DNA of 32,679 nucleotides from the NCBI RefSeq assembly GCF_009765995.1, contig NZ_LMUI01000017.1:1-32679 (forward strand), in the 5' to 3' direction. A model generated the notes under the pieces. That model made no database searches. It worked only from the letters and a program-made list of their open reading frames with translations, and had not been told where the DNA came from. Shown piece after piece: positions 1 through 32,679 of the stretch; positions within the stretch are counted from its first letter, which is position 1; every line of letters begins with the position of its first letter. The stretch is from Methylocapsa sp. S129. GTDB lineage: Bacteria > Pseudomonadota > Alphaproteobacteria > Rhizobiales > Beijerinckiaceae. The position numbers and the translations under genes are program-made.

Positions 1-1
1 G

Positions 2-79
2 TGGGGACCACAGGCCAATCCGGAGAACTGGATCTCCAGCGCCATTGGCATGGGGCCATACCAACAGCTAACGCGATAA
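2..79 (+). CDS. C-terminal fragment of a possible protein entering from the left edge
   Basis: Frame 2 is open from the window edge to a TAA at 77-79 and gives 25 residues. The composition is protein-like, with aromatic, Gly, Pro and Asn residues rather than the Arg/Ala-rich look of shadow frames, and it ends in PYQQLTR. The other two forward frames and one reverse frame are also open over this short stretch, so the choice of frame is tentative. The family is not recognisable from so short a piece. Confidence 0.3.
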   Translation, partial: WGPQANPENWISSAIGMGPYQQLTR

Positions 80-524
80 GAGCCGACATTTTATTTCTGA
101 AAATTGGAAATTTATGCTAGTCTTCCGGCTCTATTTCCAAAACGCCGAGCCCACGGAGTCTTGACTTGATCGGCCCGACCCGTCCGCCAGAAAGCCTAAT
201 CGTCCGGTCAAGGCGCATGGCCCGCGCCAATGCCGCCGCGTCAGCCGCGATAGGCGCGCAGCGCCTGTTCTGCGCGCGGAAAATGCATTGGGAAGGCAAA
301 ACGGACTCAAGCCCTTGATATCGCTCGTTTCGCGGATGGAAATGCGCTTCCGCACGAGCGAGAATCAAGGACTTAGCAAGGGTTTTAGCGGGCGCTTCGG
401 CGGCCCCGACTATTCCGCGGCTCTTCCATCGCCGACCGCCAAGCCATCCGGCGCCGTGCAAGAGGGCGGCGCAGACCCGTTCGCGACGACCATTGGCCGA
501 TTTTCCGCCTCACGGCGCCTAGCT
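80..524. other. Intergenic stretch without a confident gene
   Basis: This stretch is 445 nt long. Overlapping open frames exist on both strands, the longest on the minus strand ending at 117, but none has a recognisable domain, a good ribosome binding site or the strong third-position GC bias of the neighbouring genes. The first part (about 90-120) is AT-rich and could hold promoter elements, though no convincing -35/-10 pair was found. Confidence 0.4.
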
Positions 525-1175
525 CTAACGCCGCGCCGCCTCGATAAGCCCGCGCGCGCCCGCACTCAGCTTTTCCCATTCCGAGAGGAGCGCCGCGGAA
601 AAGCGCAGCTCGATGTCGAGACCGTCGACGCGGAAGTCATAGGTGCAGGAATTGGGCGTCTTTTGCGTCTGGTCGGGGCGGCTGCAGCGCGCCGAGAAGG
701 CGCGGCCCTCCGGCGCCGCAAAATACAGCTCCTGGCCCTCGAAGGGGCTGCCCGCCTGAAAGGCGCTCGCGAGGAGGCCGCCGGGATGGCTCCATTGATC
801 GGGCTCAAGGAAGCGCGCGTAGAGCTTGGTCGGCCGCTCGGCCGGATCGAGGCTGGAATCGGCTGGCGTGACGGTGATGAACACCAGTCTTTGATAGCGT
901 TCGGCGAGATCGGTCTTGCCGTCGATGTCGCCGGCCTCGCCGGCCGGGCCGAAATCGGGGAAGAAGGCGGCGAGGTCGAGGCGGTCGAGGCGCCCGCCGT
1001 CCCGCGAGGATGGCCGGAAATAGCCACTGAGCAAGGTGAAGCGCGCCGCGCCGACAAAAGCCTGGCGCGTTGGCGGCGCCGCGCCGCCTCGCCCAAAATG
1101 CAAGAAGAGCCCCGCGCCAATGAGCAAAAGCAGCGCCGCCGCGCCGACGCACAACGCGGTAAATTTCGAAGACAT
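525..1175 (-). CDS. Membrane-anchored protein of unknown function
   Basis: The product has 216 residues. I chose the ATG at 1175 because GGAGAG lies about 8 nt upstream and because the hydrophobic segment (residues about 8-27) then falls at the N-terminus; an upstream start at 1286 would add 37 unlikely residues. The N-terminal segment is an uncleaved anchor or signal peptide (no lipobox is visible), followed by a soluble, probably periplasmic domain. Two cysteines at 164 and 177 could form a disulfide. I do not recognise the family. The gene diverges from the carbonic anhydrase-like gene, with 170 bp between the two starts, and no neighbour suggests a function. Confidence 0.7.
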   Translation of the reverse strand: MSSKFTALCVGAAALLLLIGAGLFLHFGRGGAAPPTRQAFVGAARFTLLSGYFRPSSRDGGRLDRLDLAAFFPDFGPAGEAGDIDGKTDLAERYQRLVFITVTPADSSLDPAERPTKLYARFLEPDQWSHPGGLLASAFQAGSPFEGQELYFAAPEGRAFSARCSRPDQTQKTPNSCTYDFRVDGLDIELRFSAALLSEWEKLSAGARGLIEAARR

Positions 1176-1345
1176 CAGTTTCGACTCTCCGCAAGGCCTC
1201 GTGCGAATCGCGGCATTGTCGGCGGGAACATTGGCGCAGCCTTGGCGCCGGTGCGAGTCGTCGTTTCGCGAAGGCTGCGACGTCATTGCCTTCCGCGCGC
1301 GTTCGTTGCGATAAAGACCGCCTCGCCAGAACGGAGACCTTTGAA

Positions 1346-1876
1346 ATGCCTATTTACGCGCTCGACGGGGTCAGCCCGGTTTTGCCCGTGTTGGGCCGTT
1401 ACTGGATTGCGCCCAACGCCAGCGTCATCGGCAATGTCGCGCTGGGGGACGATTGCGGCATCTGGTTTGGCGCGACCTTACGCGGCGACAACGAGCGCAT
1501 CAGCCTGGGCGCGCGCACCAATATTCAGGAAGGTTCGACGCTCCATACCGACATCGGCTTTCCCATCGATATCGCCGAAGATTGCACGATCGGCCACAAT
1601 GCGATCCTGCATGGCTGCGCGATCGGCGCGGGCTCGCTGATCGGCATGGGCGCGATTGTCCTCAATGGCGCGCGCATTGGCGCCGGCTGTCTTGTCGGCG
1701 CCGGCGCGCTGGTGACGGAAGGCAAGACATTTTCCGATCATTCGCTCATCGTCGGTTCGCCCGCCAAGGCGATCCGCACGCTTGATGAAGAGGCCGTCGC
1801 CCGCCTCAAAGCGTCGGCCGCCCATTATGTCGAGAACTGGCGACGCTTCTCCAAAGGCATGGTTGCGATAAGCTAG
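1346..1876 (+). CDS. Gamma-class carbonic anhydrase-like hexapeptide-repeat protein
   Basis: The product has 176 residues and consists almost entirely of left-handed beta-helix hexapeptide repeats (pattern I-G-x-x-x-x, residues about 23-125) with a C-terminal helix. It matches the YrdA/PaaY/gamma-carbonic anhydrase family in length. The family's three zinc-ligand histidines are visible as His67 (STLHTD), His84 and His89 (IGHNAILHG), as is the RGDN motif at 46-49. Family members bind zinc as trimers; some hydrate CO2 and others have no proven activity, so the reaction is inferred. I chose the ATG at 1346 because GGAG at 1333-1336 precedes it and because the family normally begins only a few residues before the first repeat. 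An upstream in-frame start at 1286 has no such support. Confidence 0.9.
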   Translation: MPIYALDGVSPVLPVLGRYWIAPNASVIGNVALGDDCGIWFGATLRGDNERISLGARTNIQEGSTLHTDIGFPIDIAEDCTIGHNAILHGCAIGAGSLIGMGAIVLNGARIGAGCLVGAGALVTEGKTFSDHSLIVGSPAKAIRTLDEEAVARLKASAAHYVENWRRFSKGMVAIS

Positions 1877-1913
1877 AAAAAGAGAGGCCGGCCTTGGGGG
1901 GAAGGCCGGCCTC
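1877..1913 (-). terminator. Intrinsic terminator for the minus-strand protease gene
   Basis: A perfect 12-bp inverted repeat (1884-1895 with 1902-1913, arm GAGGCCGGCCTT) encloses a 6-nt loop. Read on the minus strand it is followed by a run of T (the A run at 1877-1881 on the plus strand), which is the classical form. It lies between two convergent genes and starts directly after the stop codon of the carbonic anhydrase-like gene. In the plus direction there is no T tract, so termination there would be weaker. Confidence 0.8.
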
Positions 1914-1966
1914 AGGACGAAACGGGATTTAGGGGGCGGATCCCGCTTCGGAACTTTGATTACGGT

Positions 1967-2590
1967 CTAACGCGCCGTATAGAGCGGCGCCTCCACCGGC
2001 GGGCCAAGCATCACCCAGACGTTCTGATCCTGCTGGCTCTGGCGCTTGACGAAGCGATACGGGGTCGTCGTCCACGGCTTCACGTCGTCGTTCAGATTGT
2101 CGAGCACGAACTCGCCCTTGCTGGTTTTCAGGGTGAGGATCGCATGGCCTTCCTGGCTCTCGTCCTTGACGACGGTCATCAGCAAGGCCTGACGCGGAAA
2201 GCCAAGGTCAATCAGCATCTTGCGCTTCAAAAGCGCGTAGTCCTCGCAATCGCCCTTGCCGTCGAGGGGATAATCCCAGCGATCGACGAGGCCCCAATGA
2301 TCCATGTCGCTGATCGGCTCCACATGCGCATTGACCCAGTGGTTGACGCGCGTGATCTCGCGCAGAGCCTTGGCCGAAAGATTGATGTCGACGGCGGCGA
2401 TGCGTTCGTCGTCGCATTCGCTTTCATAGCGCTTGCAGAAATCGACCCAGCCGTAAGGCACGCTGGTCTCCTCGCCGACCGCCGCATAGCTCGCCTCGAC
2501 CGAACTGGCGCTGGTCGGCTGTCCCCAGGCGATCCAGGCGCCGAGTATCATGCTTGCCGCCGCGCCGGCGCGGACCAATCCCGAAATCAT
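1967..2590 (-). CDS. Bacterial transglutaminase-like cysteine protease (BTLCP family, DUF920)
   Basis: The product has 207 residues. An N-terminal signal peptide (residues about 1-28, hydrophobic core 5-23) indicates export to the periplasm. The transglutaminase/papain-like triad is visible as Cys115 in GDCEDYALLK, His149 in EGHAILTL and Asp164 in VLDNLND, which is the BTLCP arrangement shared with LapG-type periplasmic proteases. Cys52 and Cys59 may form a disulfide. LapG cleaves surface adhesins under c-di-GMP/LapD control, but no LapD or adhesin gene lies here, so the substrate is unknown. The ATG at 2590 is preceded by AGGGGA about 6 nt upstream. The gene ends just before a strong minus-strand terminator and seems to be transcribed alone. 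Confidence 0.88.
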   Translation of the reverse strand: MISGLVRAGAAASMILGAWIAWGQPTSASSVEASYAAVGEETSVPYGWVDFCKRYESECDDERIAAVDINLSAKALREITRVNHWVNAHVEPISDMDHWGLVDRWDYPLDGKGDCEDYALLKRKMLIDLGFPRQALLMTVVKDESQEGHAILTLKTSKGEFVLDNLNDDVKPWTTTPYRFVKRQSQQDQNVWVMLGPPVEAPLYTAR

Positions 2591-2601
2591 CGTCGTCCCC
2601 T

Positions 2602-2620
2602 GTCATTCCCCGGGGATGAC
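2602..2620. repeat. Near-perfect palindrome just upstream of the BTLCP protease start
   Basis: GTCAT(T)CCCC/GGGGATGAC is an inverted repeat interrupted by a single extra T. It lies 12 nt upstream of the minus-strand ATG at 2590 and partly covers the region just 5' of the ribosome binding site. It could be an operator or a 5' UTR hairpin that limits translation; the sequence alone cannot decide. Confidence 0.35.
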
Positions 2621-2942
2621 GATAGGGGCGGCGTTTTTCCAACGGCCCAAGTAAAAGCATCAAGTTATAACGATCCCGATTCAGGTCCATGACCGTAAAA
2701 TAAAGAATAATCAGGGCTTAAGCTTTTGGGTCAACAACGTCTAAATAGCCCGGAATTGGCGGGATCGGGCGGTTGCTGGAGATCGGCGCCATCTTTGCTT
2801 GACCGCGGCTTCATGCAATCGAAACCATGGCGCCGTCGGCAAAGGTTAATTCGCGCGCGCCAAGCGGGTTTTTGCGCCCGATGCGGCCGGCAGAACCGTT
2901 GAAATGGTTAGGAGTTTCCTTCAGGCGCGGCGGCGCGGGCAT
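2621..2942. other. Intergenic region between two minus-strand genes
   Basis: This stretch is 322 nt long and is AT-rich around 2640-2740, consistent with a promoter region for the downstream protease gene. On the minus strand TATAAC (plus 2664-2669) is a good -10-like hexamer, but no matching -35 lies at 16-18 nt. No intrinsic terminator with a T tract was found for the PrsW-TPR gene that ends at 2943. I see no gene. Confidence 0.4.
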
Positions 2943-5099
2943 TCAAGGCTTGGCTTCGCCCGCGTTTGAAGACGCGCCAGGCGTCTCCGGCGCCGGAGAC
3001 GCAGGGGCGTCCGGCGCTGGAGCTGGCGCGGCGGGCGGCGCGAGCCGGCTCAGTTCGGCGACCGCGCCGCTATATTCGATGAAGCTCTTCGGGCAGGCGT
3101 CGACGGCGCGTTTCAGCCCGGGGATCGCGGGCTCATTCAGGTTCTGCAGGACGAGCCATTCGGCGACGTAATAGTCAGCCTCGCAAACCTGATCGGGGTT
3201 GGCGGCGGAGTCGAGGGCGGACGGCGCCGACCGTGCGCCAAGATAGAGTTCGATGATCGGAAACGGCCAGGCGTTGGGCGACAGGCGGCTTGCCCAGAAG
3301 ATGAGCTCGTCGCGGCCGTTCTTGCCGGCGCGCGCCTGGGCCAGATAGAGCCATAGAGCGGAATAGGCATAGGGCTGGCGCCCGTTGGCTTGTTGGAAAT
3401 CGGCGACGGCCGCCGGGAATTCGCCGCGATAATAGTGCGCCCGGCCGCGCGTGAAATAGGCCGTGGCGAAATTGGGATCGATGCGGATCGCTTCGTCAAG
3501 CTCGCGCAATGCGTTTCCGTAATCGACCTTTTGCAGGAACAGATCGCCGCGTCCGGCATGGGCTAGCGCGAGATCGGGCTTGAGTTGCAGCGCGCGATCG
3601 AGATCGGCGGAGGCCTTGTCGAAATCGCCCTTGTTGGTCAGGATTTCGGCGCGCACGGACAGAAGCACCGGCTCGTCGGGTTTGATCGTCAGCGCGCGGT
3701 CGAGATCGGCGACCGCGTTGTCCGACTGGTGAAGGTTCTCGAAGGCGTTGGCGCGTTCGCCCAAAATCGCGGGGTCGTCGGGCGCGAGGCGCACCGCGGT
3801 GTTGAGATCGTCAAGCACGCGATCGTAGCGTTGATAGGTCTTGTTGGCGAGCGCACGCTGGAAGAACGCGGGAACGAAATCGGGCTTGTACGCAAGCGCC
3901 GAATCATAATTCTGCACGCCGCGATCAAGATCGCCCTGGCCGCTATAGGAATTGCCGCTGAAGACAAGCGCATAGGCGAGAAGATCGCGCCGCGCCGCTT
4001 CAATCGCGCTGTGGAAGACGACGATCGCCACGCCGACGGCGGCGAGCGCGCCGAATGCGAGAATGCGGCCCTTGCGAGAGATGCGCGGCGCACCGGCGGG
4101 CCTCGGCGCCGCGCGCGACAGGAGAAGCGCGCCGATCATGGCCGAAGCCGCGCAGACGCTCAGGGCGTCGAGCGTCATCACCGGCATGACGCCGGCGATG
4201 GTCGCGTTGACCGCAAGGGCGATCCAGATCGCCGACGGGATCAGCAGCAGGGCGCCCAGGATGAGCCCGGTCGCGCGGGCGAAGACAAATCTATTGAGCC
4301 AGTTCGGTCGTACGGGCCGCGCCGCGCCGCCCGGTTCGGATTCGACGCTGGCCTTTTTGCGAAGCCCAAGGATGACGCGCGTCGCGCCAATGCAGACGGC
4401 GACCACCGCGGCCAGATAGAGGATCGAAAGCAGCGTCGGCGTCGTCGCCGAAAAGGCAAGCGCGAACTGGTTGAGCGGCGTTGGATAAAGCGGCGCATGC
4501 TGACCCAGAAAGAGCGGGAAGTCGTAAAATCCATGCAAGAGCGCGGCGATGAGCCAGGCGCGCATGATGAGGAGCGTGCGCATCGCGCCGCGCGGCTCGG
4601 ACTCGGCGCGGACGAGGCCGCCGCCCAGCACGATGCCGATCAGCGCATGAATCGGCACCGCCGTCGCCATGCGCGCCAGCGCGGTCGCGGGCCAACGATC
4701 CGCGGCGGCGAAAACATAGAGAACATTCTCGAGGAGCGCGAAGCCGAGCGCGACCGACGCGACGCCGAGAACCAGGTCGCGCGCCGTGCGGCGCTCGTAA
4801 TAGGGGCGCACGAAGAAATAGGCCGCCGCGAGCTTGGCTCCCTCCTCGGCGAGGCCGGCAAGGACGAAGGCTTTGATCGTCGCCTCCCAGAACGGCGTCA
4901 GAACGAGATGGAGCCTGGCTTCGAAGAAATCGACCGCGGCCGGCAGGAAGGCCACCATCGCGCCGCTAGCGATGGCGACGCCAAACAGCCGCGGCGAGAA
5001 GCTCTTGCGCCCCAGCCGCAGGATGACGAGGGCGACGAGCATGCCGCCGATCAGGGCGGCCGGCAGCGCCAGAATGCGCGAGGACAGAACCAGAATCAT
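2943..5099 (-). CDS. PrsW-family intramembrane glutamic-type protease fused to a TPR domain
   Basis: The product has 718 residues. The N-terminal half is a polytopic membrane region carrying the PrsW/CAAX-protease-like motifs: EEGAK with Glu85-Glu86, LLENVLY with Glu124, His151 in a membrane helix, and LLHGFYDF with His189 and Asp193. Further predicted membrane helices lie near 220-245, 273-300, 310-328 and 346-363. From about residue 380 to 580 there are four to five tetratricopeptide repeats with the regular 34-residue spacing (for example GDLDRGVQNYDSAL and GDFDKASADLDRAL), then a less regular helical part and a Pro/Ala-rich tail from about 688. PrsW of Bacillus cleaves the anti-sigma factor RsiW. 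The substrate here is unknown, and the TPR part could dock partners. The DUF2628 gene lies 35 nt upstream on the same strand, suggesting an operon. Confidence 0.85.
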   Translation of the reverse strand: MILVLSSRILALPAALIGGMLVALVILRLGRKSFSPRLFGVAIASGAMVAFLPAAVDFFEARLHLVLTPFWEATIKAFVLAGLAEEGAKLAAAYFFVRPYYERRTARDLVLGVASVALGFALLENVLYVFAAADRWPATALARMATAVPIHALIGIVLGGGLVRAESEPRGAMRTLLIMRAWLIAALLHGFYDFPLFLGQHAPLYPTPLNQFALAFSATTPTLLSILYLAAVVAVCIGATRVILGLRKKASVESEPGGAARPVRPNWLNRFVFARATGLILGALLLIPSAIWIALAVNATIAGVMPVMTLDALSVCAASAMIGALLLSRAAPRPAGAPRISRKGRILAFGALAAVGVAIVVFHSAIEAARRDLLAYALVFSGNSYSGQGDLDRGVQNYDSALAYKPDFVPAFFQRALANKTYQRYDRVLDDLNTAVRLAPDDPAILGERANAFENLHQSDNAVADLDRALTIKPDEPVLLSVRAEILTNKGDFDKASADLDRALQLKPDLALAHAGRGDLFLQKVDYGNALRELDEAIRIDPNFATAYFTRGRAHYYRGEFPAAVADFQQANGRQPYAYSALWLYLAQARAGKNGRDELIFWASRLSPNAWPFPIIELYLGARSAPSALDSAANPDQVCEADYYVAEWLVLQNLNEPAIPGLKRAVDACPKSFIEYSGAVAELSRLAPPAAPAPAPDAPASPAPETPGASSNAGEAKP

Positions 5100-5134
5100 C
5101 CGCTCTCCGATAAATTCAGCGCGCCAGGGATCGA

Positions 5135-5719
5135 TCAGACTTTCAGGAGGGCGAAGGCGACGAAGGCGGCGATCAGAAGAGCGCCGATGACCGCGCCGGC
5201 GACGGAGACGCCGCCCGCTCGGGCGATCGTCTCGCGCGCGTTGGCTTCGTCGGTCGCGGCGGCGCGGATTTCAGCGATCATCTTGCGCGCCCTGGCGAGA
5301 TACAGCCGATTGCCGAAGGCGCCCAGAAACGCGAAACCGAAGCCGATCCAGCGCGTGATTTCGCCCGGGACATGGACGAGGCTGGCGAGGACCGGCAGGA
5401 GAATTGTGATCGCGGCATAGCCGTACATCTTGCGATAGAGGAACCAGGCGGCTGGGAACAGAAATCCCGGCCAGCAGACGGCGTTCCCGCCCGCGCTCCC
5501 GGTCTCCCGGGCCTTCGACATCTTCACGAAAACATCGGCGTTGGCGCCCGCGAACAGACGCAAATCCGCCTCTCGCGCGGTGGCGCGCGAGAGGGCCTCA
5601 TCCACGGGCGCCGGCGCATTGGCGAGTTCGGCTGGTCCGGCAGGACCAACCTCGGCGCGCTCATCGTTTTCGAACTTCGGGTCGGGAGGCTCGCCGGAGG
5701 CGGGAGACAGGAACGACAT
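5135..5719 (-). CDS. DUF2628 membrane protein
   Basis: The product has 194 residues. I chose the ATG at 5719 because GGAGAA precedes it; an upstream in-frame start at 5827 lacks support. Residues 1-65 are a polar, Pro/Ala-rich, probably cytoplasmic segment. The motif FLFPAAWFLYRKMYGYA (about 87-103) is typical of DUF2628 proteins, followed by membrane segments near 103-117, 123-140 and 171-192. The function of the family is not established. The PrsW-TPR gene follows after 35 nt on the same strand, so the two are probably co-transcribed and may act together at the membrane. Confidence 0.8.
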   Translation of the reverse strand: MSFLSPASGEPPDPKFENDERAEVGPAGPAELANAPAPVDEALSRATAREADLRLFAGANADVFVKMSKARETGSAGGNAVCWPGFLFPAAWFLYRKMYGYAAITILLPVLASLVHVPGEITRWIGFGFAFLGAFGNRLYLARARKMIAEIRAAATDEANARETIARAGGVSVAGAVIGALLIAAFVAFALLKV

Positions 5720-5922
5720 TGCCGGGCAATTCTCCAGGGTCGGAATGCGACGGTCGCCGGAAATGGGACGACCGCGGGCAATGCCGCCATCGGGCGCCCA
5801 ATGTCGCCTAGGGCGCGATGGTGGCAAATTGAAGATGCCCCTGCAAATCGAATCGGGCCGCCGCCGGACGCAAGCGGGCTAGATGGACCAGGCCGCAAAC
5901 GCTATTGGGCGGGCTATTGACC

Positions 5923-5966
5923 GCGCGTCGCGACGCGCCCATCAAGCCGCCTGACTGCGGGCGGCT
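5923..5966. repeat. Two adjacent inverted repeats upstream of the acyltransferase gene
   Basis: A perfect 16-bp palindrome (GCGCGTCGCGACGCGC, 5923-5938) is followed by a hairpin with a 7-bp stem (AGCCGCC at 5945-5951, GGCGGCT at 5960-5966, 8-nt loop). They lie between the divergent DUF2628 and acyltransferase genes, 35-78 nt upstream of the latter's ATG. No T tract follows, so a terminator is unlikely. An operator or a structured 5' UTR is possible, but short GC palindromes are common in such DNA. Confidence 0.35.
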
Positions 5967-6000
5967 AAACGCAATAGACAGAGGCTTGGTTCATTAAAAA

Positions 6001-6717
6001 ATGCTAAAACGTCTTGGCCGGATGAAGTTTGTGCAGGAGACGCTGGGTCTTTTGCTGGCGGCCTATATCAGGCTCGTGCGCCGCACGAACCGCTTCACCT
6101 TCGAGCCGCCCGACCTCGATGCGGCGATCGCCGGCCAGACGCCGCTGATCGTCGCGATGTGGCATGGCCAGCATTTCATGATTTCTTTCGCGTGGCCTCG
6201 CTCCATCGCGCGCATGGCGGCGCTGATCTCCCGCCACGGCGACGGCGGCGTCAACGCCGCCGCTTTGCGCCGCCTCGGCGTCACGCCGATACGCGGTTCG
6301 GGCGCGCGCTCAGCCGGTCGGCGCGATAAAGGAGGGGCGCCGGCGATGCGCGAAATGCTGCGCGCGCTCGCGGGCGGCGCCTCGGTGGCGATCACCGCCG
6401 ACATCCCCAAGCGGGCGCGCGTCGCGGGGAGCGGCATTGTGCTGCTGGCGAAGCTTTCCGGCCGGCCGATCGCGCCGACGGCGGTCGTCACCAGCCGCCG
6501 GTTCGATTTCAAATCATGGGATCGGGCGAGCCTTGGCAAGCCATTCGGACGCGGCGCCATTGTCGTCGGCGATCTCATCCATGTCCCCGCCAACGCCGAC
6601 GAGCAGGCGATGGAGCGCGCGCGCGCAGCGGTCGAAGCGGGGCTCGACGCGGTTCATGCGCGCGCCTATTCCAAGGTCGGCGCCGCCGATCCCGGCGCTG
6701 GGCTGCGGCGCGAATGA
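6001..6717 (+). CDS. DUF374 / LPLAT-family acyltransferase
   Basis: The product has 238 residues with an N-terminal hydrophobic segment (about 11-26). It shows the DUF374 lysophospholipid acyltransferase-like pattern: a WHGQHF block at 54-59 in place of the usual HX4D, SRHGDGG about 78-84, RGSGARS about 98-104, and ADIPKRARVAGSG in the position where relatives carry DGPRGP. Such proteins transfer acyl chains at the inner face of the cytoplasmic membrane; in many Alphaproteobacteria the gene lies near waaA and is thought to act on lipid A or lipids, but here no lipid A gene is adjacent. The ATG at 6001 is preceded by AGAGG at somewhat long spacing; Met8 is an alternative start. Confidence 0.82.
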   Translation: MLKRLGRMKFVQETLGLLLAAYIRLVRRTNRFTFEPPDLDAAIAGQTPLIVAMWHGQHFMISFAWPRSIARMAALISRHGDGGVNAAALRRLGVTPIRGSGARSAGRRDKGGAPAMREMLRALAGGASVAITADIPKRARVAGSGIVLLAKLSGRPIAPTAVVTSRRFDFKSWDRASLGKPFGRGAIVVGDLIHVPANADEQAMERARAAVEAGLDAVHARAYSKVGAADPGAGLRRE

Positions 6718-6933
6718 AGCTGGCGGGACTGGCCGGCTCCAGAAATGGGATATGATTGCCGCAACCGAACTGACGTGGGACGATTATGAGAAAGCCAATC
6801 TCTTGGCCCGCTGAGCGAGCGCAACGAGATCGTTGGCGGAAGCCGGGTCACGTTTGAAGATTTGTCCGATCGACAGGCGCTCGCGCGGCGCCCATGTTAG
6901 ATTTGGCGCGAAGCAATGGCAATGGAGCAGCCG

Positions 6934-7140
6934 ATGACGCATCAATGGGTCAGATGCACGTCGCATAGCGACGATGAGACGATCTATGTCAACCTAGCGC
7001 ATGCCTCAATGATCAAGGCGCATAATACAGGCGCGCGCATCACGCTGGCGACGGCCGATGAGCAATGGTTTGAGGTGACCGAGTCGCCCGCGCAAATTAT
7101 CGAGCGCCTGGGCCAAGTACAAAATGCCGACAAGACATGA
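6934..7140 (+). CDS. Small conserved hypothetical protein
   Basis: The product has 68 residues from the ATG at 6934, chosen because GGAG (6921-6924) lies 9 nt upstream; an in-frame ATG at 6916 would add six residues. The sequence is soluble and balanced, beginning MTHQWVRCTSHSDDETIYVN, with a beta-strand-rich middle (ARITLATADEQWFEV) and a C-terminal helix. It looks like the small single-domain proteins of unknown function often annotated in Hyphomicrobiales. It lies 167 nt upstream of the MucR-type regulator on the same strand. No function can be assigned. Confidence 0.65.
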   Translation: MTHQWVRCTSHSDDETIYVNLAHASMIKAHNTGARITLATADEQWFEVTESPAQIIERLGQVQNADKT

Positions 7141-7235
7141 AAACGAGATGCGTCCGCTGATTCAGGCGCCCGCGCTCTGCTTTTGTTTCACATGTCTTCT
7201 TTTCGGAGGGCGTCGCGACTGGCTCAAGGGGGCGC

Positions 7236-7282
7236 TTGCGCTGGCCTGGGGCGAGTGATCTATAGAGATGCTGGAATATTCC
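7236..7282 (+). promoter_or_regulatory. Possible mucR promoter with an AT-rich palindrome
   Basis: TTGCGC (7236-7241) and TATAGA (7261-7266) could be -35 and -10 elements, though the 19-nt spacer is long. The perfect palindrome GGAATATTCC (7273-7282) falls near the expected start of transcription and 25 nt upstream of the start codon. Members of the Ros/MucR family often repress their own genes at AT-rich sites, so this is a reasonable candidate operator. Confidence 0.35.
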
Positions 7283-7307
7283 TGGCAATATTTGAGAGAT
7301 CATCGCC

Positions 7308-7793
7308 ATGCCGCAGCCCATTTCCACGGATTCCGATCCCGTCGCCCTGGCGACCGAAATCGTGTCAGCCTTTGTCGCCCATAATTCCCTGCCGTCAGCC
7401 GACCTGCCGGCTTTGATCCATTCGGTGCATGCGGCTTTGGCGAGGATCGCGAGCGGGGCGCCGACAGTGGCGGAGCCCGTCGCGCCCGTCGCGGCGGTGA
7501 CGGTTCGCAAATCGATCACGCCGGACTATCTCATCTGTCTCGACGATGGCCGCAAATTCAAATCCTTGCGGCGGCATCTGACGGTGCTTGGAATGACGCC
7601 GGACCAATATCGCGCGAAGTGGAGCCTGCCACCCGACTATCCGATGGTCGCCGCCAATTACGCGGCGGCGCGATCGGAGCTGGCGAAGAAAATCGGGCTT
7701 GGTCAAATTCGCCAGAACGGCGCCGCTCCCAAGAGCGACAGCGCGGCCAAGGGCAAGCCCGGCCGCGGCCGGCCACGCAAGGCGGCCGGCTGA
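7308..7793 (+). CDS. mucR: Ros/MucR-family transcriptional regulator
   Basis: The product has 161 residues. The conserved core runs from about residue 65 to 132 and includes TPDYLICLDDGRKFKSLRRH, the TPDQYRAKW motif and DYPMVAANYAAARSELAKKIGLG, the hallmark of Ros/MucR regulators. The N-terminal part (about 10-48) resembles the family's oligomerisation region; the C-terminus is a basic, disordered AT-hook-like tail (GRGRPRK). In Ros the zinc ligands are Cys-X2-Cys-X9-His-X3/4-His. Here only Cys77 and His90 are kept, Asp80 stands where the second Cys would be, and the last His is missing. Family members act as H-NS-like repressors of envelope, motility and exopolysaccharide genes. GAGAGA precedes the ATG at 7308. 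Confidence 0.92.
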   Translation: MPQPISTDSDPVALATEIVSAFVAHNSLPSADLPALIHSVHAALARIASGAPTVAEPVAPVAAVTVRKSITPDYLICLDDGRKFKSLRRHLTVLGMTPDQYRAKWSLPPDYPMVAANYAAARSELAKKIGLGQIRQNGAAPKSDSAAKGKPGRGRPRKAAG

Positions 7794-8216
7794 CTGCGAA
7801 GACGCGCCTCGAGGCGTGACCGCCGCCTTATTCCGACTGGCCGCGCTCCCCGGCAAGCAGAACACAACATTTTCTGAAGCTGAGACGATGCCTCCCGGGG
7901 TATCGGATTCCTTTGAAATTTAAGGATAGGGCCTCAGGTTGAAAGCGAGCCGGATTGACGCGACTCGTGATCCGACCGCGGTTCCTCTATCCTCGGCGCA
8001 AGCATGAAATGGCCGACGAGGCGCAACCCATACAGAAAGAAAAATTACTATCTGAGGGTGTTGATGAGCAAGGTCCAAAAGATAGCCCGAGCGATGGCGC
8101 AAGCTGACGATGTCGATCCTGACCAACCCATCACGAGCTTTCGTCGGATTGTCGGAAAAACGATTCCCGTATTTCGTTACGCCCCTAAACTCCTCGCCTG
8201 AAACTACTACATCCCG
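7794..8216. other. Intergenic stretch without a confident gene
   Basis: This stretch is 423 nt long. A 12-bp palindrome CGCCTCGAGGCG lies at 7805-7816 just after the mucR stop, but no T tract follows. Short open frames on both strands (for example 8004-8201 plus and 7920-8399 minus) show no domain and no good ribosome binding site. Base composition is less GC-biased than in the flanking core genes, so the accessory patch probably begins here. Confidence 0.4.
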
Positions 8217-8450
8217 TTGGCAAGGCTGTTCATCGCAGCGTCTGCGGCGCGCGGCGAGGAATAAGCGGAAACCGTGCCGCTCGCCTACGTGCGGGCGTGG
8301 CGTCTCACCATTGCTCGTGCGGCGCTGGCGCGTGGCGATGAGACTGTCGCCGGCATAGCGAGCAAGGTTGGCTATACCTCGCAGAGCGCATTCGGCCACG
8401 CTTTCAGGCGCGCCTTCGGCTCACCTCCAAAAGCTGATGCTCGATCGTGA
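8217..8450 (+). pseudogene. C-terminal remnant of an AraC-family transcriptional regulator
   Basis: From GTG at 8274 to TGA at 8448-8450 the frame encodes 58 residues: PLAYVRAWRLTIARAALARG followed by a second helix-turn-helix with IASKVGYTSQSAFGHAFRRA and the family's FGSPP end. This is the second half of an AraC-type DNA-binding domain. The same frame upstream (from about 8217, LARLFIAASAARGEE) weakly resembles the first helix-turn-helix but is broken by TAA at 8262-8264, and TGA at 8199-8201 lies before it. No N-terminal sensor domain is found. I read it as a decayed gene. It lies upstream of the ThDP-enzyme/methyltransferase pair and may be the lost regulator of that cassette. Confidence 0.75.
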
Positions 8451-8740
8451 AGAGCGGCGGCTTGCAAGCCCATGATCCTGGAAGCGCTAACTTAGACTCG
8501 CTGCGCTACCAACCCGTCGCGCTAATCACACGGAAACCGTATCACACCGCTCGGCGGCGCTAGACAAAATATGCTGGCGGGTAGGCTGGGGAGGCTCACG
8601 ACTTATTGATGTCAGCGCCCCGCTTTAGGCAAACTATTTGTCTACTCTTCAGTCGTCATGGCGAATAATGTTAGCGTGAGCGGACCCGATCGCGGCGTTT
8701 GACCGATCGAACCCGAGACCAGATCAGCAGGGTGCATCGA
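8451..8740. other. Upstream region of the ThDP-enzyme gene
   Basis: This stretch is 290 nt long with moderate GC. I see no gene. TTGTCT (8638-8643) and AATAAT (8664-8669) are promoter-like hexamers, but the 20-nt spacer is unfavourable, so a promoter here is only a possibility. Confidence 0.3.
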
Positions 8741-10486
8741 ATGAGCTTAAGCGACAGCGAGCTTGCGGGGCTAACGCCGCGCCAGATCGTTGAAAGCGAA
8801 GCGAGCGAAAAGCGTGGCCGGAGAATCGCGGTTGGCGGACTGATTCTCGACATTCTTCAAGACCACGGTATCGATACGATTTTTGGAATTCCCGGCGGCG
8901 CGGTATCCAGCCTGTACGCTGGGTTGGTCGAGCGCCCTCAAATTCGCGTCGTCAATGCGAAACACGAGACGGGCGCTATATTCCTCGCCATGGGCTACGC
9001 CATGGCGACAGGGCGGCCAGGCGCGGTGATAACGACCGCAGGACCGGGCATCACCAATGCGCTGACCGGATTGGCGTCAGCCTATTACGATCGGATACCG
9101 CTCTTGATGTTGAGCGGTGAAGTGCCAACCACGGCTTTTGGTCGTGGCGCACTACAGGAGGGCTCGACAAACGAATTCGATGCGCTTTCCATGGTTCGTA
9201 ATATCACTCGCTTTGCCGCTCAAGTTACGCGCCCGGAGACGGCCGCCGCTTTAACGCATGAAGCACTGCGACACTCTATCGATGATTTGTCGGGGCCGAC
9301 GTTTTTGTCTTTGCCGCTCAACGTCTCATCCAGCGTCGTTGCGGCGGGGGCTCTTTTTTCCGGCAGCAAAAGTATCGAATATGAGATAGACGGTGCAGCC
9401 TGCCATCGCGCAGTGAATTTGCTCCTGAATGCTAAACGACCCCTGATCATCGCCGGATCGGGCGGGCGCAGAGACACCGAAGCGCTCATCGATCTCGTTG
9501 ACCTGACTGGCGCGCCTATCTTGGTCACGCCGAAAGCCAAGGGCATCTTTCCGGAGGATCATTCGTCATATCTTGGCATCCTGGGCTTCGGCGGTCATGA
9601 GTCGGCTATTGCTTACTTGTCCGGGGGCGTTGATGTCATCCTGGTGTGTGGATCAGGGCTGAATGATTTTTCCACCAACGGGTGGTCATCTCTGGTGGCG
9701 GCGACGAAGGTGTTGATCCAGATTGACATTGACGCCGCGCGCCTTGGAAGGAATTACCCGGTCGACCTCGCCTTCAACGCTCCTATTGATGCTATCCTTG
9801 ACAGGATGCTGTCGGAGTCGGACGGCCGACCGGCCAAGAGAACTCTGACCTTTTCCGGCGTCGCGACGCTACCGGCGCAGAAATCGGCCAAAGGCATGCT
9901 GACAACCATAGACGTGGCGCTCGCTATGAATGAAATGTGCCCGTCTGACGCGGTGTTCACATCGGATATGGGCGAGCACCTATCGGTAGCGCTACATTAC
10001 TTGAAGATTTGTCGCAGGAAGCGCTTCGTCGCCAACCTAGGGTTTGGCTCGATGGGTTCTGGCATATGCACGGCGATCGGGTTTCAAATGGGAGCTGGAT
10101 CGCGACGCGTCTATGCGCTCTGCGGCGATGGCGGCTTTCTTATGTACGGGTCCGAGCTTGCCACGGCCGTTCAGATGGAGCTGCCGGTGACGATCCTGGT
10201 CGTCAACGATAGCCGGCTGAACATGTGCCATCTCGGCATGCATGACCTATTCGGCGCTTCCACCGACATGACGACCCAACTTGTCGATTTCGCCGCTATT
10301 GCGCGCGCGATGGGAGCCGAAGGACTCGTCGTCCAAACCAAGGACGAACTTCTTGCAGCGCTGGCGGCCAGGCCCGCAAAGCCAGTCGTGCTCGATATCA
10401 GGATTGATCCCGACGTTCGGTTGGATGGCAGCCAGCGAAATGCGGCGCTCCGGCAATTTCGTGCAGACCCCGGTCCCGCGAACTGA
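8741..10486 (+). CDS. ThDP-dependent enzyme of the acetolactate synthase type
   Basis: The product has 581 residues from the ATG at 8741, with CAGGGT upstream; an in-frame TTG at 8699 would add 14 residues. The three domains of the family appear in order: the pyrimidine-binding domain (about 30-200) with catalytic-type Glu76 in NAKHETGA, a central domain (about 218-360), and the pyrophosphate-binding domain (about 385-565) with GDG at 462-464. The motif normally ends in NN about 27 residues after GDG; here it reads VVNDS (Asn489-Asp490). The family decarboxylates 2-oxoacids and often forms C-C bonds. No ilvH-like small subunit is adjacent, so branched-chain amino acid synthesis is unlikely. 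The methyltransferase gene follows after 36 nt, suggesting joint action on one small molecule. Third positions are less GC-rich than in nearby core genes, which hints at transfer. Confidence 0.85.
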   Translation: MSLSDSELAGLTPRQIVESEASEKRGRRIAVGGLILDILQDHGIDTIFGIPGGAVSSLYAGLVERPQIRVVNAKHETGAIFLAMGYAMATGRPGAVITTAGPGITNALTGLASAYYDRIPLLMLSGEVPTTAFGRGALQEGSTNEFDALSMVRNITRFAAQVTRPETAAALTHEALRHSIDDLSGPTFLSLPLNVSSSVVAAGALFSGSKSIEYEIDGAACHRAVNLLLNAKRPLIIAGSGGRRDTEALIDLVDLTGAPILVTPKAKGIFPEDHSSYLGILGFGGHESAIAYLSGGVDVILVCGSGLNDFSTNGWSSLVAATKVLIQIDIDAARLGRNYPVDLAFNAPIDAILDRMLSESDGRPAKRTLTFSGVATLPAQKSAKGMLTTIDVALAMNEMCPSDAVFTSDMGEHLSVALHYLKICRRKRFVANLGFGSMGSGICTAIGFQMGAGSRRVYALCGDGGFLMYGSELATAVQMELPVTILVVNDSRLNMCHLGMHDLFGASTDMTTQLVDFAAIARAMGAEGLVVQTKDELLAALAARPAKPVVLDIRIDPDVRLDGSQRNAALRQFRADPGPAN

Positions 10487-10522
10487 TGCTGCGGACCTGC
10501 TTAGCGACATGAGTGACGAGCC

Positions 10523-11395
10523 ATGGGCAATCTCGAAGGCGCCGTTAGCACAACGGCGGATGCGCTCAGTGTTTTACGGGCCGACCAAGACCTGATGCGA
10601 ACGGTGGGCGCGCAGGATCCTTATGCGCATTATTTCGTCTCTGATGAGGGTGAACGGCTTGTCTCGCTGGCTACCCAGATAGACCCGGTCGTGCGGCCGT
10701 TCAGCGCCGCGCGCTATCGTTGGTTCAGCGACCGGATCGAGGACGCGGTGAAAGCTTACGCTCAGGTCATCGTGCTCGGAGCCGGGTTTGATACGCGCGC
10801 TATCTGGATGTCGGCGTTCCATCCCGGCGGCTGCATGGTGTTCGAGGTTGATCGTTCCGAGATGTTGGCAACGAAATACGCGGTGCTTCGCGATCATGGG
10901 GTCGCCAAACCCGACTGGGTTGCATCCGTCGGCGCCGACCTCGCCAGCGATGACGTCGGCGCAGCGCTCGTGAAGGCTGGCTGGGACACAAAGATCAAGA
11001 CTTTTGTCATGGCCGAGGGCGTGGTTTTCTTTTTGCCCGCGCAAGCTGTTTCGAACTTGCTCTCCCCGACGAAGCTGGGACTCGTCGAAGGCAGTAAAGT
11101 TGCCTTGGATTTCTGGACGCGGGCTCGCCTTGAGCGTCTAAATCGAAGAATGTTCGAACTTCGCGGTATGGAGCTATTTAAAAAATTCCCTGCGGGCGAT
11201 CAACTCAGCGACGTGATTAGCACATTGAAAGAGATGGGCTATTCCACCGCGAACATTATGCCATTGATTGATTACGCACAGAACTTTTGGCCGGATTCGG
11301 AAACGTGGAAGGAAGCCGACGGCTGGGCCCTAATCGAGATGCAGGTAGGTAATTTGCGGCCTCTTCGCAGACGAGACGGCGGCGCCGGCGCCTGA
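10523..11395 (+). CDS. Class I SAM-dependent methyltransferase, LCMT/PPM type
   Basis: The product has 290 residues. The pattern is that of the leucine carboxyl methyltransferase-like family (PF04072/TIGR00027 type): an N-terminal RYRWFSDRIEDA block (about 64-75), the SAM-binding QVIVLGAGFDTRA (81-93), the acidic FEVDRS loop (107-112) and MAEGVVFFLP (163-172). Relatives methylate carboxyl or hydroxyl groups of small molecules or proteins. The partner is inferred from the preceding ThDP-enzyme gene, 36 nt upstream on the same strand: the product of that enzyme could be the methyl acceptor. The ribosome binding site is weak. Codon use resembles the ThDP gene more than dnaE, consistent with one acquired unit. 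Confidence 0.82.
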   Translation: MGNLEGAVSTTADALSVLRADQDLMRTVGAQDPYAHYFVSDEGERLVSLATQIDPVVRPFSAARYRWFSDRIEDAVKAYAQVIVLGAGFDTRAIWMSAFHPGGCMVFEVDRSEMLATKYAVLRDHGVAKPDWVASVGADLASDDVGAALVKAGWDTKIKTFVMAEGVVFFLPAQAVSNLLSPTKLGLVEGSKVALDFWTRARLERLNRRMFELRGMELFKKFPAGDQLSDVISTLKEMGYSTANIMPLIDYAQNFWPDSETWKEADGWALIEMQVGNLRPLRRRDGGAGA

Positions 11396-11485
11396 TCGGG
11401 GACGGGGCAAACCAAGACTGGACAGCTTTGGGCCTATGCGCGCGACGATCGGCATCGGTGTCGGGAGTCATCTTGGCCCGAGACC

Positions 11486-11518
11486 TTGACGTGAACATAA
11501 AAAGAACATAGAGAGAAC
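11486..11518 (+). promoter_or_regulatory. Double SOS box (LexA operator) on a putative promoter
   Basis: Three GAAC half-sites begin at 11493, 11504 and 11515, each separated by exactly 7 nt. This makes two overlapping copies of the alphaproteobacterial LexA operator GAAC-N7-GAAC. A -35-like TTGACG (11486-11491) lies directly before it and a weak -10-like TAGAGA (11509-11514) lies inside it at 17-nt spacing, so bound LexA would block this promoter. The first gene downstream is the 34-codon ORF at 11545, then dnaE. Confidence 0.75.
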
Positions 11519-11544
11519 CTTCGGTCTTTCGCCCGGAGGTCGTC

Positions 11545-11649
11545 ATGATGTATCGCGCTGTTGGAATCATGCAGGATATGGTCGAGCTTGCCGCGCTGGC
11601 GGCGTTTTTGGCGATGATCGCCATGGTCGCGCGTTCGCTCGGCGCGTGA
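11545..11649 (+). CDS. 34-residue single-span membrane peptide under SOS control (SidA-like by context)
   Basis: A strong ribosome binding site GGAGG (11535-11539) lies 5 nt before ATG at 11545; the next codon is also ATG, at 8-nt spacing. The frame ends with TGA at 11647-11649. Residues 1-11 are polar (Arg4, Gln10, Asp11), 12-29 form a hydrophobic helix rich in Ala, Met and Leu (ELAALAAFLAMIAMVA), and the tail RSLGA is short and basic, so a single inner-membrane span is expected. A double SOS box lies 26 nt upstream of the start. In Caulobacter crescentus the 29-residue SidA is an SOS-induced membrane peptide that blocks division through FtsW/FtsN. Size, topology and control match here, but homology is not shown. 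It could also be a short leader peptide for dnaE. Confidence 0.65.
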   Translation: MMYRAVGIMQDMVELAALAAFLAMIAMVARSLGA

Positions 11650-11728
11650 TCGCTGTTGACGACTCAGGGGCGAGCCTCGACTAGGGGTCGCGCGGCGCAG
11701 ACAATGGTGGCCGTCCAGGGGAAGAATT

Positions 11729-14700
11729 GTGGATCCTTCGATCATCAAATCCGTCGGCTTCGTGCATTTGCACGTTCATTCCTCCTATTCGCTGCGCGAA
11801 GGCGCGCTGACGATCGAAACCCTGGCCAAGCTCGCCAAGGCCGATGGGATGCCGGCTTTGGCGATCACCGACACCAACAATTTGTTCGGCGCCCTCGAGT
11901 TTTCCGAGAAACTCTCGAAATCGGGCGTCCAGGCGATTATCGGCGCGCAGATCGCGGTGGATTTTAGCGATGCGCCGGCGTCTTCGAGCCCGCGCGCCGA
12001 TCAGCGCCTGGCGCGCGCGCCGATCGTACTGCTCGCGCAAAACGAGGCCGGCTACGTCAACCTGATGCGGCTCGCCAGCAAGGTCTGGCTTGAGCCCAAT
12101 GATTCGGACGAGCCGCATGTTCGTTTCGACGCGCTGGGCGCGGTCGACGGCCTGATCGCGCTGACGGGCGGTCCAGCCGGGCCGATCGACCGCGCCTTGA
12201 CGGGCGGGTTCGCCGATCTCGCGCGTGCGCGGCTGATGCGTCTGGCGGCGCTGTTCGACAGGCGCCTTTATGTCGAATTGCAGCGTCACGACATCGAATC
12301 CGAGAAGGCCGTCGAGCCGCAATTGCTCGATCTCGCCTATTCCCTTTCGCTGCCGCTGGTCGCCGCCAACGAGCCCTATTTCGCGGGGCCTGCTGATCAT
12401 GAAGCGCAGGACGCCTTGCTCTGCATCGCGGATGGCGCGCTGGTCGGCGCGGGCGACCGGCGCCGTCTCTCCGCCGAGCATGGCTTCAAGACGCGGGCCG
12501 AAATGGTCAAGCTGTTTGCGGATCTGCCGGAGGCGACCGGCGCCAGCGTCGAGATCGCGCTGCGTTGCGCGTTCCGCACCCAGACGCGCAAGCCGATCTT
12601 GCCGCGCTTCACCTCGGCCGCCGGCGATGCGCTCGATGAGGTCGGCGAGCTGCGCGCGCAGGCGGCGCAAGGGCTTGCGGCACGGCTTGCCCATTACGGC
12701 TGCGCGCCGGGATTTACTCAAAGCGACTATGAAGCGCGGCTCGCCTTTGAGCTCGACGTCATCGTCAATATGAAGTTCCCCGGCTATTTCCTGATCGTCG
12801 CCGACTTCATCCAATGGGCCAAGCGGCAGGATATTCCCGTCGGGCCGGGGCGCGGTTCGGGCGCCGGCTCGCTGGTCGCCTGGTCGCTGACCATCACCGA
12901 TCTCGATCCCATCCGCTTCGGCCTGCTGTTCGAGCGCTTCCTCAATCCCGAACGCGTGTCGATGCCCGACTTCGACATCGATTTTTGTCAGGATCGGCGC
13001 GACGAAGTGATCGCCTATGTGCGCCAGCGCTACGGCGCCGATCGCGTCGCGCAGATCATCACCTTCGGTTCGTTCCTGGCGCGCGGCGTCATGCGCAATG
13101 TCGGGCGCGTGCTGGAATTGCCGCTCGGCCAGGTCGACAAACTCGCCAAACTGGTGCCGCAAAACCCGGCCAATCCCGTCACGCTGAAACAGGCGTTTGT
13201 CGACGAGCCGCGCCTCAGCGAAGCTTCGGAAGCCGATCCGCGCGTCGCCAAAATGCTCGCCATCGCCGGACGGCTCGAGGGGCTTTATTCCAACGCCTCG
13301 ACCCATGCGGCCGGCGTGGTGATCGGCGATCGCCCGCTGGTCGAACTCGTGCCGCTCTATCGCGATCCGAAATCCGACATGCCGGCGACCCAATTCAACA
13401 TGAAATGGGTCGAATCGGCCGGCCTCGTGAAGTTCGATTTTCTCGGGTTGAAAACCCTGACCACGTTGCAGAAGGCCACGCGCCTGCTGGCGCGGCGCGG
13501 AATCGACATCGACTTGTCGAAAATTCCGCTCGACGATTCCAAAACCTATGAAATGCTGGGACGCGGCGAAACGATCGGCGTGTTCCAGGTGGAAAGCGGC
13601 GGCATGCGCAAGGCGCTGGTCGAAATGCGCGCCGATCGTTTTGAGGACATTATCGCGCTGGTCGCGCTTTATCGGCCGGGCCCGATGGCCAATATCCCGA
13701 CCTATTGCGCGCGCAAGCTCGGCCAGGAGAAACCTGACTATATCGAGCCGCGGATCGAGCCGGTTTTGCGCGAGACTTTCGGCGTCATCATCTATCAGGA
13801 ACAGGTGATGCAGATCGCGCAGGTTTTGTCGGGCTTTTCGCTCGGCGAGGCCGATCTTCTGCGCCGCGCGATGGGCAAGAAGATCAAGGCGGAAATGGAC
13901 GCGCAGCGCGCCCGTTTCGTCGAGGGTGCCGTCGCGCGCGGCCTCAGCCAGAGCAAGGCCGACGAGATTTTCGATCTGCTCGCCAAATTCGCCGATTATG
14001 GCTTCAACAAGAGCCATGCGGCGGCCTATGCCTTGATCGCCTATTGGACCGGCTGGTTCAAGGCCAACCATCCCGTCGAATTTCTCGCGGCGTCGATGAC
14101 GCTCGACAAGTCGAACACTGACAAGCTCGCCGAATTTCGCGGCGAGGCCATGCGTCTGGGCATCAAGGTGGCGCCCCCTTCCGTCAATGGCTCGGACGTC
14201 GATTTTGACGCGCGCGTCGGGGAGGACGGCGCGCTTTCGATCGCCTATGCGCTGTCGGCGGTCAAAGGGGTGGGCGAAGCGCAGGCGGCCGCGATTGTCG
14301 CCGCGCGCGGCGACAGACCGTTCTCTTCGTTGAGCGATATGGCGCGCCGTATCGATCCGCGCGCCGTCAACAAGAAAGCGCTGGAGAGTCTGGCCGCCGC
14401 CGGCGCTTTCGATGAAATCGAGCCTGATCGCGCCATCGCCTTCGCCGCGATGGAGGCGGCTCTCGCGCTCGCCAATCGCACCGCCCAGGAGAAGGCGGCG
14501 GGGCAAAGCGGGCTGTTTGGCGAAAGCGACAACGCGCCGCTGAAAGTGCGCGCTTCGCCCTGGCCGGCGGCCGACCGGCTGCGGCGCGAATTCGACGCGG
14601 TCGGGTTTTTCCTCTCAGGCCATCCCTTGGACGCCTATCAAAGCGTCCTGACCAAACTGCGCATCACGCGCTGGGCCGATTTTGCGCGCGGCGTGCGGCG

Positions 14701-15187
14701 GGGCGCGACATCGGCGCGCCTTGCCGCCAGCGTGCTCGATCGCTCGGAGCGGCGCACCAAATCGGGATCGAAGCTTGGCATCGTCCAGCTTTCCGATCCG
14801 TCCGGCCAGTACGAGGCGATTCTTTTCGCCGAAGGTCTCGCCCAATATCGCGATCTCCTGGAAAAGGGCTCGGACGTGCTGGTGACTTTGCAAGGCGCGG
14901 TCGAAGGCGAGGATGTCCGCGCGCGCATCATCCATGTCGAAGCGCTCGCCTTGGCGGCCGCGCGCATTCACAAGGGCCTGCGGATTTTTCTGCGCGACGA
15001 GGCGCCGCTGCCCTCCATCGAGGAGCGGCTGCAGACCAAAGGCGAGGGCGAAGTGTCGCTTGTCGTCCTGCTCGGCCCGGCGCAGGGCGAGGTCGAGATC
15101 AAGCTGCCCGGCCGCTTTGCGGTCTCGGCCTCGATCGCGGGCGCGTTGAAAGCGGTCGCAGGAGTGGTGGCGGTCGAGCACGTCTGA
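11729..15187 (+). CDS. dnaE: DNA polymerase III subunit alpha
   Basis: The product has 1152 residues, normal for DnaE1. It is the catalytic subunit of the replicative polymerase. The N-terminal PHP domain starts with HLHVHSSYS (His13, His15, His17). The palm carries the catalytic acidic residues in MPDFDIDF (Asp416, Asp418) and KFDFLGLKTL (Asp570). QSGLF at 926-930 fits the internal beta-clamp binding motif, and an OB-fold lies near 977-1075. The length and N-terminus fit the replicative enzyme rather than the error-prone DnaE2; no imuA or imuB is nearby. The GTG start at 11729 is preceded by AGGGGAAG. No terminator separates it from the small SOS-controlled ORF 79 nt upstream, so read-through from that promoter is possible. 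Confidence 0.97.
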   Translation: MDPSIIKSVGFVHLHVHSSYSLREGALTIETLAKLAKADGMPALAITDTNNLFGALEFSEKLSKSGVQAIIGAQIAVDFSDAPASSSPRADQRLARAPIVLLAQNEAGYVNLMRLASKVWLEPNDSDEPHVRFDALGAVDGLIALTGGPAGPIDRALTGGFADLARARLMRLAALFDRRLYVELQRHDIESEKAVEPQLLDLAYSLSLPLVAANEPYFAGPADHEAQDALLCIADGALVGAGDRRRLSAEHGFKTRAEMVKLFADLPEATGASVEIALRCAFRTQTRKPILPRFTSAAGDALDEVGELRAQAAQGLAARLAHYGCAPGFTQSDYEARLAFELDVIVNMKFPGYFLIVADFIQWAKRQDIPVGPGRGSGAGSLVAWSLTITDLDPIRFGLLFERFLNPERVSMPDFDIDFCQDRRDEVIAYVRQRYGADRVAQIITFGSFLARGVMRNVGRVLELPLGQVDKLAKLVPQNPANPVTLKQAFVDEPRLSEASEADPRVAKMLAIAGRLEGLYSNASTHAAGVVIGDRPLVELVPLYRDPKSDMPATQFNMKWVESAGLVKFDFLGLKTLTTLQKATRLLARRGIDIDLSKIPLDDSKTYEMLGRGETIGVFQVESGGMRKALVEMRADRFEDIIALVALYRPGPMANIPTYCARKLGQEKPDYIEPRIEPVLRETFGVIIYQEQVMQIAQVLSGFSLGEADLLRRAMGKKIKAEMDAQRARFVEGAVARGLSQSKADEIFDLLAKFADYGFNKSHAAAYALIAYWTGWFKANHPVEFLAASMTLDKSNTDKLAEFRGEAMRLGIKVAPPSVNGSDVDFDARVGEDGALSIAYALSAVKGVGEAQAAAIVAARGDRPFSSLSDMARRIDPRAVNKKALESLAAAGAFDEIEPDRAIAFAAMEAALALANRTAQEKAAGQSGLFGESDNAPLKVRASPWPAADRLRREFDAVGFFLSGHPLDAYQSVLTKLRITRWADFARGVRRGATSARLAASVLDRSERRTKSGSKLGIVQLSDPSGQYEAILFAEGLAQYRDLLEKGSDVLVTLQGAVEGEDVRARIIHVEALALAAARIHKGLRIFLRDEAPLPSIEERLQTKGEGEVSLVVLLGPAQGEVEIKLPGRFAVSASIAGALKAVAGVVAVEHV

Positions 15188-15279
15188 GGCGGCGGCGCGG
15201 TCGAATTTCGCCTCGCGTCTCGACCATCCTTGCCCTGTCGCGGGAGCGGGCCGCTTCGTGTAGATTCTCCGCCGGGCGG

Positions 15280-16143
15280 ATGGCGGCGGAGGCCAGCTTG
15301 GTTGAGGATGAAGTCCTGACGCGTGCTTTGCGCGCGGCCAACAGGGTCGCGCGCCGGGGGGCGGGCGCGCCGGAGGCGGTCGTCCTCTATCGCTCCCGAC
15401 GCATCTGCGTGCTGTTGCCAGAACTCGCGACGGTCGCCCGGATAGCTCTAGCGGACGATGAGAGCCTGGCGGCTAGCGCCCGGGAACTCGCCGTTTCGCG
15501 CTATCTTGCCGCGCGCGGCGCGCCGGCCGTCGGTCCGAGTCAAGCCATGCCGTCGACGCCCTTCGTCGAAGAGGGGATGGCGGTGACATTATGGCCGCAT
15601 GTCGCGCACGCGACGGCCGACTACGACGACCCCGAAGAAGTCGCCCGCGCGGCCTTCGCTCTGCGGCGCGTCCACGATGCGTTCGTCGATTATCCCGGCA
15701 AGCTTCCTTCCTATGTGGAACGGATCGAGGAATGCGCTGCGCCGCTTCGTCGCGGGGATGGGCTGCCAGCGATGGCCGATGAGGACCGAATGTTTCTCCT
15801 GTGCGCCTATGAGCAACTGAGCCGTTCCCTCGCCGGTTTCGTCGTTCGCTCCTCGCCAATCCACGGCGACGCGCATATGGGCAACGTGTTCCTCACGAGC
15901 GCCGGACCGCTGTGGACGGATTTCGAGACGGCCTGCGTTGGGCCGCGCGAATGGGACGCGACGGGTGTGCCGCACTTGCCCGCCTTTGAGCCGGTCGACG
16001 CTCCGCTCTACGCCTTGCTGTCCGATTTGCGCAGCCTTTGCGTCGTCGTCTGGTGTTCGGCTCTCGCCGCGGATCCCGACAAGCGCGGCGCCGCTGAATA
16101 TCATCTGGCGCGGCTGAAGGAGCGCGGCGCCGGGCCGGGCTGA
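15280..16143 (+). CDS. Aminoglycoside phosphotransferase-fold kinase (APH family)
   Basis: The product has 287 residues. The C-terminal lobe holds the phosphotransferase motifs HGDAHMGNVFL (His195, catalytic-type Asp197, Asn202) and WTDFETA with metal-binding Asp214. The N-terminal lobe (about 30-110) is weakly conserved. The family phosphorylates small-molecule hydroxyl groups such as choline, homoserine, sugars or aminoglycosides; nothing here points to antibiotic resistance, and the substrate is unknown. The start at 15280 has no strong ribosome binding site; TTG at 15298, preceded by GGAGG, is an alternative. The gene lies 92 nt after dnaE and 65 nt before cutC on the same strand. Confidence 0.82.
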   Translation: MAAEASLVEDEVLTRALRAANRVARRGAGAPEAVVLYRSRRICVLLPELATVARIALADDESLAASARELAVSRYLAARGAPAVGPSQAMPSTPFVEEGMAVTLWPHVAHATADYDDPEEVARAAFALRRVHDAFVDYPGKLPSYVERIEECAAPLRRGDGLPAMADEDRMFLLCAYEQLSRSLAGFVVRSSPIHGDAHMGNVFLTSAGPLWTDFETACVGPREWDATGVPHLPAFEPVDAPLYALLSDLRSLCVVVWCSALAADPDKRGAAEYHLARLKERGAGPG

Positions 16144-16208
16144 CCGCTTGTGCAGGCGGCGAAAGCGCGCATGATGAAAGCCCGCTCCCGAAGCCCCGAT
16201 GGTTCGCC

Positions 16209-16955
16209 ATGCCCATTTTTGAAATTTGCATCGATAGCGTCGCCGGCGTCAGGGCCGCGGTCGAAGCCGGCGCGGCGCGCGTGGAATTATGCGCCAGTTT
16301 GATCGAGGGCGGCCTCACGCCATCCGTCGGCATGATGCGCCAGGCGGTCGTCGCCGCTGACGGGCGGCTCAAGGTTCATGTCATCATCCGTCCGCGCGGC
16401 GGCGACTTTCTCTACAATGAGGACGAGTTCGCCGCCATGCTCCACGATATCGCGGCGGTGAAAGAGGCTGGCGGCGCTGGAATCGTCATCGGCCTGCTCG
16501 ACGCGGAGGCGCGCATCGACGAAGCGCGCAGCGCCGCGCTGATCGCCGCCGCTAGGCCGCTTTCGGTGACGTTCCACCGCGCCTTCGACGTCTCGCGCGA
16601 TCCCTTCGCCAGCCTCGACGCATTGATCCGGCTCGGGGCCGACCGGTTGCTGACTTCGGGGCAGGAGCCGGGCGTGGTCGAGGGCGCGCCGCTGATCCGC
16701 CGGCTGATCAGCCGCGCCGCCGGGCGCATCATCGTCATGCCGGGCGGCGACATTACGCCCCGCAACGCCGCGCGTATCGCGGCTGACACCGGCGCGCAGG
16801 AGTTTCATTTCGCGGCTTTCGCGAACGAGGCGAGCGGCATGCTTTGGCGCAACGAAGCGGTTTTCATGGGCGGCTCGTTGCGACCGCCCGAATATGACCG
16901 CGCCGCGACGACCGCCGGCGCCATCCGGGCGGTCACGGCGGCCTTCGGCGGATAG
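16209..16955 (+). CDS. cutC: CutC family protein
   Basis: The product has 248 residues forming a TIM barrel of the CutC family. Diagnostic blocks are EICIDSV near the N-terminus, ARVELCASLIEGGLTPS (about 23-39), VIIRPRGGDFLY (58-69), VTFHRAFD (117-124) and DRLLTSG (about 143-149). CutC was linked to copper tolerance in E. coli; a direct role in copper binding is disputed, so the function remains open. It is followed by the rpsB promoter region. Confidence 0.92.
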   Translation: MPIFEICIDSVAGVRAAVEAGAARVELCASLIEGGLTPSVGMMRQAVVAADGRLKVHVIIRPRGGDFLYNEDEFAAMLHDIAAVKEAGGAGIVIGLLDAEARIDEARSAALIAAARPLSVTFHRAFDVSRDPFASLDALIRLGADRLLTSGQEPGVVEGAPLIRRLISRAAGRIIVMPGGDITPRNAARIAADTGAQEFHFAAFANEASGMLWRNEAVFMGGSLRPPEYDRAATTAGAIRAVTAAFGG

Positions 16956-16983
16956 GCCGATGAGGACGGCGCCGTTCAGCGGC

Positions 16984-17012
16984 TTGCCTTCTTGCGCGCC
17001 CTCCTTTATACG
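16984..17012 (+). promoter_or_regulatory. Putative sigma-70-type promoter of rpsB
   Basis: TTGCCT (16984-16989) and TATACG (17007-17012) are separated by exactly 17 nt, each matching four of six consensus bases. Transcription would begin near 17019, giving a leader of about 108 nt before the rpsB ATG, which contains the structured element at 17028-17099. Confidence 0.5.
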
Positions 17013-17027
17013 CGCGCTCATTCCACA

Positions 17028-17099
17028 GGCGGATTTTCGCTGTTCCTGATTCAAGGAACGGCTCCGGTGGCGGGGTTTTCCTCGCCCAATCGATCCGCC
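17028..17099 (+). ncRNA. Candidate structured leader RNA of rpsB (three-way junction)
   Basis: A closing stem of 7 bp (GGCGGAT at 17028-17034 with ATCCGCC at 17093-17099) encloses two hairpins. The first has a 6-bp stem (GTTCCT 17042-17047 with AGGAAC 17054-17059). The second has a 7-bp stem with one G-U pair (GGCGGGG 17069-17075 with CCTCGCC 17080-17086) and a UUUU loop. It ends about 28 nt before the rpsB start. In E. coli S2 represses its own operon through the leader; this element would fit such a role, but the fold is predicted by eye. Confidence 0.5.
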
Positions 17100-17127
17100 G
17101 AGGCTTTAACCGGATAGGACAGTACAA

Positions 17128-18147
17128 ATGTCAGTACCTGATTTTTCCATGCGCCAATTGCTCGAATCGGGCGCTCATTTCGGCCACCAGTCGCATCGCT
17201 GGAACCCGAAAATGGAACGCTACATTTTCGGGGCGCGCAACAGCATCCACATCATCGATCTCGCGCAGACGGTTCCCTTGCTTCACCGCGCCCTGCAGAC
17301 CGTCTCGGACACGGTCGCCAAGGGCGGCCGCGTGCTGTTTGTCGGCACCAAGCGCCAGGCGGCGGACGCGATCGCCGAGGCGGCCAAGCGTTCGGCGCAA
17401 TATTTCGTCAACGCTCGCTGGCTGGGCGGCATGCTCACCAACTGGAAGACGATTTCGGCCTCCATCGCGCGGCTGCGCAAGCTCGACGAAATGTTGGGCG
17501 CGGGTGCGCAGGGCCTGACCAAGAAGGAGCGTCTGATGCTTTCGCGCGAGCGCGAAAAGCTGGAGACGGCGCTTGGCGGCATCAAGGATATGGGCGGCAC
17601 GCCGGACCTTGTCTTCGTCATCGACACCAACAAGGAACAGCTCGCGATCAAGGAGGCGAACCGCCTCAAGATTCCGGTCGTCGCGATCCTTGACACCAAC
17701 AGCGATCCCGACGGCATCGCCTTCCCCATTCCCGGCAATGACGATGCGGGCCGCGCGATCCAGCTTTATTGCGATCTGATCGCGCGCGCCGCGATTGACG
17801 GCATTTCCCGCAGCCAGGGCGCGCAGGGGATGGATAAGGGCGCGGCCGAGGCGCCCATGATCGAGGACCTGCCCGCGGCAGAGGCGATCGAGGCGGACGC
17901 GACGCCGACCGAACATTTCGAACTGCTCACCGCTCCGCGCGGCGCGCCTGACGATCTGGCCAAACTGACGGGCGTCGGCCCGCAGATCGTCAAGAAGCTC
18001 AACGAGCATGGCGTGTTCCATTATTGGCAGGTCGGCGCGATGACCAAGGAAGAGGCCGACAAACTGGACGCCGATCTCAAATTCAATGGCCGCATCGCCA
18101 GGGACAATTGGGTCGAGCAGGCCAAGACGCTGATCGCCGGAGCCTGA
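17128..18147 (+). CDS. rpsB: 30S ribosomal protein S2 with C-terminal extension
   Basis: The product has 339 residues, about 100 more than E. coli S2. Residues 1 to about 230 are the normal S2 fold, with [15 protein letters not shown] at the N-terminus, [28 protein letters not shown] and [12 protein letters not shown]. An acidic linker (about 235-270) leads to a helix-hairpin-helix-like domain (about 275-335, [21 protein letters not shown] then [10 protein letters not shown]). Similar tails occur on S2, L21 and NuoE of Hyphomicrobiales; their role is not established. S2 binds the small subunit near S1 and is needed for initiation. AGGA precedes the ATG. tsf follows 105 nt downstream as in most bacteria. 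Confidence 0.97.
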
Positions 18148-18162
18148 GGCTTCACGGTCCCT

Positions 18163-18186
18163 TTAAGCCCGGCGCGCCGGGCTTAA
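18163..18186 (+). terminator. Hairpin between rpsB and tsf, possible attenuator
   Basis: A perfect 24-nt palindrome forms a 10-bp stem (TTAAGCCCGG with CCGGGCTTAA) with a CGCG loop, 16 nt after the rpsB stop. Only a broken pyrimidine stretch (GTCTCTTC) follows, so it is probably a partial terminator or a processing site that sets the S2 to EF-Ts ratio, not a full stop. Confidence 0.5.
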
Positions 18187-18208
18187 GTCTCTTCATAAAG
18201 CGACAGGA

Positions 18209-18229
18209 GGGAAGCCTTAAGGGCTTCCC
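18209..18229 (+). repeat. Second hairpin in the rpsB-tsf spacer
   Basis: An 8-bp stem (GGGAAGCC 18209-18216 with GGCTTCCC 18222-18229) has a 5-nt loop. It ends 23 nt before the tsf ATG, upstream of the ribosome binding site AAAGGAA. Together with the hairpin at 18163 it makes the 105-nt spacer highly structured. Confidence 0.45.
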
Positions 18230-18252
18230 GCAACCGCGACAAAGGAACGGCC

Positions 18253-19146
18253 ATGGCCAATATTACGGCGGCGCTGGTGAAGGAGCTTCGCGAGAAGACC
18301 GGCGCCGGCATGATGGATTGCAAGAACGCGCTCAGTGAAACCAATGGCGATATTGAAGCGGGCGTCGACTGGCTGCGCAAGAAGGGCCTCGCCAAGGCAG
18401 CCAAGAAGAGCGGCCGCATCGCGGCCGATGGCCTGGTCGCTGTGGCGGTCGAAGCCAATTTCGGCGTCGTCGTCGAGGTGAATTCCGAGACCGATTTCGT
18501 CGCGCGAAACGATGACTTTCAGGCGCTCGTGCGCGGAATCACGGCTGTCGCGCTCGACAAGGGCGCAGGCGTTGAAGCCGAAGCCGTGAAGGGCGCGCAT
18601 TACCCCGGCGGCGGCACTGTCTCCGACGCGATCGCCAACGCCATCGCCACGATCGGCGAGAACATCACGTTGCGCCGCGCGCACGGCTTGCATGTCGCCC
18701 ATGGCGTGATCGGTCATTACGTGCACGGCGCCGTGGTCGATGGCCAGGGCCGCATCGGCGTGATCGTTGCGCTGGAATCGACCGGCAACGCCGACGCGCT
18801 GACAGCGCTCGGGCGCCAGATCGCCATGCATATCGCCGCGGCGAGCCCGCTCGCGCTGAACGCTGAGGGGCTCGATCCGGCCGTGGTGGCGCGCGAAAAG
18901 GCCGTGCTCGCCGACAAGAACGCCGGCAAACCGCCGCATGTCCTGGAAAAGATTGTCGAATCCGGCCTGAAGACTTACTATAAGGAAGTCTGCCTGCTCG
19001 ATCAGGCGTTCGTTCACGATAACGCTAAAACGGTCGCGCAAGCGGTCAAGGAAGCCGAAAAAACGGTCGGAGCGCCGATCGCGGTCAAAGCGTTTGTGCG
19101 ATACGCCCTCGGCGAGGGAATCGAAAAGCCCGCCGAAGAGGCGTAA
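18253..19146 (+). CDS. tsf: Elongation factor Ts
   Basis: The product has 297 residues. EF-Ts exchanges GDP on EF-Tu in the cytoplasm. The N-terminal UBA-like domain (about 1-50, [19 protein letters not shown] and [12 protein letters not shown]) and the EF-Tu contact motif [11 protein letters not shown] (about 77-87) are intact, followed by the core and a C-terminal [11 protein letters not shown] block. The ATG at 18253 is preceded by AAAGGAA. It follows rpsB and ends before a strong terminator, so rpsB-tsf form a two-gene unit. Confidence 0.97.
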
Positions 19147-19164
19147 GCTTTCAGAAGCGAATCA

Positions 19165-19188
19165 GGGCAGCCTCGGGGCTGCCCTTTT
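19165..19188 (+). terminator. Intrinsic terminator after tsf
   Basis: An 8-bp GC-rich stem (GGGCAGCC 19165-19172 with GGCTGCCC 19177-19184) with loop TCGG is followed directly by TTTT. It lies 18 nt after the tsf stop and separates rpsB-tsf from pyrH. Confidence 0.9.
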
Positions 19189-19253
19189 CGTATCGGTTGC
19201 ATTTGGCGGCATAAGCGCGCCAAAGCATCTTTGTGGCGGCAAGCGAGGCGTAA

Positions 19254-20009
19254 ATGTCCGACCCGGTCCCCGCAGACGCCCAGCCCATTGCCGGTCCCAA
19301 GCCCTTGTTCGGGCGCGTCGTCGTGAAATTGTCGGGCGAAGCTTTGATGGGCAAGGGAAGCTTCGGCCTCGATATGCCGACGCTTCTGCGCATCGCCGCC
19401 GATCTGAAGGCGGCCGCGGATCTGGGCGTGCAGGTCGCCGTGGTCGTGGGCGGCGGCAATTTCTTTCGCGGCCTTGAAGGCGCCGACAAGGGGATCGAGC
19501 GGGCGCGCGCCGATTCCATCGGCATGCTAGCCACCGTCATGAATGCGCTCGCAATGGAGGGCGCGCTGGAGCATCTGGGCCAATCGGCGCGCGTCCTTTC
19601 CGCCGTCGCCATGCCCTCGCTCTGCCAGCCCTATTCGCGCCAGGCCGCGCTCGCCCATCTCGTCAAGCACCGCGTCATCATGCTGGCGGGCGGCACCGGC
19701 AATCCGTTTTTCACCACCGACACAGGCGCAGCGCTGCGCGCCGCTGAGCTTTCCTGCGACGCCGTGTTCAAGGCGACCCAGGTCGACGGAATTTACACCG
19801 CCGACCCCAAGAAAGACCCGAAGGCGACGCGTTTCGAGCGCCTGTCGCATGACGAGGCGATCGATCGCAACCTTGCCGTCATGGACACGGCGGCTTTCGC
19901 TCTGGCGCGCGACAACCGCATTCCGATCGTCGTCTTTTCCATCCACGAACCCGGCGCCATCCGCGCCGCGCTGCTGGGACAGGGCAGGGCGACTTACGTG
20001 ATGCCGTAG
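19254..20009 (+). CDS. pyrH: UMP kinase
   Basis: The product has 251 residues and belongs to the amino acid kinase fold. It phosphorylates UMP to UDP with ATP in pyrimidine nucleotide synthesis. Visible motifs are VVVKLSGEALMG (22-33), the glycine-rich VVGGGNFFRG (64-73), the UMP-site region ARADSIGMLATVMNALAMEG (84-103), TGNPFFTTDT (148-157), DGIYTADPKKD (178-188) and MDTAAFALARDN (210-221). An N-terminal tail of about 18 residues precedes the core. The ATG at 19254 has a weak GAGG-type binding site. It lies 107 nt after tsf, beyond the terminator. Confidence 0.97.
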   Translation: MSDPVPADAQPIAGPKPLFGRVVVKLSGEALMGKGSFGLDMPTLLRIAADLKAAADLGVQVAVVVGGGNFFRGLEGADKGIERARADSIGMLATVMNALAMEGALEHLGQSARVLSAVAMPSLCQPYSRQAALAHLVKHRVIMLAGGTGNPFFTTDTGAALRAAELSCDAVFKATQVDGIYTADPKKDPKATRFERLSHDEAIDRNLAVMDTAAFALARDNRIPIVVFSIHEPGAIRAALLGQGRATYVMP

Positions 20010-20184
20010 GGGCGGGTCCAATAGGCGCCTCGCGCGGTTTTGCCCGGCGCGGAGCCATGAACAAACCTCCGCGATGTCATGCGTTTTCGTTCAGGTAAAC
20101 GGCGGTTTGGCGGTGCTGTCACCCGCCCGCGCTTATGCTATCACTTGCTTCTGGCGCCCTTCAGGCGCCTTGCGAATCGGTCAG

Positions 20185-20207
20185 AATGCGGCGCCGCCCG
20201 CCGCATT
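20185..20207 (+). repeat. Strong hairpin in the pyrH-frr spacer
   Basis: A perfect 9-bp inverted repeat (AATGCGGCG 20185-20193 with CGCCGCATT 20199-20207) has a 5-nt loop and ends 26 nt before the frr ATG. No T tract follows. The whole 224-nt spacer (20010-20233) has no gene; a second short inverted repeat, GGCGCC-CTTCA-GGCGCC, lies near 20153-20169. A regulatory leader or mRNA stability element is possible. Confidence 0.45.
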
Positions 20208-20233
20208 TGATGAATCTAACGACAGGTTTTCTC

Positions 20234-20800
20234 ATGGCGCAGCAACCTATTTTCGATCTTGCCGACCTCAAGCGCCGCATGCAGGGCGCGATCCAGACGC
20301 TCAGGCATGAATTGGGCGGTCTTCGCACCGGGCGCGCGACGGCGAGCCTGTTGGAGCCGGTCTACGTCGAGGCCTATGGCCAGCGCACCCCGCTCATTCA
20401 GGTGGCGACGATCAGCGTGCCCGAGCCGCGCGCGCTTTCGGTCCAGGTCTGGGACAAGAGCATGGTGGCGGCCGTCGACAAGGCGATCCGCGACGCCAAT
20501 CTGGGCCTGAGCCCGACGATCGAGGGGCAGATCCTGCGTATCCGCATTCCCGAGCTCAACGAGCAACGCCGCAAGGAAATGGTCAAGGTCGCGCACAAAT
20601 ACACCGAGGACGCCCGCATCGCCGTGCGCCGTGTGCGGCGCGACGGCATCGATGTCCTGAAGAAACTGCTCAAGGACCACGCCATCAGCGAAGACGATCA
20701 GAAGCGCGATGAAGCGGATGTACAAAAGGCCACCGATCAGGCTATCCGCGACATCGACCTTTCGCTGGCGAGCAAAGAGAAAGAAATCATGCAGGTCTAG
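20234..20800 (+). CDS. frr: Ribosome recycling factor
   Basis: The product has 188 residues from the ATG at 20234, matching the usual RRF length of about 185; the upstream in-frame ATG at 20135 would add 33 unlikely residues. RRF with EF-G splits the post-termination ribosome. Typical blocks are LRTGRA (about 30-35), [14 protein letters not shown], the hinge and domain II region, and [20 protein letters not shown]. The C-terminal helix ends in KEKEIMQV as in the family. uppS follows after 26 nt. Confidence 0.97.
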
Positions 20801-20826
20801 CGCGAACCGCGCTGCCGAGGCCCACA

Positions 20827-21600
20827 ATGTTGACGCCCTCTAACGAGCAATTCACCAATGCGCCTGATCCGTGCGGGCCGACGCACGTCGGCATTATCAT
20901 GGATGGCAACGGGCGATGGGCGCAGGCGCGCAGCCTGCCGCGCATCGAGGGTCATCGGCGCGGCGTCGAGGCCGTTCGCCGCGCGGTGCGCTCGGCGATC
21001 GATCTGGGCTTGCGTTATCTTACGATCTACAGCTTTTCGTCCGAGAATTGGAGCCGGCCCGCCGCCGAGGTCTCCGATCTGATGGGCCTGCTCAAGCGTT
21101 TCATTCGCAACGACCTTGCCGATCTGCACCGCAATAATGTGCAGGTGCGGATTATTGGCCTTCGCCGCAATTTGTCGGCCGACCTGCGGGCGCTGTTGAA
21201 CGAGGCGGAGGAGCTGACGCGGGGCAACAGCGGACTGACGCTTGTCGTTGCGTTCAACTATGGCGCGCGCCAGGAGATTGTCGAAGCAGCCCGCAAGCTA
21301 GCGCTTGACGCGGCGGCCGGACGGCTCGACGCCGCCGCTATTGACGAGGCGGCGCTTGGCGCCCGGCTCGACACCGCCGGCATTCCCGATCCCGATCTCG
21401 TGATCCGCACGTCGGGCGAGCAAAGACTGTCGAACTTCCTGCTCTGGCAGGCCGCTTACGCCGAGTTTGTCTTTCTGCCGATGCATTGGCCCGATTTCGA
21501 TCACGCCGCTTTCCAATCGGCTCTTGCTCAATATGCGGGGCGGGAGCGGCGATTTGGCGGGACCGCGGCGCCGGCGGCAATCGTCAAATCGGCCTCGTGA
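20827..21600 (+). CDS. uppS: Undecaprenyl diphosphate synthase
   Basis: The product has 257 residues. This cis-prenyltransferase condenses isopentenyl diphosphate with farnesyl diphosphate to make the C55 carrier for peptidoglycan and O-antigen. Motifs are [13 protein letters not shown] with catalytic Asp26, [20 protein letters not shown], and the C-terminal [18 protein letters not shown] followed by YAEF. The ATG at 20827 has no strong binding site. cdsA follows after 9 nt, indicating one transcript. Confidence 0.96.
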
Positions 21601-21609
21601 GCGCAGGGA

Positions 21610-22491
21610 ATGGCGGATTCCGCGCGCAGAGAGACAGCAGATGGCGCGGCGCCGCAGGGAATCGCGTCCGCGCGGTTCCTCGCCGCCGATCTGCCCGCTA
21701 GGGTCGGCGCGGCGATTGCTCTCATGGCCGCCGCGCTGGGGGCCGCTTGGGCTGGCGGCTATTGGTTCGGTGCATTCTGGCTGATCGCCGCTCTGGTCGT
21801 TCATTGGGAATGGCAAAACTTGATTGGCGGCCCCAATCACGGATTGCGCGTCCTGTTTGGAGCCGCGGGGCTCGTCGTCGCCGCCCCTTTAGCGACCAAT
21901 GACTCAGTCTTTTGGGCGATCGCGGCGCTGTTGGCCGGCGCCGTGGGGGCCGCGCTGACAAGCGGCATCAAGCCTACGATCCGACTGATGCCCGGCGCGG
22001 GCGTGCTTTATGCCGGCGCCATGCTGGTCTCGGTGTGTCTGCTGCGCGCAAGCTGGCCGTATGGGCCTTACGCAATAGTCTGGCTCTTCGCAGTGGTTTG
22101 GGGAACGGACGTTATGGCCTATTTCGGCGGCCGATCGATCGGCGGTCCTAAATTATGGCCGCGGCTCTCGCCGGCAAAGACCTGGTCGGGGTTCGGCGTC
22201 GGCGTCCTGTGCGGCGCAGGCGCTGGATTGGTCACAGCCCCGGCAGCCAGTTCAACGCTCGCTCTTTTCGGATTCGGCCTTGTGACCGGTGTGGTGGCGC
22301 AAGGCGGCGATCTCTTCGAATCTTTCCTCAAGCGAAGGTTTGGCGTCAAGGATTCCAGCCATTTGATCCCTGGCCATGGCGGCTTGATGGACCGTCTGGA
22401 CGGGTTTATCGCGGCGGCTATTTTTGTAGCTTTGGCGGGCGCCGTGCGGTACGGAATTCTCGATATCTCGGCGGGCATTTTCCAATGGTGA
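21610..22491 (+). CDS. cdsA: Phosphatidate cytidylyltransferase
   Basis: The product has 293 residues and is a polytopic inner-membrane enzyme that makes CDP-diacylglycerol from phosphatidic acid and CTP. The N-terminal 30 residues are polar, followed by about seven or eight membrane helices. The CDS signature is at the C-terminal side: SPAKTWSGFG (about 195-204), then QGGDLFESFLKRRFGVKDSS and PGHGGLMDRLDG (about 257-268). It lies 9 nt after uppS and 4 nt before the dxr start. Confidence 0.96.
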   Translation: MADSARRETADGAAPQGIASARFLAADLPARVGAAIALMAAALGAAWAGGYWFGAFWLIAALVVHWEWQNLIGGPNHGLRVLFGAAGLVVAAPLATNDSVFWAIAALLAGAVGAALTSGIKPTIRLMPGAGVLYAGAMLVSVCLLRASWPYGPYAIVWLFAVVWGTDVMAYFGGRSIGGPKLWPRLSPAKTWSGFGVGVLCGAGAGLVTAPAASSTLALFGFGLVTGVVAQGGDLFESFLKRRFGVKDSSHLIPGHGGLMDRLDGFIAAAIFVALAGAVRYGILDISAGIFQW

Positions 22492-22495
22492 CAAC

Positions 22496-23725
22496 TTGTT
22501 AGAAACGATTCCCGAGCCCAGAGTCAAAGCAGCCCGCACGAGGGCTTCGCGCAGCGATCGGGCGCAGCCCAAGCGATTGGTCATTCTGGGCGCGACGGGC
22601 TCAATCGGTCGTTCTTGCGCGCAAGTGATTGCCGGCTCTCCCGACCGCTTCGATGTGACGGCCGTGGCCGGTGGGCGCGATGGGGCCGCCTTGGCGCGAG
22701 CCGCCATTGCTTTGAAAGCCCGATTCGCGGCGATCGCCGATCCTGCAAGCTATGCAGAGTTGAAGGCGGGGGTGGCGGGACAGCCCATCGAAATCGCCGC
22801 CGGCGACGAAGCCGTGGTTGAGGCGGCGCTGCGCGAGAGCGATCTGGTTGTCGCCGCGATTGCCGGTACGGCGGGCCTTGCGCCCACTTACGCCGCGATC
22901 GCAGCGGGGCGGTCCGTCGCGCTGGCCAATAAGGAAACGCTTGTTTGCGCAGGCCATGCGGTCATGGAAGCGGCGCGCCGCGCGGGCGCTCGCATCCTGC
23001 CGCTGGATTCCGAGCACAATGCTATTTTTCAGGCGATGGGCGGTTGCGACGCGGACGAGATCGTCAAAATGACTTTGACCGCGTCGGGCGGGCCGTTTCG
23101 CGAATGGAGCGCCGAACGAATCCGTATGGCCACCGTCAGTGAGGCGCTTGCCCATCCTAACTGGACGATGGGCTCCAAAGTGACGATTGATTCGGCCAGC
23201 CTGATGAACAAAGGTCTCGAACTTATTGAGGCGCATCATTTATTTGGGATATCGGCGGCTCGGCTCGATGTGCTTATTCATCCCCAATCCGTCGTGCATG
23301 GTCTGATCGCCTTTGCCGATGGGTCGGTGACAGCGGGTATGGCGGCGCCCGATATGAGGACGCCCATCGCGCATTGCCTGGCCTATCCAGAGCGGATGAA
23401 GTCGGGCGCAAAGGCGCTTGATTTGGCGGCTGTTGGCCAGCTTACTTTTGAACGGCCGGATCTTGCCCGCTTCCCGGCTCTGGGTTTGGCGATCGCCGCG
23501 CTGAACGCAGGTGGGGCAGCTCCGACGGCGCTCAACGCGGCCAATGAAATCGCTGTCGAGGCCTTTCTGGCTACGCGAATCGGGTTTTCCGACATCATTG
23601 GGGTGGTGGAAGCGGTTTTGGAACAATCGGGCCGCGCGGGAGAACTGTCCGCTTGCGCTACTGTGGCGCAGGCGCTCGGCGTTCACCATATCGCCAGAGA
23701 TAGGGCGCTCGCCCTCTTGGCCTGA
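22496..23725 (+). CDS. dxr: 1-deoxy-D-xylulose 5-phosphate reductoisomerase
   Basis: The product has 409 residues if translation starts at the TTG at 22496, 4 nt after the cdsA stop. No ATG or GTG lies between there and the NADPH-binding motif LGATGSIG (31-38), so this start is the only reasonable one, though its binding site is weak. The enzyme makes 2-C-methyl-D-erythritol 4-phosphate in the MEP isoprenoid pathway. Further motifs are ANKETLVCAG, the metal site PLDSEHNAIFQAMGG, the flexible loop TASGGPFREW and HPNWTMGSKVTIDSASLMNK with GLELIEAHHLF. Its product pool feeds UppS, encoded two genes upstream. Confidence 0.95.
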   Translation: MLETIPEPRVKAARTRASRSDRAQPKRLVILGATGSIGRSCAQVIAGSPDRFDVTAVAGGRDGAALARAAIALKARFAAIADPASYAELKAGVAGQPIEIAAGDEAVVEAALRESDLVVAAIAGTAGLAPTYAAIAAGRSVALANKETLVCAGHAVMEAARRAGARILPLDSEHNAIFQAMGGCDADEIVKMTLTASGGPFREWSAERIRMATVSEALAHPNWTMGSKVTIDSASLMNKGLELIEAHHLFGISAARLDVLIHPQSVVHGLIAFADGSVTAGMAAPDMRTPIAHCLAYPERMKSGAKALDLAAVGQLTFERPDLARFPALGLAIAALNAGGAAPTALNAANEIAVEAFLATRIGFSDIIGVVEAVLEQSGRAGELSACATVAQALGVHHIARDRALALLA

Positions 23726-23742
23726 AGGCTTGTCTCCGTCAT

Positions 23743-23760
23743 GGTAACCTTTCGGTAACC
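23743..23760 (+). repeat. Direct repeat upstream of rseP
   Basis: GGTAACC occurs twice (23743-23749 and 23754-23760), 11 bp apart from start to start, which is one helical turn. It lies in the 92-nt dxr-rseP gap, 58 nt before the rseP start. Two in-phase half-sites could bind a regulator that works as a direct-repeat dimer. No regulator is identified. Confidence 0.35.
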
Positions 23761-23817
23761 AAGTTGACCTTCGGGGCGCAAGCCTCGTCGAGAGAGTCGG
23801 CGCGGCGGAGATCGGTA

Positions 23818-24972
23818 ATGGGTTTTTTAAGCATTGCGGGCGGCTTTATCGGCTCGATGGGCTGGTACGTCATTCCGTTCGTTGTCATTTTGAGCGTTGT
23901 CGTGTTCTTTCATGAACTCGGCCATTATCTCGTAGGGCGCTGGTGCGGCGTCAAAGTCGATCGGTTTTCGCTCGGCTTCGGCCCTGAATTATTTGCATGG
24001 GTCGATAAGCGTGGCACGCGTTGGCGCGTCGCTGCTTTGCCGCTTGGCGGCTACGTCAAGTTTCACGGCGATGCGGATGTGTCGAGCGCCCCCGACGCGG
24101 CGGCGCTCGCTCAAATGGATCGCGGCGAGCGCTCCCAGACGCTTGCCGGTCAGCCAGTTCTTAATCGCGCCGCGATCGTCGCGGCGGGCCCGATCGCCAA
24201 TTTCCTGCTTGCCATTGTGATTTTCACGATTTCCTTCGCCATTTATGGCCAATACGTTCTTACGCCGCACGTCGGCGGCGTTGAAATCGGGAGCCCGGCC
24301 GATCTGGCGGGTTTCAAAACGGGAGACCTGATCAAATCCGCCAATGGCAGCCCGATCGACAGTTTTGAGGATCTGCATCAAGTCATTTCGACCAGCACGG
24401 GGTTGACGATCGTCTTCGGCCTTGAGCGTTCAGGGCAGGCAATGACCATTGCGGCGGCGCCGACGATCGCGCTGGTCGATCTTGCTCCGTTCGGCAAGCG
24501 CCGCATCGGTCGTCTTGGAATCAAGGCGTCGTCGGATCCGGCCGATCGGCGGCTTGAAACCTGCAGCCTGCCGCGCTGCGTGGCCTGGGCCGCCAAGGAC
24601 ACCTGGAACATCGTGGACGCTACGAGCGCTTACGTCGTCGGGTTGTTCGCCGGGCGCGAATCGGCCGATCAGGTTTCCGGGCCGCTCGGGGTCGCCCAGG
24701 TGGCGGGCGAGATCGCCAAGATCAGCATTCTCGCACTTTTCAGCCTCACAGCCGTATTTTCCGTGTCGGTCGGTCTGATGAATCTCCTGCCGGTGCCGAT
24801 GCTGGATGGCGGCCACCTGCTGTTTTACGCCATCGAGGCGCTGCTGGGGCGTCCTTTAAGCGAACGGACCCAGGAAATTGGCTTGCGCATCGGGATTGCT
24901 CTTGTCGCCATGCTTGTCATATTCTCAACGTCCCACGACATTCTGCGCCTCGTTACGGGCGGGGGAGGTTAA
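23818..24972 (+). CDS. rseP: Site-2 zinc metalloprotease RseP
   Basis: The product has 384 residues from the ATG at 23818, which has GGAG 7 nt upstream; the in-frame TTG at 23764 would add 18 residues. It is an inner-membrane protease of the S2P family that cuts transmembrane anti-sigma factors or signal peptides. The zinc motif HELGH (His32, Glu33, His36) lies in the first membrane helix and LLPVPMLDGGHL with Asp330 supplies the third ligand. One PDZ domain (about 150-225, with VGGVEIGSPADLAGFKTGD) is seen. The order dxr-rseP-bamA is conserved in Proteobacteria. RseA- or DegS-type partners are not in the window. Confidence 0.95.
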   Translation: MGFLSIAGGFIGSMGWYVIPFVVILSVVVFFHELGHYLVGRWCGVKVDRFSLGFGPELFAWVDKRGTRWRVAALPLGGYVKFHGDADVSSAPDAAALAQMDRGERSQTLAGQPVLNRAAIVAAGPIANFLLAIVIFTISFAIYGQYVLTPHVGGVEIGSPADLAGFKTGDLIKSANGSPIDSFEDLHQVISTSTGLTIVFGLERSGQAMTIAAAPTIALVDLAPFGKRRIGRLGIKASSDPADRRLETCSLPRCVAWAAKDTWNIVDATSAYVVGLFAGRESADQVSGPLGVAQVAGEIAKISILALFSLTAVFSVSVGLMNLLPVPMLDGGHLLFYAIEALLGRPLSERTQEIGLRIGIALVAMLVIFSTSHDILRLVTGGGG

Positions 24973-25003
24973 CGATTGATCGACCAAGAATCGTGTCATG
25001 GAG

Positions 25004-25031
25004 GTCACGCCGGGTTGGAATCGACTATACT
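25004..25031 (+). promoter_or_regulatory. Possible promoter of bamA
   Basis: TATACT (25026-25031) is a good -10 hexamer, and GTCACG (25004-25009) at 16-nt spacing is a weak -35. It lies in the 251-nt rseP-bamA gap, where a promoter would be useful. The rest of this gap shows the inverted repeat at 25133 and no gene. Confidence 0.35.
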
Positions 25032-25132
25032 CGGTTAATAGCGGTTTGCAGGCTTCGCCAAAAAGGGTAGAAGACAGGTTAATTTGATTGTCGCTGGCTG
25101 AGGCGGCGTCGCGGAAGTCGAACGAAGCGAAA

Positions 25133-25160
25133 TTTGCAAGTCCTGCGCGGAACTTGCAAA
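25133..25160 (+). repeat. Inverted repeat upstream of bamA
   Basis: TTTGCAAGT (25133-25141) and ACTTGCAAA (25152-25160) form a perfect 9-bp inverted repeat with a 10-nt centre, 63 nt before the bamA start. The arms are AT-rich against the GC-rich background, so chance is less likely than for GC palindromes. It may be a dimeric repressor site or a leader hairpin; no T tract follows. Confidence 0.45.
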
Positions 25161-25223
25161 GCGCGAGAATGAACGGACCGGCGGATGTATCGCCGGCCAG
25201 CGACTATGGGGAACCGGAGCCAA

Positions 25224-27698
25224 ATGCATTTCCTTCGTGGCTATTTTGGACGGCTCATCCTGGCCGCGTGTCTGGTGTTTGGCGTCGTCGGCGTTACCTC
25301 CGCGGCCTATGCGCAAGACATCGTCGTCGAAGGCGCACATCGCGTCGACGTCGCCACGATACGCTCGTATTTTGGCGGGACGGATCAGGCTCATATCGAC
25401 CAAGGCATCAAGGATCTTTCGGCCACGGGCATGTTTTCCAAGGTGAGCGCCCGCGCCGTTGGGGGACGCGTGATCGTCAGCGTGGTCGAAAGCAGCGTCA
25501 TCCTCAATCGTGTCGCGTTCGAGGGCAATAGCAAGATCAAGGGCGATCAGCTTGCGGTGGAGGTTCAGTCCAAGGCGCGCGCAGGCTACAACGAAGCGGT
25601 GGCGACGGCTGACATAGATCGCATCAAGGAAGCCTACAGGAAGTACGGACGGAGCGATGCGAAGGTGACCTACCGACTCGTCGCCTTGCCCAATGGCCGC
25701 TCGGATCTGGTCTTCACGATCGACGAGGGGGATAAGACCGGCATACGCGAGATCAAATTTGTCGGCAATCAGGCCTTTTCCAATTACCGCTTGCACGGCT
25801 TGATGCAGACGTCGGAAATGAATTTCCTGTCGTTCCTCAAAACAAGCGACGTTTACGATCCCGATCGCCTGGCTTCCGACGAGGAGGCGATTCGCAAATA
25901 TTATATGAAGAACGGCTATGCCGACTTCCGCATCACCAATACGGATGTTCATTATCAGGCCGATCCGGCCGGCTACATCGTTACCATTTCAATGGAAGAG
26001 GGGCCGCAGTATCACGTTGGGAGCGTTAAGGTCGATTCGCATATCCCCAATGTCGATGGTCAGGCGCTCAATCATCTCGTGAAGATTGCGCCGGGCGACG
26101 TCTATAACGCCTCGGCGGTGGAATTGTCGACCGAAGCGGTCACGCGCGACGTCGCCCGCCAAGGCTATGCTTTTTCCGAGGTGCGCCCGCACGGCGATCG
26201 AGACAATGCGACTCATGAGATCGGCATCGCCTTCACCGTCGACGACGGTCCGAAAGTGTATATCGAACGCATCGACATCCAGGGCAACACCCGCACTCGC
26301 GACTACGTCATTCGCCGCGAGTTCGATATCGGCGAAGGAGACCCCTACAACCACGCTTTGATCGAGAAAGCGGAGCGGCGTCTCAACAACCTCGGCTTTT
26401 TCAAGAAGGTGCATATCACCAACCGGCCTGGGTCGACTCCCGATCGGGTGATCGTCGTCGTGGAAGTTGAAGATCAGCCAACCGGGTCGTTCTCTATCTC
26501 AGGCGGTTATTCAACGACCGATGGCGCCATTGCCGAAGTTTCGGTCACGGAAACCAATTTTCTGGGACGCGGCCAGTATGTGAAGCTTTCCGCATCGGAG
26601 GGACAGTACAGCCGCGGCTGGAGCGCCACGTTCACAGAACCCTATTTCCTCGATCAACGCATCGCGGCAGGGTTCGATATCTATCATAAGGAAACGGACC
26701 CCTATCAATACGCTTATTACGAGAACTGGACGACGGGCGTAACCTTCCGCCTCGGCCTGCCGGTGACGGATGAGTTTACTTTCCAGCCTCACTACTCGAT
26801 TTATGAGTCGGCGATCGTCATCCCGAATAACAGTTCGCAACCCTACAACGATTGCACGGACCCGGTCGTCGGCACGACGCCTGGGACGGCGGGCGTTGAT
26901 GGCATAAGCTCCACGAACAATTGTCTGACCAACGGCGAGGCGTCGCTGGCGCTCAAGCAGGCGGCGGCGCAGGGAACGCAGCTCACGTCTCTGGTCGGCT
27001 TTTCGCTGATCTACAATACGCTCGACAATAACAAGAACCCGACCACGGGCGCGATCGCGACCTATAAGCAGGACGTCGCGGGTGCGGGCGGCGATTCCAA
27101 ATTCCTCCGCGAGACGTTCGACGCGCGCTATTACTATCCGCTTACGGATGACTTCACGGGCTTCGTGCGCGTCCAGGGCGGCCAGATCAATGCGTTTGGC
27201 GGTCAGGACTTGCGGATCATTGATAATTTCAATGTCGGACCGACTCTGGTGCGCGGGTTTGCGCCAGGCGGCATTGGGCCGCGTGATATATCGGACCCCA
27301 ATAACCTGCAGGCGGCTGGTCTCGGCGGCACGACCTATTTCGGCGGCACTGCCGAGGTACAGTTCCCGATCTTCGGCCTGCCAAGAGAAATTGGTCTGAA
27401 GGGCGCGATATTCGCTGACGCTGGCACTTTGTTCGGCTATAGCGGCCAGACGAATTTCTCACCGCTTTTGGGAATGGCGCCGGGCGCGGCTTGCGTCGCC
27501 GGAAACACCGCGCCGAACTATACCCAAGGCAATTGCATTCAGGTTGATGACGAGCGCACCATTCGCTCGTCCGTTGGCGCGAGCTTGATCTGGGCGTCGC
27601 CGCTTGGGCCGATCCGCGTCGACTACGCCTACGCGATCACTAAAGGCAAATACGACCAGACGCAGGCTATCAGTTTCTCGGGCGGCAGCACCTTCTGA
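25224..27698 (+). CDS. bamA: Outer membrane protein assembly factor BamA
   Basis: The product has 824 residues. I chose the ATG at 25224 because GGAG (25216-25219) lies 4 nt upstream and a clean signal peptide then starts the protein (hydrophobic core about 9-25, cleavage after AAYAQ near residue 31); starts at 25206 and 25185 are alternatives. Residues about 32-410 are five POTRA domains and the rest is the Omp85 16-strand barrel, ending in a terminal Phe as usual for outer-membrane barrels. A loop with two Cys pairs (near TDPV and NNCL, and AACVAG and GNCIQV) is extracellular by position. BamA inserts barrel proteins into the outer membrane. A terminator follows 30 nt after the stop. Confidence 0.97.
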   Translation: MHFLRGYFGRLILAACLVFGVVGVTSAAYAQDIVVEGAHRVDVATIRSYFGGTDQAHIDQGIKDLSATGMFSKVSARAVGGRVIVSVVESSVILNRVAFEGNSKIKGDQLAVEVQSKARAGYNEAVATADIDRIKEAYRKYGRSDAKVTYRLVALPNGRSDLVFTIDEGDKTGIREIKFVGNQAFSNYRLHGLMQTSEMNFLSFLKTSDVYDPDRLASDEEAIRKYYMKNGYADFRITNTDVHYQADPAGYIVTISMEEGPQYHVGSVKVDSHIPNVDGQALNHLVKIAPGDVYNASAVELSTEAVTRDVARQGYAFSEVRPHGDRDNATHEIGIAFTVDDGPKVYIERIDIQGNTRTRDYVIRREFDIGEGDPYNHALIEKAERRLNNLGFFKKVHITNRPGSTPDRVIVVVEVEDQPTGSFSISGGYSTTDGAIAEVSVTETNFLGRGQYVKLSASEGQYSRGWSATFTEPYFLDQRIAAGFDIYHKETDPYQYAYYENWTTGVTFRLGLPVTDEFTFQPHYSIYESAIVIPNNSSQPYNDCTDPVVGTTPGTAGVDGISSTNNCLTNGEASLALKQAAAQGTQLTSLVGFSLIYNTLDNNKNPTTGAIATYKQDVAGAGGDSKFLRETFDARYYYPLTDDFTGFVRVQGGQINAFGGQDLRIIDNFNVGPTLVRGFAPGGIGPRDISDPNNLQAAGLGGTTYFGGTAEVQFPIFGLPREIGLKGAIFADAGTLFGYSGQTNFSPLLGMAPGAACVAGNTAPNYTQGNCIQVDDERTIRSSVGASLIWASPLGPIRVDYAYAITKGKYDQTQAISFSGGSTF

Positions 27699-27727
27699 GC
27701 AACGGACGGATCGGGTCATTTGGTCAG

Positions 27728-27757
27728 GGCGCGCCACACTGAGCGGCGCGCCTTTTT
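27728..27757 (+). terminator. Intrinsic terminator after bamA
   Basis: An 8-bp stem (GGCGCGCC at 27728-27735 and again at 27745-27752, self-complementary arms) with a 9-nt loop is followed by five T. It ends the rseP-bamA transcript, so lpxD-fabZ-lpxA-lpxI-lpxB probably have their own promoter in 27758-27883. Confidence 0.88.
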
Positions 27758-27883
27758 CTTCCTGGGGGCTCGTGTGAGTTCGGCAAGAACAAGATGGAGC
27801 GCCGGTTTGCTTTGATGCATTTTCTTGATGCGGCGGGCGTTCCCCTCGGTTGAAAATGCGTGAAAGGATTGCCCGCTTTTTTC

Positions 27884-28945
27884 ATGGCGAAAACCAATTT
27901 CTTCCCAGCGGCCCTGACGCCGTCGATCGGCTCAATTGTCGACTGGACAGGCGCTCAGCCTAATGACGGCGCCGATCTGACGCTGATCATTCGTGGCGTT
28001 GCGCCGATCGAGCGCGCCGGTCCCGGCGATCTCACTTTTCTCGACAACCCACGCTACGTCGCCGATCTGTCAAAAACGCGCGCCTCGGCGGTGTTGTTGC
28101 AGCCCCGCCATAGCCCGCGCGCGCCGGCGGGTTGCGTCGCGCTGGCGACGGGGCAGCCGTACCGCGCATTTACCGAGGTTTTGCTGCGGCTGTTTCCTGG
28201 CGCCGCCAGGCCAGGTTCGACTTTCGGCGAGACTAGCATCTCCGCCAGGGCCTCGGTTCATCCCAGCGCGCGGCTGGAGGCCGGCGTTATTGTCGATCCA
28301 GGCGCGGTTGTGGGTCCGCGAGCGCAGATTGGCGCCAATACGCTTATCGGCGCGAATGCCGTGATTGGCCCCGATGTCCATATCGGCCGTGATAGCGCGG
28401 TCGGGGCGAGCTGCACGGTGCTCTGCGCGTTGATCGGCGATCGCGTTATTCTCCATCCTGGCGTCAGGATCGGCCAGGATGGCTTCGGTTTCGCCATGGG
28501 GCCGCGCGGCCACCTCAAAGTCCCGCAGGTCGGGAGGGTCATCCTTCAGGATGATGTCGAGATCGGCGCGGGAACCGCCATTGATCGCGGGGCCAATCGC
28601 GACACGGTGATCGGCGAAGGCACCAAAATCGATAATCTCGTTCAGATCGGTCATAACGTTGTTATCGGTCGCCATTGCGTCATTGTTTCGCAAGCTGGCA
28701 TTTCCGGCTCCTGCACGATCGAGGATTTTGTCGCGATCGGCGGTCAGGCCGGCCTTGCGGGTCACTTGCATATTGGCGCGGGTGCGCAGATCGCCGCCGA
28801 CGCCGGCTTGATGCATGATGTTCCGGCTGGCGCGCGTTGGGGCGGGTCTCCCGCTCAGCCCATTCGCGATTGGTTCAAGGAAGCGGCTTTATTGAGGAAG
28901 ATGGTCCGCAGGTCCGGGGCGCATGAGCCGCCGGCGGAGGGGTAG
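27884..28945 (+). CDS. lpxD: UDP-3-O-(3-hydroxyacyl)glucosamine N-acyltransferase
   Basis: The product has 353 residues from the ATG at 27884; the family begins with a short tail before the conserved FFPA, which fits. AAAGGA lies rather far upstream, and GTG at 27860 is a second possibility. An N-terminal uridine-binding domain (about 1-100, with [13 protein letters not shown]) precedes a long left-handed beta-helix of hexapeptide repeats. The catalytic-type His lies in [11 protein letters not shown]. The enzyme adds the second hydroxyacyl chain in lipid A synthesis, using acyl-ACP, in the cytoplasm. No skp/ompH gene lies between bamA and lpxD. Confidence 0.95.
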
Positions 28946-29203
28946 GCGGCGGCTCCCATCGTTGAGTTCTTGATATGAATTTCTGGCGTCGGGGCTTGGA
29001 AGTCTTTATGCACCCGAACCGAAAGCCGCTGTGCGGGCATGCGATCGGAAAGGTTTCGAGCTTTCCGAACGTAATTATGCAAAAAAGGATAGTGAGAAAG
29101 CGTCGTTCCTGAAACAGTCGCGCGATAAGGCGTCCGCCGGCGGCTTTGCTAGAGGAAAGAATCGCCACACGAGGTCATATCTGAGATCGATGAGGGAAAT
29201 CGA
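28946..29203. other. lpxD-fabZ spacer with a short hairpin
   Basis: This stretch is 258 nt long. A 7-bp stem (CGGAAAG 29046-29052 with CTTTCCG 29061-29067, 8-nt loop) is present without a T tract. A 45-codon frame at 28975-29112 has no ribosome binding site and no domain. I see no gene; a promoter for fabZ-lpxA-lpxI-lpxB may lie here but no clear hexamer pair was found. Confidence 0.35.
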
Positions 29204-29668
29204 ATGAACATATTGGCGGGCCAGACTTTAGAGAGTTACGACATCCAAAGACTGCTTGGTTTTCTGCCGCACCGTTATCCCTTTTTACTGGTCGATCGGA
29301 TCATCGAGGCGCGCGGCGACGAATTCGGCATTGGCATCAAGAATGTCACCGCCAACGAACCGCAATTTCAGGGCCATTTCCCTGGACGCCCGATCATGCC
29401 GGGCGTGCTGCTGATCGAAGGCATGGCGCAGACCGCAGGAGCGCTTTGCGTCGCCTCGCAGGGCGACAACGCCAAGCCGACCGTTGTCTATTTGATGACG
29501 GTCGACAAGGCAAAATTTAGGAAGCCGGTAGTGCCGGGCGATCGGGTCGAGTTTCACATGGAGAGATTCGCCAAGCGTCGCAACATGTGGTGGTACCGCG
29601 GCGAAGCCAAGGTCGATGGCGTCCTCGTCTGCGAGGCGGAGATTTCGGCCATGTTGGTGGCGGAATGA
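29204..29668 (+). CDS. fabZ: 3-hydroxyacyl-ACP dehydratase FabZ
   Basis: The product has 154 residues and has the hot-dog fold. It dehydrates 3-hydroxyacyl-ACP in fatty acid synthesis and so competes with LpxA and LpxD for the same substrate. Motifs are [13 protein letters not shown] (21-33), the catalytic His58 in [12 protein letters not shown] and Glu72 in LIEGMAQ. GAGGG precedes the ATG at 29204. Its stop overlaps the lpxA start by 4 nt (ATGA), which suggests coupled translation. Confidence 0.97.
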
Positions 29669-30510
29669 CGAAAATGTCGCCGGGCTCTCCGTTCAGCTCG
29701 CCCACGCCGGCCATCCACATCAGCGCGTGCATCGAGCCTGGCGCGCAACTTGGCGCGGGCGTTGAGATCGGTCCGTTTTGCCACGTCGGCCCCAATGTGA
29801 TTCTGGGCGACGGCGCTCGACTGGTCTCTCATGTCAGCATCGCCGGCTTCACGAATATCGGCGCCCGCACACGCATATTCCCCTTCGCGTCGATCGGCCA
29901 CGAGCCGCAGGACCTTAAATATCGCGGCGAACCTGTGCGTTTGACGATCGGCGAAGATTGCCTCATTCGCGAAGGCGTGACGATGAATCCAGGAACAGCA
30001 GGGGGAGGATCGCACACCATCGTCGGCGCCCGTTGCGTTTTCCTCGCCAATGCCCATGTCGCCCACGACTGCAAGCTCGGCGACGATATCGTCCTGTCGA
30101 ATAATGTCATGCTTGCCGGTCACTGCCAGATCGGCGATTTCGTCATCATCAGCGGCGGCGCCGCCGCGCATCAATTCGTTCGCATTGGCGCGCATGCTTT
30201 TGTCGGCGGATTGGCGGGCGTCGAAAATGACGTCATCCCCTATGGGATCGCTCTGGGGAATCGCGCCGCGCTCGCTGGCCTCAACATTGTCGGTCTGAAG
30301 CGCCGCGGTTTCTCCCGCGAGTCCATTCATGACCTGCGTCGCGCTTATCGCGCTCTTTTTGCCCCTGGAGGCACGCTGAAAGAGCGTGCTGAGGATGTGG
30401 CGGCCGAATTTGCCGCGCATGCGGAAGTTCAGCAAATTCTCGACTTCCTGCGCGAGGGGGGAGAGCGGGCGATTTGCATGCCCCGTGCGGGCAAGGAAGA
30501 CAACGTGTGA
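29665..30510 (+). CDS. lpxA: UDP-N-acetylglucosamine acyltransferase
   Basis: The product has 281 residues from the ATG at 29665, which overlaps the fabZ stop as ATGA; ATG at 29674 is an alternative. It is a trimeric left-handed beta-helix enzyme that starts lipid A synthesis by acylating UDP-GlcNAc at O-3. Hexapeptide repeats span about 18-200. The conserved block [11 protein letters not shown] holds His134, which corresponds to the catalytic His125 of E. coli, followed by [21 protein letters not shown]. The C-terminal helical region starts near 215 ([10 protein letters not shown]). Confidence 0.95.
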
Positions 30511-31388
30511 GCCTCGCCGCCAACGCCTCGTCGCCCGGCGATCCCGGCGCTGCGCAAATGAAGCCGCTCGCCATTTTGTGCGGCGGCGGCGATTTTCCGA
30601 TCCAGGTTGCGCAGGCCGTGATCCAGCAGGGGCGGAGTCCCGTGCTGGTCGGGATTGTCGGGGCGGCGGATGAGAGGATCGAGGCCTTCGCCCATTTCTG
30701 GATTCATATGGGCGAGGTGGGCAAGCTGTTTCGCTCGCTCAAAGAGCGCGACGTCGTCGAGATCGCGATCGTCGGGGCCATGACTCGTCCGGAATTCGCC
30801 GATTTGCGCCTGGATTGGGGCGCGGTGAGACGACTGGCGGGATTGGCCTCGCTGTTTCGCGGCGGCGACAATCATCTTCTGGTTGGCATTGCGCGGCTTT
30901 TCGAAAGCGAGGGCGTCGCTGTCGTCGGCGTCCATCAAATTGCACCGCAATTGCTGGTTTCGCCGGGCGCCTTGACGGTGCTTGAACCATCCACTCAAGC
31001 GCAGGCTGATGCGCGCCAAGGGCGCGCGCTGATCGGAGCCCTGTCGCCATTCGACGCCGGTCAGGCGGTAATTGTCGCCAACGGCCGTGTGCTGGCGATC
31101 GAGGCGGCGGAGGGCACGGATTCCATGCTTGCCCGCGTTGCGGAAATGCGGAACTCGCATCGCCTTCGCTTTAAGGGCAGGGCGGGCGTGTTGGTCAAGA
31201 CGCCCAAAAGCGATCAGGACATGCGGCTCGACATGCCAGCGGTTGGATTGAAGACAATCGAAGGCGCCCAACGCGCCCAGCTCGAGGGCATTGCGCTGGC
31301 CGCCGGCCGCGTTCTGATCGCCGATCGCGCGGCCTTCGCGCGCGCCGCCGACGAGGCCGGCCTGTTCGTGTTCGGGCTGGAGACATGA
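30507..31388 (+). CDS. lpxI: UDP-2,3-diacylglucosamine pyrophosphatase LpxI
   Basis: The product has 293 residues. I chose the GTG at 30507 because AAGGAAG (30492-30498) lies 8 nt upstream and because it overlaps the lpxA stop as GTGA; Met at 30558 is a shorter alternative. LpxI (formerly DUF1009) hydrolyses UDP-diacylglucosamine to lipid X and UMP, replacing LpxH in Alphaproteobacteria. The N-terminal domain starts LAILCGGGDFP; the catalytic C-terminal domain holds EGTDSML and KSDQDMRLDMPAVGL (about 234-248), with the conserved Asp residues. It overlaps lpxB by 4 nt. Confidence 0.95.
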   Translation: MSLAANASSPGDPGAAQMKPLAILCGGGDFPIQVAQAVIQQGRSPVLVGIVGAADERIEAFAHFWIHMGEVGKLFRSLKERDVVEIAIVGAMTRPEFADLRLDWGAVRRLAGLASLFRGGDNHLLVGIARLFESEGVAVVGVHQIAPQLLVSPGALTVLEPSTQAQADARQGRALIGALSPFDAGQAVIVANGRVLAIEAAEGTDSMLARVAEMRNSHRLRFKGRAGVLVKTPKSDQDMRLDMPAVGLKTIEGAQRAQLEGIALAAGRVLIADRAAFARAADEAGLFVFGLET

Positions 31389-32575
31389 CCGCTCCGACCG
31401 ACCGCAAGTTGCGGGTCTTTCTGGTGGCGGGCGAGCATTCGGGCGATCAACTCGGTTTCAAATTGATGCGCGCCTTGCGCGAGGCGACGGGCGGCGGGAT
31501 CGCGTTTTCCGGAATTGGCGGCGAGGCGATGCAGGCCGAAGGCCTCCAGAGTCTGTTTCCGCTCGCCGACATCGCCGTCATGGGTATTCTGCCGGTGATC
31601 GCCAAACTGCCGAAATTGCTTGCACGGATCAAGGAGACAGCCCAGGCCATCATTGCGGCGCCCCCCGATGTGCTAGTGATTATCGACAGCCCGGATTTCA
31701 CCCATCGCGTTGCGCGTCGCGTGCGCAAGGCGATGCCGGGCCTGCCCATTGCCGATTATGTCAGTCCGACGGTCTGGGCGTGGCGACCCGGCCGGGCGCG
31801 CGCGATGCGCGCCTATGTCGACTGTCTGCTGACGCTGCTGCCGTTCGAACCGGCTGTTCACCAGCGGCTTGGCGGGCCGCCCAGTTTTTACGTTGGGCAT
31901 CCCCTCATCGAACGTTTGGCCGAATTGCGCCCCAATGCCCAAGAGGCGGCGCGGCGCTCCAGCGAGCCGCCGCTAATCGTCGTGCTGCCGGGATCGCGTC
32001 GCACGATCATCCGGCGGCTGATGGGCGATTTTGGCGGCGCGCTGGAATTGCTGGCGCGCGAAATCGGCCCTTTTGAAGCCGTCCTGCCGACAATGTCGCA
32101 TCTGGCCGCCGAAATGTCCGATCGCGTCGTGAATTGGTCGATCAAGCCCCGCGTCGTGGTGGGGGAGGCGGCCAAGCTCGCCGCTTTTCGCAGCGCGAGG
32201 GCGGCGCTGGCGGCGTCGGGCACGGTGACGCTCGAACTTGCGCTGGCCGGCGTGCCGATGGTCGGCGCTTATAAGGTGTCGCGGCTTGAAGAGCCGCTCA
32301 AATATATCGTGAGAGCGCCCTCGATCCTGCTGCCTAACCTGATCCTCGGCGAGCGCGCGATTCCGGAAATCCTGCAACGCGAATGCACGCCAGAAAATCT
32401 GGCGGCGGCTTTGGCCGACCTGACGCGGGAGGGAGCGCCGCGCGATGCGCAGATTCAGGCCCTCTCGCGGCTAGACGCGCTGATGCAATTGCCGGATGGC
32501 GACGCGCCAAGCGCGCGCGCCGCGCGCCTGGTGTTGCAAACGATCGCCAGCAATCCTGCGGGCGCCTCGTCATAA
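31385..32575 (+). CDS. lpxB: Lipid-A-disaccharide synthase
   Basis: The product has 396 residues and is a GT-B glycosyltransferase (family GT19) that joins lipid X to UDP-diacylglucosamine to form the tetraacyl disaccharide. Motifs are VAGEHSGDQLG (14-24), GIGGEAMQAEGL (42-53), VLVIIDSPDF, YVSPTVWAWRPGRA and YVGHPLIERL, then LPGSRRTIIRRL and the sugar-nucleotide end SGTVTLELALAGVPMV. The ATG at 31385 overlaps the lpxI stop as ATGA. It is the last gene of the cluster in the window. Confidence 0.96.
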   Translation: MTAPTDRKLRVFLVAGEHSGDQLGFKLMRALREATGGGIAFSGIGGEAMQAEGLQSLFPLADIAVMGILPVIAKLPKLLARIKETAQAIIAAPPDVLVIIDSPDFTHRVARRVRKAMPGLPIADYVSPTVWAWRPGRARAMRAYVDCLLTLLPFEPAVHQRLGGPPSFYVGHPLIERLAELRPNAQEAARRSSEPPLIVVLPGSRRTIIRRLMGDFGGALELLAREIGPFEAVLPTMSHLAAEMSDRVVNWSIKPRVVVGEAAKLAAFRSARAALAASGTVTLELALAGVPMVGAYKVSRLEEPLKYIVRAPSILLPNLILGERAIPEILQRECTPENLAAALADLTREGAPRDAQIQALSRLDALMQLPDGDAPSARAARLVLQTIASNPAGASS

Positions 32576-32679
32576 GAACCGCGCCGACGCTTAAAGGTAA
32601 GCGATGTTTTGATCCCACCTTTCGCGTGAGGGGATGATCTGAGAGTCTTCGGCGGGTTGGCCGTTGGACTTAGAATGAT
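32576..32679. other. Right edge, no gene seen
   Basis: This stretch is 104 nt long after lpxB. A small inverted repeat CGCTT-AAAGGT-AAGCG (about 32588-32603) is followed by ATGTTTTG, which could be a weak terminator. No start of a further gene is convincing before the edge. Confidence 0.3.

Follow-up and report, generated by a model that had tools for sequence, protein, structure and literature searches.

A putative LexA-controlled, divergent SidA-type membrane peptide encoded upstream of dnaE in Methylocapsa sp. S129

Does the short open reading frame (ORF) that precedes dnaE in Methylocapsa sp. S129 encode an inhibitor of cell division that is made when DNA is damaged? The window that we analysed is a 32,679-nucleotide stretch of this genome, and its dnaE upstream region has the features listed in Table 1. 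The two boxes, GAACATAAAAAGAAC (11493-11507) and GAACATAGAGAGAAC (11504-11518), have the middle half-site in common. The full operator stretch, GAACATAAAAAGAACATAGAGAGAAC (11493-11518), therefore reads as three GAAC half-sites spaced 11 nt apart. An initial annotation had described three half-sites with perfect 7-nt gaps, an ORF 26 nt behind them with a GGAGG site, and a product of 34 residues with one hydrophobic helix, and our analysis confirmed each of these features. An alternative ATG at 11548 would shorten the product to 33 residues. The predicted peptide, MMYRAVGIMQDMVELAALAAFLAMIAMVARSLGA (P0001; 34 residues), has a best mean hydropathy of 2.36 over 17 residues. One arginine lies near either end, so any membrane orientation is a guess. 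The stop codon is 79 nt from dnaE.

Table 1. Features of the dnaE upstream region in the window
Feature	Coordinates	Strand	Basis
Possible -35 element TTGACG	11486..11491	+	By eye; TTGA also 5' of the box in relatives
Predicted LexA operator: three half-sites forming two GAACN7GAAC boxes that overlap	11493..11518	+	Sequence; conserved 5' of relatives
Possible weak -10 element TAGAGA, inside the operator	11509..11514	+	By eye; spacer to TTGACG 17 nt
Shine-Dalgarno GGAGG	11535..11539	+	Read from sequence
34-codon ORF, putative SidA-type single-span membrane peptide	11545..11649	+	Sequence, profile, conservation
dnaE, DNA polymerase III alpha subunit	11729..15187	+	Pfam PHP, DNA_pol3_alpha, DNA_pol3_finger, HHH_6

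The operator had also been placed on a putative promoter. A consensus scan found no sigma-70 promoter at the locus, but TTGACG and TAGAGA can be picked out by eye. Among the 94 relatives for which we have both an exact box and a start call, 34 carry TTGA in the 14 nt 5' of the box, compared with 10 of 345 background intervals. Helped by this enrichment, we infer a promoter at these two elements, weak as they are. With TTGACG 17 nt 5' of TAGAGA, the operator would span this promoter. GGAG, GAGG, or AGGA precedes the start in 102 of 111 relatives, whose starts were chosen partly by the presence of a Shine-Dalgarno feature. No terminator-like site was found between the peptide ORF and dnaE in a scan of 11380-11800. 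The same scan revealed a terminator-like hairpin followed by TTTTT within the peptide coding sequence (11588-11604), in two overlapping forms, compared with 0.2 expected from shuffles. This hairpin could damp read-through into dnaE, or it could be a by-product of Ala and Phe codons.

The peptide belongs to no Pfam or NCBIfam family at E <= 10 and has no PHROG match at E <= 1. As a lone query, it matched 18 of 60 related genomes at E <= 1. Nine of ten same-genus genomes other than the source matched at E < 0.005. We built two profiles, A1 (16 rows) and A2 (43 rows). Within the family, A1 matched 105 of 199 genomes at E <= 0.1; within the order it matched 52 of 297, and A2 matched 82 of 295 at E <= 0.01. 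Part of the weakest profile matches sit in long reading frames and are chance matches. Class-wide, A2 matched 19 of 385 genomes at E <= 0.05, convincingly in the window's own order only; the best match outside it (G600, E 8.1e-4) is in a 126-residue frame. We rejected a second copy in the source genome, where the peptide query gave one match only and the extra profile match (E 0.0095) is in a 334-residue frame. A PEFG-CTERM identity for one relative was also set aside as weak (E 0.04, below the model cut-off).

For closer study we fetched 120 loci with their flanks, leaving out family matches weaker than E 0.0043 and those order-wide A1 matches whose places lacked a locus. Five loci with long or truncated frames (L061, L068, L070, L072, and L073) were kept in the box and dnaE counts and omitted from the peptide table, from which L019, L083, L085, and L125 were also excluded. 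The relatives are 28 to 39 residues long (96 peptides), and 94 of the 96 have a hydropathy of at least 1.6. At the helix start there is an acidic D-x-x-E pair, with D and E invariant in the 16 nearer relatives of A1. In the wider A2 set this pair is not invariant, and only the initial M and an F reach 90%. In 29 disjoint pairs, which are not fully independent by descent, pS was 0.488 and pN was 0.114 (pN/pS 0.23), and 344 of 569 changes were synonymous compared with 26% expected (p = 7e-66). The ORF evolves as a protein, with purifying selection on its amino-acid sequence.

A GAACN7GAAC pattern is not significant alone. There are 3 in the window, with 0.94 expected, and 182 in the 6.87-Mb genome, where the reversed control pattern is no rarer (204). 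By the rule that we used, a short membrane ORF stands behind 757 of 20,000 random positions (3.8%). The evidence for the operator is therefore its conservation. The initial annotation had suggested looking in relatives for this operator and for a short ORF upstream of dnaE, and both are there. Of 118 related loci (window included), 96 have an exact box between -130 and +15 relative to the point where the match begins and 22 have none there, whereas five equal-sized control intervals had exact boxes in 0/115, 1/115, 0/114, 0/118, and 0/117 cases. We also read loci that had not been used for the profiles. The order-wide A2 search gave 86 places, 26 of them seen before, and 49 of the other 60 were read. 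An exact box was present in 35 of these 49 and absent from 14, compared with 0 of 145 control intervals. The conservation of ORF, box, and position across genomes leaves a chance ORF behind a chance box with almost no probability.

Some loci depart from the exact box. Nine loci of genus g22 (L027, L031, L033-L035, L039, L042, L043, and L088) have GAACN7GAAT instead, most of them with GAATN7GAAC 11 nt further on, and these variants may reflect a shift of LexA specificity. No exact box was present in the eight loci read from family f44 (L435, L436, L421, L422, L425, L428, L437, and L438). Genome G462 has two copies of a 27-residue relative (L435 and L436), one beside dnaE and the other elsewhere.

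The alphaproteobacterial LexA box is given as GTTCN7GTTC in the accessible text of PMC12700426. GTTCN7GTTC is the other strand of GAACN7GAAC. In the source genome, such boxes precede lexA and ssb (identified by Pfam) and an SRAP-like gene (24.2 bits, below the gathering score of 27.1). They also precede three ORFs (L363, L373, and L376) that we take to be ImuA-like; the one that was scanned had no Pfam match. This is as expected for a LexA regulon predicted from sequence. Three places in the source genome (contigs C5, C24, and C27; L156-L158) match the Pol III alpha family, and together with the three ImuA-like ORFs they probably represent more than one mutagenesis cassette. The genes preceded by boxes came from 20 stretches around other boxes, picked by eye from 100 listed of the 182, with operator-looking sites preferred. 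By our fixed rule, none of the 23 boxes in these stretches has a short membrane ORF behind it.

We used tblastn with the window's DnaE to ask what follows the peptide in relatives. A dnaE gene was downstream on the same strand in 97 of the 120 peptide-profile loci, with 400 nt or less from peptide stop to dnaE in most of them, and in 44 of the 49 loci unused for profiles. A leader ORF that regulates only dnaE, for example by attenuation or translational coupling, might have the same arrangement. The distance of 79 nt and the hairpin with its T-run inside the ORF would suit such a leader. Also, in nine loci, eight of genus g51 (L050, L063, L086, L118, L122-L124, and L126) and L060, dnaE starts about 2 to 12 nt after the peptide stop, a spacing that suggests the two are translationally coupled. 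However, dnaE adjacency is not strict within the window's genus. Six of the nine other genomes with a relative show no dnaE in the 3.4 to 7 kb read downstream, and five of these six loci retain an exact box. The box thus accompanies the peptide even where dnaE is elsewhere, and this speaks against an ORF that is no more than a dnaE leader, as does the selection on amino-acid sequence. We consider a leader very unlikely. The loci L379-L384, L387, and L388 comprise these six, with peptide and box away from dnaE, and two of genus g58 that adjoin an ORF that is presumably KatG-like.

We take the sidA gene of Caulobacter to be CC1927. Caulobacter dnaE is CC1926 (PMC1839093) and sidA is CCNA_02004 (PMC11034885), according to the accessible parts of these papers. 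SidA is described in the available text of PMC4211646 as the main SOS division inhibitor of Caulobacter; it has 29 residues, resides in the inner membrane, and interacts with FtsW. We located Caulobacter genomes via a CtrA sequence, and DnaE from the genome with 100% CtrA identity was the query for a scan of named genomes. In Caulobacter vibrioides DSM 9893, a 29-residue peptide is encoded immediately 5' of dnaE, behind GAACATCTTGTGAAC, and it matches NCBIfam NF033228, "cell division inhibitor SidA," with E 2e-20. Three Caulobacteraceae peptides of the dnaE locus score 59.7 to 72.4 bits on this model (E 2e-20 to 1.9e-16), and this recognition means that the peptide at the Caulobacter dnaE locus is SidA. 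Four further locus peptides score 41.2, 44.3, 25.3, and 25.6 bits. The last two are a Brevundimonas-type pair below the cut-off of 35, and the model is narrow in missing them.

The operator is at this locus as well. We could recognise the dnaE start in 28 of 30 Caulobacter-family dnaE loci, and 17 of these 28 have an exact box upstream. Of 80 named Caulobacteraceae loci, 77 remained after removal of three with too little upstream sequence; 43 of the 77 have an exact box within 600 nt, and 58 have a SidA-like motif in an upstream frame. This motif is absent upstream of dnaE in all 11 Asticcacaulis loci (L247, L249, L252, L253, L255, L259, and L262-L266), a possible loss within Caulobacteraceae. 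The Caulobacteraceae peptides have a pN/pS of 0.36 (25 pairs).

The window peptide and SidA therefore share a position, and we compared their sequences directly. A profile-profile alignment of the relatives with Caulobacteraceae SidA gave a probability of 91% (E 9e-7, 28 columns), and a narrower set gave 90% (E 1.5e-6). The observed alignment score was 27.5, compared with a maximum of 14.05 in 100 permutations, in which hydrophobic and other columns were shuffled separately and for the A2 profile only. The SidA profile separated 96 relatives from 1377 other membrane segments with an AUC of 0.917, and the reverse comparison, the relatives' profile on 25 SidA peptides, gave an AUC of 0.984. Above the 99th percentile of control segments were 50 of the 96 relatives and, in reverse, 14 of the 25 SidA peptides. 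Five of the 1377 unrelated segments scored at least as high as the window peptide with the SidA profile. On NF033228, an equivalog model with a cut-off of 35 bits, the window peptide gave no match at E <= 10, and one of 43 relatives reached E 0.067, with none for the rest.

These comparisons make homology with SidA likely, although sequence alone would not settle it. There are several differences. The window peptide has 34 residues and SidA 29; its helix is preceded by D-x-x-E-L, in place of the R-E/D-x-x-A-L of SidA; and it is without the FVWM core. However, both genes are directly upstream of dnaE behind a GAACN7GAAC operator, and both products have about 30 residues, one membrane helix, and similar profiles. 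When sequence, operator, and gene order are considered together, homology is the best reading. The window peptide would then be a divergent SidA-type peptide, orthologous by position to the SOS division inhibitor, and not a SidA equivalog. The suggestion of a SidA-like peptide in the initial annotation is upheld by profile similarity and, more strongly than we had expected, by SidA being the Caulobacter counterpart, but the peptide is unmatched by NF033228. Because NCBI's SidA model does not match it, we call it a new branch. We propose a grouping of SidA-type peptides in a wider sense, marked by the dnaE position, a LexA box, a single helix of about 30 residues, and profile similarity beyond composition, and the window peptide has all of these.

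Alternatively, different lineages might each have evolved a short membrane ORF of their own under a LexA box next to dnaE, with a SidA-like job but without homology. The modest similarity to SidA when sequence is taken alone would allow this, and in other alphaproteobacterial families the dnaE-upstream peptides score mostly near background with both profiles. However, the profile alignment is above all 100 permutations, and the relatives and Caulobacteraceae share both a gene neighbourhood and a sequence pattern in which an acidic residue is followed by an A-L stretch, F, and M. Independent origin of the window peptide is thus improbable.

In another reading, the peptide is an SOS-induced toxin of the TisB/DinQ kind, which acts on the membrane itself, leads to dormancy, is controlled by antisense RNA, and has no division target. 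Its size and topology fit this kind. An antisense RNA is known for tisB. The accessible texts on Escherichia coli describe DinQ as a LexA-regulated toxic single-span peptide, with antisense RNAs that act on dinQ (PMC3567139), and TisB as a dormancy-inducing membrane toxin (PMC11575346). By these descriptions both are small SOS-related membrane peptides like ours, but unlike SidA-type peptides they are toxins. Against this reading, the positional counterpart in Caulobacter is a published FtsW-binding division inhibitor (available text of PMC4211646). Rfam gave no matches around the locus (10900-12200) at E <= 1, a search that an undescribed antisense RNA would escape. A toxin of this kind is unlikely.

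We think it quite probable, instead, that the product of the ORF is a divergent cell-division inhibitor of the SidA type under SOS control, repressed by LexA and with a target in the late divisome. LexA on the double box over the promoter would keep the gene off. Damaged DNA, acting via RecA, would lead to LexA self-cleavage, and a peptide of 33 or 34 residues would be made. It would insert into the inner membrane as a single helix and block the late division complex (FtsW/FtsI/FtsN, as with SidA) until repair restores LexA. Its contact surface might be formed by the acidic D-x-x-E-L at the helix start and by the F and I/M positions within the helix. For SidA itself, AlphaFold models, not of high confidence, put the peptide on helix 7 of FtsW (accessible text of PMC13396833, 2026). 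Transcription of the peptide gene may continue into dnaE and so raise Pol III alpha as well, because the genes are 79 nt apart and no terminator-like site was found between them.

Other damage-induced membrane proteins act on division. DidA of Caulobacter is also a single-span division inhibitor induced by DNA damage, but unlike the window peptide it has 71 residues, is induced via DriD and not LexA, and binds FtsN, as described in the available part of PMC4211646. YneA of Bacillus, SosA of Staphylococcus, and ChiZ of Mycobacterium are SOS division inhibitors, damage-induced membrane proteins with an action on late division, and YneA interacts with FtsW (accessible text of PMC13396833). They belong to other lineages, and we liken them to the window peptide by description. 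The accessible open-access literature, in which subscription papers are mostly not covered, yielded no description of SidA outside the Caulobacter group and no account of how alphaproteobacteria outside this group stop division after DNA damage.

How far might such a unit extend? We sampled dnaE loci across the class, where 202 genomes had dnaE, and took approximately the 90 loci with the highest scores (we skipped one that contains an internal stop, and 20 further loci of the class-wide list were left out). The dnaE upstream region was read in 87 of the 90, since three were without a recognisable dnaE start. In 17 of the 87, three of them from the window's family, a box lies no more than 600 nt away on the same strand as dnaE. 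Outside the family, 14 of 84 loci have such a box and 70 do not. By the fixed rule, 13 of the 14, from ten families, have a membrane ORF of 31 to 47 residues behind the box. The scores of these peptides are mostly near background with both profiles, and we do not claim the short dnaE-upstream peptides of other orders as proven homologs. Outside the family, only position and control, and not sequence, argue for common descent. Either there was an ancestral unit whose peptides have drifted beyond recognition, or there were repeated origins. Our tentative proposal, which we hold a little short of even, is that a checkpoint unit made up of a LexA box, a short membrane peptide, and dnaE is ancestral in the alphaproteobacteria, with SidA as its best-preserved member.

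If this proposal is true, then SidA would be no Caulobacter speciality but one member of a family that extends through much of the class, and a single SOS transcript may serve both to halt division and to supply the replicative polymerase. The locus shows that position and operator make it possible to trace a putative checkpoint peptide of some 30 residues between distant genomes even when single-sequence searches, or NCBI's model, do not recognise it. A testable checkpoint candidate is thus available in a great many genomes together. The locus also prompts us to ask why a division inhibitor stays beside the gene for the replicative polymerase.

What the first reader, a model, noticed from the sequence alone, without database searches (positions are those of the whole stretch)
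11486..11649. SOS-controlled 34-residue membrane peptide, possibly a SidA-like division inhibitor
Three GAAC half-sites with perfect 7-nt gaps (two overlapping alphaproteobacterial LexA boxes) sit on a putative promoter. Twenty-six nt downstream, a 34-codon ORF with a strong GGAGG site encodes a single hydrophobic helix with short polar ends. SOS-induced single-span peptides that stop division (SidA in Caulobacter) have this size, topology and control. Such short ORFs are usually missed by annotation, so this may be an undescribed checkpoint peptide in another lineage.
Basis: partly seen in the sequence, partly recalled or inferred. Interest (0 to 1): 0.78.

Follow-up and report, generated by a model that had tools for sequence, protein, structure and literature searches.

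The report
SOS-controlled SidA-type division-inhibitor peptide
The 34-residue reading frame looks like a real, unannotated membrane peptide under DNA-damage (LexA) control and the counterpart of Caulobacter's cell-division inhibitor SidA, with relatives upstream of the replicative polymerase gene dnaE in many related bacteria; that it stops division in this species is inferred, not tested.

Summary
In detail: two overlapping GAAC-N7-GAAC boxes lie on a TTGACG/TAGAGA promoter, followed by GGAGG and a 34-codon ORF, 79 nt before dnaE. It is not chance. A profile search finds the same short ORF in 102 of 298 genomes of its family at E<=1e-3 (104 hits). Of these 104, 80 have an exact LexA-type box within 130 nt upstream and 21 a one-mismatch box; control windows give 0 and 9 of 129. 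The ORF is under purifying selection (dN/dS 0.03-0.18 in four groups). dnaE follows in 62 of 73 strong hits fetched, but in 7 of 10 congeners peptide plus operator lie elsewhere, so they form their own unit. In Caulobacter vibrioides the 29-aa ORF at the same place upstream of dnaE scores 72.4 bits against NCBI's SidA model (cut-off 35). Profiles of the two groups align end to end (89%; 0 of 300 permutations). The window peptide itself does not match the SidA model. Best reading: an ortholog of SidA, extending an FtsW-directed SOS checkpoint known from Caulobacter to the window's order and beyond. Operator, position, selection and helix are computed; damage induction, FtsW binding and division arrest are inferred.

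The parts
11486..11491 (+). -35-like hexamer TTGACG
   Evidence: Sequence; TTGA[CT]. followed after 17-18 nt by TA.... in 10 of 10 same-genus loci printed; strict promoter scan did not call it
11493..11507 (+). LexA-type box 1, GAACATAAAAAGAAC, in the promoter spacer
   Evidence: an exact or one-mismatch box within 130 nt upstream in 101 of 104 family-level homologs
11504..11518 (+). LexA-type box 2, GAACATAGAGAGAAC, overlapping box 1
   Evidence: overlapping tandem boxes also in L003, L036 and Sinorhizobium K101
11509..11514 (+). -10-like hexamer TAGAGA
   Evidence: sequence; 17 nt after the -35
11535..11539 (+). Shine-Dalgarno GGAGG
   Evidence: sequence
11545..11649 (+). 34-aa single-helix membrane peptide, proposed SidA ortholog
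   Evidence: ORF; helix; homologs; purifying selection; profile match to Caulobacteraceae SidA
11729..15187 (+). dnaE, DNA polymerase III alpha (1152 aa from GTG; start inferred)
   Evidence: Pfam PF07733, PF17657, PF02811; frequent downstream neighbour of the peptide

Best explanation
The ORF encodes an ortholog of SidA, the SOS-induced division inhibitor of Caulobacter. In undamaged cells LexA sits on the overlapping GAAC-N7-GAAC operators at the promoter and keeps it off. When RecA triggers LexA self-cleavage, the transcript is made, and the 34-residue peptide inserts as one helix in the inner membrane. By analogy with SidA it then binds the late divisome (FtsW, with FtsN/FtsI) and holds septal wall synthesis inactive until repair is done. 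Shown here by computation: ORF, operator, conservation, coding selection, position before dnaE, profile similarity to SidA. Inferred: LexA binding, damage induction, membrane insertion, FtsW as target, division arrest.
For: Homologs: 102 of 298 family genomes at E<=1e-3 (recounted); 152 of 397 order genomes at E<=0.01. Boxes within 130 nt: 80 exact, 21 one-mismatch, 3 none of 104; control windows 0 exact and 9 one-mismatch of 129; shuffled upstreams 0.6 exact of 100. Second test on 40 loci picked before their upstream was seen, none identical to a profile row, 160 nt read: 28 exact, 8 one-mismatch, 4 none; dnaE downstream in 34. dN/dS 0.18 and 0.16 in the genus, 0.09 and 0.03 in two other groups, 0.25 for Caulobacter sidA. 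Caulobacter vibrioides has a 29-aa ORF with a box upstream of dnaE that matches NCBIfam NF033228 SidA at 72.4 bits, cut-off 35. hhalign of the order's profile to Caulobacteraceae SidA: 89%, 29 columns, no gap; 0 of 300 column permutations reach the score. Intermediates: Parvibaculum and Maricaulis, same place, exact box; Parvibaculum scores 16.2 bits to the SidA model. The genome's own lexA has GAACACAGAGTGAAC upstream.
Against: The window peptide and all 30 members of A2 get no hit to the SidA model even at E<=10; of 23 A5 rows only 2 do, the better one at 16.2 bits, under the cut-off. A sequence-only profile search of 14 Caulobacteraceae genomes put the ORF next to dnaE first in only two (E 0.10 and 0.29), listed it in a third (E 4.5) and missed it in the other 11. 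The Caulobacteraceae F-V-W-M core is not conserved in the window. In 7 of 10 congeners the peptide is not beside dnaE. Some loci lack an exact box: family f44 and 7 of 14 Caulobacteraceae. Outside the order the class-wide profile search found nothing convincing. No expression or phenotype data for this organism.
Confidence: 0.72

Rival explanations
1. The ORF is a leader (upstream ORF) of dnaE: its translation, not its product, tunes dnaE expression in the SOS response.
For: dnaE follows in 62 of 73 strong and 24 of 27 weak hits fetched. PMC10117765 (passages read) reports a translated sORF25 in the 5'-UTR of S. meliloti dnaE1 and suggests that such sORFs may be uORFs. Two overlapping terminator-like matches lie inside the ORF at 11588-11604 (0.4 expected in the 451-base stretch scanned), as an attenuator would have.
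Against: In 7 of 10 congeners peptide and operator are on another contig than dnaE, whose 600 nt upstream hold no exact box. The gap to dnaE varies from 5 to 382 nt. Selection acts on residues of a hydrophobic helix. The T-run of the terminator-like match is 5 in the window but 2-3 in nine congeners. No Rfam match. Caulobacter's ORF at this place is an effector by the literature (PMC4211646).
Confidence: 0.08
2. It is a TisB/DinQ-type SOS membrane toxin that disturbs the membrane rather than a division inhibitor.
For: Similar size, single helix and SOS control as TisB (recalled) and DinQ (start of abstract seen in the listing).
Against: Such loci carry an antisense RNA (for DinQ in that abstract, for TisB recalled); no Rfam family matches here, though an unknown antisense RNA was not excluded. 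Position and profile link it to SidA.
Confidence: 0.1
3. SidA-derived family whose target has changed in this lineage (for example another divisome or polar-growth enzyme).
For: Low sequence identity to Caulobacteraceae SidA, no F-V-W-M core in the window.
Against: Helix register and overall pattern are kept end to end. FtsW of this genome was not examined.
Confidence: 0.09
4. Chance ORF beside LexA boxes that serve dnaE only.
For: Boxes upstream of dnaE could serve dnaE alone.
Against: Purifying selection on the residues, and peptide with operator but without dnaE in several congeners.
Confidence: 0.01

Closest known systems
SidA of Caulobacter (NCBIfam NF033228 div_inhib_SidA; PMC4211646, passages read)
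   Same: 29-34 aa, single hydrophobic helix, LexA-type box upstream, directly upstream of dnaE; profiles align over the whole peptide
   Different: Window peptide falls outside the SidA model; different core residues; in 7 of 10 congeners the unit is away from dnaE
DidA of Caulobacter (PMC4211646, passages read)
   Same: Damage-induced single-span peptide acting through FtsW/I/N
   Different: 71 aa, SOS-independent (driven by DriD), binds FtsN
SosA (Staphylococcus, PMC6851548) and YneA (Bacillus, PMC13396833); starts of abstracts and passages read
   Same: SOS-induced small membrane division inhibitors; YneA is reported to act on FtsW
   Different: Other phylum; YneA has an extra LysM domain (recalled); no sequence link was tested
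sORF25 of Sinorhizobium meliloti (PMC10117765, passages read)
   Same: Translated small ORF in the 5'-UTR of dnaE1; a Sinorhizobium relative here has a 28-aa SOS-boxed ORF at that place
   Different: Its sequence was not seen, so identity with this family is likely but unproven; the paper suggests a uORF role for such sORFs

Membership tests
SidA | Score above the curated cut-off of NCBIfam NF033228 | tested here: not met
   No hit at E<=10 for the window peptide or any of 30 A2 members; C. vibrioides ORF 72.4 bits, Brevundimonas 33.5, just under 35
SidA | About 30 residues with one membrane helix | tested here: met
   34 aa; AF2 helix 2-33, pLDDT 94.6; hydropathy 2.36 against 2.22
SidA | LexA operator at the promoter | tested here: met
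   Two exact boxes; binding itself not tested
SidA | Gene directly upstream of dnaE | tested here: met
   dnaE starts 79 nt after the stop; a 29-30-aa ORF at that place in 14 of 14 Caulobacteraceae genomes examined
SidA | Sequence homology | tested here: met
   hhalign 89%, E 2.3e-6 for one comparison, 0 of 300 permutations; direct genome search weak, first in 2 of 14
SidA | Induced by DNA damage, binds FtsW, blocks division | not testable with these tools
   needs experiment
TisB/DinQ-type SOS toxin | Partner antisense RNA | tested here: inconclusive
   No Rfam match in 11300-11900; unknown RNAs not excluded
dnaE leader ORF | Always in cis to dnaE | tested here: not met
   In 7 of 10 congeners it lies elsewhere

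The most novel reading that the evidence does not exclude
SidA is not a Caulobacter peculiarity but the Caulobacteraceae branch of an old alphaproteobacterial SOS checkpoint: a LexA-box/mini-membrane-peptide unit ancestral upstream of dnaE, found in over a third of the sampled genomes of the window's order and in several other families of the class, diverged beyond ordinary detection, not seen upstream of dnaE in the Rhodobacterales examined, and in the window's genus moved more than once as a self-contained unit.
Probability: 0.7. Interest if true: 0.72.

Novelty: new member of a known kind. Interest (0 to 1): 0.62.

Why it matters
Bacteria without SulA must stop division in another way when DNA is damaged. 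In Alphaproteobacteria one SOS answer was known to me and to the papers read, SidA in Caulobacter. This places a counterpart at a predictable spot, upstream of dnaE, in many genera, including a Sinorhizobium and a Shinella genome, so the SOS division checkpoint of this order becomes directly testable in laboratory strains. It also supplies many natural variants of a possible FtsW-binding peptide for structure-function work, and shows how a 30-residue gene family can stay outside the profile libraries searched.

Tried and rejected
The class-wide profile search with A3 gave no convincing hit outside the order; its other hits were mostly fragments of long ORFs. I therefore went by position (dnaE). 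Searches of plasmids with two peptides and of phages with one found nothing. The dnaE copies of Azospirillum, Paroceanicella and Methylobacterium bullatum on plasmid records had no exact box upstream; nor did 11 of 30 named genomes, nine of them Rhodobacterales by my reading of the names; for these the ORF itself was looked for without a box only in four. A constant promoter position across families was not borne out: TTGA[CT] close to the box in 11 of 75, so I claim the promoter geometry for the genus only. Literature: 10 searches in the open library showed no report of SidA outside Caulobacter in the listings and the passages I read; three papers that the term 'sida' had brought up proved to mean the Sidak test in the passages shown, and others in the listings were not opened. 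The founding paper (Modell 2011) and the Caulobacter regulon paper (da Rocha 2008) are not held, so what they say on conservation is unknown to me. Supplements could not be opened.

Full report
1. What is there. At 11493-11518 three GAAC half-sites form two overlapping GAAC-N7-GAAC boxes. This is, on the other strand, the direct-repeat operator reported for Caulobacter LexA (GTTCN7GTTC; PMC12700426 and PMC9578287, passages read). Box 1 lies in the 17-nt spacer between TTGACG (11486) and TAGAGA (11509). A similar layout, TTGA[CT]. then 17-18 nt then TA...., was printed for 10 of 10 same-genus loci; in eight the spacer holds an exact box, in L009 a one-mismatch box, and in L011 the exact box overlaps the -10 instead. 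GGAGG (11535-11539) precedes ATG at 11545; the ORF ends at 11649; dnaE starts at 11729. The gene upstream, 10523-11395, is an LCM-family methyltransferase. Within the window alone the box count is only mildly unusual (3 against 0.87 expected).

2. Is the peptide real? A search of 60 relatives with the 34-mer gave 20 genomes with a hit at E<=10; of the loci brought in, L001-L016 carry a matching short peptide and L017-L020 are pieces of long ORFs. Of L001-L016, 14 of 16 have an exact box within 150 nt; L009 and L010 have one-mismatch forms. A profile (A1) found hits in 207 of 298 family genomes at E<=1, of which 104 hits in 102 genomes have E<=1e-3 (counted). I read up to 130 nt upstream of all 104: 80 exact boxes (either orientation), 21 one-mismatch, 3 none; two of the three run into a contig end and one (L336, a second copy in G004) truly lacks a box. 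Windows 400-536 nt downstream of the same loci gave 0 exact and 9 one-mismatch of 129 (these loci include the 27 weaker ones below), so some of the 21 will be chance; shuffled upstreams gave 0.6 exact of 100 on average. Of 27 weaker hits that I picked had exact boxes, 2 one-mismatch, 6 none.

3. Selection. Nei-Gojobori counts give dN/dS 0.18 and 0.16 in the window's genus (3 pairs and 1 pair, not including the window itself), 0.09 in a group of f36 genomes (45 pairs), 0.03 in f20/g45 (10 pairs), 0.25 for five Caulobacter sidA (10 pairs). Pairs are not independent and the ORF is short, but all are well under 1. The encoded residues are under selection, so the ORF is most likely translated.

4. 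Breadth. In the order, A2 gave 67 of 347 genomes at E<=0.1; of 29 loci examined, 26 had exact boxes, one had one-mismatch boxes, and two were pieces of long ORFs without any. A broader profile, A6, gave 152 of 397 genomes and 51 of 142 genera at E<=0.01. From its listing I picked 40 matches in 39 genomes by genus, before seeing their upstream; none is identical to an A6 row, though some are close relatives of one. Within 160 nt: 28 exact, 8 one-mismatch, 4 none; dnaE within 900 nt downstream in 34. Family f44 keeps the ORF, mostly with dnaE, but none of its loci read has an exact box. Named members: Shinella sp. PSBB067 and Sinorhizobium sp. K101 carry a 28-aa ORF with one and two exact boxes upstream of dnaE; the plasmid-collection gene table lists nothing there, but that table is nearly empty for these records.

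5. Position and the link to SidA. dnaE follows within 900 nt in 62 of 73 strong hits fetched. So I searched dnaE across the class: 115 of 133 genomes had it, and I read the upstream of 70 of the 115. Eleven had an exact box plus ribosome site plus a short ORF that looks hydrophobic (hydropathy computed only for the two); nine of them lie outside the window's family, among 68 such genomes. To reach named Caulobacter genomes I used CcrM from PDB 6pbd and searched dnaE in the genomes of 30 of the 80 named loci. All 14 Caulobacteraceae have a 29-30-aa ORF just upstream of dnaE; 7 of 14 have an exact box. Parvibaculum (2), Maricaulis (2) and Marinicaulis (1) also have ORF and exact box; the other 11 have no exact box. 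The C. vibrioides ORF matches NCBI's equivalog model of SidA at 72.4 bits. All seven A4 rows match that model at E<=10, Brevundimonas at 33.5 bits, under the cut-off of 35. So SidA sits at the place where the window ORF sits.

6. Homology. hhalign of the order's profile A3 to Caulobacteraceae SidA A4: probability 89%, 29 aligned columns. Of 300 column permutations and 200 permutations of the core alone, none reaches the observed score of 25.8; circular rotations come closer (up to 23.0), as expected since they keep most of the local order. Against: the window peptide has no hit to the SidA model, and a direct profile search finds the ORF next to dnaE first in only two of 14 Caulobacteraceae genomes. 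Orthology thus rests on position, operator, length, helix and profile together.

7. An independent unit. In the window's genus, G000 and G010 keep peptide and dnaE together; G003 has them about 0.7 kb apart, with a transposase gene upstream of the peptide. In G001, G002, G004, G005, G006, G007 and G009 the peptide lies on another contig than dnaE, among other genes in the loci tested (for example a GST-type gene in L024, an aminotransferase in L026, a pyrH-type kinase in L008), with its own exact box in six and a one-mismatch box in G005; dnaE lacks an exact box in the 600 nt read. In G008, a 79% complete genome, none was found. This argues against a pure leader role for dnaE. For that role speak the usual neighbourhood and two terminator-like matches inside the ORF, but their T-run is not shared by nine congeners.

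8. Mechanism. A box of the same kind upstream of the genome's own lexA (GAACACAGAGTGAAC) supports LexA as regulator. From PMC4211646 (passages read): SidA is a 29-aa inner-membrane protein that interacts with FtsW and FtsN, and ftsW/ftsI mutations suppress it. I infer the same for the window peptide. A paper on S. meliloti Ribo-seq (PMC10117765, passages read) notes a translated sORF25 in the 5'-UTR of dnaE1; its letters were not available, so I count it as likely, not proven, support.

9. Verdict. Real, conserved, SOS-controlled by sequence, and most likely the ortholog of SidA. No Pfam or NCBIfam model matched the window peptide. New as an annotation and as a breadth claim, as far as the searches named reach; not a new kind of system.

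Noticed in passing
L336 (G004:C219): A second family member in one congener without any LexA-type box in the stretch read; a possible paralog out of SOS control.
   Followed up: partly
L027, L030, L032, L033, L035, L045: Tandem operators of the form GAAC-N7-GAAT-N7-GAAC, with a shared degenerate middle half-site, recur; Caulobacter sidA has a similar GAAC...GAAT...GAAC run.
   Followed up: no
L046-L050 and L057-L060, L062, L066, L067, L069-L071: A second box in GTTC orientation lies upstream of the first (f20) or between box and start (f36), so two operators face each other.
   Followed up: no
L391, L393, L394, L396, L466 (family f44): The short ORF upstream of dnaE is kept but no exact box is seen, as if SOS control was lost or altered.
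   Followed up: partly
G000:C27:258895-259659 and G000:C5:229511-230281: Two further DnaE-type polymerases in the window's genome, probably dnaE2/imuC types (inferred).
   Followed up: no
window 11588-11604: Two overlapping terminator-like matches inside the ORF; the T-run is not shared by nine congeners.
   Followed up: partly
window 4890-4904: A lone GAAC-N7-GAAC inside the TPR/PrsW-type gene 2943-5099; likely chance.
   Followed up: no
Caulobacteraceae SidA rows (A4) against NCBIfam: Weak sub-threshold hits of SidA relatives to the small morphogenic membrane proteins SCO2097 family and MmpA (E 0.13 and 0.057); may be chance.
   Followed up: no
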